Assembly: GCF_000421105.1 (NCBI RefSeq)
Contig: NZ_ATWF01000001.1
Location: forward strand, 1,150,930-1,214,929
Direction of reading: 5' to 3'
Source of the DNA: Limisalsivibrio acetivorans
Lineage (GTDB): Bacteria > Chrysiogenota > Deferribacteres > Deferribacterales > Geovibrionaceae
Length of the DNA: 64,000 nucleotides
Shown: positions 1 through 64,000 of the stretch, one piece after another
How positions within the stretch are numbered: the first letter of the stretch is position 1
Layout of the letters: each line of letters starts with the position of its first letter
Program-made: the position numbers and the translations under genes
Notes under the pieces: model-generated
Told to the model about the DNA's origin: nothing
Database searches by the model: none
Seen by the model: only the letters and a program-made list of their open reading frames with translations

Positions 1-1786
1 TTGCTTTTACCCAGCCTCCAAATTTGAGTGCAATATTCTGTGCTTTTATCGCAACTGTAGCGAGCCATGTCTTTGCTGTGAGATATGTCTGCTTAGAAGA
101 TAGTACAGCATATGCTTTGCCAGTCAGATACATAGTTGATTTGATTGCATTAATCGATTCTTTGTAAAGATTTGCCGCAACTCGCCCGGCCAGTGCTCCT
201 GTTTTGAAAGCAAGAAGCGCTGTTGCGCCGACAACAAAAGCTTTTGAGAAAAGAGGCATTTTGTTTAATGTATCTTGTGCAATGCTCATGAAAAATTTTA
301 GTGCACTTACACTTTTATTGAGAACCGGCAGAAAAGCATCGCCGATTATGTATCCCAGCTCTGTTAGATTATTTTTAAGCTTAGCGATACTTGCAGCAGC
401 TGTAGAGTTTTTTCTGTTAAGCTCGCCCTGCATGCTCCCTGCGTACGACGCTTCATCCGACACGAGCCCGAAGGTCTTTTCAAGCTCGCTGAGATTTGAC
501 ACTAAGCCGGCAATAGGCGCAACACTCTCTTTGCCGAACATGTCTGACATGACAGCACTTCGCTGATTATCGTCAAGTGCAGAAAGACTCGATAGAAGAT
601 CTTGTATAGCTCCCTTTGCGTCATTCTGCATCCTGCTCGCCATGCCTTCTGCGCTGAAACCAAGCTGCTCAAGTGCTTTTTGCTGTGCAGCAGTAGCCGA
701 GGAGCCTGAAGTAAGAGCAAGTACAAAGTTTTTCTGCGCTGTTGCGCCGGCTTCAGTATTCGGAGCGGCGGCTCCAAAGGCGCCGGAAAGGGCGGCGATC
801 TCGTTGGCCGCAAGGCCCGTCGTAGAACGTATGAGCCCTCCGTTACGCTGTATTATCTTTGTTATTTCTGCTGCATTTGAGCCGGTATTATCGCCGACAT
901 GATTGATTGCATCGCCCAGCTCTGAAACTTCGTCTATAGAAAGCCCCATCGTTGAAATAATCTTTGTTATTGAGCTCCCTGCCTGATCTTCTGTGAGATC
1001 GAACGCTACCGCCATTTTGCCGGCAACATTCGCAAACTCTAGAGCTTCGTCTTTTCCCATCCCGATTTTGCCCGCTTCTGATGCAAGACGGGCCACAGCC
1101 TGGGCTGAGAGTATCGACTCCGTCGCTATCCCACGGACTGCGAGCTCCATCTGCTTTACATCCTTCTCTGTGTCCAGGCCTTTTACGTTTTTGCCGATTT
1201 CATTCATCCACTCCTGCTTGTCTATAGATAAATTGACAGGAGCAGAGACTGTCATCGCAAGAGCGCCGAGCGAGAATGCATCATTGAGAATGCTCTCACG
1301 CTCCGCCCGCAGATCCTTGCCGAACTGCTGTTTTTCAAGTTTTAGATTCTGTTTAACCTCAAGATCTTTTACACTCCGGCCGAGCTTGTCGTACTCTTTA
1401 TCGAGATTATCAACGCTTATGCCGTTCTTCTTCATCGACGCAGTAAGCTCGTTGAGCTCGTTTTTCTTTTTCTCTACCTCTCTTTTAGTGTCGCCGATTT
1501 CCCGCGATAGCTTTTTCTGTTTAGTTATCTGCGACATCGTGACACGTCCGCCCCCTTTGATCTCAGCTGTGAGCTTAGCGTGCTCTGCCACCATGTCGGC
1601 TATCTTGTGCTTTGATTTCTGTATCGAGCTTCCGAGATCACGATATCTATCGATATCAAGACGCTTGTCTTTCAGCTTGTCAATGTCGAAGCCCATTTGC
1701 TTGACAGAGCGTCCCGCCCGGCTTATATTTTTAATAAAACCGCCCACGGAGGCGCCTATGGCTACTGTAAGTGAAAGATTTTCCAT
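1..1786 (-). CDS. Phage tail tape measure protein (5' part, runs off left edge)
   Basis: The minus frame is open from an ATG at 1786 to base 1 with no stop, giving at least 595 residues; the C-terminus lies outside the window. The N-terminal 200 residues are highly charged and predicted coiled coil, followed by the TP901-type core (about residues 200-480), with stretches such as GKMAVAFDLTEDQAGSSI and DMFGKESVAPIAGL, and then the start of a hydrophobic stretch. Tape measure proteins set tail length and help DNA ejection. It lies downstream of the tube and E/E' chaperone genes, the conserved place for it in tailed phages. The plus-strand ORF of 332 codons opposite it is a shadow. Confidence 0.93.
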   Translation of the reverse strand, partial: MENLSLTVAIGASVGGFIKNISRAGRSVKQMGFDIDKLKDKRLDIDRYRDLGSSIQKSKHKIADMVAEHAKLTAEIKGGGRVTMSQITKQKKLSREIGDTKREVEKKKNELNELTASMKKNGISVDNLDKEYDKLGRSVKDLEVKQNLKLEKQQFGKDLRAERESILNDAFSLGALAMTVSAPVNLSIDKQEWMNEIGKNVKGLDTEKDVKQMELAVRGIATESILSAQAVARLASEAGKIGMGKDEALEFANVAGKMAVAFDLTEDQAGSSITKIISTMGLSIDEVSELGDAINHVGDNTGSNAAEITKIIQRNGGLIRSTTGLAANEIAALSGAFGAAAPNTEAGATAQKNFVLALTSGSSATAAQQKALEQLGFSAEGMASRMQNDAKGAIQDLLSSLSALDDNQRSAVMSDMFGKESVAPIAGLVSNLSELEKTFGLVSDEASYAGSMQGELNRKNSTAAASIAKLKNNLTELGYIIGDAFLPVLNKSVSALKFFMSIAQDTLNKMPLFSKAFVVGATALLAFKTGALAGRVAANLYKESINAIKSTMYLTGKAYAVLSSKQTYLTAKTWLATVAIKAQNIALKFGGWVKA

Positions 1787-1971
1787 TCTCACAAATCCTT
1801 ATCTTATCTACTTTTTCAGCTATATAATTGCGCTCTGCGCCCTTCTTATTAACCACACAGACAATGTAACACCGTTGCACTTAATACCCTTGGGAGCCTT
1901 TTTCTCAGCATTACTTGTATTCCCCTGTCTTTCGATACCTTTACATGCAATTTACTTTTTCCTTGAAGGGG

Positions 1972-2393
1972 TCAACGATTTAAAGCAATAGAACATATCT
2001 CAAGCGATTTCCTAAAGCCTTCCGGAGTCATATCTGCGTAGAACTCTGCGCTTGTGTAAGTAAGCATAGAGAGACGAAGCAGAGCCTCCAGAAGCTCGTC
2101 ACAGATATCAGCTGTAACGAGCCCGAAGAAACCCCTCTCTATGCCATCAACGGTGCCAAAAAATCGGAAAGCCTCTTGTAGACCTTGCTGTAGTCTGCGA
2201 TATCGAGTTCAGCAAGCTCGTTAGTTTTGAGTCCCGTAATGCGTTCAGCCAGTGCGAATGTGATGTCTGTTTCATCTCCGGCATCTTTTGTCGCTATTAC
2301 ATCCCCAGTTTTTACCCGCCTGATACTAATCTCTGTTATCGTCTTGTCTTCGACAACAACAGGATGCTCAAGCTTGATTACTTCTGCCATCAT
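1972..2393 (-). CDS. Tail assembly chaperone E+E' made by a -1 frameshift
   Basis: The zero-frame E protein (2139-2393, 84 residues) resembles the Phage_TAC family (P2 E, Mu gp41). At 2157-2163 the minus strand reads T TTT TTG in exactly the X XXY YYZ register. The -1 frame after it is open for 61 codons, to a TGA at 1972, so slippage would give a fusion of about 140 residues. E' contains DGIERGFFGLVTADICDELL and no obvious start codon or Shine-Dalgarno of its own. P2 makes E+E' the same way, and such chaperones coat the tape measure, whose gene follows here. Frameshifting itself is inferred from family, position and heptamer. Confidence 0.82.
2139..2393 (-). CDS. Tail assembly chaperone E (zero-frame product)
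   Basis: 84 residues, opening VIKLEHPVVVEDKTITEI and ending in SDFLAPLMA. The length and the beta-rich start followed by the TGDVIATKDAG stretch fit the P2 E / Mu gp41 group of tail chaperones. It sits between the tube gene and the tape measure gene, which is the standard position. A GGGGTAAG sequence precedes the paired ATG codons at 2393/2390. The shorter protein should be the majority product, with a minority extended into E' by frameshifting. Confidence 0.85.
   Translation of the reverse strand: MMAEVIKLEHPVVVEDKTITEISIRRVKTGDVIATKDAGDETDITFALAERITGLKTNELAELDIADYSKVYKRLSDFLAPLMA
2157..2163 (-). promoter_or_regulatory. Slippery heptamer T TTT TTG for -1 frameshifting
   Basis: The heptamer lies five codons before the TAG stop of E and is phased with the E frame as GAT TTT TTG. 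Tandem re-pairing by one base back opens the E' frame. The same heptamer is known from P2 E/E'. No stimulatory hairpin or pseudoknot was worked out. Confidence 0.8.
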
Positions 2394-2401
2394 CTTACCC
2401 C

Positions 2402-2908
2402 CTACATGCCCAGATTTGTGCGGATGTCTGCGAGATAGTCAACGCCGTTTACCCTGTATATATAGTTGTACTTGTCAAGCTCGAGGGTTTCGACGCCGTC
2501 GAGTTCTTTCTTGACATAGATGACCTCGAATTCCTGGGGTACATCCATCGATGCCCCAGGCTCGAACTTCCCGCCTTCCAGCTTCTTCGGCTGGCCCTTC
2601 ACATACACTTTATACGGGACATGGCGGTATTCGCCGGTCGCCTTGTCGAAGTCCTGTATAGAGCCCCGGAGGGTGAGCTCCTGGGTCTTCGGTTCGTTGA
2701 GCTTTGCCGCCTGCTTCTCAGCAGTACGCCAGTTCAGCGCAAGCGTCATCGAGCCGAAGAGTCCGACGGAGGGTGTATCTATCTCGCCGGCGAGGCCTGC
2801 GCCTTTGACAGTTTCGCTCATCGCCTCAACGCTGGGCAGTGTTGCATCGACGACGCCGAGAAGCTCATCGCCTTTATCATATACTTTGAATGCTGTTACT
2901 CTTTCCAT
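2402..2908 (-). CDS. Phage major tail tube protein (P2 FII family)
   Basis: 168 residues with the beta-sandwich tube pattern of contractile tails: a start resembling FKVYDKGDELLGVVDATLP, a central GSMTLALNWRTAEKQAAKL and ELTLRGSIQDFDKATGE, and a C-terminal DKYNYIYRVNGVDYL. P2 FII is about the same length (172). It forms the inner tube inside the sheath encoded just upstream. A strong AAGGAG lies seven bases before the ATG. The nine-base gap to the sheath gene implies one operon and similar expression. Confidence 0.92.
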   Translation of the reverse strand: MERVTAFKVYDKGDELLGVVDATLPSVEAMSETVKGAGLAGEIDTPSVGLFGSMTLALNWRTAEKQAAKLNEPKTQELTLRGSIQDFDKATGEYRHVPYKVYVKGQPKKLEGGKFEPGASMDVPQEFEVIYVKKELDGVETLELDKYNYIYRVNGVDYLADIRTNLGM

Positions 2909-2917
2909 TTTATCTCC

Positions 2918-4363
2918 TTATGCAAAAAGGGTTTCGAGGTAGCCGGGGTCGTATTCGAGTATGAACTCGATATCACGTGCCGGTGTCGCTATGCCGAGCA
3001 TGAGACGGAAGCGAATGATTCCGTCCATGAGATCAGTAATGGGGTTCTCTTCGGGGCGGAAGAGGATGCGCCCGCCGAGGATGAACTCCCTTGACGTCAA
3101 GCCGTTAAGCCTCACTTGCTCGCTGTCGACTATGCGTTCTATGTCACGCCGGCGGATTGGGAAATCTACATGCTGCCAGTACGTAAGCGTTATGACGTTT
3201 GTGTTCCAGCTGAACATGCGACGGACGGGGATGAACGTGTCCTTCGGGTCTGTAATACCAGGGTATGCCGCTGTCCTGTTGCCCCACGCAACCCAGCCGT
3301 TTGTCCAGTTCAGCGCTGTTACAATGCCCTGACCGTTGAGATAGTTTGCCTCTTCGGGCGTGAGGATAACCTCAGCGCCGTGGTGTGCTGCGCCGGTGAT
3401 GCTGAGGTTCTGGTTACTCGGAGATCGATACGGTACGCCGTCATCCTGCGCAGTAGTGTAGCCGATGAGCCCGGCAAGGTGGGTCGAGTACCACATTTCA
3501 CGCCCGCCGACGGCGAGCTTAGGCCAACAGAGCACGAGGTCCTCATCGACCAGGCCGTTAGTCTGCTTATAAGCGGGGAGGTCTGAGTACTTCTCAATAG
3601 ACACATCATCAAGATCAGCTATCGCAGTTGCCCGGAAAACACCGTTTATCCCTTCTGCCTTCGCAGAGAGCATTACAGCGACCTCGAGGTCCTGACTGTA
3701 TCCGGGGGCGAGTAAAAGGCCGGGGGGAATGCGGAAGCGGGGAAATACTTCATCAACAAGCTCGAGGCCGGTCTTCTTGCCGGTCGACACATCGACACCG
3801 CCGACAACATCGCTCGATGTTACAGCTGAGGGGTCAAGCTTTGTGTATGCTATCTTTACAGTGTCTGTGTCTGCTATAGCCCCGTCGAGTGCTGTAACGA
3901 GCATATATCCGTCGGAGTCGATGCTCAGAGAGTAATCTGTGTCGAGCACATATGTAGTGACTTCATCAGAGCTCTTTACTGTGACCGTCTCAAGCATGAT
4001 GCCGTAAGCTTCGACTGTGGCAACGCCGCCGGCCAGGGTGTAGTCTGTGCCGGTTACGTCTGCTGTGTGTGATACAGGGTCGAGGACGTTGACGAACACA
4101 ACCGGCGCTACATTATAGAGCCGGAACTGAGCGTACATCATCTCGCAGAGCGTGTAGCCTGCATCGAACTTATCTACATAACCAAGCTCGTTAACCGCTT
4201 CTTCGAAGCTGTAGCAAATGACGGGCTTGTTAACGTTATCTCTGTTGCCAAGGGTGACCGGAGCTGTGCCGAAAACTACCGGCATTGCCGAATCGACAGT
4301 CACCGGAGGGGTGAGGCTCGTCTGCTCTTCAGATACGTATATACCGTGTTTATACCCTGCCAT
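2918..4363 (-). CDS. Phage tail sheath protein (P2 FI / Mu L type)
   Basis: 481 residues. It opens with YKHGIYVSEEQTSLTPPVTV, the usual sheath start, carries a variable insertion at about residues 130-190, and ends with the conserved sheath C-terminal region (PIRRRDIERIVDSEQVRLN, GGRILFRPEENPITDL, DIEFILEYDPGYLE). It forms the contractile outer tube, so the phage is a myovirus. The start ATG overlaps the TAA of the upstream 97-residue gene (TAATG). The length fits contractile phage sheaths. Confidence 0.95.
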   Translation of the reverse strand: MAGYKHGIYVSEEQTSLTPPVTVDSAMPVVFGTAPVTLGNRDNVNKPVICYSFEEAVNELGYVDKFDAGYTLCEMMYAQFRLYNVAPVVFVNVLDPVSHTADVTGTDYTLAGGVATVEAYGIMLETVTVKSSDEVTTYVLDTDYSLSIDSDGYMLVTALDGAIADTDTVKIAYTKLDPSAVTSSDVVGGVDVSTGKKTGLELVDEVFPRFRIPPGLLLAPGYSQDLEVAVMLSAKAEGINGVFRATAIADLDDVSIEKYSDLPAYKQTNGLVDEDLVLCWPKLAVGGREMWYSTHLAGLIGYTTAQDDGVPYRSPSNQNLSITGAAHHGAEVILTPEEANYLNGQGIVTALNWTNGWVAWGNRTAAYPGITDPKDTFIPVRRMFSWNTNVITLTYWQHVDFPIRRRDIERIVDSEQVRLNGLTSREFILGGRILFRPEENPITDLMDGIIRFRLMLGIATPARDIEFILEYDPGYLETLFA

Positions 4364-4656
4364 TATTCAACCCCCTGGGCGATTTTGCAGAGCTCACTAA
4401 GCGCTCCGCCTTTTTTGATATCCTGCCTTGCCTTGGCCACGCCGGAGACGGGGACAAAAAGCCGCTTAAGGCGCTTGTCCGCATCGATGAGCCGCTGCGC
4501 CGCCGGCGTGTACCCGCCGATGAGCGCACTGCCGTTCATGATGCCGGGGCGGGACGGCCCGATATATACGACCTTCTCAGGCGCCTTAGCGGAAGGTCTG
4601 GGCTTCGCCCTGGCTGATGTTTTAGCCGTTTCATTCTTTTCATCTGTTTTAGACAT
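4363..4656 (-). CDS. Small phage protein of unknown function next to the sheath
   Basis: 97 residues, lysine- and alanine-rich at the N-terminus (about 25 residues, likely disordered). It then has VVYIGPSRPGIMNGSALIGG and TPAAQRLIDADKRLKRLFVP, a compact region with a predicted helix. A GAGG sequence lies just before the ATG. It is coupled to the sheath gene by TAATG and follows the tail terminator gene. Similar short proteins sit at this place in Mu-like tail operons, but I cannot name a function. Confidence 0.75.
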   Translation of the reverse strand: MSKTDEKNETAKTSARAKPRPSAKAPEKVVYIGPSRPGIMNGSALIGGYTPAAQRLIDADKRLKRLFVPVSGVAKARQDIKKGGALSELCKIAQGVE

Positions 4657-4670
4657 TTATTCCTCCGTTT

Positions 4671-5153
4671 TTATTCTGCTGTATTAAGAGCGGGATAGCT
4701 CGACCCGCTTCTGTACTTTGCTTCGATGCCGGCGAGGGCGTAGCCGGTTGTTCTGCTTGATATATCTTCTACTCCCCATTTTAAGGGGAGCTGGAGGCGG
4801 AAGGAGTTTGCAACGATGAGATTACGCATAAGCACGAGCTTGACACGCTCGACAAGACGCAATGCCTCATAGAGAGCGCCCTCCTTGTCGCCAGCTTGCG
4901 GCTCTGAGCAAGCTCCACAGGCGATGACCAGGGGAATATCGTGTGTCTCTTCCCCCTCTTCTGCATCGTCGGGGAGGCCGATTATCACATGGGGCCAGTC
5001 TCTGTCTGTGTCACGCTCGCTGAGTGTGCCAATGTGCACGTTGAGTGTCGCTGTTTTATCACCTGAGTTTTCGTCATAGAAATAAAGCTCGCAGTCTGCG
5101 AACTCTTCTTCTATCAATTCTTTTAGCCCAGTGAGAAGGCGCCACACAGTCAT
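4671..5153 (-). CDS. Tail terminator / tail completion-like protein (Mu gp37-like position)
   Basis: 160 residues, beginning WRLLTGLKELIEEEFADCEL and containing DWPHVIIGLPDDAEEGEETHDIP written in acidic loops, then a long helix (LYEALRLVERVKLVLMRN) and a C-terminal TGYALAGIEAKYRSG. This mixed alpha/beta pattern with a YxxxxxxxxxYR end recalls tail terminator or U-like proteins that cap the tail. Its ATG overlaps the TGA of the Z-like gene (ATGA), and it precedes the sheath gene. Family assignment rests on position and fold pattern. Confidence 0.6.
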   Translation of the reverse strand: MTVWRLLTGLKELIEEEFADCELYFYDENSGDKTATLNVHIGTLSERDTDRDWPHVIIGLPDDAEEGEETHDIPLVIACGACSEPQAGDKEGALYEALRLVERVKLVLMRNLIVANSFRLQLPLKWGVEDISSRTTGYALAGIEAKYRSGSSYPALNTAE

Positions 5154-5782
5154 TTGCTCCCCCCGTACTTATGCCCTTTTTCCATATTGTGGCGGAACTC
5201 TTTATCGAAACGAGTGCGGGCATTCTCCATCGCTTTATCAGCAATATTCCCGCTTATCATCTGCGCTACCGACTGCCCGACAAGCTTGTATATATGCTCT
5301 CTGCCGTGAGCTCTTTGGCTTGCACGCTCATGCTGACGGGAGAAGATGTTCAGCCCCCGGACGGGGGTATCGGCGGTGAATGACCCGGGGATCTTGTACT
5401 TCTGCCCCTTCTTCCACTCTACTGTGAGGCCAATGGGAGGGGCGTTCTTTCCTCTCCGCACGCCCCGGGGGTAGTGTTTTGCAAGGATAAGCGGGATTCT
5501 GCGTGCCCGCCCTTTGCGTCCTATCTGTACTTCGTATTCGAGCTCTGTAGATTTCGCTTTTCTGATTTTATAGTCGCTGTACTCTTTGATTACCTTAGAT
5601 GTGACAGTATACTCTTTTGATACCGCACGCTTAGTGTCGGTAACTATGCCCTGCCCAGCACGGTTTAGAGCACGTATTGTGCTTTTCGTGACACGCTCGG
5701 GGTATTTATCGATGAGTGCCTGGAACCGATCCAGCTCCTTTTCGTCAAGCCTCAGCTGGAGGGCTTTGTCTCTAACGTTCAT
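5150..5782 (-). CDS. Minor tail protein Z-like (tail/head completion)
   Basis: 210 residues, basic and helical. The first 70 residues (ALIDKYPERVTKSTIRALNR, TDTKRAVSKEYTVTSKVIKE) match the pattern of prophage minor tail protein Z (GPZ) proteins, followed by a beta-rich core. The C-terminus is charged, ending KGHKYGGSK. It overlaps both neighbours by ATGA. In lambda, Z lies between FII and U, exactly the order seen here, and acts in tail completion. Confidence 0.75.
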   Translation of the reverse strand: MNVRDKALQLRLDEKELDRFQALIDKYPERVTKSTIRALNRAGQGIVTDTKRAVSKEYTVTSKVIKEYSDYKIRKAKSTELEYEVQIGRKGRARRIPLILAKHYPRGVRRGKNAPPIGLTVEWKKGQKYKIPGSFTADTPVRGLNIFSRQHERASQRAHGREHIYKLVGQSVAQMISGNIADKAMENARTRFDKEFRHNMEKGHKYGGSK

Positions 5783-6102
5783 CTCCCTTCCTCGATCTTC
5801 AGCTCGATTTCGAGCATGGACATGTTCTCGATGACAGCTTCAACGTAGAAATAACGACCGTCTATCTGCACTGCCGTGCGCTCCGCCGGCTTCTCATCAA
5901 AAGAGTCGGCGGGGGTATAGAGACGGATTCTGCGGCTTACTATGCCGTGAGAACTCATGTCGTTCAGAGACTTGAGCGGGTTTCCTTCGTCTGTATCAAA
6001 TACGACTGTAATCTCTTTGCCGTTCCAGTCTATTGTCTCTGCAAACTCGGAGGTGTTCATCAGCGAAGCTGTATCGTGCTTAATCAAGTCTTTCAGTGTC
6101 AT
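5779..6102 (-). CDS. Probable head-tail joining protein (lambda FII-like position)
   Basis: I start it at the ATG at 6102 (MTLKDLIKHDTASL), seven bases after a run of seven G, rather than at an earlier in-frame codon inside the upstream gene; this gives 107 residues. It contains EITVVFDTDEGNPLKSL, then beta strands with IRLYTPADSF and VQIDGRYFYVEAVIENMSML. Size, beta content and place before the Z-like gene fit FII-type connectors that join head to tail. ATGA overlaps on both sides imply coupling. Sequence similarity to lambda FII is weak by eye. Confidence 0.6.
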   Translation of the reverse strand: MTLKDLIKHDTASLMNTSEFAETIDWNGKEITVVFDTDEGNPLKSLNDMSSHGIVSRRIRLYTPADSFDEKPAERTAVQIDGRYFYVEAVIENMSMLEIELKIEEGR

Positions 6103-6656
6103 CTGACCCCCCCTTTTGTATGCTTCATACCCCGGTCGCCAAACCACCAGCCGACCGCTGTCGCTGCGAGGAACACGTTTGATTCAACGATAGTTACGGC
6201 AATGGCGGAGACGGTCGAGCCGGAGAGTACATTCACCCAGGCACGGCATGTTACTATGCTGTAGAGCGTGTAGAATGTGCCGGCGATGAGTAGTAGCGTT
6301 ACAGCCGGGCGGAAAAGAGTTTTTACAGCCTCTACCCATCTGTAGCTCTTCCCGGCTGTCATCTGGTCTTTATATGCGAGTGTCATACCGGCGGCGGAGG
6401 CGGCGGAGGCGGCTATCTCAAGCTCGTGTTCGTGCTCGTCATCTGCCGCTTCTCTCGTCAGTTTATACATCTCTATCTCTTTGTCCTGCATCTGCATCCT
6501 GTGCTCGTGATCCAGGCGTTTCTCTTCGAGCTTCTGCTTGCGTGTCAAGTACTCAAGAAAACCCGTAAATACGGCGCCAATAACTCCGAATATGCCGCCG
6601 GCGATGGCGTTTCCGCCGATATTTACGCCCTCTTTTATTATATCCATCACTTCCAT
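6099..6656 (-). CDS. Holin of the three-TM type (GTA holin-like)
   Basis: Start taken at the ATG at 6656 (MEVMDIIKEG), preceded at a distance by AACGATGG, giving 185 residues. One hydrophobic segment near residues 12-35 (GGNAIAGGIFGVIGAVFTGF) is followed by a charged helix with KQKLEEKRLDHEHRMQMQDK and an HEHE stretch. Two more TM segments follow, ending VGWWFGDRGMKH. The architecture and WWFGDR end match the GTA_holin_3TM family. It follows the endolysin gene, so it probably permits endolysin release. Confidence 0.75.
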   Translation of the reverse strand: MEVMDIIKEGVNIGGNAIAGGIFGVIGAVFTGFLEYLTRKQKLEEKRLDHEHRMQMQDKEIEMYKLTREAADDEHEHELEIAASAASAAGMTLAYKDQMTAGKSYRWVEAVKTLFRPAVTLLLIAGTFYTLYSIVTCRAWVNVLSGSTVSAIAVTIVESNVFLAATAVGWWFGDRGMKHTKGGVR

Positions 6657-6667
6657 CGTTATTACTC

Positions 6668-7135
6668 CTATGCCGCCAGGCGGGGGGTAAAGGTGTACGG
6701 GGTCTCTCCCCATGTCTGCCCGGCGCTATCACTCCACCACTTCCGGGGGCGACCCATATCTATATGCAGGAATGTTCCGTAGAAGCCGAACCCCCGAAAG
6801 CCCGTCTCTAATGCAAGGCGGAGAAGTTTATGAGGGTCTGAGAGGGAGCGGAGGCTAATGTCGCCGGCGAGGCGCTTGTGTTGTGAGCGTAGCCCGCCAC
6901 CGACACGTGCGTTGTGTAAAGGGCAGCGGTGTGCGCTGTTCAGTCGCACAGGCTCGCCGAGGCGGGAGCGGAGGGCTTGGAAGCAGTCGAAATAATAAGG
7001 TGCATAGTACAGCTCCCCGCAGCATGAACATGCAAATTCGACCGGGGAGAAGTCCGGCCAGCGGTCTGCGTCCCAGTCGGTATCTGAAAAGTGCTGGACT
7101 ATCTTTGCGTCAAAAAATGGGCTCACTGTAAGCAT
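6668..7135 (-). CDS. Endolysin, M15-type peptidase
   Basis: Start at the ATG at 7135, just after the TAA of the upstream gene and behind AGAGGCG; 155 residues. It carries the M15_3 zinc-peptidase pattern: SAHRCPLHNARVGG, then QHKRLAGDIS and FLHIDMGRPR, with His, Asp and His as likely zinc ligands. FACSCCGELYYAPYYFDCFQ includes the usual F-x-C-x-C start of this family. There is no signal peptide, so export depends on a holin, consistent with the next gene. It should cleave peptide cross-links in the host wall. Confidence 0.88.
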   Translation of the reverse strand: MLTVSPFFDAKIVQHFSDTDWDADRWPDFSPVEFACSCCGELYYAPYYFDCFQALRSRLGEPVRLNSAHRCPLHNARVGGGLRSQHKRLAGDISLRSLSDPHKLLRLALETGFRGFGFYGTFLHIDMGRPRKWWSDSAGQTWGETPYTFTPRLAA

Positions 7136-7136
7136 G

Positions 7137-7385
7137 TTAGCGCCTCTCGAAATTCTTGCATGTGTCACAGCTCGTCTCGTCTATCTTCGCATAGAGACGG
7201 CGCCACTCAGTTGAGACTTTCTCAGTCAAGGCATCGTGCTCTTTTCTCGTAACGTAGTCTCTTGCAAGCAAGACTTTCAGCTCGCCGATGCTCTCTTGCA
7301 GGCGTGTTATAGCCCGCCAGATGGGGAAAAGCACAACGGCGGCGGTGAGCTGTATAATCATCAGAAATATCTGCACTATCTCCAC
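7137..7385 (-). CDS. Small phage membrane protein in the lysis cassette
   Basis: I prefer a GTG start at 7385 because AGAGGTG lies nine bases upstream; an ATG at 7400 in the same frame is possible. The product, about 82 residues, has one TM segment near the N-terminus (VQIFLMIIQLTAAVVLF) and a helical charged C-terminus (REHDALTEKVSTEWRRLYAK written in part) with CDTC near the end. One TM plus a coiled-coil tail recalls DUF2730-like or spanin-like proteins. Its place just before the endolysin suggests a lysis accessory role, unproven. Confidence 0.7.
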   Translation of the reverse strand: MEIVQIFLMIIQLTAAVVLFPIWRAITRLQESIGELKVLLARDYVTRKEHDALTEKVSTEWRRLYAKIDETSCDTCKNFERR

Positions 7386-7412
7386 TGTTTCACCTCTCAT
7401 AAGCTTTCCACA

Positions 7413-7429
7413 CCGCCCCGCAGGGGCGG
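7413..7429. promoter_or_regulatory. GC-rich hairpin between head and lysis genes
   Basis: CCGCCCC and GGGGCGG pair perfectly around GCA. There is no T-run on either side, so it is not a standard terminator. It could slow or process the transcript between the capsid block and the lysis block. Confidence 0.5.
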
Positions 7430-7448
7430 CTAGGAGGGGTTATGAGCT

Positions 7449-7658
7449 TCAGCTCTTTACAGGGGTTTCTTGTTCCTTTCCTTTAGTATTTTCAGGTTCT
7501 TCCGGTTCAGCTGAGGCTTTTTCTACAGATCTTATTACTTCGATAGCATCTGCCTTGAGGAGCTTTTCCTTGTCAGCCGGCTTAATCTTTCCAGGTATTT
7601 CTGCGCCAGCTTTGTATTCTTTTTTGTTTATACGAACTCTGCACTTAGCTCTGATCAT
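7449..7658 (-). CDS. Small phage protein after the capsid gene (lambda FI position)
   Basis: 69 residues: a basic beta-rich half (CRVRINKKEYKAGAEIPGKI) followed by an acidic, proline- and glutamate-rich tail that is probably disordered. Its ATG lies four bases after the capsid stop, and GGAGGTG overlaps the end of the capsid gene, so it is strongly coupled. Small proteins with a KEYKxGAEI-type motif are common after the capsid gene. By position it replaces lambda FI. Function unknown. Confidence 0.75.
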   Translation of the reverse strand: MIRAKCRVRINKKEYKAGAEIPGKIKPADKEKLLKADAIEVIRSVEKASAEPEEPENTKGKEQETPVKS

Positions 7659-7660
7659 GA

Positions 7661-8701
7661 TTACACCTCCATATAAAAAGTCGTATCAGGCTCAGACAGC
7701 GTAAGCATGGGCCGGGAATTCACATCAACAGACTGAGTAACGGGCTGGCGTTTTGATATGTAGGGAGTTACAATGCGGCGACCGCTTTTGATGACAGGTT
7801 TATCGTTTTGGTTGACAGCAACACCACCGTAGTATGTACGGTTTTCTGCTTTGTCATTGCCCAGTACGACACCGTTTGAAGGGATATAGCGTTGGGTCGA
7901 GCCGTCGGTGTCAGTATAGCTTGCTACATACGTGTAGATATGCCCGATCTCTCTTACATAACCGATGTATGTTACATCGTTGTCGAGTTCCTGAGGAGCA
8001 AGCTTACCGTAGTCCATTCCTCTGTTATCAAGACGGTTAGCAACTTTCGGGTCAGCAAGGAAGTGCTCAACGGCAGTATCACCCATTGTGACAACATTGG
8101 GCAGTAAGCCCCCCGTCTCACTACATGCTATTCTTGCGGTTTTGATGTCATCAAATGGAGATACATCAGATTCGCCCCACTGGGAACCTGATGTAAGAAT
8201 CAGACGATGATTTACATCACGCTGGAAGTCGAACTCGAACTGTATTCTAGTACCTTCTGGCCCGACACCCTCTACTACACATTTTCCAGTCTTAAGTAGC
8301 TGTGCAGCCATGTATTCTTCCGTCCTTGTGATCGCATCATCTATTAATGATGTTTCGTCAAGGAATGTATTGTAGATATCTCTGATGTCATCTTTTACAA
8401 CCTCAGGCTGCCCTTCCATCGAGCGGAACATCTCTTCGATAGAAGTCTCTACTGCACCGCCGATTAAGGGGATATCAATATTTATGCTCTTGTAGCCATC
8501 ACGCTGAAACACCGGGTTCCCTGAAAGAGGATTTACAAGGGGAGCAAGCCTTTCACTCCCTTTCTTTACGTCGATACGGATTGCTGTAACACGCTTTATC
8601 CGAGGGGTAGCGTATCCGAAGTATTTCCTTGCAAGAAACGTACTCTTTCTTGTGCGAGCTGAAATAACTTCAGAGAGCGCTCTTATACTCATGTATTCCA
8701 T
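7661..8701 (-). CDS. Major capsid protein (lambda gpE family)
   Basis: Start taken as the ATG at 8701, eight bases after AGAGGTG; a GTG at 8710 is in the same frame. About 346 residues. Typical gpE features are the N-terminal arm with SARTRKSTFLARKYFG, GGAVETSIEEMFRSMEGQ, a central DVSPFDDIKTARIACSETGG and a late TYVASYTDTDGSTQRYIPSN. Lambda gpE is 341 residues. It forms the procapsid shell together with the decoration protein from the next upstream gene. Confidence 0.93.
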   Translation of the reverse strand: MEYMSIRALSEVISARTRKSTFLARKYFGYATPRIKRVTAIRIDVKKGSERLAPLVNPLSGNPVFQRDGYKSINIDIPLIGGAVETSIEEMFRSMEGQPEVVKDDIRDIYNTFLDETSLIDDAITRTEEYMAAQLLKTGKCVVEGVGPEGTRIQFEFDFQRDVNHRLILTSGSQWGESDVSPFDDIKTARIACSETGGLLPNVVTMGDTAVEHFLADPKVANRLDNRGMDYGKLAPQELDNDVTYIGYVREIGHIYTYVASYTDTDGSTQRYIPSNGVVLGNDKAENRTYYGGVAVNQNDKPVIKSGRRIVTPYISKRQPVTQSVDVNSRPMLTLSEPDTTFYMEV

Positions 8702-8702
8702 T

Positions 8703-9053
8703 TTATACACCTCTCATTATATAGATTGATTTTGCTCTCAAGCCGTGCCATGTGCTTTCTGCTGTGTGCCCTGCTCCGAATTTCAGAGCTTTGTCAATAA
8801 ACGCACCGGCAATGTATACATCCGCTGCGGTGTCGCCCGTTGAGGCATCGACAGCGGATGCAAGCACAACATCCGGTGATTCACTACCGTCTGCGGAGGC
8901 GCTCTCTGAGAGCACATATTTACCGGTAGCGGTAATGCGGCCGAGAACGCTTCCCTTTTCAAGGACCTCGCCAGAGGCTATTACAACTGATCTCATAATC
9001 GGGATACGCTGTGCAGATACGAGAGTATCGTTTTCATACAAGCTCATGCTCAT
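8703..9053 (-). CDS. Head decoration protein (lambda gpD family)
   Basis: 116 residues with RIPIMRSVVIASGEVLEKGS near the N-terminus and VLGRITATGKYVLSESASAD and LASAVDASTGDTAADVYIAG in the middle. This is the HDPD pattern of proteins that trim the capsid after expansion. Lambda gpD is 110 residues. The ATG overlaps the protease stop (ATGA), and the stop lies two bases before the preferred capsid start. Confidence 0.9.
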   Translation of the reverse strand: MSMSLYENDTLVSAQRIPIMRSVVIASGEVLEKGSVLGRITATGKYVLSESASADGSESPDVVLASAVDASTGDTAADVYIAGAFIDKALKFGAGHTAESTWHGLRAKSIYIMRGV

Positions 9054-9412
9054 TTCTCGATACCTCCTGTCATTTCGCTAAGGACTTCAGCAGCTACAGC
9101 AGACACTTTTGTTCTGTGTTTCTCTTCATCTCCGGGAGAGGTGTCGCCGCCAGGGATGGGGGCCTCACTTTCGGTTTTAAGATCCTTCAATGCAGATGCG
9201 TTTTCTGTTCTCTGCTTTTCAACAACTTTCTCGAGTACATCCGAGAGAGAAGTATTTGGATCAGTGAGGGCTTCCTGAACAATAGACTCGTAACCAGGCA
9301 GACTTGCTTTTTTGATAATTGCACTCACCCTCTTGTTTTCTCTCATTACACCATCTGCGACAGCGGCCGCATAAGTTTCAGAATGCTCTTTTTTCAGGGT
9401 CTCAATATCCAT
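9050..9412 (-). CDS. Nested scaffold protein (lambda Nu3-like) from an internal start
   Basis: An in-frame ATG at 9412 (MDIETLKKEHSETY) has GGAGG six bases upstream, on the minus strand as ACGGAGGAAAACATG, one of the best ribosome sites in the phage. It would give a 120-residue protein equal to the scaffold tail of the protease. Lambda makes Nu3 from inside gene C in this way. The 120-residue tail is rich in Lys, Glu and Ala, as scaffolds are. Confidence 0.78.
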   Translation of the reverse strand: MDIETLKKEHSETYAAAVADGVMRENKRVSAIIKKASLPGYESIVQEALTDPNTSLSDVLEKVVEKQRTENASALKDLKTESEAPIPGGDTSPGDEEKHRTKVSAVAAEVLSEMTGGIEK

Positions 9413-10219
9413 GTTTTCCTCCGTAGTTTCTTTTTTATATTCAGCTATAAGTGATTCTAATGTTCCAAGCCGGTCAGCAAGCTTGCTATCTACAGCTTTT
9501 TTACCAACACGGAGCCCCCCTTTGTTGCCCGCCTCAACCATCTCTTCTGATGTAAGCCCACGGTTCGCAGCGGCGGTTGCTATAAATACTTCAGCAAGAT
9601 CATCAACATTCGCCTGTGCAATCTTACGGCCCTCATCAGTCTCAAGATCAGGACGCTTATTCGGTGACATAGACGAGACTATCTGCACTTCGTTCGCAGC
9701 ATCTTCTTTCACATACGTCGCTACGACGCCGATTGAGCCGAGCTCTGCAGTATCAGAAATGACAATCTCTTCTGCAGATGATGCTATCCAGTAAGCTGCG
9801 GAACACCCCGACCCGCCGACATATGCAACAACTTTCTTTGCGGCTCTCATAGACTTTATATGCCGAGCAACCTCACTGATGCCGTCCACTTGTCCGCCAG
9901 GCGAATCTATTTCGAGGATTATTGTGTCTACAGATTCATCATCAGCAAGAATTTGCAGATTTTTCGCCAGGCGCTGTAGAGATGTTGCCCCGCAATGATC
10001 TGTCAATACGTTCGCATAGCGGAATATCGGACCCCTGATCGGCACAATGCCGACATTCCCCCTCTTCTCTACTGTCATAGACTCAGCCACTGGTTCCCCA
10101 GAGCGTGTCTGTAATGCCTCTGTGATATCTCTGCGGTCAGCTATTTTATACATCGATTCGAGCGATTCCTGTTTAATCGCCCAAGACGTTGCCATAATTG
10201 CTGTTATCGCCCTACTCAT
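9050..10219 (-). CDS. Head maturation protease (S49 family) fused to scaffold, lambda gpC-like
   Basis: 389 residues. Residues 50-250 form the S49 signal-peptide-peptidase-like domain: NVGIVPIRGPIFRY, IILEIDSPGGQVDGI, and the nucleophile region GGSGCSAAYWIASSAEEI, with VGKKAVDSKLADRLG further on. The C-terminal 120 residues are a helical, glutamate- and lysine-rich scaffold segment. Lambda gpC (439 residues) has the same protease-scaffold layout. It cleaves scaffold and portal during procapsid maturation. Overlaps by eight bases with the portal gene and by ATGA with gpD. Confidence 0.92.
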   Translation of the reverse strand: MSRAITAIMATSWAIKQESLESMYKIADRRDITEALQTRSGEPVAESMTVEKRGNVGIVPIRGPIFRYANVLTDHCGATSLQRLAKNLQILADDESVDTIILEIDSPGGQVDGISEVARHIKSMRAAKKVVAYVGGSGCSAAYWIASSAEEIVISDTAELGSIGVVATYVKEDAANEVQIVSSMSPNKRPDLETDEGRKIAQANVDDLAEVFIATAAANRGLTSEEMVEAGNKGGLRVGKKAVDSKLADRLGTLESLIAEYKKETTEENMDIETLKKEHSETYAAAVADGVMRENKRVSAIIKKASLPGYESIVQEALTDPNTSLSDVLEKVVEKQRTENASALKDLKTESEAPIPGGDTSPGDEEKHRTKVSAVAAEVLSEMTGGIEK

Positions 10220-11645
10220 CTATATTTTCCTCAAGCTCTTTCTTCATCTCCTTCTCCCTTTTCTGCTGCTTGTGCACGTCTTCGATATTTCCGCCGTCAT
10301 AGTTTACAGCTTCTTTTTTACGAGTGCTTATACCTGTCTCTATGCGCACTTTCGATGCATTTGCTTCTTTATATTCGTCGAGTATGCCCTTGGGTGGGCC
10401 AATCCATCGGGTACCACACCAGAGGCGCCGGATAAGTGGATCTGTAAAAAAGCCGGGGGCTGAAATTCTTCCTTCAGCAACCTCCTCGTAGAGCCATCGC
10501 TCATATATCGGTTGGCAAAACTCATCAGCAAAATTTTCTCGTAGCTTCAAAAAAAACTTGAAGGCTTCGTGTATTGCACCACGGGATGCTGAATATGACC
10601 GACCGAATTGTTTCACAAGCAGCTCATACGGGATATTCAGTGATATCGCGACTTCTCTGTACATCGCCTCGATAAACGCAGAATAACCAGAATTGGGGCG
10701 GTCAGAGCGCACAAAATCAAGCTCCTCACCTTCTTCCAGGTCTACCTGTTGACCTTCCTCAAGGTGTAAATTTTTGCTGCCCGTCGTCGGATTATCTGTC
10801 TCTTTGGTATTACCTATAATGTCTTTAAATGAAGGAGGTGTTGGGCCTCCTTTTGACGGGGTCTTCTTGAAAGCCAGAACAAAGAATGCAGATATTACAG
10901 CGGCACCAAGTTCTGCATCACTGTATTTTTCAAGCTTCCTAAGTTTCTGGATTATTGAGGTTATGAAAGGCAGCCCTCTGGGCTGCCCGGGGCGCAATTC
11001 TACATATGAGTGCACAATATTTCTAAGGCCTGTTTCTTTCTGATGTATTTTTATTTTTCGCTCATTGCCTTCGGGGGTAACCATCTGCACATATGCAGGA
11101 GTTCCGTTTTTATCTTTGATTATCCCTGACCCCGAGGATGATGTATATATGCTGTATGCACCGCCAACTCGGGATGCATCTATAAGCCCTACTCTGAGCG
11201 TTGATATGCTGCCGGGGCGGTCATAATTTGTCAGCAGTGCAAATGCATCACCGTCTCTCAGCTGTGACGTAAATCCAAGCTGCTGTAGCGCAGCAAAGCT
11301 TTTTCTAGCTTCATTATCGGCATCTTGTGATTTTGCCCAAAGTTTGAACCTGCGCTCTACTGCACGGGCCCAGCTATTCGCCTGTTCGTCAGTAATATTC
11401 AATAGCTCTGCATCGAGCGTTACATCAAGAGTTAGCCCTGTTCCTATTACATTTGTGACTATGTTTTCGATAATGCCGCCGGCAACATCGTTGCGGCACA
11501 GAGCTCTCGATCGGGATATTAAAGTAGGGAGATGGTTGTCAATCTCTTCTTCTGCGGTGAGATCAGGCGTAACCCACATCCTGCCTGCAGAGTCTGAGTA
11601 TGATGAGCCTTTGAAGTAGTCTGAGATGTGCACAACATCTGCCAT
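10212..11645 (-). CDS. Phage portal protein (lambda gpB family)
   Basis: About 477 residues, starting at the ATG at 11645 that overlaps the gpW stop as TGATG. Lambda-type portal signatures include NHLPTLISRSRALCRNDVAG, GTGLTLDV, RFKLWAKSQDADNEARKSFA, QLGFTSQLRDGDAFALLTNY and SLNIPYELLVKQFGRSYSAS. The last 40 residues are charged. The dodecameric portal is the DNA entry channel and the terminase docking site. Its neighbours (W before, protease after) are in lambda order. Confidence 0.95.
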   Translation of the reverse strand: MADVVHISDYFKGSSYSDSAGRMWVTPDLTAEEEIDNHLPTLISRSRALCRNDVAGGIIENIVTNVIGTGLTLDVTLDAELLNITDEQANSWARAVERRFKLWAKSQDADNEARKSFAALQQLGFTSQLRDGDAFALLTNYDRPGSISTLRVGLIDASRVGGAYSIYTSSSGSGIIKDKNGTPAYVQMVTPEGNERKIKIHQKETGLRNIVHSYVELRPGQPRGLPFITSIIQKLRKLEKYSDAELGAAVISAFFVLAFKKTPSKGGPTPPSFKDIIGNTKETDNPTTGSKNLHLEEGQQVDLEEGEELDFVRSDRPNSGYSAFIEAMYREVAISLNIPYELLVKQFGRSYSASRGAIHEAFKFFLKLRENFADEFCQPIYERWLYEEVAEGRISAPGFFTDPLIRRLWCGTRWIGPPKGILDEYKEANASKVRIETGISTRKKEAVNYDGGNIEDVHKQQKREKEMKKELEENIDE

Positions 11646-11851
11646 CAATACACCACTGTCCGGGCTCTGGGAGAAGGAGGTGCAGAAAGAGCACGCACTA
11701 TCGAACTGTAATAGTTGATTTTTTCTGTGATTATATCAGCATCTGCTCTCGTAACTTCTCTGCTGCCGACTTTGTAGCTTTGTCCAAGCGCCACCGCTTT
11801 GTCGGCTGCAATCCACAAATTGAGTAACTCTTCTGCTGTCTGTAGTGTCAT
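11645..11851 (-). CDS. Head-tail joining protein gpW-like
   Basis: 68 residues, the same length as lambda gpW (68). It is a short helical hairpin: LQTAEELLNLWIAADKAVAL, then GQSYKVGSREVTRADADIIT and a final helix with EKINYYSSIVRAL. AAAGGAG lies six bases before the ATG. The stop overlaps the portal start. gpW stabilises filled heads and forms the site for tail attachment. It is cut off from the terminase genes by the 3.5 kb inserted block. Confidence 0.82.
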   Translation of the reverse strand: MTLQTAEELLNLWIAADKAVALGQSYKVGSREVTRADADIITEKINYYSSIVRALSAPPSPRARTVVY

Positions 11852-11961
11852 GCAATATCTCCTTTTTTCAGAAGATACCTATGATTATGGATTACTCCAG
11901 CGATGCTGGAGATACTGGAAATATTAGTGATAATAGTAAATATAGTAAGCGGAGGTGTCGT

Positions 11962-12125
11962 ATGTCTAATGCATGGACTGGTGTTATCAATGAAGATGGC
12001 GAGAAGATGGTGACTTGATTTGTGTTAAACCGTTCATTAGCAATAATACATACATATCTGCTACTGAACTCTTAGAAGATAGAGCAATTGAAGATTTTGA
12101 AAACTTATCAAAGCTATGCAGATGA
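11962..12125 (+). pseudogene. Small plus-strand ORF broken by a frameshift
   Basis: An ATG at 11962 sits eight bases after GCGGAGGT and reads MSNAWTGVINEDGEKMVT before a TGA at 12016. The -1 frame continues the protein-like sequence from 12012 (DLICVKPFISNNTYISATEL, then LEDRAIEDFENLSKLCR) to a TGA at 12123. Together they would make about 55 residues. It lies opposite to the phage late genes, in the 295-base gap before the protease. It is either a decayed small gene or a small gene with a base error. Nothing else convincing is seen in 11852-12146. Confidence 0.35.
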
Positions 12126-12146
12126 GAACTAGTTAGTCCATAAACC

Positions 12147-13040
12147 TTACTGTTGGACTTGGAAGTTATAGAAGTATGACTTACCTTGATTATTCATTAT
12201 AAACTTATGAGTGTTGGGCGAATATTGAAATGTTATTATAGCAGCGTGATATATACTTAGAACCTTATCTTCGAGTTCTTTGTTTTCAGATAAGTCATAC
12301 ACATTAAGACCCAGTTCTTGAGCTTTTTCAAGGTTTATACCTTTACCATGAGTAGAGTGCTTATCATGAGAATTTAGATACTTTGCGATTTCTTCAGCCT
12401 TCTCTTTATTTTTGCAGTTTCGTTGCTGGAGCAGACCTGCTAGCTCCTCTTCGGATCTTTCCTTGAGGCCTAAAGCCGAATTATATACACCGAATTTTAC
12501 AGACTTTAATCTCTCGTTCCAAAGGGGAGCTGTGGCCGGATCCGCTTTTACTTTGTTAAATATTTCCTCGAATTCACTTATTAGTGCCCCTACTGGTACC
12601 ATTGCGCCATCATTGAATATTTGAGGATCTGTAGGGCCTAAACTAGAATAAGGACCCATATATATTTCATCTGCAGAACATGCAATAATAGTCCCCCCGC
12701 TGAAGCACAGGTGAGGGATAAAAACTCTTATTCTTCCGAAAATACGGTGAAGGTAGCTTACAAGCCTCTTTGTTGCCTCATATTCACCGCCAGGCGTGTG
12801 AATTATCAGATCGAGATTCTCTTTTGTGACACCATTTGCACATGTCATAAAGCCCTGCATATCCTGGTCAACAATAGAAATATTATTAGATGGTACTCTT
12901 GGTCTAGATAGAGTAAAAGCAGATATATAAGCAATTGTTGTATGACCCGTCAAGTCTGACATGTCTTTTACATACTGCTTCAATAAATTCTCATGGTAAG
13001 GCTTTGCGATGTTTTGCAGTATCTCATCCCATGTAGGCAT
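12147..13040 (-). CDS. Clp-fold serine protease, SDH (serine dehydrogenase proteinase) family
   Basis: 297 residues. Clp/crotonase-fold features are LIIHTPGGEYEATKRLVSYL (oxyanion glycines), FIPHLCFSGGTIIACSADEI with the likely nucleophile Ser in CFSGGT, and GPYSSLGPTDPQI, all typical of the SDH_sah family. There is no signal peptide or TM. It overlaps the 62-residue gene by 17 bases. SDH proteins occur on mobile elements and in defence-like settings. Here it is cargo between the packaging and head genes and is not part of virion assembly in known phages. Confidence 0.85.
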   Translation of the reverse strand: MPTWDEILQNIAKPYHENLLKQYVKDMSDLTGHTTIAYISAFTLSRPRVPSNNISIVDQDMQGFMTCANGVTKENLDLIIHTPGGEYEATKRLVSYLHRIFGRIRVFIPHLCFSGGTIIACSADEIYMGPYSSLGPTDPQIFNDGAMVPVGALISEFEEIFNKVKADPATAPLWNERLKSVKFGVYNSALGLKERSEEELAGLLQQRNCKNKEKAEEIAKYLNSHDKHSTHGKGINLEKAQELGLNVYDLSENKELEDKVLSIYHAAIITFQYSPNTHKFIMNNQGKSYFYNFQVQQ

Positions 13041-13212
13041 TTAACTCACTCGCATAAGAAGTATACTCAACATCTTTTTCACTCTTTGATAACTCAATAA
13101 CAGCGGTTTGCTCTTTGAGTTCTTCGGTTTCAAAAGGATTAATAAATAATGTCGAATCAGCTCTTTCAGCGATATAGTCTCTAATCTCTTCCTCTGTCTT
13201 CCTGTATTCCAT
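13024..13212 (-). CDS. Small acidic partner protein of the Clp-fold protease
   Basis: 62 residues, acidic, no recognised domain: a helical start (EYRKTEEEIRDYIAERADST) and a short C-terminus. GGAGG lies five bases before the ATG. The 17-base overlap with the protease gene means the two are co-expressed. It may be an adaptor, substrate or inhibitor of the protease; nothing in the sequence decides this. Confidence 0.65.
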   Translation of the reverse strand: MEYRKTEEEIRDYIAERADSTLFINPFETEELKEQTAVIELSKSEKDVEYTSYASELNAYMG

Positions 13213-13371
13213 ACCGTCCTCCTGTCATGTCAAAACATATACCATATATGTAACATAAGCAACATCGTGTTACACAAATGGGAATATTTTCTTTATAGTT
13301 CAACTTGCAATGCTCATGCCAAACATACAACAATGGAAGAACAAATATGCTACAATATTTTACATATTGCT

Positions 13372-14394
13372 CTAAAAAGATGGCTCTTTTAAAAAGTCTT
13401 CAATAGACGGCTGCTCGTATACCTCTCCTTTATATACTACGAACTCGGTTCCGTTACTAGATTTAAGGCGGCGGACAGCTATGCTACAGTATTCAGGGTT
13501 TAGCTCAATGCCCCTCCAGACCCTCTGGTGCCTTTCCGAAACTACACCGACCGTGCCAGAACCAAAAAACGGATCAAGGATAGTCCCTCCTGGGGGACAA
13601 GCAACACGGACTGGATAGTCAACAAGCTCTTCAGGAAAGGTTGCAAAATGACCTTCGATATTTCTCTGGGGAGGTATGCTCCACACCGAGCGTTTATTGG
13701 CCATTTTATCGTGGGATCCAGGAATTCCATATCCTCCTCGAGAAGGTGCACCGGCAGGGTATCCTCTATATTTGCGATTATCCTGAGCACATGTTTTCTG
13801 ATGTGTATTTTCTGTGTATGGCTCTTTTCCTGCATCTGTATCATAAAAATAGTTCGGAGTTTTTACAAAGTGGAACACCTGCTCATGAGCCTTTGTGCAC
13901 CTGTCTTTAACTGACTCTGGAACGGGGTTGGGCTTGTGCCAGATTATTTCTTGCCTGAGCAACCAGCCTGCATCTTGCAGAGCAAATGCAAGGCGCCAGG
14001 GTTGTCCCAATGTACTCTTATGCGGAATCGGCCTTTTTACTTTTATATTCCGGCTTCCTTCATCTAGCCGTTTGTTGCCGTTAAATCCTTTTCCCTGCTG
14101 CTGTAGGTAACAGTCTCCTATGTTAAGATAGAGACTCCCTGTTTCTTTCAACACTCTTTGCAACTCTGAAAATACAGATACAAGCCGGCAGATAAAACAC
14201 TCTCCGCAGGTATGAACTCTACAGTCGAATACTTCTTCTAAACCAAGTTGACCATCTACAGCGTAATCTCGTAGCCCCCAATACGGAGGGCTCGTTACGA
14301 TAAGATCAACACTGGAGTCCTCGAGGTTTCGTAACCCCTCAAGAACATCACAGTTGTATAGCTCACCCAGGGCTGAACTGTAATATGTCTTCAC
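13372..14394 (-). CDS. DNA methyltransferase, N4-cytosine/N6-adenine type
   Basis: 340 residues from a GTG at 14394 that sits just after a run of eight G and overlaps the previous stop. Motif IV is DLIVTSPPYWGLRDY, whose S-P-P-Y-W form is typical of N4-cytosine enzymes; the AdoMet motif ILDPFFGSGTVG follows near residue 290, the beta-class order. A C-x2-C pair near residue 80 could bind zinc. No restriction gene adjoins it, so it is a solitary phage methylase that may mask phage DNA. Confidence 0.9.
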   Translation of the reverse strand: MKTYYSSALGELYNCDVLEGLRNLEDSSVDLIVTSPPYWGLRDYAVDGQLGLEEVFDCRVHTCGECFICRLVSVFSELQRVLKETGSLYLNIGDCYLQQQGKGFNGNKRLDEGSRNIKVKRPIPHKSTLGQPWRLAFALQDAGWLLRQEIIWHKPNPVPESVKDRCTKAHEQVFHFVKTPNYFYDTDAGKEPYTENTHQKTCAQDNRKYRGYPAGAPSRGGYGIPGSHDKMANKRSVWSIPPQRNIEGHFATFPEELVDYPVRVACPPGGTILDPFFGSGTVGVVSERHQRVWRGIELNPEYCSIAVRRLKSSNGTEFVVYKGEVYEQPSIEDFLKEPSF

Positions 14395-14642
14395 TTCACT
14401 CCCCCCCCTTTTTTTTTGTATACAATCCTCCAAGCCAGTTCTTTTATATACTCCAGCCCGCTGGGGGCATAACGCTTTAACAATTCTTGATTTATCATTT
14501 TGAAATCAACTCGCTTTGATTTCTTATGCTTTTGAGCTACGTCAAAATACATCGCTTCCACATAAAGTTGAGCATAATGTTCTCTTGTAAACTTGCCGCT
14601 CGCAATTTTTTCTGCAAACTGCTTTTCGTAAGTTCTACACAT
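14391..14642 (-). CDS. Small phage protein of unknown function
   Basis: 83 residues, basic and helical: GKFTREHYAQLYVEAMYFDV and INQELLKRYAPSGLEYIKEL are the clearest stretches. No recognised domain. Its stop overlaps the methyltransferase start, and its ATG touches the stop of the zinc/HTH gene, so the three genes are coupled. It may be DNA binding by charge alone. Confidence 0.65.
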   Translation of the reverse strand: MCRTYEKQFAEKIASGKFTREHYAQLYVEAMYFDVAQKHKKSKRVDFKMINQELLKRYAPSGLEYIKELAWRIVYKKKGGGVK

Positions 14643-15208
14643 TATGCTACTCCGCTTTCCGGTGGTACTGCTCGCAGCTCAGACCCAACTATTGTGAATC
14701 CAAGCACCTTACCAAGCGCCTCTAAATCTTTTTTAGACATACCAGCTATCAGCGCTTTCCAGTTCGCTACTTTTTGACGACTTACACCCGTCTTCGCTTC
14801 AAGGTCTGTTGTGCTAAGCTGAGATTTAGCTCTGAGCCTCTCAAAAATTGAGACAGCCTGCGCAGTAGGCTTTAGGGTTCTTCTGTTGGTATATGTCATC
14901 TTTGCGGCAACCTCTCCAGGCTTAAGCTCCTCGCAGTGTTGAGTAGGAGCTTTTGGTTGTTGCCTCTCTGAAGCATCTGCTTCAGAAGTCAATACAGGCT
15001 GTCTTTCTTTTACCAGTCGAGAGGTCTTAATTATTCCCGGTGTGTACACCTCTGAAACCAGCCTAGCGCTCGCCTTCAGTATAAGGTTCATACCGCACTC
15101 GCAGGTGACTTCTTCCAACCTTTTAAGACTGCCGCTTTTCTCTATTTCTCCGTCTATTTTTATTTCAATATATGCACTGCAAACAGGGCAGCTACTTCTG
15201 AGAAGCAT
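14642..15208 (-). CDS. Zinc-ribbon and HTH DNA-binding protein
   Basis: Start at the ATG at 15208, which has GGAGGTG before it; 188 residues. The N-terminus has C-x2-C (SSCPVCSAYIEI) and a later CECGMN, a probable zinc ribbon. The middle is a disordered linker. The C-terminal 65 residues form a lambda-repressor-like HTH (LSTTDLEAKTGVSRQKVANW). It overlaps the excisionase-like gene by 17 bases. It is probably a phage regulator, perhaps of late genes. Confidence 0.75.
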   Translation of the reverse strand: MLLRSSCPVCSAYIEIKIDGEIEKSGSLKRLEEVTCECGMNLILKASARLVSEVYTPGIIKTSRLVKERQPVLTSEADASERQQPKAPTQHCEELKPGEVAAKMTYTNRRTLKPTAQAVSIFERLRAKSQLSTTDLEAKTGVSRQKVANWKALIAGMSKKDLEALGKVLGFTIVGSELRAVPPESGVA

Positions 15209-15398
15209 GCTCACCTCCACAAATACAGCTGCTGACAAAGCGCTGCAGGTCTACCTTCGTAATGCTGTAAGAGCCCTTTTCTCCAGGATTCTTTCTCGCT
15301 ACAAGATAACCTTCATTAATGTAGCGATACACACTGCTCGCACTTACACCTAAATAGTCAGCCACTTCTTTGACTGTATACATTACATCTCTAGTCAT
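15192..15398 (-). CDS. Excisionase-like winged-HTH protein (MerR/Xis fold)
   Basis: 68 residues from the ATG at 15398. The pattern YTVKEVADYLGVSASSVYRY then INEGYLVARK and a strand with YSITKVDLQRFV is the standard DNA-binding helix-turn-helix of the excisionase family. It overlaps the end of the large terminase gene by a few bases, with GGGGG as ribosome site. It is far from integrase, so a regulatory role is as likely as excision. Confidence 0.82.
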   Translation of the reverse strand: MTRDVMYTVKEVADYLGVSASSVYRYINEGYLVARKNPGEKGSYSITKVDLQRFVSSCICGGEHASQK

Positions 15399-17289
15399 CA
15401 CTGCCCCCATTCTTATTCATTAATTCTCTTAATCCTTCTGCCCATTCATCGATATTCACACGTGATATATGCAGTGCTGCATAGTTATAACCATACAGGT
15501 CAAATATTTCGTTCCGTGCGTGCTCTTCTATTTCAAAATGCTCATCCTTCTTTCCTTCGTTCACAAGCGTTTCCGCCGTAAGTTGCCGGAAATGACTCTC
15601 ATCACATTCTTCGTTAAAATGCATATAACCGATTGCGCCTTCTGATGACTCTCTTTCTATCAGTACTTTTCCAGTTTCGCTCAGCCATGCCTGGACTGTT
15701 TTTTTGAGTATATGTACATTCAGAGTATAGAGCTGAGCTTTCGCCAGGCCTTTTCGAGTCGGGCCGTTTATCATCGGAGCCTTCGTTGTACTAGCTCCCT
15801 TAATCGCATACACACCTAGCGCTTCCCTTTTCGCTGTATATGCGTAGACTGTTTCTGTCTCATAACCGGAATCCACAACAGTGCAAATAATAGGCAGTGA
15901 TGCACCAGATGGGTGGGTGTATTTCTTAGATAGAACATGGTCAAGCTGATTCCATGGTATATCCGACAAGGGACTCCCGTAGAGTACACGATGCTGAATA
16001 TGCCATCTCTGTAGATTTACTCCCCAACCCTGTACCAACACTTCCAACCTGTCCTTCTGCACATCTACAGCAGCTGTAAGCACGCATACACCGACAGGAA
16101 GCCTCTCTTCAGGGCTATATGACCCGAGATTCCGGCGTATTGCTGCTATTTGTTCTTCTTCAACGGTTACCGACGGCTTGTAGAGCTCAGCCAGGTAGCC
16201 GTTGTAGTACACGCGCAAAGCGTCTGCCCCTTTTCTTTTTGCAATGATATACTCGTAAAGCATCTTACCGAATGTGACATGAGGGCTGTAGAAACTACTG
16301 ACACGAAAAGATATTACAAGTCGTTCGCCGGCTTCGAGCACACTGTAGAGTTCTTCATTTTTGCGTGTCTTCCACACGAGACTTGCAAGCATCTGTCGCC
16401 TCGATTTCTCTTTGATACGGTATGAGCATGCAGGGCACTCATAATATGCAAGCTCCCTAGCGTCATCAGGCTCAATATCTTTGGGGTGCAGATGCTTCTT
16501 GTCAAAAACAAACTCTTCAGCGCAATCTGGGCAAGGCACATAAGGATAAAATACATAGTCTGCATTCTCTGCATCATCACATATCCCCCCCTCATGCATC
16601 GGCTTGCCAACTCTAACGATGAGAGAATTAATAAAACCCTTAACCCTTTCTTTTATCAGAGATATAACACTGCCGTATTTTCTGAGGGCCGGCATATCAT
16701 CCTCTTCATCAACAAAGACAATCTTTAGGGGGCGGGATGACAAAGTATTCTCGGAACCGCCCCAGGCCAGGTACATTTTTCCGCCAACAAAAGAGAGGTC
16801 CTTCTTGCGGATTTTACGACCTTCGGCAGTACATATCTTCTTGAGTATATCCCCCTGAGTATTCTCAATCATCGGTAGAACACGGTCATTAAACAGCTCG
16901 ACTGCTTTTGCCTCATTAGGAGCAAGTAGCCCCATCGGTCCAGGAGATTTGTGTATAAAGTACCCTATGCCGTTTAGATACGACTCTGTCTTTGCAACCT
17001 GCGTCCCCCCGACTATAATGATTTCAGCACATGCTCCGGACGACATAGCATCCATTATCCCGTTCGTATGCGGGAAGAGGTCTTTTCGCCAGGGGCCTGC
17101 GACACTCGTTGTTTGCGAGGTCAAAATACGATACTTAGCCGCCCATTCTGAGCAAGTGAGACTGTCAGAAGGTAGAGCTGATACATACTCAATCTCGAAG
17201 TATTCTTCAATACTCAGATCAGCATCAGCAAGAGAAGGGAATTGCAAATAAACATCTTTCAGTACCGCATCTTCAGCAAGCACTCTCAT
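15391..17289 (-). CDS. Terminase large subunit (lambda gpA family)
   Basis: 632 residues (lambda gpA is 641). ATPase part: EIIIVGGTQVAKTESYLNGI holds the Walker A region and KIVFVDEEDDMPA the Walker B. Two C-x2-C pairs follow (YVPCPDCAEEF and YYECPACSYRI). The nuclease part begins at LTAAVDVQKDRLEVLVQGWG with the first catalytic Asp. It cuts and pumps DNA into the procapsid. It overlaps the small subunit by ATGA, as in lambda. Confidence 0.95.
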   Translation of the reverse strand: MRVLAEDAVLKDVYLQFPSLADADLSIEEYFEIEYVSALPSDSLTCSEWAAKYRILTSQTTSVAGPWRKDLFPHTNGIMDAMSSGACAEIIIVGGTQVAKTESYLNGIGYFIHKSPGPMGLLAPNEAKAVELFNDRVLPMIENTQGDILKKICTAEGRKIRKKDLSFVGGKMYLAWGGSENTLSSRPLKIVFVDEEDDMPALRKYGSVISLIKERVKGFINSLIVRVGKPMHEGGICDDAENADYVFYPYVPCPDCAEEFVFDKKHLHPKDIEPDDARELAYYECPACSYRIKEKSRRQMLASLVWKTRKNEELYSVLEAGERLVISFRVSSFYSPHVTFGKMLYEYIIAKRKGADALRVYYNGYLAELYKPSVTVEEEQIAAIRRNLGSYSPEERLPVGVCVLTAAVDVQKDRLEVLVQGWGVNLQRWHIQHRVLYGSPLSDIPWNQLDHVLSKKYTHPSGASLPIICTVVDSGYETETVYAYTAKREALGVYAIKGASTTKAPMINGPTRKGLAKAQLYTLNVHILKKTVQAWLSETGKVLIERESSEGAIGYMHFNEECDESHFRQLTAETLVNEGKKDEHFEIEEHARNEIFDLYGYNYAALHISRVNIDEWAEGLRELMNKNGGSDD

Positions 17290-17957
17290 TTGACTGCCTC
17301 TAGAGCTCGGGCATAGCGGGCGAGTATAAAACTTTTCTGCTTTGACAGTATTTGCCTCTGTTCATTCTTCGACTTCCCATCAAGCTGGTCTGGCAGTGTG
17401 CTGAAAACATCATCAAGGTCTTGGCGGAGAGCAACTATTCTCGCAGCAAATTCACGCCCTACCTTTTCTCGCTCAATGAGCTCCCCTCGCTTTCGCTGTA
17501 GCTCAACTTCGAGCATCTGAGAGCGTAAATGTTTCTGGTGTATATCAGCTTTCATCTTTTCACCGACATAGCCGTCATCATCCATCTGCTGGAGATGCTT
17601 CTCTGCGTATGCGTCTACGTCTGTGCGTCGATATACCCCATCCCTTGGGGAAAAATACCCATTTTTTATATGGTTAGAAATTGTGCGTTCGGATACTTTA
17701 TAACCCACTCCGGTCAGATATTTATGTACACTAACGATGGTTTTGAACGATTCTTCTTCAGCATTCTTTTTATATTTCACAAGCGTGGACTCAAGATGCC
17801 TTTTTGCGCTCTCAGCTGCTTTGAGGGCACGCTGCGTCTTCTCTGCCCTTGCCTCTTCCTTCGCACTCATGTATGACTCAAGCGCTAGTTGCAGGAGCTC
17901 AGACTCCTCAAGTTCAAGATTGTCGATTATCTCAAGTACCTTGTCTTCAAGCGTCAT
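17286..17957 (-). CDS. Terminase small subunit-like protein
   Basis: Real start is the ATG at 17957 (MTLEDKVLEIIDNLELEESE); the longer frame upstream is a shadow of the zinc gene. The protein has 223 residues: a coiled N-terminus, a central HTH-like region (VSERTISNHIKNGYFSPRDG with a strand VYRRTDVDAYAEKHL), and a C-terminal helix with RGELIEREKVGREFAARIVA, which is typical of Nu1-like proteins. It recognises the packaging site. Overlaps the large subunit and the zinc/HTH gene. Confidence 0.85.
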   Translation of the reverse strand: MTLEDKVLEIIDNLELEESELLQLALESYMSAKEEARAEKTQRALKAAESAKRHLESTLVKYKKNAEEESFKTIVSVHKYLTGVGYKVSERTISNHIKNGYFSPRDGVYRRTDVDAYAEKHLQQMDDDGYVGEKMKADIHQKHLRSQMLEVELQRKRGELIEREKVGREFAARIVALRQDLDDVFSTLPDQLDGKSKNEQRQILSKQKSFILARYARALEAVK

Positions 17958-18315
17958 CTTCCATCTCCATTTTGTAGCGCCAGATGCGTACAGTCTCTTC
18001 AGATACACCGGTAAGCATTGCGGTACTCTCATCGGTAGTTCCTGCCCCCAGCAATGCCAGCAGCAGCAGCTGGGAGCTCGGAGGTAACTTTGACCCTGCC
18101 AAAGGGGTCCCTGAGTTCCAGCTGTACCATTTTCCACAGCTGGCACACGATATCTTCTTGCCAGCATTAAGTGTCTCAAATCTATCCGGGGCGGTTTTCC
18201 CGCACTGGGGGCAGCGACAGTCAGCATTAAACATCCGGAATAAATACTCCTTTGCCGATGTATCATTCATCAGCTCTGTGCAGAAATCTGCTGCTATTTG
18301 CTCAAGCTTGTTCAT
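17947..18315 (-). CDS. Zinc-ribbon plus HTH protein resembling transposase N-termini
   Basis: 122 residues. A four-Cys zinc ribbon (DCRCPQCGK and KKISCASCGKWYSW) is followed by a short HTH (GTTDESTAMLTGVSEETVRI), the layout of InsA/IS1595-type DNA-binding domains. There is no catalytic domain, so it is not a transposase. The start overlaps the helicase stop by TAATG and the end overlaps the small terminase start. It probably regulates transcription of the packaging genes or guides packaging. Confidence 0.75.
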   Translation of the reverse strand: MNKLEQIAADFCTELMNDTSAKEYLFRMFNADCRCPQCGKTAPDRFETLNAGKKISCASCGKWYSWNSGTPLAGSKLPPSSQLLLLALLGAGTTDESTAMLTGVSEETVRIWRYKMEMEDDA

Positions 18316-19772
18316 TAGCGCACCTTCGGCAGCTTATATTTTCTCTGGCCGCCCATTCCTTTCTGCATCTTTTCCTTCGAAAATATTGTCGGCTCTATCA
18401 TTCTGATGCTTTCCATTACTTTCCTCGAGCTGTGGTCTACATCAAATATAACTTTATACGCTTCGATTAAATCAGTCTGTGCTATCTCATCCCTTTCAAA
18501 ATCTGCAACAATTGAGTGGTATAACCCGCCACGGTCGCTGTCTTTTAACTCAATCAGAAGCGAAAGATCCCGCTCTAGTATTGCTTTCACATACATACTA
18601 AGCTTGCTGTTCGTTCCGCTGACAATCGCTCGCTTTTCAGGGGTGTCAAGAGCAGTGTGATACATCTCCCAGTCGACATCGTAAGCTTTCAGATACTTCG
18701 CAAAATTCTCCAGCTCTTTTTCGATATTCTCCACAAGCTCAAATGTATTAAGCTTCTCCTTAATCGGTCCGCCTGTCTTTAGTACAGTAAATCGCCTGTC
18801 TGTAGGTTCGATCTCAACCGGCAAAGCTTCGTTCGATGTAATGTATATATTCCCGTAAACCTGCACCTGTTCTGCATCAGTAAACTTCTCTTCCAGCTGA
18901 ATAGAATGGTCAGTCACGAGTTGCTTTAGAAAGTTTTTGTGATGCTTCCGCCCTTTCATATCTACTGCAACCTCGTTCAAATTAAAGAAAAGCATCTCGT
19001 TGACCCAGCTTTTGAACTGAGATTCAATCCTGCTCTGGTCCACTACAACGCAATGTCGCTCTCCGAATAGTGGCTTCAAGACATATTCAAAAAACATCGA
19101 TTTACCGGAGCCCTGGTCCCCTCTTAGCACTAATGCTACATTGCTCTTTTCAAGTGTCTGAAAAAAACCGGCTAACCAGTTCTCGATCCACTCAAAATAG
19201 TCGTGATTCTCATTTGCCAGATTTATGAGGAGCTTTTCAATCCATAGATGCTGCTTGCGCTTGTACCCTTGGAGGGATACCTTCATATACTCACTTGGGC
19301 GAAAGCTTGTACGTCTCCAAATCCCCTTATGATAATAAAACTCGGAAGGGGCAAAAGGGGTGAAATCCTCGTGTACAACAAGCAGATCCTTCGCTGCTAT
19401 GTCAGCTCGCACAAACGTATCTCCGGAGCCTTTGTTGCGGAAAAGCTGTATCTTATCGAGCTTAAAATCGGAACAAAGAACCCGGCCTACCTTCTCGTCA
19501 TCTGCTATTTCAGTGGGATCAGCTTCGACATTTCTGCGATATACGACCCTACCCTGGGGTGATAGCCATATAGCTGCACCCGCCTGATATATCTTTTTTA
19601 TTGCTCTGTTTTCGATATCTTCGATTTTCTTATGTGATTCAATCACTTCACGTACCCAGTTATTCTCTATGAAGTTGCGGTAGTCAGGCCTGTTTTTCGT
19701 GTCCAGTATGTATTTTTTTTCCCTTTCAAGAGGCAGCAGCTCATCCTTGAGTTTCGGCTTCTCTTCGCTCAT
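18315..19772 (-). CDS. Primase-helicase (DUF5906 / D5-like SF3 ATPase)
   Basis: 485 residues. The C-terminal half is an SF3-like helicase: ALVLRGDQGSGKSMFFEYVL holds Walker A, NEMLFFNLNEVAVD Walker B, and YGNIYITSNEALPVEIEPTD the sensor and arginine finger region (DRRF). The N-terminus is a charged region of unknown fold. It would unwind DNA at the phage origin, working with the AEP-like primase two genes upstream. Starts by ATGA overlap with the 79-residue gene. Confidence 0.9.
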   Translation of the reverse strand: MSEEKPKLKDELLPLEREKKYILDTKNRPDYRNFIENNWVREVIESHKKIEDIENRAIKKIYQAGAAIWLSPQGRVVYRRNVEADPTEIADDEKVGRVLCSDFKLDKIQLFRNKGSGDTFVRADIAAKDLLVVHEDFTPFAPSEFYYHKGIWRRTSFRPSEYMKVSLQGYKRKQHLWIEKLLINLANENHDYFEWIENWLAGFFQTLEKSNVALVLRGDQGSGKSMFFEYVLKPLFGERHCVVVDQSRIESQFKSWVNEMLFFNLNEVAVDMKGRKHHKNFLKQLVTDHSIQLEEKFTDAEQVQVYGNIYITSNEALPVEIEPTDRRFTVLKTGGPIKEKLNTFELVENIEKELENFAKYLKAYDVDWEMYHTALDTPEKRAIVSGTNSKLSMYVKAILERDLSLLIELKDSDRGGLYHSIVADFERDEIAQTDLIEAYKVIFDVDHSSRKVMESIRMIEPTIFSKEKMQKGMGGQRKYKLPKVR

Positions 19773-20008
19773 AGCTCATCCCTGCTCTGTATGTTTTTTG
19801 CTATCTGCTCAATACTAATCCCTTCCCGTATCGAGTATCTCTCAAGTCCATCGAAGGATATTACACCTAGTTCGCTAAAGTAATCGGGAAGTGATATAGT
19901 GTCATAAGACAATGCATAGCATGATCCTTCTTGGAGCCGATACCGCACTACCGCTTGGTCTGTTATCTCAATGCAACTCTCCGGAACTGGGATAAAGACT
20001 CTATACAT
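19769..20008 (-). CDS. Small phage protein between primase and helicase
   Basis: 79 residues from the ATG at 20008 (TGATG overlap with the primase stop). It contains IPVPESCIEITDQAVVRYRL and ISFDGLERYSIREGISIEQI, a mixed beta/alpha protein without a known motif. The position suggests a replication accessory protein. No function can be named. Confidence 0.65.
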   Translation of the reverse strand: MYRVFIPVPESCIEITDQAVVRYRLQEGSCYALSYDTISLPDYFSELGVISFDGLERYSIREGISIEQIAKNIQSRDEL

Positions 20009-20844
20009 CACACATCCCCGATATATGCGAGATAATCACAGGACATACATTTAACCATAAGTGACCCGTTTTTATGCCTGGCTACAAAGGCCGATGGATC
20101 TTTGTCAGGATGAGTAGGACTAGGACACCGCACAGAGACCCGTTCGCTTGTTATGTACTCAAGATCCTCGAAAGGCACAGACTCAAGCCCTCTACCCTTT
20201 TTTACCTCTATCAATGTCGTTCGGGGGAGCTCATTCCTTTTTAGCCCGGCAGTTCTGCCCGTCTCCTTCTTATATCTCTTTTTAATTTTCCTCTGCTGCT
20301 TGCACTCCTCTGCTTGTTTCATTTCTTGCACAGCACCAAAGTTTTTATATAACACGGGAAAATCAAGTACTTTCCCAGTCAGCAAATAATGTACTTGCTG
20401 GTTAGGGTTAGGGAAAAAAAAGCGTGTCGGATCCTTTGTCTTATCTATATTCTGCAGTATCCCGAGCAAATCAGCGAGATAGTCATAAAATAGCTGGTAT
20501 TCCCCAAACTCTAGGTTCACAGGAGATGTGAGGGGAATAAGAAGACGATATCTATCACATGACGGCTTATCTTTTTTTTCTTTCTGATGACTCTTTGACG
20601 TTACTACCAGAGATGTAATACCAAGTGACAGCATTCGTTTGCGCGTCTCTTCAAGAGGATATCCGTCATCGAAATCAAACATAAACAACTCAGACACACC
20701 TTTCATATGATCACGGTGACGATGCCCCCCCTCAAAAATACCTACGGAATAGTTCACGCTAGAAGTTATCTCATGCAGCCGCAAAAAAGGGACATTCACT
20801 TCTTTAAAGCGATATGTAATATCCGTTGATACAGAAAGACGCAT
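20008..20844 (-). CDS. AEP-like DNA primase with a C-terminal zinc finger
   Basis: 278 residues from the ATG at 20844. MFDFDDGYP holds the DxD-like metal site of archaeo-eukaryotic primases, followed by VVTSKSHQKEK and DRYRLLIPLT, which match the second and third AEP motifs. The C-terminus has SVRCPSPTHPDKDPSAF and LMVKCMSCDYLAYIG, a CHC2-type zinc finger placed at the end rather than the start. It makes primers for phage DNA replication together with the helicase. Confidence 0.82.
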   Translation of the reverse strand: MRLSVSTDITYRFKEVNVPFLRLHEITSSVNYSVGIFEGGHRHRDHMKGVSELFMFDFDDGYPLEETRKRMLSLGITSLVVTSKSHQKEKKDKPSCDRYRLLIPLTSPVNLEFGEYQLFYDYLADLLGILQNIDKTKDPTRFFFPNPNQQVHYLLTGKVLDFPVLYKNFGAVQEMKQAEECKQQRKIKKRYKKETGRTAGLKRNELPRTTLIEVKKGRGLESVPFEDLEYITSERVSVRCPSPTHPDKDPSAFVARHKNGSLMVKCMSCDYLAYIGDV

Positions 20845-21170
20845 CACAATGCCTCGTCGCCTATAACACGCTGTAAGTTGCCGGCAACGTACCTTCGTAT
20901 ATCTCCCATTCGATACCGCACACTGTTGCCTACCTTCGTGTAGGGTATACCTGTTTTCGCAGTTCGCATGTTCCTCAATGTCGATGTCGACATCCCAGTC
21001 AGTTTGGCCACTTCCCGGTCATCCAGAAGCTGGTCATCACTGTACTTTTTTTCCGATGCCTGAGTTGATATATACACAAGCAAATCGATCTGCTTCGTCA
21101 GGTCCTCTATAACAGGTTTCAAAGCTGTTGATACCGCTGCTGTAATATAACTGTCTATGCTTCCGGACAT
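20844..21170 (-). CDS. HTH protein with AlpA/excisionase fold
   Basis: 108 residues. A helical N-terminus (ALKPVIEDLTKQIDLLVYIS) is followed by DREVAKLTGMSTSTLRNMRT and VGNSVRYRMGDIRRYVAGN, the standard excisionase/AlpA winged HTH. The stop overlaps the primase start (TGATG). It could be the phage excisionase or an activator of early genes. Confidence 0.8.
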   Translation of the reverse strand: MSGSIDSYITAAVSTALKPVIEDLTKQIDLLVYISTQASEKKYSDDQLLDDREVAKLTGMSTSTLRNMRTAKTGIPYTKVGNSVRYRMGDIRRYVAGNLQRVIGDEAL

Positions 21171-21171
21171 C

Positions 21172-21354
21172 TCAGTACCCCGCAGTTTTTATACTTCTCA
21201 CGTCGATATAGCATTCAGGATAGAGTCTTTTTCCAGCTCGTATACAAGCTGTCTCTGCTTCTTTGCAGGTCTCTGCAGATACTCTCACCTTCTTCTTCGC
21301 ATGAAGCCTCTTATTCTTGTATACCAGATACATGCAGTCGAACTGAATGTTCAT
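21172..21354 (-). CDS. Small basic phage protein of unknown function
   Basis: 60 residues, basic, with YLVYKNKRLHAKKKVRVSAE and a helix with two Cys (CKEAETACIRAGKRLYPECY). It is coupled to the CII-like gene by ATGA and ends one base before the next gene. No domain recognised. Confidence 0.6.
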   Translation of the reverse strand: MNIQFDCMYLVYKNKRLHAKKKVRVSAETCKEAETACIRAGKRLYPECYIDVRSIKTAGY

Positions 21355-21824
21355 GACTTCTTTGCCTCCTCTACTATCTGCTTCATCAACAGCGTTTTTT
21401 CGAGTACATCCTCTATCTCTCTAAGGAGCTCAGTAGCTTCCTTTCTGGATACATTTGTTCCGCCGTCTGAATCGGGGTGTACAGCTTTTGATACATGGTC
21501 AACTACATCGGAGAACTCCCTCCCCAAGTCGCTCATACAGCTCATGATAGCAGCAGTCTCCCCCTCATAGGCTGGAAGAGGGATATAGAGCCCACCTCCA
21601 ATTGCAGCTATTTTCTCTAATGTCTCGCGGGGATGTACTTCTCTGATGAGATGGAGGAATGACTCAAGCTTCGGCGTCTGCTCGCCAAGACTGTATTTTT
21701 TTACTGCGCTTACAGATACGCCAAGCATCTCGGCAATATCTTTGTGCTTATGCCCTGCAGCGGAAAGCTCAAACATCAAAAGCCTCATCACCTGTTCGCA
21801 TGTCCTTTTCTTAACCGATATCAT
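21351..21824 (-). CDS. CII-like phage regulator with HTH
   Basis: Start at the ATG at 21824, eight bases after GGAGG; 157 residues. The N-terminus carries an HTH (GHKHKDIAEMLGVSVSAVKK), followed by a helical C-terminal domain (RKEATELLREIEDVLEKTLL). The layout resembles Phage_CP76/CII-type regulators of P2-like and other phages. It is the third gene of the early minus-strand operon, behind the Cro-like gene. Confidence 0.72.
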   Translation of the reverse strand: MISVKKRTCEQVMRLLMFELSAAGHKHKDIAEMLGVSVSAVKKYSLGEQTPKLESFLHLIREVHPRETLEKIAAIGGGLYIPLPAYEGETAAIMSCMSDLGREFSDVVDHVSKAVHPDSDGGTNVSRKEATELLREIEDVLEKTLLMKQIVEEAKKS

Positions 21825-21921
21825 TCTTATCAACCTCCACTACTCGACACCCCAACACGGTTCGCTGCCCATCTAGCTCCATTACCCTTTGCACTGGTCT
21901 CTCTTTCGGTCTAAGAAACAT
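21811..21921 (-). CDS. Possible 36-residue ORF between Cro-like and CII-like genes
   Basis: ATG at 21921 lies inside the end of the Cro-like gene, and the TAA at 21811 lies inside the CII-like gene. It reads through GQRTVLGCRVVEVDKNDIG with no stop. It fills the only gap in the early operon, but no good ribosome site is visible. Coding is uncertain. Confidence 0.35.
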   Translation of the reverse strand: MFLRPKERPVQRVMELDGQRTVLGCRVVEVDKNDIG

Positions 21922-22165
21922 GTTCAAGATCTTCTTCAGCATCACTGCTCTCCCTCTTCTCTGATATCATCTCTTCTATTGCAGCTTCGAGCATCTCGCT
22001 GTCGAGTTTTCCGCTGAAATACAGGCTAACATGCGGAGTAGGCACATCAGTACGTCTAGCAAGGTCCGCCTGGCTGAATCCGCAGCCTAGATATTCTTCA
22101 AGTTTTGCTATCCGTGCCTGCAGGGCAGGAATACGCTCACGCAAAAGTCTCGCTCTCTTTCTCAC
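21911..22165 (-). CDS. Cro-like HTH regulator, first gene of the early operon
   Basis: 84 residues from a GTG at 22165 with AGAGGAG seven bases upstream. The protein is a basic helix, then GCGFSQADLARRTDVPTPHV, a clear HTH, then an acidic tail. It is transcribed away from the CI-like repressor across a 210-base control region. By position and size it acts as Cro. Confidence 0.75.
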   Translation of the reverse strand: MRKRARLLRERIPALQARIAKLEEYLGCGFSQADLARRTDVPTPHVSLYFSGKLDSEMLEAAIEEMISEKRESSDAEEDLEHVS

Positions 22166-22375
22166 TGTTCAGCTCCTCTTATCTTGCTCATGTACTTACA
22201 TCAGCGCCCGGGGCATACAGAACTCAAGTTGATATACCTATACTCATAGTATTGGATTGCTCATTCCAACCATATTCTGTATGATGTGTAATGTTATATA
22301 ATCTATAATGTAGATATTATGCACTCATTATGCATATGTCAACATTGTTTTGTGTAGATCATGCAAGAGGATATT
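22166..22375. promoter_or_regulatory. Divergent lysis-lysogeny control region
   Basis: This AT-rich stretch separates the CI-like and Cro-like genes. It contains GATGTGTAATGTTA at 22284-22297, which recurs at 24813-24826, and further TAATGT/ACATTAT-like pieces around 22300-22350. Such recurring near-palindromes are likely repressor operators. Promoter boxes were not assigned. Confidence 0.55.
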
Positions 22376-22804
22376 ATGAACTTCGGGCAGAGAATCAAAT
22401 TTATCAGGAATGATAGCAAGTTAACACAGTCTCAATTTGCAGATATTTTCAATAAAACTCACACAGCTGTTCAGTTTTGGGAAGCTAATAAGTCAAAGCC
22501 ACCTAAGCGTGATATCGATAAGATGTGCAAACTTTTCAAAGTAAACAAAGAATGGCTCATTACAGGGAAAGGAGAAATATATTCCCAAGATCTCAATGCT
22601 AATAATAATGTATCAATCGGTAGTAATAACCGGATGGAAGCCGGCGGCTCAAACACAATCAACATAAACGGAGCTGGACAAGAGCCAGAGATGAGAAAAG
22701 ATGTCGCTGAACTCATTCAGCTGCTGAACGATTACGCACCGCCGACTATGGTCAAGCAAATCAAAGACAGACTCCTCGAAATAAAAAAGAACTACAATCT
22801 ATAG
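22376..22804 (+). CDS. CI-like phage repressor (XRE HTH, no peptidase domain)
   Basis: 142 residues from the ATG at 22376, which has AAGAGGA before it. The N-terminus is a clear XRE domain (SKLTQSQFADIFNKTHTAVQ and FKVNKEWLITGKGE). A glycine/asparagine-rich linker (NNNVSIGSNNRMEAGGSN) leads to a C-terminal helical region likely for oligomerisation. There is no S24 peptidase, so induction cannot run by RecA-driven self-cleavage. It faces the Cro-like gene. Confidence 0.85.
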   Translation: MNFGQRIKFIRNDSKLTQSQFADIFNKTHTAVQFWEANKSKPPKRDIDKMCKLFKVNKEWLITGKGEIYSQDLNANNNVSIGSNNRMEAGGSNTININGAGQEPEMRKDVAELIQLLNDYAPPTMVKQIKDRLLEIKKNYNL

Positions 22805-22830
22805 CCATATCTCTAAAGTGTGGTATATTG

Positions 22831-22844
22831 TTACATAATGTTAT
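22831..22844. promoter_or_regulatory. Repeated operator-like 14-mer before the WYL-like gene
   Basis: TTACATAATGTTAT occurs here and again at 26928-26941 upstream of the DUF1508 gene. The core ACATAATGT is near palindromic. It lies 30 bases before the WYL-like gene, where a regulator would act. Confidence 0.45.
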
Positions 22845-22874
22845 ATATAATCAATTATCATGCAGGGTAATGTT

Positions 22875-23357
22875 ATGTACAAACTGCGCATCGTAAGCGG
22901 GACTTTCCTATTCATTATGGCCGTTCTATTTCTTTTCAATAAGAGCTGGTTGTTGTCCATTGCCTCTTTCATAATTGCATTTTTTCTTAACCCTATCAAT
23001 TCAAGCAATACCAAGAACAATATAGACAATAACAAGAACGAATCTAGTGACTGGTCCAGTAATGAATTACCTCCTGAATATGATTTTGATTTACCGCCTG
23101 ACATTGGTATTGAAAGCCTGCATGGACTTAAAGAACACATCCACTTTAAGTATAGGTCTAATCATGGAGAAATTACCGAAAGAGATGTTTATGTATATCG
23201 CACAGACTTCTATTATATCAACACATTCTGCGAGCTAAGAAATGACATGAGAACTTTCAAAATTAACAGTATCATAGGTGAAATCATAGACCTCAATACA
23301 GGCGAAGTCTTTGAACCCACAGAGTGGATACAGATGCTTATCTACAAAAACCTATAA
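22875..23357 (+). CDS. Membrane-anchored WYL-like protein encoded beside the repressor
   Basis: Start taken at the ATG at 22875 (160 residues); an ATG at 22860 is in frame. Two hydrophobic segments (VSGTFLFIMAVLFLF, SIASFIIAFFL) precede an asparagine-rich linker and a C-terminal domain of about 75 residues. HIHFKYRSNHGEITERDVYV, then YYINTFCELRNDMRTFKINS, match the F-x-Y...R...RTF-x-I-x-R/S-I pattern of WYL folds. It follows the repressor and so should be expressed in the lysogen; superinfection exclusion or signalling at the membrane are possible roles. Confidence 0.65.
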   Translation: MYKLRIVSGTFLFIMAVLFLFNKSWLLSIASFIIAFFLNPINSSNTKNNIDNNKNESSDWSSNELPPEYDFDLPPDIGIESLHGLKEHIHFKYRSNHGEITERDVYVYRTDFYYINTFCELRNDMRTFKINSIIGEIIDLNTGEVFEPTEWIQMLIYKNL

Positions 23358-23943
23358 GTGCCGGCACAGTTCTTTAATATGCAGACAGAATAACACATTG
23401 CCTCCAGGGTTCAATCCTATCACACCAATCGTGCTATCTGACACCTCTTGGCATAAATGCATTAAACATACTATTTATGCTTGTTAACAATCTATACTTC
23501 ATACACTTATAAGACTGAATAAGCATTGATATGCTATATCTGTTTACTGCTTACTGAATCCCTTATTGCATTCTACACGTGTTATTTATAGTACTATATT
23601 CTGGATTCTGTATTTTCTAATGATTAACTTATTTTCTCATAGCCATCTGCTTGGTAAATTTACGAGCTCAATTCTAGACGTTTTATGCAATATGACCGTC
23701 ATTATTTCGACGTTCATAGTCATGTTAGCCTTATAATATAAGGCAAATTGCTAATACAGAACATCAGATACACTCATGAATGCATTTTTAGCCTTTAACT
23801 ATAAGCAAAAGTACCAATTTCAACCCCCTTTTATTATTCACTAAACATAAACTTATAATTTAAGATTATTCATTTTATCGCTTACTACCATGTATTTTCT
23901 ATAATTATTTTATTAATTGTATTGCACAACGTTGATTTTCAAA

Positions 23944-24474
23944 CAGCCCCAACTATGATTGTCTAAATGTTGCTGTAAATTGCAGGTAGTAAGCTTATTT
24001 CGTACTTTTTCGAAACATTTAAAGCATTATAAATTCTATCATATATTATTGTTAATACACTACTTATTGCATGCATACATTTAAACAGCCTCAAATAAAA
24101 GAATATTGCCTTATTAAATTTCATATATTGTAAAATCACTTACATGATATATAATGAATATTGCCTTATTTTATACAGCCTCAAAACAGCCCCAAAAGGT
24201 ATAGATTAAAATAACAAATTTGTACAAGTAAACAGTACTGATTATCAATTATTTATAGATTAATTTTAAGCAATTTTCACAAAAATAACAGCCTCAACAG
24301 CGCCAAATCGAGTGTTTTTAAAATTCCCAGAAAATAATTTGGCAAGGCTCGAAAATTTTGGGCTGTTGAGCCGAAAACACCGTTATAAAACCTTTAATAT
24401 TACTGATACATAGTGTATTAACCCCACAGACACAATCAGAAATTTGGGGCTGTTTTGAGGCTGTTTTGGGGCTG
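23944..24474. repeat. CAGCCYCAA iteron-like repeats in both orientations
   Basis: Forward copies: 23944, 24086, 24176, 24187, 24289, and a variant CAGCGCCAA at 24298. Reverse copies (TTGRGGCTG): 24444, 24455, 24466, with a one-base-shorter copy at 24358. Copies in clusters are spaced by 9 or 11 bases, about one helical turn, and the last cluster faces the others. That is how iterons and multi-site operators look. Confidence 0.7.
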
Positions 24475-24555
24475 TTCTCCTCTTAGCTCAAACAATCATC
24501 AATAACTTACGTCCTGCCTGGAAGCGTAAACGCCTTTTTTTAACCGAGATTAGAA

Positions 24556-24602
24556 TTGCCATCTGCTTGGCAACCCACCCAACGCCGCCAAGCAGATGGC
24601 AA
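24556..24602. repeat. Perfect 16-base inverted repeat hairpin
   Basis: TTGCCATCTGCTTGGC at 24556-24571 and its exact complement at 24587-24602 flank a 15-base loop. The inner GCCATCTGCTTGG also occurs at 23642-23654. No T-run follows, so it is not a terminator. Confidence 0.7.
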
Positions 24603-24979
24603 AGCACCCCATATTGCCGTATTCTATCAGACATTCGCCGGCACCTTACAAAAAAAGGGCTATCCGGCTAATTGCCTGATAACCCTTATCAACCTGCACC
24701 GCAACGGAAAAACAACTGCAAAAACACGCAAAACCCGCGTGTCTTGCGTCCCGCTACAGGGCATACCCCCCTGCAGAGGACCCGTCACCCGATTATGGTG
24801 TTAAATTAAAACGATGTGTAATGTTACCCTTACAAAATAAGGGCGAGAACCAACTTCGTCAGGAAAAAAAGCGGTCAGAAAATGTATATTCTGATGTGAG
24901 CCGGCAGTTGCAGCAACCAACAACTACCTACAGTGAAGCATTGCCGACTCAACAAGCCGGCTCTCTTATTATCACGTCA

Positions 24980-26086
24980 CTACGTGTTCTCTGTCTCACT
25001 GAACATTGAATCAACCCTTGCTGCTGCTGCCTGTAGCTGCCGATCTCTAATGTGTGCATACTTCTGTGTCACAGTAACGCTGCTGTGATGCAGTAGCCTC
25101 GAGATTACAGTGAGTGATTCCCCAGCCTCAAGCATTTTTGTCGCAAATGTATGTCTAATGTCGTGAAACCTGACATGTTCACGAATACCTGCATCCTTCT
25201 TAACTCTTGCCCAGAGAGTCCTTATATCCTTTCTCTGCCCCCCCATACGCGAAGGAAATACATACTCACAATCCCCTTTCTCTCCTACCTTCTCAAGCAC
25301 TCTCAATGCTTTCTTAGAGAGCAATACATAATCTTTACGACGATTCTTTGTCTCCCCAAGAGTAAGAGTATTTTTTGCCAAATTTACATCTGACCATTTA
25401 AGCCTAAAGAGTGATGAAAGCCTTAGCCCAGTGTATAATGCGAGAAGTATAAGCTCGCCACCGTTATCCCTATACTCATTCTGTGTGCATGCTTGAACAA
25501 GAGCAGCGCACTCTTCATCTGTAAGCGCTTCAACGACTGTATTATCTGGGACACTCACAGTCACTAAAGAAGCTGGATTACGCTGATTATAGAGTTCATT
25601 TTCCGCAAGATAGTTAAACATGCGATGCACAACTTGCTTGTATTGCCTAACAGTCGCCGGAGCAACTGTCCCTCCTCCCTTCCTTGTGTGCGTTCTCGCT
25701 CTGACTTTTGTAATAAATATCTCAATATCACGCGGAGTTATTTCATCAATATGAAGAGAACCATACATTTTCACAAACAGACCCAGTCTTCTTTTATCAT
25801 CTATCCATGAAGATTTATTTTCTTTTGCGTTAATAACATATAGCTCTGATGCCTTTTCTACTGTCAGTACATCTACCTTTCTGACACTACCCAGTAATCT
25901 TTCGGAACGTCTCTGCGAAGCATATAAAGCTGAGTACCCGTCTGACAACCAACCTACTTTCTCTTGTATCTGCTTATTCTTATAGTAGTATTTTATGTAA
26001 AAGCAACGATCCGGCTTCCCTTTGTATTTTTTTTTAGCTGATTCGTAGTAGTATACTCCTTGTTTTTGTGTCTTAATCAGTATCAT
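24980..26086 (-). CDS. int: Prophage tyrosine recombinase (integrase)
   Basis: 368 residues. N-terminal arm-binding part with YYKNKQIQEKVGWLSDG, core-binding SAM-like domain, then the catalytic domain: Arg in TGLRLSSLFRLKWSDV, HDIRHTFATKML (H-x-x-R), HHSSVTVTQKYAH (His and the nucleophile Tyr). It lies right beside the tRNA-Leu fragment, as expected for an integrase next to its attachment site. Its start codon is overlapped upstream by TTTACACTCG repeats. Confidence 0.95.
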   Translation of the reverse strand: MILIKTQKQGVYYYESAKKKYKGKPDRCFYIKYYYKNKQIQEKVGWLSDGYSALYASQRRSERLLGSVRKVDVLTVEKASELYVINAKENKSSWIDDKRRLGLFVKMYGSLHIDEITPRDIEIFITKVRARTHTRKGGGTVAPATVRQYKQVVHRMFNYLAENELYNQRNPASLVTVSVPDNTVVEALTDEECAALVQACTQNEYRDNGGELILLALYTGLRLSSLFRLKWSDVNLAKNTLTLGETKNRRKDYVLLSKKALRVLEKVGEKGDCEYVFPSRMGGQRKDIRTLWARVKKDAGIREHVRFHDIRHTFATKMLEAGESLTVISRLLHHSSVTVTQKYAHIRDRQLQAAAARVDSMFSETENT

Positions 26087-26087
26087 T

Positions 26088-26131
26088 TTTACACTCGTTT
26101 TACACTCGTAAAGTAATAAACAAGTGTAAAC
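26088..26131. repeat. TTTACACTCG repeats before integrase (arm-site or operator candidates)
   Basis: TTTACACTCG occurs at 26088 and 26099, eleven bases apart, and its complement core AGTGTAAA at 26123. They overlap the integrase ribosome site and sit about 100 bases from the attachment site. They could bind integrase arms, excisionase or a repressor of int. Confidence 0.55.
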
Positions 26132-26230
26132 ATGGGTAACACGCTTGTCAACTTATAGCACGTAATACATTGTTAATAAGTAAGAATGTGCTTGCTAGTA
26201 AAACGAGGTAAACAATATAAAAATGGATGT

Positions 26231-26288
26231 GACGGACTCAAAATCCGTTAGTAGCAATACTGTGGGGGTTCGATTCCCCCCTTCGGCA
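26231..26288 (+). other. attR: 3' half of tRNA-Leu(CAA)
   Basis: From 26232 the sequence folds as an anticodon arm (ACGGA, loop CTCAAAA, TCCGT; anticodon CAA at 26239-26241), a long leucine-type variable arm, a T-arm (GGGGG, TTCGATT, CCCCC) and the 3' acceptor strand CTTCGGC plus A at 26288. The 5' acceptor strand and D-arm are absent; upstream is phage sequence. The CCA is not encoded. This is the chromosomal end of a tRNA split by prophage integration; the intact copy should be at the left prophage end, outside this window. Confidence 0.85.
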
Positions 26289-26292
26289 TATT

Positions 26293-26320
26293 AAAAAACC
26301 CGGCTTTTGCCGGGTTTTTT
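26293..26320 (+). terminator. Terminator of the tRNA-Leu gene
   Basis: AAAAAACCCGGC and GCCGGGTTTTTT pair around TTTT, directly after the tRNA 3' end. The stem with T-run works on both strands. Confidence 0.92.
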
Positions 26321-26507
26321 AATATCACGGATGTAGCGGGAATCGAACGGGAATTTGCGCCGAGCGAAAAGCGAGGAAGAGCGAACAGGACGTGAGCGGA
26401 AGCAAATTCACTGGCCTTTTGACGAGCAAGCACGATGCTTGGGAGGAAAAAGCGATTCCCAATAATCATTGCAGCTGTTCAGAAATGACTAGCAGAATAA
26501 ATAAATC

Positions 26508-26537
26508 TGCCCCAGCTAAGGCTGGGGCACAATTTTT
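26508..26537. terminator. Hairpin after the DUF1508 gene
   Basis: TGCCCCAGC and GCTGGGGCA pair around TAAG. AT-rich flanks on both sides; for the minus-strand DUF1508 gene the stem lies seven bases beyond the stop. Confidence 0.75.
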
Positions 26538-26543
26538 ATGCTC

Positions 26544-26876
26544 TCAGGTTTCGTCAGAAATGCTGGCATCAGGTGCGTTATTCATTACAGAACTAATTCC
26601 TTTATCTCTGGCAGCACTGGTGGTATACATCTCACTTGTCCCAATAACCTGCCCATTCATTGCTTTCAGATTGAAATAATGATCATTTCTTATGCTTACT
26701 TTTTTCTCGAAATTACTTATATACTGCGAATTCTCTCTTACAGACTCAATACCGTCTTTACAGCTCTGCTTTGAACGGTATGTTTCACTATTGAGTATCA
26801 CTTCCCCATTAGCGGCCTTGAGGACAAAGTAGACTTGCCCATCAATTGAATTTTGAATTACGAACTTTCCAGGCAT
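26544..26876 (-). CDS. DUF1508 family protein (YegP-like)
   Basis: 110 residues made of two copies of the DUF1508 unit: KFVIQNSIDGQVYFVLKAAN with GEVILNSETYRSKQSCKDGI, and HYFNLKAMNGQVIGTSEMYT. This two-unit layout is the YegP form, a small cytoplasmic protein of unclear role in stress. It lies between the prophage junction and its own terminator. A 14-mer shared with the prophage switch region lies 50 bases upstream. Confidence 0.88.
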   Translation of the reverse strand: MPGKFVIQNSIDGQVYFVLKAANGEVILNSETYRSKQSCKDGIESVRENSQYISNFEKKVSIRNDHYFNLKAMNGQVIGTSEMYTTSAARDKGISSVMNNAPDASISDET

Positions 26877-26927
26877 AACTGCATCTCTCCATAATATTAT
26901 ATTTACGCTACATACAGTAACGCATCA

Positions 26928-26941
26928 TTACATAATGTTAT
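26928..26941. promoter_or_regulatory. Operator-like 14-mer upstream of the DUF1508 gene
   Basis: TTACATAATGTTAT, identical to 22831-22844 inside the prophage. It lies just upstream of the DUF1508 gene, outside attR. Confidence 0.4.
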
Positions 26942-27032
26942 CATTGTCCACATTTTGCAATACTGCATAATTAGTATTTTGTAACTGGTAAATGAGCTTA
27001 AAAGATTTCATCCGGTTAAAACTGTCACGATC

Positions 27033-27062
27033 AAAAAAAGGCACCTTTCGGTGCCTTTTTTT
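27033..27062. terminator. Terminator after the rhodanese gene
   Basis: AAAGGCACC and GGTGCCTTT pair around TTTC, with A-run and T-run outside. It serves the minus-strand rhodanese, 50 bases beyond its stop. Confidence 0.85.
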
Positions 27063-27114
27063 GTTAGAGGTCTTGCGCGTAATTTGGTGTAATGCGTGTT
27101 TATATTGGAGTGTT

Positions 27115-27597
27115 CTACTTGAAGCTATAGTCCTTGGGAACTACGTTGCCGATATAGGTAGCGATGGGCTTGCCAGCTTCCATCCATGCAACGATTCCGC
27201 CTTTAAGGTTTACAACGTTCTTATATCCGAGTTCCTGAAGTCTCTTAGTTGCGAAGGCGCCTCTAAGGCCGGTTTTACAGTATACAACTACCTTCTCATC
27301 AAGGCCGATCTGCTTGCCGGCTACCCACTCAAGGAGGCCTCTGGGGATGCGCTTAACAACCCCGCCAGCTATAACAAAGCCCTGCTCAACAGCTTCTCTG
27401 ATATCGAGGAGAACGAAATCCTCGCCCTTATCCATCATAGACTGAACATCATCTACGTTTACCTCTGTAATACATTTAAGTGCTTCTGCTACAAGGGCAT
27501 CACGAGCTGTACCGATTGATACGGGCTATGCCGCAAACGCTGTCAGACTGGAAACAACAAATACAACTGCGAAAATAAATACCGTAAGCTTTTTCAT
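27115..27597 (-). pseudogene. Secreted rhodanese interrupted by an in-frame TAG
   Basis: A full reading frame of 160 codons runs from the ATG at 27597 (GGAGG upstream) to 27115. The first 23 residues are a classic signal peptide (MKKLTVFIFAVVFVVSSLTA then FAA). Codon 24 is TAG (27526-27528), and the frame then goes on through the whole rhodanese domain: DFVLLDIREAVEQGFVIAG, active-site loop VVYCKTGLRGAFA, and GGIVAWMEAGKPI. Only one base separates TAG from CAG. The domain itself looks undamaged, so the mutation is recent, a sequencing error, or suppressed. Restart at 27438 would give a cytoplasmic form. Confidence 0.8.
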
Positions 27598-27846
27598 TCC
27601 TTACTACCTCCAATTAATTGCATATAGAAAAATAGCTCCCATGATACAACAATGCCAACTATAAGGTGAAGTTTTGCTCACTTGTTAAATGGTTCCACAT
27701 GTCATTATTCTACTATACCACTAGTATTCAAAGTTATTATTTTTCTGAAAACATTGGAAGGTAAAATTTAGGTTAAAATGACTACTGGGTACAAATAGTA
27801 AATATGAACAAAAGCTTATGACATCAAGGCGTTTACTGACCTTTAG

Positions 27847-28185
27847 TCATATTACATCAGAGCTTTGTTCTTCGGCTTCCTTTCGAAACTGCAGATATCT
27901 TTCCTGGTCCAGACAGTTGAGAAGTGATTTAACATACTTAGCCTGCATAACATAAAGGGTTTTGCGCCCTTCTTTATACGGCTTTATGACGCCGGCATCC
28001 TTAAGTATGTTTAAATGTTTGGTAATATTGGAACGATCGCAATTGAAAAGCTCTTCCAATTCAAAGCTGTATTTCGGATTCTTGCAGATTTCCCTGGCTA
28101 TTCTAAGCCTGAGCGGATTTGAAAGAGCCTTAAACAGCTCCAACAGGTTATCTATCTCTTCTTCGTTGCAGTCTCTAAGTGCCAT
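27847..28185 (-). CDS. ArsR-family transcription regulator
   Basis: 112 residues. The winged HTH is typical: LFKALSNPLRLRIAREICKN, LEELFNCDRSNITKHLNILK, AGVIKPYKEGRKTLYVMQAK. Only one Cys lies in the usual metal region, so the metal-binding ELCxCD motif is not complete and the signal may be redox or sulfur. GTGAG-N6-CTCAC at 28284-28299 lies 100 bases upstream. It precedes the rhodanese on the same strand and shares TTTGCTCACT with its upstream region. Confidence 0.9.
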   Translation of the reverse strand: MALRDCNEEEIDNLLELFKALSNPLRLRIAREICKNPKYSFELEELFNCDRSNITKHLNILKDAGVIKPYKEGRKTLYVMQAKYVKSLLNCLDQERYLQFRKEAEEQSSDVI

Positions 28186-28283
28186 ATTTTTTTTATACGC
28201 TTTTCTTTAAAAATGAGCAATTACTATTTTAATGTTCTATTTCATCCAGACTGGAATAAAACTTATTACCGGACTATTTTTAT

Positions 28284-28299
28284 GTGAGTATTTGCTCAC
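28284..28299. promoter_or_regulatory. Inverted repeat upstream of the ArsR-family gene
   Basis: GTGAG, six bases, CTCAC. The right half with flanks (TTTGCTCACT) recurs at 27673-27682 upstream of the rhodanese gene. Size and shape suit an ArsR dimer. Confidence 0.55.
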
Positions 28300-28381
28300 T
28301 ATAATAATAAATAAACTTAATATCTAGACGACTCATTTGTGTCATTTTGCTTTATTTCAGAACAGTAAAACACAGAATTGA

Positions 28382-28831
28382 TTATCCTGCACTGCAGTCG
28401 TGACAGACACCTTCAACCACTAGACACACCCTCGAGGCGTCCCCCCATTTCTCAACACCAGCAGGTGTTTCCGGATCCTCTGCCGGAATAAAATCCGTTA
28501 TACTGCCGCACTTTGAACAGACAAGATGGTGGTGCCTTACCGATTCAACCTCATACCTGGCTTGGCTGTCCGATGTATAAACCCTTCTGGCAATACCAGC
28601 CTCGGAGAAGGTAACGAGCGTTCTATATACGGTGTCAAATGAGATTCTGGGCATGGTCTCCTTGAACCTTTTGTGGAGCATCTCAACAGTGGGATGTTCA
28701 TCACTGGCAAGCAGGGCACGGTATATCTCAATTCTCTGGTGCGTAAGCTTCAGTCCTGCTCTGCTGCATTCTTTCTCGAGCCTCTTAACACTCTCCTGCA
28801 TCGATATATCAGACTTATCTGACAGCTTCAT
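28382..28831 (-). CDS. Fur-family metal or peroxide regulator
   Basis: 149 residues. HTH part: KLTHQRIEIYRALLASDEHP and RISFDTVYRTLVTFSEAGIA. Metal part: RHHHLVCSKCGSITDF with the Fur-type His cluster and C-x2-C, and a second C-x2-C at the end (VCHDCSAG), so the structural zinc site has four Cys as in PerR and Fur. Whether it is Fur or PerR cannot be settled by eye. It has no neighbour in operon; the flanks are other regulators. Confidence 0.9.
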   Translation of the reverse strand: MKLSDKSDISMQESVKRLEKECSRAGLKLTHQRIEIYRALLASDEHPTVEMLHKRFKETMPRISFDTVYRTLVTFSEAGIARRVYTSDSQARYEVESVRHHHLVCSKCGSITDFIPAEDPETPAGVEKWGDASRVCLVVEGVCHDCSAG

Positions 28832-28918
28832 ATTTCACCTTTTTCAGCTTGATTTGTTTAGTATACCAATCTTGTCTTAATTTTAAAGGTAAAATCCACT
28901 AAGAATCCTATTTTATGA

Positions 28919-29758
28919 CTATTCCTTTCTAAAAGCCTCTACAATATACTCTTCCAGCTTAAGCGCTACCCTGCTTTTGTTTCTAACATGGATAGATACA
29001 GGTATATACGGAAGCTCCGGCAGGTCACATTCCGCGCCTAATTTTTTGAATTCCTCGCTGTATATCCTTTCAGCGACCGGCGCAATTGCCAGACCTGATT
29101 TAACAGCGGCCTTGAGAACAGAAGTACTCGGGCTTTCATAGGCAATCCGATAATCCAGTCCCGTCTTGTTCAAGCTGTCCATGGCGGCATTCCTGCAGGC
29201 GCAGTAGTCTGGATAAAGAGCAAGCGGAACAGGCTCATTCTCTGTATGTACAAAGTTTTTTGAGCTTATCCAGACGATCCTTTCGCTGCATACGTGGCGT
29301 CCCCCTTCAAAGTGCCCAAACAGAACAGCAAGATCCAAAAGTCCCTCCTCCACCTTATCCCGCAGTATATGACTGCTGTCACAATAGGTATTTACCCTTA
29401 TATGAGGATATATCTCTGCGAACCTCCCCAGAACTTCGGGGAGGAGGAGTGTTGAATAATCCTCCGATGTTCCGATTGTTATCGTCCCCTGCATATCCGG
29501 TTCGTTCAGCTCAGAGCATGCACTGTCGTGGGCCTTCAGTATACGGAGTGCATGATTGTGAAGTACCTTTCCTGTTTCACTCAGGTCAAGGCTCCTCCCC
29601 TCTTTTCGGAAAATCGGCCTCCCTATCTCCTCCTCAAGCCTTTTCATCTGCATGCTCACAGCAGACTGAGACATATTCATAAGCCGGGATGTTTTAGTAA
29701 AATTCTTTGTTTCCGCAATGCTTACAAAGGTTCTCAGGTTCTCTATAGAGAGGTTCAT
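28919..29758 (-). CDS. LysR-family transcription regulator
   Basis: 279 residues from the ATG at 29758. N-terminal HTH: NLRTFVSIAETKNFTKTSRL and SQSAVSMQMKRLEEEIGRPI. The effector domain follows (GTITIGTSEDYSTLLLPEVL). It is divergent to the AhpD-like gene, so it probably controls that gene and itself through the 106-base gap. Confidence 0.93.
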   Translation of the reverse strand: MNLSIENLRTFVSIAETKNFTKTSRLMNMSQSAVSMQMKRLEEEIGRPIFRKEGRSLDLSETGKVLHNHALRILKAHDSACSELNEPDMQGTITIGTSEDYSTLLLPEVLGRFAEIYPHIRVNTYCDSSHILRDKVEEGLLDLAVLFGHFEGGRHVCSERIVWISSKNFVHTENEPVPLALYPDYCACRNAAMDSLNKTGLDYRIAYESPSTSVLKAAVKSGLAIAPVAERIYSEEFKKLGAECDLPELPYIPVSIHVRNKSRVALKLEEYIVEAFRKE

Positions 29759-29864
29759 CACTCACCCATCAATTATATTCATAGTACTCATCACATCTAT
29801 TCGCTGGACTAATGGGCGAGAATATACAACAATCATCTTGAAGTCAATTTCAAAGGAGGTGCAT

Positions 29865-30203
29865 ATGACAATTACAGAGAAGTATGAAGGAATATCATCC
29901 GCATTCTGGAGATACCTTGAAGAGGAGAATGACAAGGGGCCCCTATTTAAAGAGCATTATTCAAAAACCTACGAGAAGGGCCTGTTCGACACAAAAACAA
30001 AGCGCCTTATGGCGATGGTCGGCGCACTGGCTGCCGGTTGTGAGGGGTGCATACTCGGGCAGGCTTCCAAGGCTATCGAGAATGGGGCAACAAAGGAGGA
30101 GGTGCTTGAGGCATGCTCCGTGGCTTTCTCCCTCGGCGGAACCATGGCCGGCTCTAAGATAGCCATTGTTATTCAGCTCATGAAGGAAAAGGGGATGATG
30201 TAA
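29865..30203 (+). CDS. AhpD-like / carboxymuconolactone decarboxylase family protein
   Basis: 112 residues from the ATG at 29865 after AAAGGAGGT. It contains FDTKTKRLMAMVGALAAGCE with GCILGQASKAIENGATKEEV, giving the C-x2-C redox pair of AhpD-like proteins; the usual His after it is Gln here (CILGQ). The family covers peroxide-linked disulfide reductants. A divergent LysR gene suggests inducible control. The stop overlaps the A-run of the proX terminator. Confidence 0.88.
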   Translation: MTITEKYEGISSAFWRYLEEENDKGPLFKEHYSKTYEKGLFDTKTKRLMAMVGALAAGCEGCILGQASKAIENGATKEEVLEACSVAFSLGGTMAGSKIAIVIQLMKEKGMM

Positions 30204-30233
30204 AAAAAGGGCGCACCCTTAAAGGATGCGCCC
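30202..30233 (-). terminator. Terminator of the proVWX operon
   Basis: GGGCGCA and TGCGCCC pair. On the minus strand seven T follow the stem. It lies 34 bases after the proX stop and may also stop plus-strand reading. Confidence 0.9.
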
Positions 30234-30266
30234 CTGTGTTTAACTTGTTTCAGGTAAAAGGCTTAA

Positions 30267-31301
30267 TTACTCAGCTGCAGCTCTGGCCTTGTCGAGCCAT
30301 GAGTCCCACATATCCTGATTAGCCTTGATCCACTCTTTAGCGTGGCGCTCGATATCAGCTTCGGACTTCTCGCCGTTGTTCATCTTAGTGTTCTGAGCGG
30401 CGATGTCTGTAAGGGTAAGCTTGAAGTTCTCGAAGAATACCTTAGCTGCGGGGTTCTTCTCTGCGAACTCTTTGTTTGCAACTATACGGATGTCACTGGC
30501 GATGAAACCGAACTTAAGGGGATCGGTAACGGTACCTTTAACACCGGAAGCAACCATCTTGTCTTCGCTTCCCTTCTGAGCGTCTGTGGGAACGATTTCG
30601 GGAACGTTAATCCAGAGAACGTCCTCACCGGGCTTGAACTTGAACACGGTCCAGTTAGGTGTCCAGGTGTAGAAGAGAACGGGCTCATCATTCTGATGAC
30701 GTGCAAGGGCATCTGCCATGCTCGCCTCGTATGTAGCTTTGATAAGGTTAACGTGGTCGTGAAGGTCGTATGCGTCCATATGGAAAGCGATAACCTTTTC
30801 ACATCCCCATCCGGGAGGGCATGCTACCATATCAGCTTTGCCATCGCCGTTTGCATCGAAGGCTTCCTTGACTTCGGGCCTTTTGAAGTCCTCAAGGGAC
30901 TTGATGTTATACTGCTCAACGTACTTTTTGGAGGCAAGGTAACCCTGAAGACCACCGGCCTTAACTACGTATCCGTAGGTGTCAGCGTGATCATAGAAAT
31001 TTGAGGGGAGCTGAGCGTTGTGGATGGGGAACCAGCCGTTAGGCCAGTAATCAACATCGCCAAGGGTAACGGTCTTGTAGAAGATGGGGTTCTGAAGGTC
31101 TTTATTCCTTCCTACGTCGAACCCGAGTTCCTCAAGTCCCATCCTGACAAGCTTTGCCTGGAAGAAACCTGTGTTCCATGTTGCCCTTGCGGGATTCACA
31201 TCTACCCCTTTTCCGGGTTTCATGTGGTTGTCTGCAATCGCGGGGATTGCGAGAGCTGCTGCGAGTACTGCAACTGCTGCTAAACGTAAAAGTGCTTTCA
31301 T
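30267..31301 (-). CDS. proX: Glycine betaine/proline ABC transporter, substrate-binding protein
   Basis: 344 residues with a signal peptide (KALLRLAAVAVLAAALAIPA) cut near residue 23. OpuAC-type fold: VDVNPARATWNTGFFQAKLV, DYWPNGWFPIHNAQLPSNFY, and DEPVLFYTWTPNWTVFKFKP, with several Trp residues that cage the trimethylammonium group. It delivers glycine betaine to ProW. Last gene of a MarR-proV-proW-proX operon that ends in a strong terminator. Confidence 0.92.
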   Translation of the reverse strand: MKALLRLAAVAVLAAALAIPAIADNHMKPGKGVDVNPARATWNTGFFQAKLVRMGLEELGFDVGRNKDLQNPIFYKTVTLGDVDYWPNGWFPIHNAQLPSNFYDHADTYGYVVKAGGLQGYLASKKYVEQYNIKSLEDFKRPEVKEAFDANGDGKADMVACPPGWGCEKVIAFHMDAYDLHDHVNLIKATYEASMADALARHQNDEPVLFYTWTPNWTVFKFKPGEDVLWINVPEIVPTDAQKGSEDKMVASGVKGTVTDPLKFGFIASDIRIVANKEFAEKNPAAKVFFENFKLTLTDIAAQNTKMNNGEKSEADIERHAKEWIKANQDMWDSWLDKARAAAE

Positions 31302-31331
31302 AACATCCTCCTAATCATATTTTCCTATGTT

Positions 31332-32168
31332 TTATTTACCCAGTCCCTGGGTAATCCTGTCAAGAACCATGGCCATAAGAACGATGGCAAGACCGCCTAT
31401 GGTCGCAAGTCCTATATCAAGCGTATTAAGTCCCTGGAACACGGGGGTTCCAAGCCCGCCCGCACCAATGAGGGCGGCTATAACAACCATGGAGAGTGAC
31501 ATCATGATCGTCTGATTAAGCCCTGCCATAATGGAGGGCATGGCCAGCGGAATCTGCACCTTGCGCAGAGTTTGCCATGATGTTGCGCCGAAGGCCTCCG
31601 CCGCCTCCACAAGCTCCGGGTGAACCTGTCTGATACCAAGGCTGGTAAGGCGTATTATGGGGGGCATGGCGAAGATAATCGTTGCAAGAACACCCGAAAC
31701 CGTACCGATACTGAAAAGCATTACCACCGGAACGAGGTAAACAAATGCCGGGGTTGTCTGCATCGCATCCAGAACTGGCCGGAGCGCAAACTCAAACTTA
31801 TCGCTCCTTCCTGAGGCAATCCCGAGGGGGACTCCCACAATAGCACAGAAGAGTACCGCACAGAGCACCATGGCAAGGGTTGTCATCGCATCCTCCCAGA
31901 GGCCAAGCCAACCTATGAGAAACATGGTAAACACCGTAAACACCGCCAGCCTTTTTCCTGAGAACTTCCATGAGAGAAAGGCGAATAACGCTATAATGAT
32001 AAGCGGGTGTACGGTATTAAGCGCCCAGTCGAAACTGTCGAGTGTTTTTTCCACAGGAAGCTTTATAATCTGAAAGATGTCCCTGTAGTTCATAACAAGC
32101 CAGTCAACGGCCTGCTGGATCCACTGGTCCATGGGGATCAGTCTTTTGTCAAAGTTAAGCCATTCCAT
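31332..32168 (-). CDS. proW: Glycine betaine/proline ABC transporter, permease
   Basis: 278 residues, six or more TM segments. The permease signature is the EAAxxxGA loop: ELVEAAEAFGATSWQTLRKV. Nearby are FVYLVPVVMLFSIGTVSGVL and MSLSMVVIAALIGAGGLGTP, typical of ProW/OpuAB. It starts two bases after the proV stop. The inner-membrane channel of the betaine importer. Confidence 0.94.
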   Translation of the reverse strand: MEWLNFDKRLIPMDQWIQQAVDWLVMNYRDIFQIIKLPVEKTLDSFDWALNTVHPLIIIALFAFLSWKFSGKRLAVFTVFTMFLIGWLGLWEDAMTTLAMVLCAVLFCAIVGVPLGIASGRSDKFEFALRPVLDAMQTTPAFVYLVPVVMLFSIGTVSGVLATIIFAMPPIIRLTSLGIRQVHPELVEAAEAFGATSWQTLRKVQIPLAMPSIMAGLNQTIMMSLSMVVIAALIGAGGLGTPVFQGLNTLDIGLATIGGLAIVLMAMVLDRITQGLGK

Positions 32169-32170
32169 TA

Positions 32171-33403
32171 CTATTTAACCCCCTCTTGCTGCTGTTCCTC
32201 AGCCTGCTCGTTGCTTCTATGGAGCGTTCTGAGGAACCTGTTCTTTGAAATAACTCCCATATATCTGCTCTCTTCATCGAGGACGGGAATGGGGAAAGGT
32301 TTGTTTGTCACTTCGGGGAGGATATCCTGCATTGAGTCCCCTGCCCCTGCGGGTGTCATATCGATAAACGCTTCATCGATTGAAGCTTTCTCGTTTTTAT
32401 CCAAAACTTCACGGAGTGAATCTGCGGAGACCATTCCAATAAACTTCTGATCAGCATCAACAATATAGCCGTACTCCCTGTCGTGGGAGATAAGTCTTTG
32501 CAGAGCCCCTCTGGGTCCTTCCCCGGGGTGTCTGAGGATGGTTACCTGAGTTTTGCTGGCGATATCCCCTGCTGTGAGGATATTTGTGGGGTCAACACCA
32601 CGGAAGAATGCCCGAACGTAGTCGTCTGCGGGGTTCTGAAGTATCTCCTCCGGCGTTCCAACCTGAACAACACGTCCACCTTCCATGATTGCGATCCTGT
32701 CACCAATACGCATAGCTTCGTCCAGGTCATGGGAGATAAAGACGATGGTTCTTTTTGATTTCGCCTGCAGCTTAACAAGCTCATCCTGCATCTCTGTACG
32801 GATAAGGGGATCAAGGGCGCTGAACGCCTCGTCCATGAGCATAATGTCCGGATCCACCGCCAGTGCACGTGCAAGGCCGACCCTCTGCTGCATACCCCCA
32901 GAGAGTTCGTTTGTCATGCTGGAAGCCCAGGCATCGAGCCCAACCTGCTCCAGAGCCTTCATCGCCCTCTCCTCACGCTGCTGTTTATCTATTCCACCTA
33001 GCTCAAGGCCGAAGGTTACGTTCTGTAGAACTGTGATATGGGGGAGCAGTGCAAAGGATTGAAATACCATACTCATTTTGTGTCTTCTAATCTCCACAAG
33101 CTCATCCCTGGGCATGGATGCAACATCTTCACCGTCTATGTAAACATGCCCGGCTGTGGGATCAATAAGCCTGTTGAGCATCCTGACAAGGGTTGATTTT
33201 CCTGATCCGGAAAGCCCCATAACAACGAAGATCTCACCCTGATTCACAGTGAATGATGCATCACAAACACCCACAGTGGAGCCAGTTTTTTCAAGAATCT
33301 CTTCCTTGCTGAAACCCTCCTCAGTAAGCTCTATAGCTTTTTGAGGTTTAGGACCAAAAACCTTAAACAGATTTTCAACCCTGATCTTTTCAACGTTTTC
33401 CAT
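32171..33403 (-). CDS. proV: Glycine betaine/proline ABC transporter, ATPase with CBS domains
   Basis: 410 residues. Walker A GLSGSGKSTLVRML, signature LSGGMQQRVGLARAL, Walker B IMLMDEAFSALDP, H-loop VFISHDLDEAMRIGDR. Residues 275-395 carry two CBS repeats (GYIVDADQKFIGMVSADSLR and MGVISKNRFLRTLHR), which in OpuA-type transporters sense ionic strength. It begins 20 bases after the MarR gene. Confidence 0.95.
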   Translation of the reverse strand: MENVEKIRVENLFKVFGPKPQKAIELTEEGFSKEEILEKTGSTVGVCDASFTVNQGEIFVVMGLSGSGKSTLVRMLNRLIDPTAGHVYIDGEDVASMPRDELVEIRRHKMSMVFQSFALLPHITVLQNVTFGLELGGIDKQQREERAMKALEQVGLDAWASSMTNELSGGMQQRVGLARALAVDPDIMLMDEAFSALDPLIRTEMQDELVKLQAKSKRTIVFISHDLDEAMRIGDRIAIMEGGRVVQVGTPEEILQNPADDYVRAFFRGVDPTNILTAGDIASKTQVTILRHPGEGPRGALQRLISHDREYGYIVDADQKFIGMVSADSLREVLDKNEKASIDEAFIDMTPAGAGDSMQDILPEVTNKPFPIPVLDEESRYMGVISKNRFLRTLHRSNEQAEEQQQEGVK

Positions 33404-33423
33404 TTGTCTCCTCTGTTTTAAAC

Positions 33424-33876
33424 TTAGTCGTCTGTACGGTAGTCCAGACTTTTCTGCATGAGTTCAATAACCTGTTGCATAGATAGGCTGATTTGTTTCT
33501 TTTTATCATCATCAAGTTTTGAAAACTCCATAAGAAAGTCGTCTCTTGAAGTGGCAGGGAGCTTTTCGACAACGATCCTACCGGTTTCTGTCAGCCTAAC
33601 AAAAACCTTTCTTCTATCGGGCTTATTTCTGTCACGCACAGCCAGACCCCGCTCCTCGAGCCTGTCGAGTATGGCTGTAAGCGAGGCGGCGGAACGTCCC
33701 ATCATCTGGGCAAGTCTGCCGACATAAATGCACTCTTCTTCGTTAATAATCTTCAAAAAAAGCATCTGGGTAGCACTCAGCTTGTACCCGTCCACCTCAA
33801 CTGTCTGAGATTCAAACTGCTTAAAGATCCGGGTTATCTGCTCAAGTGAACCGATTACTGCATCAATATTTTCCAC
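33424..33876 (-). CDS. MarR-family regulator at the head of the proVWX operon
   Basis: 150 residues. Winged HTH: VGRLAQMMGRSAASLTAILD, RLEERGLAVRDRNKPDRRKV with the MarR Arg-rich wing, and VRLTETGRIVVEKLP. First gene of the operon, so it probably represses betaine uptake genes and itself. TGCAAAA-CAT-TTTTGCA, 100 bases upstream, is a candidate operator. This is not GbsR by length, but the role may be similar. Confidence 0.9.
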   Translation of the reverse strand: MENIDAVIGSLEQITRIFKQFESQTVEVDGYKLSATQMLFLKIINEEECIYVGRLAQMMGRSAASLTAILDRLEERGLAVRDRNKPDRRKVFVRLTETGRIVVEKLPATSRDDFLMEFSKLDDDKKKQISLSMQQVIELMQKSLDYRTDD

Positions 33877-33978
33877 CTGAAATACCCCTTGTTATTTGCT
33901 TTTTCAGCATCAATCATTCCTGCCTATATATTCTTAGCATGTATTACTTATATATTTATATTTCATATCTAAAATAAT

Positions 33979-33995
33979 TGCAAAACATTTTTGCA
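33979..33995. promoter_or_regulatory. Inverted repeat, candidate MarR operator
   Basis: TGCAAAA and TTTTGCA with three bases between. A half copy (TTGCAAAAC) lies at 34082. It is upstream of the MarR-proVWX operon in the 300-base gap 33877-34177, whose other content is the typA terminator. Confidence 0.5.
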
Positions 33996-34116
33996 GAATT
34001 ATCTATTCTAATGGAACGAAAACAGTTTTCCTGAGCCTGTTTTCTACATTCTAGCAATTAGTTACAATTTATATCAGACAGTTGCAAAACCTTGGCTCTG
34101 TTATGGTACAGACAAT

Positions 34117-34145
34117 AAAAAAGGCGGCCCTGAAAAGACCGCCTT
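34117..34145 (-). terminator. Terminator of typA
   Basis: AAGGCGG and CCGCCTT pair; on the minus strand the stem is followed by a T-run. It lies 30 bases beyond the typA stop. Confidence 0.85.
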
Positions 34146-34177
34146 GGTGAAATTTATATTTCTATTTGGTGTATCAA

Positions 34178-36016
34178 CTAGTTTTTACCTGAAAGTTTCT
34201 TCGCCCTGTTGGTGTGCCTTTCCTGGGCTGAAAGAACCTGTTTTCTGAGGCGAATCGACTCAGGAGTAACCTCCACCAGCTCGTCCTCTGCGATAAAATG
34301 AATAGCCTTCTCCAGCGTCATGGGGGGAACGGGTGTGAGAACAGCAGCCTCATCCTTGCCCGAAGCACGAACGTTTGTGAGCTTCTTCTCTTTGCAGGGG
34401 TTGGCATTCATATCATTCTCTTTGTTATACTCGCCGATAATCATACCCTCGTATACCGGATCGCCGGGTCTTGTGAACAAATTACCCCTGGGCTCAAGGT
34501 GGAAAAGAGCATAGGTAACAGCCTTACCAGCCCTGTCGGATACGATGGAGCCTGTGAACCTTGAGGGTATCTCACCCCTGTGGGGTTCGTATCCGGCAAG
34601 GAGGGAGTTCATGATGCCGGTTCCCTTTGTGTCAGAGAGAAATTCATCACGGTAGCCGATAAGCCCCCGGCTGGGTATGGAGAACTCCATGCGGACACGG
34701 CCGGTACCGTTGTTTATGAGATTGGTGAGCCTGCCCTTACGCAGGGAAAGCTTCTCGGTAACAACACCCACAAAGATCTCCTCGCAGTCCACATAAAGGC
34801 TCTCGATGGGCTCGCAGAGCTGGCCGTCCCTTTCTTTGAAGATAACCTCCGGCCTTCCGATGCACAGCTCAAAACCCTCCCTGCGCATGGTTTCGGCGAG
34901 GATAGCCATCTGGAATTCACCCCTACCTTTAACAACGAAGGAATCCTTATCTTCTGTTTCCTCGAACTTAACGGCGACGTTCATGAGCGTTTCTTTGGTG
35001 AGCCGCTCCTTGATCTTGGAAGCCTGAACAAACTTCCCCTCTTTTCCTGCAAGGGGGCCTGTATTTGTGGAGAAGCGCATGGAGACCGTGGGCTCATCCA
35101 CCTGTATACGCTTGAGAGCCTTGGGCGCATCCTTGGTGCAAATGGTATCACCGATGGTTATATCATCAAGGCCGGAGACGATCACGATCTCCCCCGGTTC
35201 CGCCTCGTTCACCTCAACCATACCCATACCTTCGTATATCTGGAGCTTGCTCACACGAAGTGTCTGGAGGTCGTTCTCCTTCCCGATACGGACAAGCGTC
35301 TCGTTCGATTTGGCAGAGCCGTTGATAACCTTACCTACGGCGAGCCTGCCGAGGTAGTCGGAATATCCCAGATCGCTTACCAGCATCTGGAAGGGTTCCG
35401 CATCATCGTAGGCGGGCCCGGGAATCTCGCTGACGATCCTGTCGAAGAGGGGTCGGAGATCCGTTCCCTCGTCTTCAAGGTTTTCCTTAGCGATACCCTG
35501 CTTGCCGATGGCGTAAAGAACGGGGAACTCGATCTGCTCGTCATCTGCGCCGAGATCGATAAAGAGGTCGTATATCTCATCCAACACCTCATCTACACGG
35601 GCATCGGCACGGTCGATCTTGTTTACAACAACGATAATCTTCAAGCCCGCCTCAAACGCCTTTCCGAGAACAAATCGTGTCTGGGGGAGGGGTCCTTCGG
35701 AGGCATCCACAAGGAGGATAGCGCCATCAACCATAGACAGAGCTCGCTCCACCTCACCGCCGAAATCGGCGTGGCCGGGTGTATCGAGGATGTTAATCTT
35801 TATATCCTGCCAGTTTACGGAGCAGTTCTTGGCGGCGATGGTGATACCACGTTCCCGTTCAAGGTCCATACTGTCCATAAGACGGTCGTCCACTTCCTGA
35901 TTCTCCCTGAAAAGTCCGCTCTGCCTGAACAGGGCGTCCACAAGGGTTGTTTTCCCATGGTCAACATGGGCTATAACGGCAATATTTCTCAGCCGCTGAT
36001 TTCTAGTCTGAGCCAT
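34178..36016 (-). CDS. typA: Ribosome-associated GTPase TypA/BipA
   Basis: 612 residues, the usual length. G-domain: NIAVIAHVDHGKTTLVDALF (G1), DSMDLERERGITIAAKNCSV (G2), ILDTPGHADFGGEVERAL (G3), VVNKIDRADA (G4). The EF-G-like C-terminal domains end with the TypA-specific region (LAGYEPHRGEIPSRFTGSIV). It acts on ribosomes in stress and cold. Monocistronic with its own terminator. The 541-codon plus-strand ORF opposite is a shadow. Confidence 0.97.
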   Translation of the reverse strand: MAQTRNQRLRNIAVIAHVDHGKTTLVDALFRQSGLFRENQEVDDRLMDSMDLERERGITIAAKNCSVNWQDIKINILDTPGHADFGGEVERALSMVDGAILLVDASEGPLPQTRFVLGKAFEAGLKIIVVVNKIDRADARVDEVLDEIYDLFIDLGADDEQIEFPVLYAIGKQGIAKENLEDEGTDLRPLFDRIVSEIPGPAYDDAEPFQMLVSDLGYSDYLGRLAVGKVINGSAKSNETLVRIGKENDLQTLRVSKLQIYEGMGMVEVNEAEPGEIVIVSGLDDITIGDTICTKDAPKALKRIQVDEPTVSMRFSTNTGPLAGKEGKFVQASKIKERLTKETLMNVAVKFEETEDKDSFVVKGRGEFQMAILAETMRREGFELCIGRPEVIFKERDGQLCEPIESLYVDCEEIFVGVVTEKLSLRKGRLTNLINNGTGRVRMEFSIPSRGLIGYRDEFLSDTKGTGIMNSLLAGYEPHRGEIPSRFTGSIVSDRAGKAVTYALFHLEPRGNLFTRPGDPVYEGMIIGEYNKENDMNANPCKEKKLTNVRASGKDEAAVLTPVPPMTLEKAIHFIAEDELVEVTPESIRLRKQVLSAQERHTNRAKKLSGKN

Positions 36017-36266
36017 AATAATTTTCTCCGGATTCTGTTACTGTATAAGGGAGGACTGAATCTTCTAGTAGTCTTTTGCACAAAAGTAAAGGAATTGTTA
36101 CTGGTTTATGTGTTAAATATTCTTGAGAAAAGCCCTGCCTGCAAGGCACAAAGGGGGGATAAAAACACCCATCATCCTGCTAATATACAGCTTTTAACCT
36201 ATTGAAGATTTTCCTTCAACGATATATCCTTAAAAAATAACTCAACGATTATAATATGGAGGAGCC

Positions 36267-37058
36267 ATGACTTTAAAACGGACCGTTATCATATACTTCT
36301 CACCCACAGGAACAACCCGGAGCGTACTGCAAGCCGCCGCAGAGGGTATACCCCTCGGGGACACCATAGAAATCGATCTTACAAACCCGGTTAACGAAAA
36401 CTACCGCATACCCGAGGACAGCCTGACGATAATAGGGGTGCCCGTATATGCAGGCAGGGTACCTGAGACAGCTGTGAACAGGCTCAAAGACATAACCGCC
36501 CACGGCTCCCCCTGTGCGGTTGTATGCCTTTACGGCAACAGGGAGTTCGATGATGCCCTTGTGGAGCTGGAAGACCTTGCGGAGGAGCTCGGCTTTCATG
36601 TAATATCCGCCGCTGCCTTCATCGGCGAGCATTCATACTCCACCGAGGAAACACCCATAGCCCAAGGGAGACCCGATGAAGAGGACAAAAAGAAGGCTGT
36701 GGAGTACGGTCGAAGCCTCATGGCCAGAGCTGGCGAGCTCGATTCCCCGGAGGATGCGGATCCCGAAGTCCCCGGGAACAGACCTTACAAGGAGCGTAAA
36801 ACCCCCGCAGGAGTATCTCCGGATACCGACTATAACCGCTGTGCGAAGTGCGGCAAATGCGCAGATAGATGCCCGGTTAATATAATAATGATGAGGGATG
36901 CCGCACAGTCCCGCCCAAAGGGGTGCATACTCTGCAACGCATGTGTGAAAACATGCCCCACGGGTGCCAGATACCTTGATATACCGCAGGTAAAGCAGTG
37001 GTCAAAATGGCTCCATGAGAACTGCGCAGATAGGAAAGAGCCCGAGATATACTTCTAA
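36267..37058 (+). CDS. EFR1-type protein: flavodoxin-like domain plus two [4Fe-4S] clusters
   Basis: 263 residues. The N-terminal flavodoxin-like part begins IIYFSPTGTTRSVLQAAAEG (FMN phosphate loop) with TIIGVPVYAGRVPETAVNRL. The C-terminus holds two ferredoxin motifs: NRCAKCGKCADRCPVNII and KGCILCNACVKTCPTGARYL. GGAGG lies seven bases before the ATG. It is a cytoplasmic electron carrier; partners unknown. Convergent with the next gene, overlapping by four bases. Confidence 0.93.
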   Translation: MTLKRTVIIYFSPTGTTRSVLQAAAEGIPLGDTIEIDLTNPVNENYRIPEDSLTIIGVPVYAGRVPETAVNRLKDITAHGSPCAVVCLYGNREFDDALVELEDLAEELGFHVISAAAFIGEHSYSTEETPIAQGRPDEEDKKKAVEYGRSLMARAGELDSPEDADPEVPGNRPYKERKTPAGVSPDTDYNRCAKCGKCADRCPVNIIMMRDAAQSRPKGCILCNACVKTCPTGARYLDIPQVKQWSKWLHENCADRKEPEIYF

Positions 37059-37459
37059 ACTATCAGTTTAGCCGCATAGAATGATGCTGTAAGGATCGTC
37101 ATGTATATTATGAACATTGCCGCACCCCGCCATATACCTATAGGTGGATCTTTAGGTGTGGGTTTAATCATCCGCCCGAAGGTGAGCGGAGGTATACATG
37201 CGGCCAGAGCTGTTGATAGATAGATGGAAAAGAGCATATTTATATTGAATGCCCTGCAGAAGGAGATTACGGTAACCCATGTGAGGAAGCTGAACACCCA
37301 TGTCATAAGTGTTATTACCATCATGTTTTTATAGCCGGGCGCAAAGCCGGCGGCGATCTTTGCAACTATCCTGAGCACAAATGCCTGTACGGGGATTGAT
37401 GCCGCAAAGAGCAGTACTCCGACTATAAACAGTATCGCAAGTCTCAGAAGAGCTTCCAA
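37055..37459 (-). CDS. Hypothetical membrane protein, four TM segments
   Basis: 134 residues: LAILFIVGVLLFAASIPVQA, NMMVITLMTWVFSFLTWVTV, MLFSIYLSTALAACIPPLTF and AAMFIIYMTILTASFYAAKL are clear TM segments. GAGG sits near the ATG. No family recognised. It overlaps the EFR1 gene end by four bases on the other strand. Confidence 0.75.
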   Translation of the reverse strand: MEALLRLAILFIVGVLLFAASIPVQAFVLRIVAKIAAGFAPGYKNMMVITLMTWVFSFLTWVTVISFCRAFNINMLFSIYLSTALAACIPPLTFGRMIKPTPKDPPIGIWRGAAMFIIYMTILTASFYAAKLIV

Positions 37460-37580
37460 AGGTTCCTCCTGTGTTGGGAATATGATTTAATAGCTGAAAC
37501 GGAGATAAAATGAAAGGGTTTATCGGGGTAAGTGAACGAACAAAACGATTTAAATATCGCCGCAGAGGTTGCTGGACTTG

Positions 37581-37952
37581 ATGAAGCTGATCCTCACGGG
37601 AGCGGGCTTTATCTCCCTCGGGCTGGGCGTTGCGGGGATGTTTCTACCCGTACTCCCCACCGTACCCCTTATTCTGCTGGCATCCTTCTTCTTTGCCCGC
37701 TCATCGGAGCGATTCCACAAATGGCTTCTGGAGCATCCCAGATTCGGCGGATACATAAAGAGCTATTCAGCTGGCGAAGGCCTGCCTATGGGCGTTAAAA
37801 AGAGGGCAATAGCTATGTTGTGGCTCTCCATAGCCCTCTCCTCAGCCTTAACGTATCAGAGGATATGGCTCCCTGTCCTACTCTTCTGCATAGGCACAGG
37901 GGTTAGTATTTATATACTCAGGCTTCCTGTGAAACGGGAAGAAAGAGTGTAA
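37581..37952 (+). CDS. DUF454 family inner membrane protein (YbaN-like)
   Basis: About 123 residues from the ATG at 37581; in-frame TTG codons at 37569 and 37578 are possible starts, and no strong ribosome site is visible. The family pattern is clear: FISLGLGVAGMFLPVLPTVP, LLASFFFARSSERFHKWLLE, HPRFGGYIKSYSAGEGLP, then two TM segments. Function unknown. The gene runs 35 bases into the 3' end of the histidine kinase on the other strand. Confidence 0.88.
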   Translation: MKLILTGAGFISLGLGVAGMFLPVLPTVPLILLASFFFARSSERFHKWLLEHPRFGGYIKSYSAGEGLPMGVKKRAIAMLWLSIALSSALTYQRIWLPVLLFCIGTGVSIYILRLPVKREERV

Positions 37953-39432
37953 TAGCTGTCCCTTTACCCTCTTCGCTTTCAACTTTCAAACTTCCGCCGA
38001 GAAGATCCGCAAACTCCCTACATATAACAAGACCAAGTCCTGTGCCCTTCTCCCCATCGGTTCCGGGTCTGGATTCCTTGTTTGTGATATCGAAGAGACC
38101 TTCCTGCTTCTTCTCGCTCATCCCCATTCCGGTATCGATAACACTAACAAAAACAGACTCCCCTTTCCTGCCGCATGCCAGAGTCACCTTTCCCCCTTCC
38201 GGGGTGTACTTCAGCGAGTTTCCGGCCAGGTTTCTCACGATGGTTATAAGAAGATCCGGATCCGTTTTCACCCTACCGCAGGGTGAGCCGTCAACATCCA
38301 TCTGGATTCCTTTTTTAACGGCCAGAACAGACAACTGATCAGCTGTGTCCTTAAGCAGGTCCATGGTATCGACATCACGGATATTCGGCTTAATTAGTCC
38401 GGTCTGCGCCCTGGCCCATGAGAATGAATTCTCCAGAAGCTCATAGAGGTTCTGGGTATCCTTCTGCGCCTGAATGATGAATTTACGCAGGAAGTCCTTG
38501 TCGTAGCTGTCGAAATCGTTCTTAAACACATCAAGAAAGGATGCAAGACCTCCGATGGGTCCTCTTAGGTCATGGAGGAGTATGGAGAAGAGCTTATCCT
38601 TTGTGGCGTTTGCCTCCTGCAGCCTTCTCTCTTTGGTCACAAGCTCGTGGAAGATTATCCTATGCGGCTCCTCCAGCCCGGTTCGAACCACAGAACGGTA
38701 GATGCAGTAGAAGGAGAAAAGCTTGAAGTAATGCCCTATAAGGTTGGATATGCCGTAATTATCGATATAGAAGGTGAAGGCAAGCTCCGCACCTATGGTG
38801 AAAAAGAAGGAGTACATCATATACCTGTAAACGTAGGAATCGAAATACTCCCTGCGTTTATAGAGCAGAAAGATGGAGAAGAGTATAACAGCGGAGATAA
38901 TATACTCGCTCACCTTCTTGAAGGTGGTAAGCCCCTCTCCTTCAATAAAACAGACAGGAAAGATGCGCCAAACAAATATACTGAGGATGATAAGCCCTGT
39001 TATGATGAAATAGACTACAAAGAGCTTAAAGACATCAACATTCTCTTCCTTCTTGATAACAAAGAAGGCGATGAGGAGAGTTATGCTCTCCATATACCTT
39101 GCCGCAATCCAGAGCTGGTTTGCGTAAAAGTCATAATCGGTGAATATCTCCATCCCCGGGTAGCTTAGCGTATGCAGCATATCCAAAAGCCCGATGAAAA
39201 GATAGGGAACGGAGATGAAGAGGAGGTAATTATTCTTTATGAAGCTGCGCGAGTGCCAGCCGATAAGGAAGATACCACCTGCAATGACTATACTGAACAG
39301 CTCTGAAAGGCTGTGGAACAGGAGATAGTTATATCTGCTGGAAAAGAAAAGCGCAACCAGAGTAAACAGCCAGAACAAAGAGCTGTATGCTTTACTAACC
39401 TTAGTCTCTTCCTGATATTTTGAAAATACCAT
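37918..39432 (-). CDS. Sensor histidine kinase with MASE3 membrane domain
   Basis: 504 residues. Residues 1-255 hold seven or eight TM helices of MASE3 type (IAGGIFLIGWHSRSFIKNNY, PYLFIGLLDMLHTLSYPGME). The kinase core has FSILLHDLRGPIGGLASFLD with the phosphorylated His, NLAGNSLKYTPEGGK (N box), VIDTGMGMSEKK (G1), GTGLGLVICREFADLLGGSL (G2). AAGGAGG precedes the ATG. No response regulator is adjacent, so it is an orphan kinase. Confidence 0.93.
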   Translation of the reverse strand: MVFSKYQEETKVSKAYSSLFWLFTLVALFFSSRYNYLLFHSLSELFSIVIAGGIFLIGWHSRSFIKNNYLLFISVPYLFIGLLDMLHTLSYPGMEIFTDYDFYANQLWIAARYMESITLLIAFFVIKKEENVDVFKLFVVYFIITGLIILSIFVWRIFPVCFIEGEGLTTFKKVSEYIISAVILFSIFLLYKRREYFDSYVYRYMMYSFFFTIGAELAFTFYIDNYGISNLIGHYFKLFSFYCIYRSVVRTGLEEPHRIIFHELVTKERRLQEANATKDKLFSILLHDLRGPIGGLASFLDVFKNDFDSYDKDFLRKFIIQAQKDTQNLYELLENSFSWARAQTGLIKPNIRDVDTMDLLKDTADQLSVLAVKKGIQMDVDGSPCGRVKTDPDLLITIVRNLAGNSLKYTPEGGKVTLACGRKGESVFVSVIDTGMGMSEKKQEGLFDITNKESRPGTDGEKGTGLGLVICREFADLLGGSLKVESEEGKGTAITLFLPVSQEA

Positions 39433-39492
39433 TAAACAAGGCCTCCTTGGATATTCCTGATAATATCACAAAAAAGAAGCCTTGGGCAAAGA

Positions 39493-40449
39493 CTATGTTT
39501 TCTTAGCTGGTTTCAGGTGTGTGAACCCGAACCCCCCGTATGCCTGCTGGGCATTTCCTATCACCAGAAACGCTTTCTCATCAACGGCAGAGACGATATA
39601 TTTAAGATCCGAAACCTGGGATCTCCGTACCGTGCAGTAGAGCATGGAGCGTGATTGTTCGGTATAAGCTCCCGTGACAGACCATGTGCTGACCCCCCTC
39701 TGGAGCTCGTTCATCAGCGTGTGGCTCATCATCTTAGGATGCTCGGTTATTATCATGGCGATACGTACCTGACTAACGCCCTCAAGGACAAAGTCGGAAA
39801 CCATACCGCCCAGGAGCAGGGCCAGTGTTGCGAGCATAGCCTTTTCCCAGCTAAAAACGAATCCAGCAAGAAGGATGATCGCCATATCCGTAACCATGTA
39901 GGACTGGGAGAGGGGAAAGCCGGTATGTTTCTGGAGGATACGGGCGGGGATACTCGTTCCGCCGATTGTTCCACCCGCTCTGTATATTAGTCCGGCACCA
40001 AATCCGAACACAACGCCTGCGTATATGGTGTTAAGCAACAGATCCTCGGAAACGGGATATCTCCGCATCATATCAGGCAGATACCTTACAAATATATCGG
40101 AAAACACAGAGAAACTCACAACGGATACGGATGTGGAGAAGATAAACCTCAACCCGCCGAGGGAGTAATAACCCCATATAATGAGGGGAATATTGATCAG
40201 CATGTAGAGGAGACCGACGGATACGGGAATATAGTTATTTATAACAATTATAAGACCGCTTATACCACCGGCTGCGATCTGGAAAGGGAGCTGGAACAAA
40301 ACATATCCCAGAGCTGCAAGGGCACTACCTATCACAATACCGGACTGCTGTGATAAAAACCTTGTAACAAGCTGCCACTTGGGGATCAGGTATTTAAGTC
40401 TTCTCCTGCTTCCGTTTACAGGAACAGATTTTTCATTTTTTCCCTTCAC
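39493..40449 (-). CDS. YitT family membrane protein
   Basis: 318 residues. Five or six TM helices (GIVIGSALAALGYVLFQLPF, AAGGISGLIIVINNYIPVSV, GFGAGLIYRAGGTIGGTSIP) are followed by the C-terminal DUF2179 domain (YIVSAVDEKAFLVIGNAQQ). The 40-residue basic N-terminal extension (KSVPVNGSRRRLKY) is longer than usual. Transport substrate unknown in the family. Confidence 0.9.
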   Translation of the reverse strand: MKGKNEKSVPVNGSRRRLKYLIPKWQLVTRFLSQQSGIVIGSALAALGYVLFQLPFQIAAGGISGLIIVINNYIPVSVGLLYMLINIPLIIWGYYSLGGLRFIFSTSVSVVSFSVFSDIFVRYLPDMMRRYPVSEDLLLNTIYAGVVFGFGAGLIYRAGGTIGGTSIPARILQKHTGFPLSQSYMVTDMAIILLAGFVFSWEKAMLATLALLLGGMVSDFVLEGVSQVRIAMIITEHPKMMSHTLMNELQRGVSTWSVTGAYTEQSRSMLYCTVRRSQVSDLKYIVSAVDEKAFLVIGNAQQAYGGFGFTHLKPAKKT

Positions 40450-40559
40450 CTGCGCACCCCCTTCAAATAAGACCGCATCAATAATGTCCCGAAACTACAT
40501 ATATGACCTGCGGGCTGATTACAATAATAAATCAGAGTTAATTACTAAATCAGTAAAGA

Positions 40560-40679
40560 CTAGCCTATCTTATCCATCTTAGTCATACAGCACATCAGGG
40601 CGCCGCTTCCCCCCTGCTCCACCTTAACCTCTGCCATGCACACCTTGCACTTGTAGATCTCATTCTTCTTTGTGGCCAT
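40560..40679 (-). CDS. Desulforedoxin-like mini-protein
   Basis: 39 residues, too short for ordinary ORF cut-offs. It reads NEIYKCKVCMAEVKVEQGGS then GALMCCMTKMDK, the C-x2-C ... C-C pattern of desulforedoxin and of the first domain of desulfoferrodoxin, which hold an Fe(Cys)4 centre. Its ATG at 40679 lies inside the last codons of the C39 peptidase gene, with GAGGTG seven bases upstream, so it is translationally coupled. The Gly after the second Cys in most relatives is Met here. Confidence 0.8.
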   Translation of the reverse strand: MATKKNEIYKCKVCMAEVKVEQGGSGALMCCMTKMDKIG

Positions 40680-41601
40680 TCTGCACCTCTTCCTTTATCT
40701 CGTTTAATGTTTGCCCCGCCTGTTTACTAAACCTTCCCCCAAGGGACACGGCTCTCTCGGCGGCATCCAATGCCTTATCGTAATCCCCCGTTTCCAGAAG
40801 AATATTTGCCAGATTATTCCAGAGAACTCCCCTATCGGGGTTTGCTTCCACAAGGTTCTCATATACCTCTGCAGCATGAGCAAGCTCACCCTCCCCATAC
40901 AAATAATTCGCATAGGCCATGCCTGCAAGGGGATTATCACTCCATTCACTGTACGCCCCTCTGTAGTACTCCGCAGGGTCACCTCCAACTTTTTCAAAGG
41001 CTGTTACGGAATCCACATAGGATGACGTTGACACAAAACCGGGTATACCATAGGGCTCAGGGAGTATGAAGCCCCATTTCCCCCCACGGTTCCAGGTATG
41101 CTCGAAGGTGGCTTCATCAAGGATAAGATCCTTCTCCAGACCGGAGTGCAGGCGAACCTTTTTCTCATCGGGATAGAGCCCAGTTACCACGGCGTAATGC
41201 CATACAGGGGCGAACCTGAGCCCGTTATTCTGCAGAACAACCACAGGATAGCCCATAGCAAGGGAATCCCTCAGCTCTGCGGGAGTGCCTATCTTATAGG
41301 GAACACGTCCGAAACGTCTGGCTCCGGAGAGCATCGCCGTCTGCAGGCTCCCTTTTCTTGAAGGGGTGTACACTGCACCGGTGAGGTTATCCAGCTGAAC
41401 ATCAACACCGCTATAGTCGAGCACAGCCGCCAGAGAGGCTGGACCGCACTGGTACTCCTCCTGCGGATAGAAGGGAACGTTCTCCACACTTACAGAAGAG
41501 GTTACCTCACTCTCCCAAACAGGGCTTACCTTCGCCGTACAGGCGCTTAAAAAAATAAAGACGGCGCATAAGAGCGCCGCCTTAAAGCTTGATGTTTCCA
41601 A
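40660..41601 (-). CDS. C39-family peptidase lipoprotein with TPR repeats (PA2778 type)
   Basis: 313 residues. Lipoprotein signal with lipobox at about residue 20 (AVFIFLSACTAKV). The C39 domain has the catalytic Cys in QEEYQCGPASLAAVLDYSG and the His in VWHYAVVTGL. Residues 225-300 form two TPR units (AGMAYANYLYGEGELAHAAE, WNNLANILLETGDYDKALDA). PA2778-type proteins travel with PA2779-type membrane proteins, as here. Likely a periplasmic protease on the outer membrane inner face; substrate unknown. Confidence 0.9.
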   Translation of the reverse strand: METSSFKAALLCAVFIFLSACTAKVSPVWESEVTSSVSVENVPFYPQEEYQCGPASLAAVLDYSGVDVQLDNLTGAVYTPSRKGSLQTAMLSGARRFGRVPYKIGTPAELRDSLAMGYPVVVLQNNGLRFAPVWHYAVVTGLYPDEKKVRLHSGLEKDLILDEATFEHTWNRGGKWGFILPEPYGIPGFVSTSSYVDSVTAFEKVGGDPAEYYRGAYSEWSDNPLAGMAYANYLYGEGELAHAAEVYENLVEANPDRGVLWNNLANILLETGDYDKALDAAERAVSLGGRFSKQAGQTLNEIKEEVQNGHKEE

Positions 41602-41607
41602 TTCTCT

Positions 41608-42003
41608 TTATCTTGTAAACTTGTAAACGTTTGTATAACCCATGATATCTGTGAAAAGAAGTACAAGGAAGATGAGAACAAGTGCGCCGACTATACCGCC
41701 GAGATCGCCACCTGCGGGTGCATTCTTAAGCTTGCCCGAAAGTGCTATAACCTCAGCATCGCTTAGTCCCTGAACCCTCTTCTCAGCTTCTTCAGGTGCA
41801 ACTCCCATACTCATCAGCTCATTCCTGAAATCATCCCTCGCCATAACGGATGATACATACTCCCTGGCTTCCTCCGCCTTCACAGACATGGAAAACTCGG
41901 AAGTGCTAACCATCCCCGCCGAAGCAACCTGAAGAGGCCCCGAAACAGAGAACATCACTGCGGCCATAAAAAGTGCCAGCATCCAGTTCTTAAATGCAAT
42001 CAT
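41608..42003 (-). CDS. PA2779-type small membrane protein, partner of the C39 peptidase
   Basis: 131 residues from the ATG at 42003, behind GGAGG. A signal-like first TM segment (FKNWMLALFMAAVMFSVSGP) precedes a helical periplasmic region with RDDFRNELMSMGVAPEEAEK and VQGLSDAEVIALSGKL, then GG and a final TM segment (IVGALVLIFLVLLFTDIMGY). The family is always found beside PA2778-type peptidases. It may be substrate or membrane anchor. Confidence 0.88.
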   Translation of the reverse strand: MIAFKNWMLALFMAAVMFSVSGPLQVASAGMVSTSEFSMSVKAEEAREYVSSVMARDDFRNELMSMGVAPEEAEKRVQGLSDAEVIALSGKLKNAPAGGDLGGIVGALVLIFLVLLFTDIMGYTNVYKFTR

Positions 42004-42217
42004 ACTTTCCTCCATAATAATATAATAACAGGGTCAAATGTCTCCCTCTTGAATGATAAGCCCTCCCCCCTCCTATTTCAACCTTTCATGTTTAATACGG
42101 TTAAATAACGGATACCTAAGTTTTTTTTGTACACAGGGTTGATAATCATACCATTTAAGTTATATTGAGAACCACGAAGATTCACATATGAACTATTATT
42201 TAAGAGGAGGAAAAATA

Positions 42218-42505
42218 ATGGAAGAAAGAAGCGTTTACATCGAAAAACTGGAAGCCAAGCTTAGAGAGCTTGAGGCAGAAATCGATAAACTCAAGGCAAA
42301 GGGTGAGGGCAAATCAGCCGATGCCAAGATAGAGTTTGAGCAGGCAATGGGAAGGCTTGAGGCAAAGCGTGATGAAATGCGCATTAAGCTGGAGGATCTG
42401 AACAAATCCACTTCCAGTGCCTGGGAAGAGCTCAAAGTTGGAACAGAGCAGGCTTGGAACGACCTCAAGAATGCAGTAGCCAACGCCTACGAAAAATATA
42501 AGTAA
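42218..42505 (+). CDS. Coiled-coil stress-type protein (sll1863-like)
   Basis: 95 residues from the ATG at 42218, which has AGGAGG eight bases upstream. Almost the whole protein is a heptad coiled coil: VYIEKLEAKLRELEAEIDKL, KIEFEQAMGRLEAKRDEMRI. It ends in SSAWEELKVGTEQAWNDLKN, a signature of sll1863-like stress proteins. Followed at 25 bases by a secreted protein of similar build. Confidence 0.78.
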   Translation: MEERSVYIEKLEAKLRELEAEIDKLKAKGEGKSADAKIEFEQAMGRLEAKRDEMRIKLEDLNKSTSSAWEELKVGTEQAWNDLKNAVANAYEKYK

Positions 42506-42530
42506 GGCAGTGCCTTACAAGGAGGTTCAT

Positions 42531-42977
42531 TTGAGAACCATCTTGAAATATGCGTTTATGTACACCTTTGCGGTTATGATAACATCTGCTTTTTTAACAG
42601 CAGGACCGCAGAAAGCATACGCAGACAATCATTATGATGATAAAATAGAGCAGAAGTACGAAGCTCTTAAGGAATACTCCGAGACCCATAAGGGTGAGGC
42701 TGTGGAAACAGCCAGAGAACTCAGGGAGGATATCGACAGGCGAATTGATACGCTGGAGAATAGAGCGGATGAGGAATGGGACAATATGTCCTCGGACGCT
42801 AAGACAAAATACCGCAAACAGATGCGCCAGCTGAGACACCAGCAGAATGAGATATCCGAATGGATAGGCGAGCTGAAACATTCCACAGGTGAAGCTTGGG
42901 AAGATGTAAAAGGCAGCATTGCCGATTCCTACGAGGATACCAAGGAGTATGCAGAGGATGTTGCCGATAACTTCTAG
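42531..42977 (+). CDS. Secreted coiled-coil protein, paralogue-like partner of the previous gene
   Basis: 148 residues from a TTG at 42531, seven bases after AAGGAGG. Signal peptide with FMYTFAVMITSAFLTAGPQK, cut near YADN. The mature protein is highly charged coiled coil (EYSETHKGEAVETARELRED, RKQMRQLRHQQNEISEWIGE) ending SGEAWEDVK-like (STGEAWEDVKGSIADSYED). The shared AWEDLK/AWEDVK end suggests common descent with the cytoplasmic gene before it. Possibly a paired cell-envelope stress system. Confidence 0.75.
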   Translation: MRTILKYAFMYTFAVMITSAFLTAGPQKAYADNHYDDKIEQKYEALKEYSETHKGEAVETARELREDIDRRIDTLENRADEEWDNMSSDAKTKYRKQMRQLRHQQNEISEWIGELKHSTGEAWEDVKGSIADSYEDTKEYAEDVADNF

Positions 42978-43004
42978 GTACAATCTGTTACTATGAATAA
43001 CCAG

Positions 43005-43030
43005 GGCCGGGTGATTATCCGGCCTTTTTT
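43005..43030 (+). terminator. Terminator of the coiled-coil gene pair
   Basis: GGCCGG and CCGGCC pair around GTGATTAT and are followed by six T on the plus strand. Confidence 0.9.
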
Positions 43031-43087
43031 ATGCCCCTATCTCTTATAAATAATGGACAAGTCGCCGAAATAGAAATATAACGCAGT

Positions 43088-43846
43088 ATGGACTTCTATA
43101 TTCTTAAGCTGATTCTTCTTTTTGTATCCGGTTATATTGCGGGGATCATAAACACCATCGCCGGCGGGGGCTCCTTCCTGACAATACCCATACTTATTTT
43201 TTTAGGTCTTCCCCCGACAGTTGCCAACGCCACAAACAGGCTCTCGGTGTTCATGCAGTCCCTTTCCGGCCTTCGGAAGTTCCGTGAGCACAAGGTTCTC
43301 CCACTCAAGTTCGGGCTCATAATATCGATACCCGCCACCGTCGGTGCACTCATGGGGGCATACATGGCCACCATCGTGAGCGATGTCGCCTTTAAGAAGT
43401 ATCTGGCCGTTTTCATGGTCCTTATGACCCTGCTTACGTTCCTTAACCCGGGAAAGATGCTCGAGAGCAGGGATGTTCCCATAAGTCCTGCTAAGTGGGT
43501 CTTTCTCACCGTTGCGATGTTCATCGTTGGCATCTACGGCGGATTCATACAGGCCGGGGTCGGTTTCCTGTTCCTCGCCGCCATGAGCATAACAGGCTAC
43601 GACCTGCTCAGGGGTAACGCACTCAAGATGTTCGTTGTTCTGGTGCTCACCACCTTCTCGCTGATAATCTTCATAGCCAGCGGCAAGGTAAATTTCTTCC
43701 TCGGTCTCGTACTGGGAGTGGGAAGCGTCCTCGGTGCCCATACCGGAGCATCACTTTCCGTGAAGAAGGGGAACAAATTCATCCAGCGATTCGTTGTTGT
43801 AGCCGTAATATCCTTTGCAGTTCTTCTACTACTCGATATGCGCTAG
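43088..43846 (+). CDS. TauE/SafE-family (TSUP) sulfur-compound exporter
   Basis: 252 residues with about eight TM segments. The two family repeats start SGYIAGIINTIAGGGSFLTI and FIVGIYGGFIQAGVGFLFL, with PIL-FLGLPPTVANATNRLS following the first. The family moves sulfite, sulfoacetate or related anions across the inner membrane. Convergent with the copper ATPase, overlapping by four bases. Confidence 0.92.
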   Translation: MDFYILKLILLFVSGYIAGIINTIAGGGSFLTIPILIFLGLPPTVANATNRLSVFMQSLSGLRKFREHKVLPLKFGLIISIPATVGALMGAYMATIVSDVAFKKYLAVFMVLMTLLTFLNPGKMLESRDVPISPAKWVFLTVAMFIVGIYGGFIQAGVGFLFLAAMSITGYDLLRGNALKMFVVLVLTTFSLIIFIASGKVNFFLGLVLGVGSVLGAHTGASLSVKKGNKFIQRFVVVAVISFAVLLLLDMR

Positions 43847-45789
43847 GCCTTCCTCAGAAGCTGGGCGTTAAGGGCGACTATAACCGTGCTCAGCGACATA
43901 ACAGCCGCACCGAATGCCGGCGTAATAACAATACCAAGCGGCTTTGCAAGACCTGCGGCCAAGGGCATAGCCACAACGTTATATCCAGCCGCCCACCAAA
44001 GGTTCTGCACCATCTTGGAGCCTGTGTTACCTGAGAAGTCAATGATTCTCCCCATCTTTGAAGGGTTGTTCTCGCTGAGAACGATATCTGAACTTTCAAC
44101 GGCGACATCCGTTCCAGCGCCAATAGCGATACCGATATCCGCTGTAGCTAATGATGGTGCATCGTTGATACCGTCACCAACCATGGCTGTGGTTCCTTCC
44201 TCCTCCATAACACGCTTCACCTTATCCTCTTTTTCATCGGGTAGTACCTCTGCAAAATATTCATCTATACCAAGCTCATCGGATACATCACGGCTGACAT
44301 CCTCGGAATCCCCCGAAAGCAGGATAACCTTTATACCCATATTCTTAAGGCTTGATACAGCATCGTAGGAATCCTCTCTGATGGTATCACCCACGGCAAA
44401 AAGCCCTTTCACAGAACCATCCACGTTAAGGGCGATTACGGTTTTACCCGCATTCCCCCACTCCTCCGAATGGGACAGAAACTCCTCTCCTGCATTCTCT
44501 GCGGCGAAGTCCATCTTACCGATAAGCACCTCTTTCCCGTCAACGGAGGCCTTCACACCCTTACCTGAGACAGCTTCGAAGCTGTCCGGATCCAAGGGGC
44601 TAACCCCCTTTTCCTTAGTGTGGGAAAGTATTGCGGCGGCATATCCATGCTCAGAGCCCTTCTCTGCGGAGGCGGCAATGCGCAGATTCTCATCCTCATC
44701 CTCCGGAAAGTAAGTATCGTCAACGCTCAACTCACCGGTGGTAAGGGTTCCCGTTTTATCGAAGATAACCGCCTTAAGTTCGCTTGCCGCTTCGAAGGCC
44801 TCTCTGTTTCGAATGATAACCCCTTCAGAAGCCATTCTGGATGTTGCAATGGATGCTGCAAGGGGTATGGCAAGGCCAAGGGCATGGGGGCATGCGATAA
44901 CAAGAACACCAACCGCCCTTGAAAGCCCTGTCTCAAGACCTGTAAAAGATGCCCAGAAAACAAAGGCGGCAATGGATATACCAAGAGCCAGATAGAAGAT
45001 AAAGGCGGCTGCCTTGTCCGCAAATAGCTGTCTATCTGATTTACTCTCCTGTGCCTTTTCGACCAACTCAATAACACTGTTGAGGAAGCTCTCCTCTCCG
45101 GCACCGGTGATCTTAACATGTATGGAACTGTTACCGTTTATGGAACCACCCACAACCTCATCACCCTTCCCCTTGGCAACGGGCTTTGATTCACCGGATA
45201 CGAGGGATTCGTTAACCTCCGATTCCCCTTTAACGATCTTACCGTCCGCAGGGATGCTTTCACCGGGCTTCACAAGAACCGTATCCCCTTTCTTTAGATC
45301 GTTTACTGATACCGACTTAACATCATCCCCATCAAGTTTATGTGCCTCATCCGGCAACAGTTTTGCAAGCTCTTCAAGGGCTGAGGATGCGGAGCTTACA
45401 CTGCGCATCTCGATCCAATGACCGAGGAGCATAACATCAAGCAGTGTCGCAAGCTCCCAGAAGAAGGGTGTCACATTGGGGATAAAAAGAGATACAACCG
45501 AGTAGACGAAGGCCACAGTAATTGCCAGGGATATCAGAGTCATCATTCCGGGGCGGAGTGACTTGAGCTCATCAAGCGCCCCTTTGGTAAAGGGAAAGCC
45601 CCCGTATGTATACATGAATACACCGATCGCACCCTGAATCCAAGGTGCAAAGGGTATATGCAGAACCTGACCGAGTGTCAGCTTCTGTATAAAATCTGAA
45701 AGTAAAAGTACGGGTATTGTCAGAACAAGGTTTATCCAAAAACGTGTTTTGAACATCTGAATATGATGTTCATGACCGCCGTGTGCCAT
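43843..45789 (-). CDS. copB: Copper-translocating P-type ATPase, CopB type
   Basis: 648 residues. Metal motif is VIACPHALGLAIPLA, the CPH form of P1B-3 (CopB) ATPases, rather than CPC. P-domain AVIFDKTGTLTTGEL, TGES-equivalent VSGESKPVAKG, hinge MVGDGINDAPSLATADIG. There is no Cys-rich metal domain; the N-terminus has His residues (HGGHEHHIQ). The His-rich end and CPH motif suggest Cu(II) or Ag export. TACCCC-TCATC-GGGGTA upstream suggests CsoR control. Confidence 0.94.
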   Translation of the reverse strand: MAHGGHEHHIQMFKTRFWINLVLTIPVLLLSDFIQKLTLGQVLHIPFAPWIQGAIGVFMYTYGGFPFTKGALDELKSLRPGMMTLISLAITVAFVYSVVSLFIPNVTPFFWELATLLDVMLLGHWIEMRSVSSASSALEELAKLLPDEAHKLDGDDVKSVSVNDLKKGDTVLVKPGESIPADGKIVKGESEVNESLVSGESKPVAKGKGDEVVGGSINGNSSIHVKITGAGEESFLNSVIELVEKAQESKSDRQLFADKAAAFIFYLALGISIAAFVFWASFTGLETGLSRAVGVLVIACPHALGLAIPLAASIATSRMASEGVIIRNREAFEAASELKAVIFDKTGTLTTGELSVDDTYFPEDEDENLRIAASAEKGSEHGYAAAILSHTKEKGVSPLDPDSFEAVSGKGVKASVDGKEVLIGKMDFAAENAGEEFLSHSEEWGNAGKTVIALNVDGSVKGLFAVGDTIREDSYDAVSSLKNMGIKVILLSGDSEDVSRDVSDELGIDEYFAEVLPDEKEDKVKRVMEEEGTTAMVGDGINDAPSLATADIGIAIGAGTDVAVESSDIVLSENNPSKMGRIIDFSGNTGSKMVQNLWWAAGYNVVAMPLAAGLAKPLGIVITPAFGAAVMSLSTVIVALNAQLLRKA

Positions 45790-45810
45790 CTTATCCTCCT
45801 CACAGTCAAA

Positions 45811-45827
45811 TACCCCTCATCGGGGTA
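45811..45827. promoter_or_regulatory. CsoR-like operator upstream of copB
   Basis: TACCCC, five bases (TCATC), GGGGTA: an inverted repeat with the TACCCC/GGGGTA arms known for copper-sensing CsoR repressors. It lies 22 bases upstream of the copB start. No csoR gene is in the window. Confidence 0.65.
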
Positions 45828-45877
45828 GGAATCATACTCATATGAATAGGAGGATAGAAGTATTCATCAAGGGTGAA

Positions 45878-46501
45878 TCAGCGAAAAATTCCTCCGGCAC
45901 GTACTGGCGCACCGTCTGAATCATCAAATTTTAACGGAAAGCAGTAAAAGTCAAACACTGGAGAGGATATTTCATTAAGATTTTTGAGATTTTCCACAAT
46001 AACCATCCCAGAGCCGAGCAGGATTTTATGAACTGCAAAATCTTTAGTATCCACAGGGTCTACGGATATGGCATCAACACCGACACCCTTGAGATCCGCC
46101 GCTGCGAGTATGCCTGCCGAATCTTCATCCATCACAGGGAAGTTTTCAAAGTATTCATCACGCCCCCACTTTGAGTCCCATCCGGTTTTAAGGATGAAGT
46201 AATCGATATCGGAGAGATCAAGGCTTCTCAGCATATCTCCGGTGATAACAAGGGTATTGGCCGGAACATCACAGATAAAAGCCTTACCTGTAAAATGGGA
46301 GAGCGGATATTCCTCAAGCCGCTTTCCCTCCTCTATAAGGTGGTATGGTGCATCAACATGGGTTCCGGTATGTGAAAAGAGATTAAGCCTTGTTTCCACA
46401 AAGCCCTCATCTTCATAGGCGCATTCTTTGATAAAAACAGGAGCCTCTGTGCCCGGATAAACGGGCATGGAGGGGGAAATTATATGTGTCAGGTCAATCA
46501 T
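45878..46501 (-). CDS. Cyclase family protein (kynurenine formamidase fold)
   Basis: 207 residues. Metal motif FSHTGTHVDAPYHL matches H-x-G-T-H-x-D-x-P-x-H of the family; it begins IDLTHIISPSMPVYPGTEAP, as usual. The late GVDAISVDPVDTKDFAVHKI is the second conserved region. Manganese or zinc hydrolases such as KynB belong here, but no tryptophan pathway gene is near, so the substrate is open. Confidence 0.9.
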   Translation of the reverse strand: MIDLTHIISPSMPVYPGTEAPVFIKECAYEDEGFVETRLNLFSHTGTHVDAPYHLIEEGKRLEEYPLSHFTGKAFICDVPANTLVITGDMLRSLDLSDIDYFILKTGWDSKWGRDEYFENFPVMDEDSAGILAAADLKGVGVDAISVDPVDTKDFAVHKILLGSGMVIVENLKNLNEISSPVFDFYCFPLKFDDSDGAPVRAGGIFR

Positions 46502-46552
46502 CGCATCCTCGCAAAAAAGATACTTTAATGCGAGGATTGCATATTGTCAATA

Positions 46553-47227
46553 TTATGCCATGGGAAGAATATAGAGCAGTATTGCCATGAAATGGCAGAA
46601 GCTCCCGCCCAGAACAAAGAAGTGCCATATCTCATGGAAACCGAAGATTCCGGGCCAGGGGTTCGGCTTCTTCATGCCGTAGATTACTGCACCGACACTG
46701 TAGAGCATCCCCCCCGAAGCGAGCCATATAACACCGCCGAGTGGAACTGTCTGAACTATGGGATATATAGCAACGATGCACACCCAGCCCATAAGGAGAT
46801 ATATTATCGTGGAGAACCACCTGGGGGCGGTTATCCAGAGAATCTTGAAAAAGACCCCTGCAGCGGCAAGCCCCCACACAACGCCGAAGATGCTCCATCC
46901 CCATGCACCCCTTAGAGGAACAAGGCAGAAGGGTGTATAGGTTCCCGCAATCATAAGAAATATCATTACATGATCGAAACGCTTCAGGAGCCTCGTTCCT
47001 TTCTCATTCAACGGGAGCAGATGATAAAGCGCACTGGCGAGATAGAGGAGTGTCATAGAGGTTCCATAAACAGAGAAAGATACTGTGTGCCAAGGCGTAG
47101 AACGGTATACGGACATAGCCACAAGCACCGTTAAAGCTGTAAGCGAAAGAAACGCTCCCACGAGATGGGAAAAACCGCTCACAGGTTCCTTGAATCGAAT
47201 AGCTTTTGCTCTTGTTTTATTCTCCAT
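46553..47227 (-). CDS. Hemolysin III family membrane protein (TrhA/PAQR type)
   Basis: 224 residues with seven TM segments. Conserved family residues: PVSGFSHLVGAFLSLTALTV at the start, LYLASALYHLLPLNEKGTRL then FDHVMIFLMIAGTYTPFCLV, and EIWHFFVLGGSFCHFMAIL near the end; the Ser, Asp and His residues in these regions bind zinc in PAQR proteins. Likely a membrane hydrolase. Divergent from the DUF362 operon. Confidence 0.92.
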   Translation of the reverse strand: MENKTRAKAIRFKEPVSGFSHLVGAFLSLTALTVLVAMSVYRSTPWHTVSFSVYGTSMTLLYLASALYHLLPLNEKGTRLLKRFDHVMIFLMIAGTYTPFCLVPLRGAWGWSIFGVVWGLAAAGVFFKILWITAPRWFSTIIYLLMGWVCIVAIYPIVQTVPLGGVIWLASGGMLYSVGAVIYGMKKPNPWPGIFGFHEIWHFFVLGGSFCHFMAILLYILPMA

Positions 47228-47335
47228 TACTGCTGCCCTCTTTAGTGTTGTGATCCTAAATATATCACCCGTGCTTCAATAATAAACAGTTTTTCGCATA
47301 TTTGCTAAATTTCTAACATTATTACGAATTATCCT

Positions 47336-47348
47336 TGTCATAATGACA
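47336..47348. promoter_or_regulatory. Palindrome TGTCAT-A-ATGACA before the DUF362 operon
   Basis: A perfect 6-1-6 palindrome. TTGTCAT repeats at 47354, where it forms the -35 box of a candidate promoter. Placed between divergent genes, so it may control either. Confidence 0.45.
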
Positions 47349-47353
47349 TACTG

Positions 47354-47382
47354 TTGTCATTGATATTACTCTTTGATATAAT
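47354..47382 (+). promoter_or_regulatory. Candidate sigma-70 promoter of the DUF362 operon
   Basis: TTGTCA and TATAAT are separated by 17 bases, near consensus. The start codon is 70 bases downstream. Confidence 0.6.
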
Positions 47383-47452
47383 TTATCCATAATTGTGACA
47401 CTGATTTGACTGACTCCATGAGTACTGTATAATTGCATTGTGAGGAACAAAA

Positions 47453-48352
47453 ATGATTAACAGAAGAAGATTCCTTAAGGCCGGACTGGCCGCCGGATTA
47501 ACGGTGGGTGCATACAGTTCCGGACTGGTTAAAGCCTCGGCGGCTGAAAAGAAGGCTGATGTTTTCGTCATTGAATCGAAGGACACTGAAAAGTCTATAA
47601 GAGCACTTATGAACAAACTGGGCGGAATGAGTGCTTTCGTTAAGAAAGGTGATACAGTTCTGCTCAAGCCTAATATGGCATGGTCCAGAGCTCCGGAGTA
47701 TGCGGCGAACACTAACCCCGATGTCGTGGCGGCTGTGGTGAAGCTCTGCCTTGAGGCTGGAGCGGGAAAGGTACAGGTTACCGACAACTCCTGCAACAGC
47801 ATGAAGAGCGTGTACTCCATAAGCGGCATCGCCGAAGCAGCGGCAAACGCTGGTGCAGAGGTGTTTTACCCCAGAAGACAGCATTATGAAAAGATGCGCA
47901 TCAACGGAGATTTCGTCGATGAATGGGAGGTCATGAAACCTGTCATAGAGGCGGATGTTCTCATTAACATACCCATAGCCAAACAGCACGGCTCCTCCCG
48001 GATAACTGCGGGGATGAAGAACTGGCTCGGTGCAGTGGGGGGCAACCGGGGCTTTATGCATCAGGACATACATAGATGCATTGCAGACCTCGCCGCCTTC
48101 TTCAAGCCGGACTTGACCATTATCGACTGCACAAGGGTTCTGATGCAGGGGGGCCCCACTGGCGGTGATCTGGATGATGTCCGCAGGCTCGATATGGTTA
48201 TGGCATCCCTTGACCCCGTTGCTCTGGATGCTGTAACGGCTAAACTGCTCGGTGCAAAGCCGGAAGATATCGATTTCCTACGTTATGCAACAAAGAAAGG
48301 TTTGGGCACGATGAATCTGGACGAGATTAATATCAATCAAGAGAAGGTATGA
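47453..48352 (+). CDS. DUF362 protein with twin-arginine signal
   Basis: 299 residues. The N-terminus NRRRFLKAGLAAGLTVGAYS is a Tat signal with R-R-x-F-L-K. The DUF362 domain begins at about residue 60 with GDTVLLKPNMAWSRAPEYAA, then NPDVVAAVVKLCLEAGAGKV and KQHGSSRITAGMKNWLGAVG. No Cys cluster is present. It overlaps the polyferredoxin gene by ATGA, so the two work together in the periplasmic or membrane redox path. Confidence 0.9.
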   Translation: MINRRRFLKAGLAAGLTVGAYSSGLVKASAAEKKADVFVIESKDTEKSIRALMNKLGGMSAFVKKGDTVLLKPNMAWSRAPEYAANTNPDVVAAVVKLCLEAGAGKVQVTDNSCNSMKSVYSISGIAEAAANAGAEVFYPRRQHYEKMRINGDFVDEWEVMKPVIEADVLINIPIAKQHGSSRITAGMKNWLGAVGGNRGFMHQDIHRCIADLAAFFKPDLTIIDCTRVLMQGGPTGGDLDDVRRLDMVMASLDPVALDAVTAKLLGAKPEDIDFLRYATKKGLGTMNLDEININQEKV

Positions 48353-49911
48353 ATCTACGTAATCTGAGAAGGATTTCCCAGCTCACAGTCCTGATTCTAT
48401 TCGTATATATCTTTCTGCAAACCCGCCTGGACACGGGTGATTTCACGAGTGCGGTGAGCCTCAAAAGCAACATGAAGGCGTTCTTCGCCATAGATCCTCT
48501 GCACGCTGTTTCAACCCTCCTCTCCGCAGGGGATGTATTCCCTCTGCTGTGGTTTTCGCTAATCACAGTGGGGATAACACTGCTCTTTGGCCGTGTTTTC
48601 TGCGGATGGTTCTGCCCCTTCGGCACACTCCACCATATCACAGGCAAGCTGGCAGAGCGGATGGGCTTCTCCCCCTCATACTCCTATTCCCCAAAGCAGA
48701 GACTAAAATACTATATACTTGTTGCGCTTCTGGTTTCTGCAATCATGGGTGTTAATTTGGCAGGATACATGGATCCCCTGTCCCTGCTTGTCCGCTCCCT
48801 CGGCTCCTTCTTCATACCTCTCTTACAGTGGAGTGCGGAGGGGCTTCACAACATATTAGGTACCGCCGGCATCAATGCGGATCCTATGATGTTCTATCTT
48901 GCGGACCACGTTTTCGGCACGGACTACGTATATATTGGACAGGCCTTTCTCATCGGCCTTATATTCCTCACCCTTCTCGGTATGAACTTTATCCACAGAC
49001 GCTTCTGGTGCAGATTTCTGTGCCCTCTCGGGGCATTGCTGGGGCTCATATCGAAGTTCTCCCTTTTCAGGATTAAATCCGCCCCCTGCTCCTCCTGCGG
49101 TAAGTGCCTGAACGACTGCGAGGGTGCGGCGGACCCCATGGGGGATGTGCGTACGGAGGAGTGTCTTATGGTTCTTAACTGTCTGGAGGCATGCCCTGAA
49201 AGCGCCATAGGGTGGGGTATGGAGACAAAGCCTGCAAAGATAGATCTCAGTAAACGGCATACTGGAACCGCTCTTCTCGCTGGGTTTGCAGCCGCTCCTC
49301 TCTTCCGTCTGGGGCTCCATGATACTCGACCCGTACCAGGACTTATAAGACCCCCCGGAGCTCTTGCGGAGAAGGATTTCCTTGATAGATGCGTCCGGTG
49401 TGAAGCGTGTATACGTGTATGTCCGGAGAATTTTCTACAGCCCGCTCTCCTTGAGGGGAGGCTTGAGGGTCTCTGGACACCCATTGGCAACGGCAACACC
49501 GGATACTGCGAATACAGCTGCAACATATGCGCCGAGGTATGCCCCACCGGTGCCATAGAACTCCATCCTGTTGCGGAAAAGAAAAAGATCTCCATCGGAA
49601 CAGCCTTTATCGACCCGGGCAGGTGCCTCCCCTTCGCCTTCGACCGTAACTGTATAGTTTGCGAGGAACACTGCCCCACACCTGAAAAGGCGATCATCTT
49701 CCGTGAAACCGACAGGAAAGCAACGGACGGGCAGGTCATAAAGGAGCCTGTGATTGTCCCCGACCTCTGCATCGGCTGTGCCATATGTCAGGCGAAGTGC
49801 CCCGTTGTGGACAGCCCGGCCATATACGTAACATCCGTTGGTGAAACGAGGGATCCGGACAACCGTATGCTCCCCGATTTCGAGATGCCCTCAGGAAGTC
49901 CCTACGGATAA
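48349..49911 (+). CDS. Membrane polyferredoxin, NapH/NosR-like
   Basis: 520 residues. Four or five TM helices in the first 230 residues with C-x3-CP loops (VFCGWFCPFGTLHHITG, WCRFLCPLGALLGL). Then many [4Fe-4S] motifs: CSSCGKCLNDC, LNCLEACP, CVRCEACIRVCPENFL, CNICAEVCPTGAI, CIVCEEHCP, CIGCAICQAKCPV. An internal hydrophobic piece near residue 310 separates two cluster blocks. It likely passes electrons from menaquinol outward or inward. Ends in a shared terminator. Confidence 0.92.
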   Translation: MNLRNLRRISQLTVLILFVYIFLQTRLDTGDFTSAVSLKSNMKAFFAIDPLHAVSTLLSAGDVFPLLWFSLITVGITLLFGRVFCGWFCPFGTLHHITGKLAERMGFSPSYSYSPKQRLKYYILVALLVSAIMGVNLAGYMDPLSLLVRSLGSFFIPLLQWSAEGLHNILGTAGINADPMMFYLADHVFGTDYVYIGQAFLIGLIFLTLLGMNFIHRRFWCRFLCPLGALLGLISKFSLFRIKSAPCSSCGKCLNDCEGAADPMGDVRTEECLMVLNCLEACPESAIGWGMETKPAKIDLSKRHTGTALLAGFAAAPLFRLGLHDTRPVPGLIRPPGALAEKDFLDRCVRCEACIRVCPENFLQPALLEGRLEGLWTPIGNGNTGYCEYSCNICAEVCPTGAIELHPVAEKKKISIGTAFIDPGRCLPFAFDRNCIVCEEHCPTPEKAIIFRETDRKATDGQVIKEPVIVPDLCIGCAICQAKCPVVDSPAIYVTSVGETRDPDNRMLPDFEMPSGSPYG

Positions 49912-49912
49912 T

Positions 49913-49936
49913 AAAAAAGCCCCTCTTCCAAGGGGC
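49913..49936. terminator. Bidirectional terminator between polyferredoxin and second DUF362 gene
   Basis: GCCCCT and AGGGGC pair around CTTCCA, with a run of six A on the left, hence six T for the minus-strand gene. Confidence 0.85.
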
Positions 49937-49943
49937 GTACTGT

Positions 49944-50741
49944 CTAATATTCTGTATATTCAGCCTCGCCGAGGACTCCGTTGGCAAGCTTAATATGCTC
50001 AACAGTCTTCCAGCCGAATCCGAGTAGATCCGCACCCCATGCATCGATGGAAACGGGATCGAAGGATGCCGCAAGCCTGTTCTTCGGCGGGTCGCATTCC
50101 GGCCCGTATAGGTGCGCCTCCTGCATCCCCACCGTTGCGTCAAGGAGGGTGAAATCGGCTTGTCTGTACTGGTTCAGGTCGAACACAGCCTCGTGCATTC
50201 CCTTATGGAACTCCGCCTTCTTCCAGTGCCCCCCTTTCTGATAGTGGGAGGGTGGTGCGGCACCCATCATATTCTTCATGGATAGGGTAACATCCGCCAG
50301 AGTGTGCGCCTTGAGGACAGGGATATTGAATATAAAGCTGTCAAAAAGTATCTTCGGAAGGGTCATCTCCGGCCAACGTGTACATTCGGGCTTCTCCAGT
50401 GTTATGCACTCCTCATGATTCAGATCCATCAGGTGGACACCCTTAAGCTTGGCCATCTCTTCGTATCCGAGTTCACGAAATACATCCGCTGTTTCGTTAC
50501 TGGCCGAGCCTGTACCTTCGGCTATGATAATCTCACAATTTTCCACCGTCCTGCGCAGGTAGTCTATAACCTCCCCCACAAGCTCAGCCGGGGTTGTTAT
50601 CGGCGGTTTTCTGGGCTCCACAAGGTTCGGTTTCAGGAGAATCCGCCTGTTTTGAAGTTGCTTAACCACGTCTGTTTTATCGAGCAGACGCTCCACGGTG
50701 TCGTGCCAGTTGTCGAATTTTTCCACGTATACTTTGCTCAT
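49944..50741 (-). CDS. Second DUF362 family protein, without signal peptide
   Basis: 265 residues from the ATG at 50741 (SKVYVEKFDNWHDTVERLLD); no clear ribosome site is seen. DUF362 features: NRRILLKPNLVEPRKPPITT, EIIIAEGTGSASNETADVFR, LKAHTLADVTLSMKNMMGAA, ASFDPVSIDAWGADLLGFGW. It lacks Cys clusters and export signals, so it is cytoplasmic. It is convergent with the polyferredoxin gene that follows the first DUF362 gene. Confidence 0.9.
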   Translation of the reverse strand: MSKVYVEKFDNWHDTVERLLDKTDVVKQLQNRRILLKPNLVEPRKPPITTPAELVGEVIDYLRRTVENCEIIIAEGTGSASNETADVFRELGYEEMAKLKGVHLMDLNHEECITLEKPECTRWPEMTLPKILFDSFIFNIPVLKAHTLADVTLSMKNMMGAAPPSHYQKGGHWKKAEFHKGMHEAVFDLNQYRQADFTLLDATVGMQEAHLYGPECDPPKNRLAASFDPVSIDAWGADLLGFGWKTVEHIKLANGVLGEAEYTEY

Positions 50742-50793
50742 AATTACTAAACTACAGCATCTGTATTCCATTTTCAAGGCGGCGAATTTACAC

Positions 50794-50820
50794 AAAAAAA
50801 GGCGGGCACCAGGGCCCGCC
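50794..50820 (-). terminator. Terminator of the TAXI-TRAP operon
   Basis: GGCGGGC and GCCCGCC pair around ACCAGG; seven T follow on the minus strand. It lies 40 bases after the permease stop. Confidence 0.9.
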
Positions 50821-50861
50821 GCAGATTCAGATAGAGGGTACAAACATCTATAGGAGGCTTG

Positions 50862-52931
50862 TTACTCACTATATGCCGGTTCACCAGCCCTCCCCTCTCC
50901 GTTCACCTTCTTATTGGTGAACTTAAGGAAGACAAAAAGTGCGATGAATATTCCTATACCGATGAAGTTCATCGTATGAGAGGGCCAGAACAGGAAGAAT
51001 GCATTTATTCCAAAGAATATGCGGAACATCCAGTTCAGATCCCGCACGAAGTAGCCTTCGAAGAATATGGCAAACACAAAAAGGCCCAGCACCCCCGCAA
51101 TGACAAACTCCACCGTTTCAATAAGCGGGCCCTGGAAGAGTATAGCAGGCTCGAAGATAAACATGATGGGGATGATATAAAGCCCTTTGGCCAGCTTCCA
51201 AGATTCAACACCGGTTTCAAGGGGCTTACTCCCCGCAATACCCGCCGCAGAATAGGCGGCCAGACAAACTGGTGGCGTAACGTTCGCATCCTGGGAATAC
51301 CAGAAAATCAACAGATGCGCCGCCAGCAGGGCCCCTTGGGCCACCTCGTTCGGCACTAGAGCCGTCATATTCTGCAACACCTGCGGATTGGCGAGCATCT
51401 CCGCTGTCATGCCCATATTTGCAATGATGTAGTCCTTCATCATAAGGGATACGAGGGAGGGAGCCGCAAGAACCGCAAGTACGATATAGGATGCGGTAAC
51501 GGGAAGACCCATACCGAGAACGAGTGAGGCAAGGGCGATGAGAACGATGGTGAGGAATATGGAGCCCCCTGCGATGGTTGTGATCATCATGGAGAACTTG
51601 ATACCCATTCCCACCATGAGAACAACGCCGATAACGATACCGGAACAGAGAAGGATTACACCTGTGGTAACCATGTTCTTTGCACCGAGGGCGAGGGCGT
51701 CCATAACATCACGGAAGCTCATGCGTGTATTCTTGTTTACCCAGCTTGCGGCGATGATGGAGAGTATACCGAGGCTTGCCGCAAAAGTGGGTGTGAAGCC
51801 TTTCATAAGCAGTGTTACCAGAACAATTATGGGGATGAAGAAGTTCCACCCCTCCTTTATAACATCCCTGAATCGAGGGAGATCCTCTTTGGGTATCGGC
51901 TGAATCCGTCTCTTCTTCGCCCTGAGATGGATAAAGAAGGTTACCGAGAGAAAGTACATAAGGGCGGGGATGAGCGCAACGCCGATGATCACAAGATACG
52001 ATATCTGCGTCCACTGGGCCATGATGAAGGCTCCCGCACCCATAATCGGGGGCATAAGCTGTCCGCCCGTACTCGCTGCAGCCTCAACACCACCTGCGAA
52101 TTTAGGCTTGAATCCTATCTTCTTCATCATCGGGATGGTGATGGAACCGGTTCCAACGGTGTTGGCAACGGCACTTCCCGATACGGAGCCCATCATACCG
52201 CTGGCAAATACCGCCATCTTTGCAGGTCCCCCGGTGGTGTGCCCGAGCAGGGACACTGCGAGCTTGATGATGAAATCACCAGCTCCGGACTTTATGAGGA
52301 ACGCTCCAAACAGCACAAAGAGAAACACAAAGGTCGATGATATCGTTGCGATGGTTCCGAATATGCCGTCGGGAGCAAAATACATACGGTAGAGCATACG
52401 GTCCACAGTTACGCCGGGGAAGTTCCACATCCCACCGAAAAACTGACCGAAATAGAGTGCGTATGAGAGGAATAATATGGATAACGTGGGTATGAGCCAG
52501 CCGGTGGTTCGCCTTGTTATCTCGAGCATCAGCACTATGGCGATACCGGCAAATACAAGATCCACGGTTGTTGTCACTTCATTACGTGCATGCAGAGCGT
52601 CTTCAAATAATACGAGATAGAATGCCACCGCCAATGAAAGCAGTGAGAGTATGTAATCCAGCGGCAAAGTCTTCTTTTCAACCTTTTTATTAATGGGATA
52701 AAGGATATAACCCATGAAAAGAATGAGTCCGAAGTGTACTGCGTTTCTCTGGATCTCGGGCATGATGCCGACCGTATTAATCCAGAGGTGGAAGAGTGAT
52801 GTCAGGATACCGAAACCGTATATCAGTTTGGTCTGCCATTGATTCAGGTCGCGCTGGGCGACAAGAACCTCCCCGCTGTCCTCTTCCTGCAGGCTGTTGT
52901 CCGGAACTATGTTTAATTCTTCCTTGCTCAT
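50862..52931 (-). CDS. TRAP transporter fused permease (4TM + 12TM), TAXI type
   Basis: 689 residues, many TM helices. The small-permease half (residues 30-150) is fused to the large one: VSGSAVANTVGTGSITIPMM, GGVEAAASTGGQLMPPIMGA and VLGMGLPVTASYIVLAVLAA are the standard DctM-like motifs. It takes the solute from the TAXI protein and uses a sodium or proton gradient. The late NVTPPVCLAAYSAAGIAGSK is typical of fused forms. A hairpin separates it from the binding protein gene. Confidence 0.95.
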   Translation of the reverse strand: MSKEELNIVPDNSLQEEDSGEVLVAQRDLNQWQTKLIYGFGILTSLFHLWINTVGIMPEIQRNAVHFGLILFMGYILYPINKKVEKKTLPLDYILSLLSLAVAFYLVLFEDALHARNEVTTTVDLVFAGIAIVLMLEITRRTTGWLIPTLSILFLSYALYFGQFFGGMWNFPGVTVDRMLYRMYFAPDGIFGTIATISSTFVFLFVLFGAFLIKSGAGDFIIKLAVSLLGHTTGGPAKMAVFASGMMGSVSGSAVANTVGTGSITIPMMKKIGFKPKFAGGVEAAASTGGQLMPPIMGAGAFIMAQWTQISYLVIIGVALIPALMYFLSVTFFIHLRAKKRRIQPIPKEDLPRFRDVIKEGWNFFIPIIVLVTLLMKGFTPTFAASLGILSIIAASWVNKNTRMSFRDVMDALALGAKNMVTTGVILLCSGIVIGVVLMVGMGIKFSMMITTIAGGSIFLTIVLIALASLVLGMGLPVTASYIVLAVLAAPSLVSLMMKDYIIANMGMTAEMLANPQVLQNMTALVPNEVAQGALLAAHLLIFWYSQDANVTPPVCLAAYSAAGIAGSKPLETGVESWKLAKGLYIIPIMFIFEPAILFQGPLIETVEFVIAGVLGLFVFAIFFEGYFVRDLNWMFRIFFGINAFFLFWPSHTMNFIGIGIFIALFVFLKFTNKKVNGEGRAGEPAYSE

Positions 52932-52954
52932 TTCAGTTCTCCTTACCAGAGGTC

Positions 52955-52983
52955 AAAAAATGGGAGGGGAGTAACCCCCTCCC
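52955..52983 (-). terminator. Intercistronic hairpin between TAXI protein and permease genes
   Basis: GGGAGGGG and CCCCTCCC pair; on the minus strand a run of six T follows. Leaky termination here would give more binding protein than permease, as many transport operons need. Confidence 0.7.
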
Positions 52984-52999
52984 GGACAGTTTTGTTTTT

Positions 53000-54001
53000 T
53001 TACTTAAGGTGTGCGGGTATATCGAGACCCACTTCTTCGTAGTATCTAAGGGCGCCGGGATGAAGCGGAACGGGGAGACCGTTTACAGCTTCCTTGATGT
53101 TCATAACCTTGGTCGCCTTGTGGATGTTGTTAAGGAAGGGGAGGTTCTCATAGATAGTCTTGGTTACGAGATAAACAACCTCTTCGGGTACATCCTTGCG
53201 TACAACAAGAAGGTTGGGCTGGGCGATGGTGTTGATATCCTTGGATTGACCGGGGTATACACCAGCCTTGATAACCTCTCTGGTCCAGATGGGGTATTCC
53301 TTCTGGATCTCTGCAAGCTGCTCATCGCTGAAATCAAGGATCTCAACGTTCTTCTCGCCGAGCTGTGCATAGAGCTGAGTGATAGCTGCAACGGGAGTTC
53401 CTGCGGGGATGTTTGCGCCGACAATACGCTTGTCCATCATAGCCTGAGCAGAGGGGTTGTAGCCGAGGTATTCGAGGCTGAGGCTTTCGGGATCTATGCC
53501 GAGTGCCTTTAGGATAGTACGTCCGGAACCTTCGGTACCGCTTCCCCTTTTACCGATGGAGAACTTGCCGTCGAGACCTTTGAGGTCTGTAACGGTGCCG
53601 GATTTAACAGCATCCTGAAGAACGGCAAAATGCTCAACGTTCTTCCAGAGCATTGTAACCGAGCGGAAGTCCTTCTCGGGCTTGCCTTCGTATTTACCTG
53701 TTCCATTATAAGCCTCAAGTCCGAAAAGAGCCTGAAGGATAGCGAAGTCCGCCTCGCTGTTCTTGAGCATCTGGATGTTCTCGCCGGAACCTGCAGAGTT
53801 GATTGCAGTGGCTGTGATGTTCTTGCTCTTTGCAAGCTTGATGCTGATAAGTGTTCCAATGGCAACACCTACGGGATAGTAGGTTCCGCCTGTTGTGGCT
53901 GTGGCGATAATAAGGTTTTTCTCATCCGCCTTAGCCTGTGAGACAGTGAAGCCCACTGCCATACAGAAAACCAGTAAAAATGCGGCAATTCTTTTAAGCA
54001 T
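53000..54001 (-). CDS. TAXI-family TRAP substrate-binding protein
   Basis: 333 residues with a signal peptide (RIAAFLLVFCMAVGFTVSQA) cut near AKA-D. The family start is present: IIATATTGGTYYPVGVAIGT. TAVNSAGSGENIQML-like (ATAINSAGSGENIQMLKNSE) and GKRGSGTEGSGRTILKALGI follow. It captures a small acid, perhaps glutamate or a dicarboxylate, in the periplasm. Its upstream region has a sigma-54 promoter and an inverted repeat. Confidence 0.94.
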   Translation of the reverse strand: MLKRIAAFLLVFCMAVGFTVSQAKADEKNLIIATATTGGTYYPVGVAIGTLISIKLAKSKNITATAINSAGSGENIQMLKNSEADFAILQALFGLEAYNGTGKYEGKPEKDFRSVTMLWKNVEHFAVLQDAVKSGTVTDLKGLDGKFSIGKRGSGTEGSGRTILKALGIDPESLSLEYLGYNPSAQAMMDKRIVGANIPAGTPVAAITQLYAQLGEKNVEILDFSDEQLAEIQKEYPIWTREVIKAGVYPGQSKDINTIAQPNLLVVRKDVPEEVVYLVTKTIYENLPFLNNIHKATKVMNIKEAVNGLPVPLHPGALRYYEEVGLDIPAHLK

Positions 54002-54033
54002 AACGTTCCTCCTAATTAATCTGGATTTTCAAA

Positions 54034-54050
54034 CGCAATTATAATGCCAG
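54034..54050 (-). promoter_or_regulatory. Sigma-54 (-24/-12) promoter of the TAXI-TRAP operon
   Basis: The minus strand reads TGGCAT-TATAA-TTGCG: GG at -24 and GC at -12 with the required spacing. The start codon lies 34 bases downstream. The NtrC-type gene of the next operon supplies a matching activator. Confidence 0.8.
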
Positions 54051-54102
54051 ATCACAAACCACTGATAATACAGGATGCAGGGATCAGAAGAGTGAGCCTT
54101 AA

Positions 54103-54130
54103 CCGCTCCATGAGCGGATACCGCTCATGG
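54103..54130. promoter_or_regulatory. Enhancer-like inverted repeat for an NtrC-type activator
   Basis: CCATGAGCGG, three bases, CCGCTCATGG is a perfect 10-base inverted repeat at 54108-54130. A third half-site, CCGCTC, adjoins at 54103. Its centre is about 70 bases upstream of the -24 element, a normal distance for bacterial enhancer proteins. Confidence 0.75.
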
Positions 54131-54175
54131 ATGTTATCCCAAACGTTCTTTGGCGGAGATGAACAAAAGATTCAT

Positions 54176-55078
54176 TCAGCGGATAATACGGTCTGCGATA
54201 ATCAGGAGGGATATGGGGATATTCAGGCCGATGCGTTCGGCTGTGCGTATGTTGAGGGCAACCATGAAATGCTCGATGGCAAGAACGGGGGTTTCCTCTA
54301 TGGGGTTGCCGTTGATTACCTCTGTACTGAGCCTTGCGGCAAAGCGTCCGGCACGGTATTGGTCTATAACGAGTGCAAGGAGAACGCCCTTCTCCACTAG
54401 GGAGGCGTTCTCGGATATGGTGGGTATCCCCTTGGCGTGTATACTCGCCAGCACCTCACTGCTAACCCTGACGCTCCCCGGTATATAGACCACATCCGGC
54501 TTATACTCCTCAAGACGCTCGTTCACGTTGCCGAAGTAGGGATACGGTATCTCCACCACATGATAGCCGAGGAAGTCCGATAGACGCTCAAGCTCGGAGA
54601 GGCTGTAAAGATAATCATGATCCTCCAGTTGCTTGAGGATGCCGAGGGTTTTGAAGTCTGTTATATTCCTGAGTGCGTTGAGCTGTTCCTGAATGGGGAT
54701 CTTCGTACTGACACCCGTGGCCTTTGCGGAGGGCTGTTTACGGCTTGCCACGATCCCCTCTTCCACAGGGTCCTGCACCATCACAAACACCTTCGGCGCA
54801 TCGGGATCCTTACGGCGCACAGCCTTGATAGCCTCCAGACTGCTGGCGAGGTAGAAACGATCCGGTATGGTTACGGCGTAATCCAGATACTGCTCCATAA
54901 GCTCTTCGTCACGGTTGCAACCGAAGGTGTAGAACCTCGCCTCGGGGAATTCACGTATTATGCCGTCACGAAAGCCTTTTTCTATCAGGCTGTCGTTCTC
55001 CCAAGAGAAGAGAAGGAAGTTCTTGGCATGGGCACTGAAGCTCAGGAGGAGGCAGAAGAGAAGTATTCGGATAATCAT
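54176..55078 (-). CDS. Periplasmic binding protein (ABC_sub_bind type) in a sensor operon
   Basis: 300 residues with a signal peptide (IIRILLFCLLLSFSAHAKNF). The body resembles DUF534/TrpX-type periplasmic binding proteins: AIKAVRRKDPDAPKVFVMVQ, LGYHVVEIPYPYFGNVNERL, KPDVVYIPGSVRVSSEVLAS, GIPTISENASLVEKGVLLAL and GRFAARLSTEVINGNPIEET. It has no transporter genes of its own and overlaps the response regulator by four bases, so it probably presents a ligand to the sensor kinase. Confidence 0.8.
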   Translation of the reverse strand: MIIRILLFCLLLSFSAHAKNFLLFSWENDSLIEKGFRDGIIREFPEARFYTFGCNRDEELMEQYLDYAVTIPDRFYLASSLEAIKAVRRKDPDAPKVFVMVQDPVEEGIVASRKQPSAKATGVSTKIPIQEQLNALRNITDFKTLGILKQLEDHDYLYSLSELERLSDFLGYHVVEIPYPYFGNVNERLEEYKPDVVYIPGSVRVSSEVLASIHAKGIPTISENASLVEKGVLLALVIDQYRAGRFAARLSTEVINGNPIEETPVLAIEHFMVALNIRTAERIGLNIPISLLIIADRIIR

Positions 55079-56436
55079 TCATCCTCCTGACCCAGCCTCT
55101 GGAGCCTTCTTTTGAGGGAATGCCTGCTTATGCCCAAAAGCTTGGCCGCCTCGGACTTAACACCCTTCGCTTTTATAATTGCATCCTGAATAAGCTCGTA
55201 CTCGATCTTAGCCAGATAGACATCAAGGTTCATATCTGCGCTGAAGGGCCTTTTAACCGAAGGCTCGGAGACAGCGCTCTTCTGCATTTCCGGCGGGAGC
55301 TGTCCCACATCGATAACATGGTTCGCAGACATTATAACAAGCCGCTCAATGAGGTTCTTAAGCTCACGAACGTTACCCGGCCAGGCGTAGTTTGAGAATA
55401 TATTTTTAACGCCGCCGGAGAGGATAAGCCTCTCACGCCCGAAGCGTTTCGCATACTCCTGCAGAAAATGCTCCGCCAGAAGAAGCACATCCCCTTCCCG
55501 CTCCCTTAAAGGGGGAACAAAAACAGGGATTACATTCAGCCTGTAATAGAGGTCCTCACGGAACTCCCCCTCACGGATAGAACGCTCAAGATCCCTGTTT
55601 GTGGCGGCCACTATGCGCACGCTCACATTTATCTCACGGTTCCCCCCCACACGCCGGAAGGTCTTCGATTCCAGAAAACGGAGAAGCTTAGCCTGCAGAG
55701 GGAGTGGAAACTCACCTATCTCATCGAGGAAGAGTGTTCCGCCATCCGCCATCTCAATTAGCCCCACCTTCTTCTCTTTGGCATCGGTGAAGGCTCCCTT
55801 CTCATGGCCGAAAAGCTCACTCTCAAGAAGATGCTCTGGAAAGGCGGAGCAGTTTATGTCTATAAACGGTGTCTCCTCGCCGCCGCCGAGGGTGTGCACA
55901 GCCTTGGCAACCAGCTCCTTACCAGTTCCGCTCTCCCCACGTACAAGAACGGTGCATTCGGGGATATTCCCCAGCCTCTCCAGCTGGGAAAGGAGTTCGG
56001 CAACGGGTGTACTCTCACCCACAATCTGATGAAGTCCCTCCACATTCCGCCTGCGCAGATGCTCCACCTCGCTGGTGAGCCGCATCTCCTGATACGCCTT
56101 CTCCGCAAGCAGGATTATCTCATCAAGCTCGAAGGGCTTGTTTATGAAGTCGTAGGCTCCTGATTTCATTGCATTTATGGCGGAGTCCATATCGCCGTGG
56201 GCAGTGATCATGATCACCTGCATTGTGGAGGTGTCCAGCCTGTCCAATATCTCAAGGCCGCTCATATCGGGTAGACGGAGATCGAGCAGGACTATATCCG
56301 GTGATATGCCGGGGAGTGCGCTCAAAAAATCAGTTCCGTTATGGTAGCTCTGCACAGAGTATCCCTCATCGGTGAGGGCTATGCTCAGGGAGTTAACAAG
56401 AACCTTTTCGTCATCAACAATAGCTATATGGGGCAT
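55075..56436 (-). CDS. NtrC-family sigma-54 response regulator
   Basis: 453 residues. REC domain with the phosphorylated Asp in PDIVLLDLRLPDMSG; AAA+ domain with Walker A VRGESGTGKELVAKAVH, the sigma-54 contact loop HEKGAFTDAKEKKVG (usual GAFTGA reads GAFTDA here), Walker B DGGTLFLDEIGEFPL; Fis-type HTH with AAKLLGISRHSLKRRLQRLG. It follows the kinase gene by three bases. The likely target is the sigma-54 promoter at 54034. Confidence 0.95.
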   Translation of the reverse strand: MPHIAIVDDEKVLVNSLSIALTDEGYSVQSYHNGTDFLSALPGISPDIVLLDLRLPDMSGLEILDRLDTSTMQVIMITAHGDMDSAINAMKSGAYDFINKPFELDEIILLAEKAYQEMRLTSEVEHLRRRNVEGLHQIVGESTPVAELLSQLERLGNIPECTVLVRGESGTGKELVAKAVHTLGGGEETPFIDINCSAFPEHLLESELFGHEKGAFTDAKEKKVGLIEMADGGTLFLDEIGEFPLPLQAKLLRFLESKTFRRVGGNREINVSVRIVAATNRDLERSIREGEFREDLYYRLNVIPVFVPPLREREGDVLLLAEHFLQEYAKRFGRERLILSGGVKNIFSNYAWPGNVRELKNLIERLVIMSANHVIDVGQLPPEMQKSAVSEPSVKRPFSADMNLDVYLAKIEYELIQDAIIKAKGVKSEAAKLLGISRHSLKRRLQRLGQEDE

Positions 56437-56439
56437 TAT

Positions 56440-58095
56440 CTATTCCTTAAAGAGGAGGCGGAACTCCGTCCCCTCCCCCTCTCTGCTTTTAAGTTTATAG
56501 GATATCTCGTTCTGCTTGAGGAGCGTGAAAACCACCGAGAGCCCAAGCCCTGTACCTTCGCTTGAGAGGGTGAAGAAGGGGTCGAATACCCTGTCCAGCT
56601 TGTCTTCGGGGATACCTTTGCCGTTATCCCTGATACTCAGACACGCCCTCCCCGTTTCCGGATCCATACAGCTCTTCACCCATATCTTCCCCTTCCCTCT
56701 TTCGACGGCGGCAAGGGCGTTCAGCAGGAGATTCACGATTATCTGGTGTGTCTGGGAGGGATCCACATTAACGTTTATCTCCTCCACCTCGTCATAGAGT
56801 GTAACCTCTTTATCCTTAAGGTCTTTATTCATAAGCTGTATACAGTTGTCCGTAATCTTCTTCAAGGGGTATTCGATCCTGTTGGAGGGCCCCGGCTTGG
56901 AGAAATTCAGCAGATCACCTACGATCTTGTTCAGCCTGTCCACCTCCTCAAGAACGCCTGTGGCAAGGGACACATTCGATTCGGTGCGTATTCGCTTCAG
57001 CAGAACCTGAATACTCGTCTTTATGCCGGCCAGCGGATTCTTGATCTCATGGGCGATACCTGCGGACATCAACCCGAGGGAGGCGAGCTTGTTCGCCTGC
57101 ATAAGCTCGTTCTGGCGTTTCTGCAGATCCTCCGCCATCTGGTCGAAGGCATCGGCAAGCATCCGCATCTCCTTACCTGTGCGAAGTTTTATGCGGTAAT
57201 CCATATCCCCTTTGGAGAAACGACGTATCCCCTCAAGGATGGAACGGACAGGGGTGAGGATCCTCCCCACGAACATCAATGCCGCACCGAGGGCGATGGC
57301 GGCGATTATCATCGCAAAGAGGATGCTCTTCTCACGCAGGGCGTATATATCCTTGAAAAGGACACGTTCGGGGATCTCTATGGAGACCTGCCAGTCAAGG
57401 GGGAGGATCTCGGTGCGGTAGACCTTTATCTCCTTCTCATAGTTCTCAAAAACCTCGCCGTTATCATAAACAACAGCACCCTCTCCGGATGTTATGCGCT
57501 TATGGATCCCCTCGCCGAGGTCTGCGGAATCAACAAACTCTGTAAAAACATTCAGCGGTATATCAAAAACAAGCAGGCCTACGGGAACGGTTTCGTCCTC
57601 GAAATCGTAAACACGCTTCATCATAAGTATCTTATCACGTCCGAACTGCTGTTTTACGGTGAAGTCATCCTGAAAGCCGTCGAGAACCGTGGTTTTGAGG
57701 TGTTCGGGCTCTCTGTCCGGCGGAACGGACATAACCGCCTGACCATCGGGGGTATAAAGGCTGATCCCGCTGAAAAGGTCGGAGTTTGCCCTGTAAACGT
57801 TCAGCTTGCTGTAAACCGCCTCCATCCTCTGGCCGTAGGAGAATTGGAGGAATGAGAGCTGTATAAGAGGGTTATTCGAGAGTTCAAGTATGTCCCCCCT
57901 CGTTTTCTCGTAGGAGCTTTCGGTCTGCTGAGAGATTCTCTGCACGAGCTCCGTAAGCTGTTTCTCAGTGATTCGGCTGATGGAACCCGATGCCGCAGTA
58001 AATGAGAAATACGATATGATAAGCATCGGAAGGAATCCGAAGATGAAGTAGAAAAGCAGAATTCGGGCTCTGAATGAAAGGCTGTTTACTCCCAT
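56440..58095 (-). CDS. Sensor histidine kinase with Cache-like periplasmic domain and HAMP
   Basis: 551 residues. TM1 (LLFYFIFGFLPMLIISYFSF), periplasmic dCache-like domain to residue about 270, TM2 (ILFAMIIAAIALGAALMFVG), HAMP (RRFSKGDMDYRIKLRTGKEM), HisKA with the His in LMSAGIAHEIKNPLAGIKTS, HATPase: NLLLNALAAVERGKGK, IRDNGKGIPEDKLDRVFDPF, STEGTGLGLSVVFTLLKQ-like (SSEGTGLGLSVVFTLLKQN). First gene of a three-gene sensing operon. Confidence 0.95.
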   Translation of the reverse strand: MGVNSLSFRARILLFYFIFGFLPMLIISYFSFTAASGSISRITEKQLTELVQRISQQTESSYEKTRGDILELSNNPLIQLSFLQFSYGQRMEAVYSKLNVYRANSDLFSGISLYTPDGQAVMSVPPDREPEHLKTTVLDGFQDDFTVKQQFGRDKILMMKRVYDFEDETVPVGLLVFDIPLNVFTEFVDSADLGEGIHKRITSGEGAVVYDNGEVFENYEKEIKVYRTEILPLDWQVSIEIPERVLFKDIYALREKSILFAMIIAAIALGAALMFVGRILTPVRSILEGIRRFSKGDMDYRIKLRTGKEMRMLADAFDQMAEDLQKRQNELMQANKLASLGLMSAGIAHEIKNPLAGIKTSIQVLLKRIRTESNVSLATGVLEEVDRLNKIVGDLLNFSKPGPSNRIEYPLKKITDNCIQLMNKDLKDKEVTLYDEVEEINVNVDPSQTHQIIVNLLLNALAAVERGKGKIWVKSCMDPETGRACLSIRDNGKGIPEDKLDRVFDPFFTLSSEGTGLGLSVVFTLLKQNEISYKLKSREGEGTEFRLLFKE

Positions 58096-58178
58096 AGGTT
58101 AATATAAGCACGAATCATGATTTTTGGAAAACATAAAATAGACTGGAATTTTCAGAACGGTATTTGATAAAATAGGTT

Positions 58179-58793
58179 ATGTGGAGCTATGACCTTTCAG
58201 GCGTTGAGGACCAGAGGGTCATCGATGCCGTAAACCGAGTGGACAGAGCGCATTTCGTACCCGAGGAGCTTAAGGGGAGTGCGTACTATGACGGCCCCCT
58301 CCCCATCGGCTCCCATCAAACCATAAGCCAGCCCTCGCTCGTGGCCATGATGACCCAGTACACCCTCCCCAGATCGGAGGCAAAGATTCTTGAAATCGGC
58401 ACAGGTTCCGGTTATCAGGCTGCAATCCTTGGTGAGGTTTTCGGCGAGGTATACACCACAGAGATCATTCAGGATCTCGCCGAAGAGGCTTCGGAACGGC
58501 TCGAAAGGCTTGGGTATGACAACGTGCACGTGAAGCATTCCGACGGATACGACGGCTGGATCGATGAGGCCCCCTTCGATGCAATACTCATAACGGCGTC
58601 CGCCCCCGAGTTCCCCGATGAGCTTCTGGATCAGCTCAAGGACGGAGGCAGGATGGTGTACCCTCTGGGTAAGCAGGGGGGAGTTCAGGAGCTTGTGATA
58701 ACCATCAAAAAGGACGGCAAACTCAAGCACTTCACGGCTGGCTATGTCCGTTTCGTGCCTATGACAGGACGGATCATGGGGCATACTCCGTAG
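58179..58793 (+). CDS. pcm: Protein-L-isoaspartate O-methyltransferase
   Basis: 204 residues. Family signatures: DRAHFVPEELKGSAYYDGPL, PIGSHQTISQPSLVAMMTQY, AdoMet site ILEIGTGSGYQAAILGEVFG, and ILITASAPEFPDELLDQLKD. It methylates isoaspartyl residues in aged proteins for repair. First of a cluster of plus-strand genes with short gaps. Confidence 0.96.
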   Translation: MWSYDLSGVEDQRVIDAVNRVDRAHFVPEELKGSAYYDGPLPIGSHQTISQPSLVAMMTQYTLPRSEAKILEIGTGSGYQAAILGEVFGEVYTTEIIQDLAEEASERLERLGYDNVHVKHSDGYDGWIDEAPFDAILITASAPEFPDELLDQLKDGGRMVYPLGKQGGVQELVITIKKDGKLKHFTAGYVRFVPMTGRIMGHTP

Positions 58794-58841
58794 CGGCATT
58801 TTGCTATTCCACTTTTCCGTTTTAGACGATATATTCCACCC

Positions 58842-60131
58842 ATGCCGAACGTTATATTCCTTGTAACCAAACATAACCGTGCCAGCGTGTCCGCTCTGGC
58901 CGCCGCAATGGAGGAGAACCCGTTAACCTCAGAGGTTCCCTTCACCTATGCAAAAACACCGGAGGAGATCACCGCCGGCTCCGTTGCTGTAATATCATTC
59001 ACAACGCTTAATATATTAGAGACAGCCGAGGCGGTTCACTCCATAAGGGAACGGTGCGGTGAGGAGATAACCATAATCGCAGGGGGCGCCCACCCCAGTG
59101 CTGAACCGGAAGAAACCCTCAGGCTCGGTGCGGACTATGTTATTCGTGGTGAAGGGGAGATAAGCTTCCCCGGGTTCATAAACTCGCTCATAAGAGGGGA
59201 CGACCCCCTCTCCGTAAAAGGGGTGAGCGGCTGGAGAAACGGCGAGGCGGTGATTAGCGGCTATTCCCCAAAGGTTGAACTCGATAAGCACGCACCCTTT
59301 CCTGTCCGGCCTAAAAACTTTTCATATATCGAAATAACAAGGGGATGCCCCGCCGCATGCAGGTACTGTCAGGCCAGCTACCTTTTCGGAAACAGCTACA
59401 GGCACAGGAGCATCGAAAATATCAACTACCACCTCAAAAGGGTTGTGGATGTGGGGATGAAGGATATCCGATTCTCCACCCCCGACTGCCTCTCCTACGG
59501 CGTCCATAAAGGGGAGAGCCCCGATCTGGACATAGTTCAAAGGCTTCTGGAAACGATGAGCGAAACCGCCAAAGATCGCAACATCTATATGGGAACCTTC
59601 CCCGCAGAGATCTGGCCCGCCTCGGTGAGCAGAGAGGGGATCGGATTACTGAAAAGATACTGCGCCAACAGCAACATCGTAATCGGAGCCCAGACGGGCA
59701 GCGAAAGGATGCTTGAACACCTCCACCGCAGGCACACGGTGCAGGATGTCATAGACGCAGTGAGGATAATACGGGAAGCGGGCTATATAACCAATGTGGA
59801 CTTCCTCTTCGGACTCCCGGGGGAAACCGAAGAGGACGAAATACTCAGTCTCAAACTTATGGAGGAGCTCACCACCATGGGTGCAAGGATCCACGCCCAC
59901 GCCTTTATGCCGCTGGCCGGCACCCCGCTCTCCCATTCACCGCCGCCGGTTTTCTCTGAAAAAACGCTCAAGGCGCTTAACCGACTCACAGGTAAGGGGC
60001 TTGAGTTTGGCCAATGGAGAAGACAGAGGAACGCCGCCAGCATGATATACCACTTCCGCAAACGTTTCCTTGAAACAGGAGATACACACGCCTCCAAAGC
60101 CTACGCAGAAGAGGTGAGCTCTATCCTCTGA
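58842..60131 (+). CDS. B12-binding and radical SAM protein (TIGR04013-like)
   Basis: 429 residues. The N-terminal third is a B12-binding-like Rossmann domain (TIIAGGAHPSAEPEETLRLG, DYVIRGEGEISFPGFINSL). The radical SAM cluster is ITRGCPAACRYCQASY (C-x3-C-x2-C). Later stretches (IVIGAQTGSERMLEHLHRRH, DFLFGLPGETEEDE) are typical of Elp3/MiaB-like cores. The reaction is not known; TIGR04013 members often lie near methyltransferases, as here. Confidence 0.9.
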   Translation: MPNVIFLVTKHNRASVSALAAAMEENPLTSEVPFTYAKTPEEITAGSVAVISFTTLNILETAEAVHSIRERCGEEITIIAGGAHPSAEPEETLRLGADYVIRGEGEISFPGFINSLIRGDDPLSVKGVSGWRNGEAVISGYSPKVELDKHAPFPVRPKNFSYIEITRGCPAACRYCQASYLFGNSYRHRSIENINYHLKRVVDVGMKDIRFSTPDCLSYGVHKGESPDLDIVQRLLETMSETAKDRNIYMGTFPAEIWPASVSREGIGLLKRYCANSNIVIGAQTGSERMLEHLHRRHTVQDVIDAVRIIREAGYITNVDFLFGLPGETEEDEILSLKLMEELTTMGARIHAHAFMPLAGTPLSHSPPPVFSEKTLKALNRLTGKGLEFGQWRRQRNAASMIYHFRKRFLETGDTHASKAYAEEVSSIL

Positions 60132-60190
60132 ACCTCATTCTGTTGAAGTTATCCTTCTATCATGGTAGGAATATGACACCGGAGGTGGAG

Positions 60191-60808
60191 ATGAAATCAG
60201 AGTTCGACAAGAAGGCCAGAGAATGGGATAAGAAGGAACGCAGGGTACGTGTGGCAAAGGAGATTGCCGCATCAATCCTTGAACGCACAAAGGTTCCCGA
60301 AGGTGCGGACATACTCGATTACGGCACCGGAACAGGCCTGGTTCTGCTCAGCTTCGCCGGCAGAGGGGGAACCCTCACCGGTGTGGACACCTCCGATGAG
60401 ATGCTTAAGGTGCTCCGGGAAAAGGCGGAAGAGGATGAGATCACAAACCTTAGCACCGCCGTAATCGACATAGAGAGCGCACGCTTCCCCGGGGAATACG
60501 ACCTCATAACAGCCAGCATGGTAATGCACCACATGGATAAGCCGTATCTCCTTGTAAAGGAAGCGGAAGAGGCTTTGAGGCCCGGAGGATTCTTCGCAGC
60601 AGCGGATCTTGAGGAGGAGGACGGCTCCTTCCATGATGCTTCCCACTCGGTTAAATACGCCGGATTCAGCAAAGAAGCCATGCAAAGTATGTTCCACGAT
60701 GCAGGTCTTATCGATATAAAATCAGAAAAAGTAACCGAGATCGTAAAGGAGAAGGACGGAGAAGAGAAAAGCTACTCCGTTTTGCTCACCATAGGATGCA
60801 AACCCTGA
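60191..60808 (+). CDS. Class I SAM-dependent methyltransferase
   Basis: 205 residues from the ATG at 60191 (GGAGGTGGAG just upstream). KAREWDKKERRVRVAKEIAA at the start, AdoMet motif I ADILDYGTGTGLVLLSFAGR, motif II region LTGVDTSDEMLKVLREKAEE, DLITASMVMHHMDKPYLLVK, LRPGGFFAAADLEEEDGSFH. Ubiquinone/menaquinone-methylase-like fold; the substrate is unknown. The next gene begins right after its stop. Confidence 0.92.
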   Translation: MKSEFDKKAREWDKKERRVRVAKEIAASILERTKVPEGADILDYGTGTGLVLLSFAGRGGTLTGVDTSDEMLKVLREKAEEDEITNLSTAVIDIESARFPGEYDLITASMVMHHMDKPYLLVKEAEEALRPGGFFAAADLEEEDGSFHDASHSVKYAGFSKEAMQSMFHDAGLIDIKSEKVTEIVKEKDGEEKSYSVLLTIGCKP

Positions 60809-61720
60809 ATGATTGAACAGAAACGCTGTCCCATAACATACGAACCGGTTAAGACAAGCACATACTCCTCCTCCGGACTGAGCAGGTTGGGGGATAATCT
60901 CCAGACCCTTAAGGCTGTGCCCATGCATCTGGAGGATATAAAGCAGAACAGCGAAACCATCCTAAAAGGCTTCCCCTCAGGGGTGCACGCAAGGTTCGAC
61001 AAGAACAGCGGAGGTTTTGCACCCCTTGAAAAAGGGGGCTTTATGCTCGTTCCCGGTACAAAATACGCAAAAGAGGCGGAGAACAGAGACCTCACCCTTA
61101 AGCTGGCCAGAATAAGCGGGATAAGCGTTCCCTTCCATGGGCTGGTGAAGTGCCTGTGCGGCAATTATGCGATGTTCATGGAGCTCCCCCGCAGTAAGGG
61201 AAGGAGTGCATTTGTCGTTCCACGGATAAAGGGGAGGATAAGGAACACCTTCGGCAAGGTTGCCTCGGAGGCTATGAACCTCTGCTCCCATAGGGAGGCG
61301 GACCGGATGAAGCTCCTTAGAAGCACCGTATTCCGCTTCCTCACCGGTGACCCTATACCGGGTGAACTCCTTCTCGAATCGGACAGTACCGGAATATACC
61401 TCGCAAACAGAGCGGACTACATAAACCAAAAGGTATATAAGCCCGATGCGAGGGACTCACGCCTTAAGCTCAACGGTAAAAAACGGAATCTGGGAAACGA
61501 GGATCTTTTCGAGTACTTCGCCTGCGAACTTCTGGGAATGGACGAAAACGCCCTGGCGGCGGCTGTGAACGAGTTCCGCTTCGCCCTCATAGGCTGGGGG
61601 CACATCATAGGAAGCAGTTTTCTCCTTGATGAGCAGAAGCAGGTATATAGAGATATCGTCACAAGAAGGCTCGCCGCCCTTGAAATTGATGCGGTGGATA
61701 CCAAGAATATAGATAAATAG
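60809..61720 (+). CDS. HipA-like protein with degraded kinase motifs
   Basis: 303 residues. The start RCPITYEPV with YSSSGLSRLGDNLQTLKAVP is the HipA kinase N-terminal pattern; GGFMLVPGTKYAKEAENRDL, KLARISGISVPFHGLV and SRLKLNGKKRNLGNEDLFEY also match. But the catalytic loop (usually GxxDxHxKN) reads TGDPIPGELL, and the AYD metal site reads RAD. The glycine-rich G-x-Q-x-K-L loop is GVHARFD. So it is probably a pseudokinase. No HipB-like HTH gene adjoins. Confidence 0.72.
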   Translation: MIEQKRCPITYEPVKTSTYSSSGLSRLGDNLQTLKAVPMHLEDIKQNSETILKGFPSGVHARFDKNSGGFAPLEKGGFMLVPGTKYAKEAENRDLTLKLARISGISVPFHGLVKCLCGNYAMFMELPRSKGRSAFVVPRIKGRIRNTFGKVASEAMNLCSHREADRMKLLRSTVFRFLTGDPIPGELLLESDSTGIYLANRADYINQKVYKPDARDSRLKLNGKKRNLGNEDLFEYFACELLGMDENALAAAVNEFRFALIGWGHIIGSSFLLDEQKQVYRDIVTRRLAALEIDAVDTKNIDK

Positions 61721-61732
61721 ACGGGGTGTACC

Positions 61733-62185
61733 ATGAAGAAGCTTACGGTTATAATCCTAATCATGCTCAGCGCTGTAAGTGTCTGGGCATTCAATGTAGA
61801 CAAGAGTAAGGGGCAGACGGTGTACATCCCTGTCTACTCCGAAATATACGCCGGAGCCCGCTCTAAGCCCATGGATCTCGTGGTTACGGTGAGCATACAC
61901 AACACATCCTCCGAAGAGAGCATTCTCCTCGAAAAGGTGGACTACCACGATACATCGGGAAACCTTATCAAGCACTACCTTGATAAACCGCTACTCCTCG
62001 GCCCCCTTGCAACGGCGCAGTATATCGTTAGAGAAAAGGATGACACGGGGGGTTCCGGCGCAAACTTCATCGTAAAATGGAGTGCAAAGGAGAAGGTTCC
62101 CCAGCCTGTAACCGAATCGGTGATGATCGGCGCAAAGTCATCCCTTGGCATCTCCTTCGTATCCCCCGGAGTTATCATCAAGTAA
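61733..62185 (+). CDS. DUF3124 family secreted protein
   Basis: 150 residues. Signal peptide KKLTVIILIMLSAVSVWAFN. The domain contains KGQTVYIPVYSEIYAGARSK, DLVVTVSIHNTSSEESILLE and YHDTSGNLIKHYLDKPLLLG, the DUF3124 pattern; FIVKWSAKEKVPQPVTESVM follows. Periplasmic, role unknown. It ends the pcm-to-DUF3124 gene group at a terminator. Confidence 0.9.
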   Translation: MKKLTVIILIMLSAVSVWAFNVDKSKGQTVYIPVYSEIYAGARSKPMDLVVTVSIHNTSSEESILLEKVDYHDTSGNLIKHYLDKPLLLGPLATAQYIVREKDDTGGSGANFIVKWSAKEKVPQPVTESVMIGAKSSLGISFVSPGVIIK

Positions 62186-62207
62186 TTTTTTCTATATAAT
62201 AGCAAAA

Positions 62208-62237
62208 TAAAAGGCCGGCTATAATACCGGCCTTTTT
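62208..62237. terminator. Bidirectional terminator after DUF3124 gene
   Basis: AAGGCCGG and CCGGCCTT pair around CTATAATA with A-rich and T-rich sides. It also lies 33 bases beyond the stop of the minus-strand dehydrogenase. Confidence 0.88.
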
Positions 62238-62269
62238 CAGCCCACAGGCTGTGTATTAACAAATTACTT

Positions 62270-63118
62270 TCATTTAAACATTTTATAAACCACAGAAAAA
62301 TCCTCTTCACTCAGACCCCTGCGGAAGGTTTCTGCATAAAGCTCCTTGGCTGCTCCTGCTGTGTATAGGGGCATCTTAACATCCTCCGCCAACCTCTGAA
62401 GGTAGCCAAGATCCTTATATATTGCCGATGCAGAGAAGTGTGCGGAGAAATCCTCATCGGCGAGCTTCTGCTTCTTTGCATCGAATACAAGGGATTTTCC
62501 ACCCCCTGTGGAGAGAACATCGATAACATCGCTCTTATCAAGGCCAGCCTTCTCACCAAAGGCCACAGCCTCTGCTATGGATGTCATGAAAACGCCGAGG
62601 AGCATGTTGTTTATTACCTTCATTCTTGAAGCCGCCCCCGGCTCCCTGAGATAGAATACATCCCTTCCGATGGTGTCGAAGAAGGCTTTATGCTCATTGA
62701 AGGCGGGTTCATCGCCGCTTACCACGACAACAAGCATTCCTTTCTTAGCAGGTACAACGCTTCCGAGAACCGGAGCCTCAAGGTAGCTGAACCCCTCCGC
62801 TTCTGCTATCTCGTAAACCTCAAGAACCTCTTTATAGTGGTTTGTGGAGGTGTCGATAATGGTCTTCCCCTTGAGATCCGCATCAAGAAGACCGCCGTCC
62901 ATGCCGAAGACATCGAGTACGGCATCTGTATCGAAAAGGTTAAGGACAATGGTATCCGACTTCTCCGCAACCTCTTTGGGTGAAACGGATATATCCGCAC
63001 CTAACCCGTCCGCCTTCTTTATGGTTCTGTTCCATACGGTGAGGTCGTAGCCCTCGTCCATCAGCCTTTCTGCGAGTGCTTTCCCCAGATTTCCCAGTCC
63101 TATGAATCCTGTTTTCAT
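62270..63118 (-). CDS. Beta-hydroxyacid dehydrogenase, 3-hydroxyisobutyrate dehydrogenase family
   Basis: 282 residues. NAD(P) site at the N-terminus: TGFIGLGNLGKALAERLMDE. Substrate part: KTIIDTSTNHYKEVLEVYEI and YLEAPVLGSVVPAKKGMLVV (DAPVSGG-like region), catalytic Lys in AASRMKVINNMLLGVFM. The family reduces succinic semialdehyde, glyoxylate or oxidises hydroxy acids. The substrate is open. Monocistronic. Confidence 0.92.
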   Translation of the reverse strand: MKTGFIGLGNLGKALAERLMDEGYDLTVWNRTIKKADGLGADISVSPKEVAEKSDTIVLNLFDTDAVLDVFGMDGGLLDADLKGKTIIDTSTNHYKEVLEVYEIAEAEGFSYLEAPVLGSVVPAKKGMLVVVVSGDEPAFNEHKAFFDTIGRDVFYLREPGAASRMKVINNMLLGVFMTSIAEAVAFGEKAGLDKSDVIDVLSTGGGKSLVFDAKKQKLADEDFSAHFSASAIYKDLGYLQRLAEDVKMPLYTAGAAKELYAETFRRGLSEEDFSVVYKMFK

Positions 63119-63226
63119 AAATCACAACTCCTTTCTTAAATAATATCTACAGTAATGATCACGCACTTCAGGGCTGTGTTCAAGTTTTTCTTGAATTTTA
63201 TCCATCCACGCCCATATCATAATCCC

Positions 63227-64000
63227 ATGAATGATGAACGCTACGCACCGATGATACCCCAGGAACTGATCGAAGAGACTGCACAGAAGCAGATTGATGA
63301 ATGGCTCACATACCCCTTTGTCAAACGTTTTGTAATACTACCCGATGTCCATGCCGGCTACCATATGCCCATAGGCGGCGCCGCATTGTTGGACAAAGGG
63401 ATCATATCACCCTCCGCCGTGGGGTATGACATTGGCTGCGGGATGTGCTGTGCTGTCACTGATATAGATGCGGACACCGTGTACCCCGAACGTGAGCCCA
63501 TATTCAGAGAGATAACCTCAAGGATACCCACAGGTTTCGACTTCAGGAAGAAGGGGCTCGACTACAAGGAGTTCCGCTCCGCGTCAGGCGACAGAAAGCT
63601 TGATAAAAAGGTTAAGGAGCGCCTATACGTCCAGCTCGGAACGCTCGGCGGCGGAAACCATTTCATCGAACTGGGCCCGGACAGGGATAACAAGCTCTGC
63701 ATAACGATCCACAGCGGCTCCAGAAACCCCGGCCACAGCATAGGGGGCTATTACATGAAGCTCTCAAAAGATGAGGATACGGAGCTCCCCACAGGGTTTC
63801 TGAACCTTAACCGTGATACGGGCAGGGCATACAGACAAGACATGGATTTTATCCTGCAGTACGCCCTGGACAACCGCCTCATGATGATCGAAACAGTTAA
63901 GGAGATACTGGGAATAACGGACAGAAATATAAAGACCTTCATAAACGAGAACCATAACCATGCGGAAACCAGAGGGGATGGAGTACTGCACCGTAAAGGG
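63227..64000 (+). CDS. RtcB-type RNA ligase (5' part, runs off right edge)
   Basis: The frame is open from the ATG at 63227 to the end (258 codons). Family motifs: ILPDVHAGYHMPIGGAALLD, GYDIGCGMCCAVTDID with the metal-binding Asp and Cys, VQLGTLGGGNHFIELGPD, ITIHSGSRNPGHSIGGYYM and ENHNHAE. RtcB joins 2',3'-cyclic phosphate and 5'-OH RNA ends using GTP; the guanylylated His lies beyond the window. By length it looks like the shorter bacterial subgroup. No rtcA or rtcR is seen. Confidence 0.9.
   Translation, partial: MNDERYAPMIPQELIEETAQKQIDEWLTYPFVKRFVILPDVHAGYHMPIGGAALLDKGIISPSAVGYDIGCGMCCAVTDIDADTVYPEREPIFREITSRIPTGFDFRKKGLDYKEFRSASGDRKLDKKVKERLYVQLGTLGGGNHFIELGPDRDNKLCITIHSGSRNPGHSIGGYYMKLSKDEDTELPTGFLNLNRDTGRAYRQDMDFILQYALDNRLMMIETVKEILGITDRNIKTFINENHNHAETRGDGVLHRKG

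Follow-up and report, generated by a model that had tools for sequence, protein, structure and literature searches.

We identified an array of short repeats within a dormant prophage of a Deferribacterota bacterium that is probably the replication origin of a temperate phage: two iteron sets that converge, and an AT-rich region where unwinding would occur. Judged from sequence and its comparison, an origin with opposed iteron sets is the best reading, since it explains the position of the array, its expected melting, its phage specificity and the recurrence of its layout in related phages. This places a likely origin for a phage group for which we found no published one.

The array comprises eight exact CAGCCYCAA sites between 23944 and 24474, five on the plus strand followed by three on the minus strand, together with two near copies (Table 1). 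The left set reads CAGCCYCAAA on the plus strand and the right set on the minus strand, and the two sets face each other across and next to very AT-rich DNA that should melt easily. Outside the array, the window (the whole stretch of 64,000 nucleotides that was analysed) holds three further matches, at 25123 within the integrase gene (int), 47751 and 52079, and 64-kb shuffles gave a mean of 1.22 matches with a maximum of 5. Within the 36,966-bp prophage, 8 of the 9 matches fall inside the array, and the enrichment in the 1,622-bp gene-free region exceeds that of all dinucleotide shuffles (60/60). The tandem pair CAGCCYCAA-N1-4-CAGCCYCAA is unique to the array in the 2.97-Mb host genome. A preliminary description of this DNA had the motif, the coordinates and the inversion of the last three copies right, and the host-genome search that it proposed confined the tandem pair to the array. 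Its 11-base spacing holds for the pair at 24176/24187 and the triple at 24444/24455/24466, but elsewhere exact copies lie 90-155 bp apart, and the 15-base repeat GAATATTGCCTTATT, which it had placed at the flanks, sits within the array.

Searches for the array returned no match in Rfam and none in a nucleotide search of phages, and in viral contigs the exact tandem-pair pattern recovered only the same prophage (L005) and chance matches in coding DNA. Single-strand folding of the array gave a z of -5.8; an RNA reading was not accepted, because the inverted repeats account for this value. As a separate observation, GCCATCTGCTTGG has exactly three copies in the host genome, all in the array region, two of them in a perfect 16-bp inverted repeat.

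Table 1 Features of the prophage and of the repeat array (positions in the window)
Feature	Position	Strand	Basis or value
attL	about 10.7 kb left of window start		
DUF5906/VapE-like helicase, NrS-1 CTR fold, predicted C-terminal winged helix; second candidate array binder	18315..19772	-	
AEP-type primase with C-terminal Cys motif	20008..20847	-	
HTH_17 protein, Xis/BldC-like fold; first candidate array binder	20844..21170	-	
CI-like repressor	22361..22804	+	
WYL-domain protein	22860..23357	+	
AT-rich, gene-free stretch from WYL gene to int	23358..24979	.	GC 0.36
GCCATCTGCTTGG, single copy	23642..23654	+	
Weakest 100-bp segment of the prophage duplex, candidate unwinding element	23829..23929	.	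nearest-neighbour stability
Iteron 1 CAGCCCCAA	23944..23952	+	motif scan
Second weakest 100-bp segment of the prophage duplex	24075..24175	.	nearest-neighbour stability
Iteron 2 CAGCCTCAA	24086..24094	+	motif scan
Direct repeat GAATATTGCCTTATT, copy 1	24101..24115	+	
Direct repeat GAATATTGCCTTATT, copy 2	24156..24170	+	
Iteron 3 CAGCCTCAA	24176..24184	+	motif scan
Iteron 4 CAGCCCCAA	24187..24195	+	motif scan
Iteron 5 CAGCCTCAA	24289..24297	+	motif scan
Near copy CAGCGCCAA	24298..24306	+	
Near copy CAGCCCAAA	24357..24365	-	
Iteron 6 CAGCCCCAA	24444..24452	-	motif scan
Iteron 7 CAGCCTCAA	24455..24463	-	motif scan
Iteron 8 CAGCCCCAA	24466..24474	-	motif scan
Perfect 16-bp inverted repeat with the remaining two GCCATCTGCTTGG copies	24556..24602	.	
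Terminator-like site downstream of int	24726..24749	-	consensus match only
Tyrosine integrase (int)	24980..26086	-	
Probable Int arm-type sites TTTACACTYG	26088..26130	26088+, 26099+, 26121-	
attR, 59-bp repeat of tRNA-Leu(CAA) 3' end	26231..26289	+	

The ends of the prophage are marked by a 59-bp repeat of the 3' end of tRNA-Leu(CAA), and among its genes are those for portal, GpA terminase, baseplate, AEP-type primase, DUF5906 helicase, HTH_17 protein, a CII-like protein, repressor and integrase. Near its left end lies a HigB/HigA-like toxin-antitoxin pair (L084:10952-11560). The array sits where the repressor and WYL genes on the plus strand and int on the minus strand end towards each other; the region is indeed gene-free, as first described, on similarity grounds, with genes converging on it from both sides. 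This position bears on whether the repeats could instead be a multi-site operator to which the repressor or the HTH protein binds, as their location downstream of the repressor gene might suggest and as Cox/Apl-type regulators, which bind direct repeats, would allow. Against a promoter operator, genes on both sides end towards the array, a possible int terminator stands between int and the array, no gene start adjoins it in the window and its sites are not palindromic; we regard this alternative as unlikely.

Nearest-neighbour calculations place the weakest duplex of the prophage beside and within the left iteron set, not just between the sets, and in the related phages, too, the duplex of the region is weakest near or among the repeats. 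Strand and GC skew cannot test the origin in this prophage, because almost every gene is on the same strand.

We then compared relatives, defined as phages with a common HTH protein, primase, helicase and terminase at identities of mostly 30-57%, after turning their matching regions to one orientation. The same layout recurs downstream of the repressor gene, but the repeat sequences differ. In L113 (L203 is the same contig again), 10 GGACYCA sites run mostly forward then reverse with a tandem spacing of 9-12, their enrichment exceeds 60/60 shuffles, and the recurrence was graded strong. A Mucispirillum phage fragment (L097) carries four CGGGCAC at a spacing of 10-11 at a contig end, with one side only; this word too exceeds 60/60 shuffles and was graded strong. 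In the G007 prophage, CGGGC occurs near the array in five forward copies followed by two reverse ones, and once more in reverse at a distance, with a tandem spacing of 13; all five copies of CGGGC[AG][CT]AA (CGGGCRYAA) in 29.5 kb fall in the region, and the recurrence was graded moderate, although in the enrichment test an A-rich word outranks the motif, which falls below the best shuffle. The weak grades went to G011, where two exact forward and two exact reverse GGTCTAA are not significant alone (15/60 shuffles were as good in an unbiased enrichment test), and to the GGAACTGA repeats of L108 (1/60 shuffles as good). Counted with exact words that were chosen after the regions had been seen, the fractions within these regions are, besides the 5/5 in G007, 10/11 for GGACYCA, 4/4 for CGGGCAC, 4/5 for GGTCTAA and 8/9 for CAGCCYCAA. 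The motifs fit YRGNYNYRAA loosely, a pattern fitted by eye from which several sites depart. No array is present at the opposite end of the L109 record, and the L113 and Mucispirillum motifs are too short for pattern searching, which gave chance matches. Scanning genome contigs with the helicase returned two relatives already known and one remote match only. Sister phages with one layout and differing repeats offer a natural experiment on joint change of origin and initiator.

Two observations concern the neighbourhoods of these relatives. In G007, two copies of the tRNA-Leu 3' end lie about 20.8 kb apart (L078 9427-9491 and 30190-30254, in locus coordinates extended into L086), and a second integrase, interrupted by a stop, is found near the far copy; elements probably stand in tandem at one tRNA there. 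To the right of the G011 prophage, L079:11700-12850 is a tandem array that repeats every 60 bp, is composed of GTTCACTGCCGCATAGGCAGCTTAGAAA and variable spacers, and resembles a CRISPR array.

The array lies adjacent to int in 5/6 phages, the 11-bp tandem spacing is typical of integrase arm-type and excisionase sites, and the HTH protein has an excisionase-like fold, all of which would fit a role at the attachment site, as arm-type sites of the integrase or as excisionase sites. This reading was dropped once the ends of the prophage, and an arm motif distinct from the array repeats, had been found, and we hold it to be very improbable. The array is not part of the attachment site, because Int has probable arm sites of another sequence, TTTACACTYG, at the att core. 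That motif closely flanks the core on both sides, an arrangement that the array lacks, and close variants stand beside int in G007 and G011, whereas the array is 1.76 kb from the core. Among these phages the array motif changes and TTTACACTYG hardly does. In the Mucispirillum fragment, moreover, the array is downstream of the repressor and away from int, which lies elsewhere. Upstream of int, TTGACA at 26151 on the minus strand marks a promoter-like site; the probable arm sites overlap or adjoin it (26088-26151), which suggests that Int could repress its own gene.

Structure prediction points to two candidate binders. The HTH_17 protein has 108 aa and is encoded directly upstream of the primase gene; its model (pLDDT 77) matches the RdfS excisionase (E 1.5e-3), BldC and phage Xis. 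Folds of the RdfS/BldC/Xis type bind tandem direct repeats, and BldC does so head to tail. The helicase model has a mean pLDDT of 65, poor at the centre and good in the C-terminal winged helix. The C-terminal region of NrS-1 polymerase is its best solved relative (E 2.7e-16, with sequence agreement at 32%), which places a homologous ring helicase region of the NrS-1 type in the prophage; a match to the SaPI5 primase-helicase is weak. On these models, the array is most likely bound by the HTH_17 protein as first candidate, or else by the helicase C-terminal winged helix. Either protein, the former most likely, would bind the tandem sites head to tail, and binding would open the AT-rich segment, onto which the ring helicase and the primase could be loaded. 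The convergent sets would then start two crossing leading strands, and we infer that replication would be bidirectional.

Weaker Foldseek matches of the HTH_17 model to TubR, AspA and the gpNu1 fold raise two other roles. The first, a partition centre of the parS/tubC type bound by a winged-helix protein, is disfavoured since no ParA, ParM or TubZ was present among the prophage proteins scanned (part of the ORFs) and the phage integrates in the chromosome, at tRNA-Leu; we give it very little credence. Iterons of an origin, a partition centre and a multi-site operator had all been proposed at the outset, and the comparative evidence favours the iterons over the other two. The gpNu1 fold, the GpA-type terminase genes and the repeated nature of cosB-like sites would fit a packaging region (cos or pac) bound by the small terminase subunit, but the terminase genes are more than 5 kb from the array, with replication and lysogeny genes in between, and the array of the Mucispirillum fragment is also on the far side of the repressor, which leaves packaging highly unlikely.

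Several known systems share parts of the organization that we interpret as an origin. In satellite P4, ori and crr carry type I iterons that are short, non-palindromic and present in both orientations, and replication uses a primase-helicase; P4 differs in its fused alpha protein, a different iteron sequence and two separate loci. PICI/SaPI origins (PMC6092414) likewise have short iterons, in two sets, and an AT-rich region, and are used with a primase and a helicase/initiator. That no phage element with this motif had been described holds for the exact sequence, but not for the layout, which resembles these published origins. PICI elements are, however, helper-dependent satellites, whereas the prophage described here is a complete phage that encodes terminase, portal and baseplate proteins. 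A PICI origin also lies immediately 3' of the replication initiator gene, while here the array is between repressor and int, 3-6 kb from the replication genes and more than 4 kb from the helicase gene, across the repressor, which counts against the origin reading. A layout of this kind in complete phages from a different phylum would pose a shared ancestor or a convergent solution as alternatives to test. The Vibrio cholerae PLE origin (PMC7145576) is similar in that a noncoding region carries several repeat families, one of them needed for replication; it differs in its semi-palindromic iterons and RepA_N initiator, and PLE RepA has no predicted primase or helicase activity (PMC7145576).

NrS-1 shares with this prophage the homologous helicase region and dense short repeats with 12-bp units: 11 copies of AGTGTAAC lie in 316 bp immediately 3' of the prim-pol gene, where 0.38 are expected in 24.9 kb. 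The NrS-1 repeats (L101:13061-13376, NrS-1 record 17062-17377) are themselves a candidate NrS-1 origin. NrS-1 prim-pol starts at TTTGGTTA (PMC8718748), and this published initiation sequence has one occurrence in the stretch, within the repeat array, where it overlaps one repeat at the TTTTGGTTACAC unit. The NrS-1 genome centre holds two recognition copies, which may serve as origin (PMC7102993); we found no mention of an array around the start site in the searchable literature. Unlike here, the NrS-1 prim-pol is fused, its array overlaps a small annotated ORF, and its repeats stand in mixed orientations instead of two clean opposed sets.

This precedent suggests a special case of the origin reading, in which the repeats, read as TTTTGGGGCTG / TTTTGAGGCTG, are template start sites of the primase in two opposed batteries. 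The units here begin TTTGGGG, TTTGAGG, TTTGAGTCC and TTTGCGCCC, which would fit, but a TTT start is common in AT-rich DNA, the primase domain is not close to that of NrS-1, and TTTGGTTA is absent from the part of the prophage that the window covers, its sole window match (58864) lying outside the prophage. We consider template sites rather improbable. Only slightly less doubtful is the proposal that the iterons double as primase start templates, with opposed TTTTGRGGCTG batteries that would set the start and direction of the leading strands; the sites would then co-evolve with the primase or the HTH protein, so that sister phages would not cross-replicate. Separately, in an unrelated GC-rich phage, GGGACTCACC-type repeats in both orientations occur at the 3' end of a primase-polymerase gene (L205:2279-2490).
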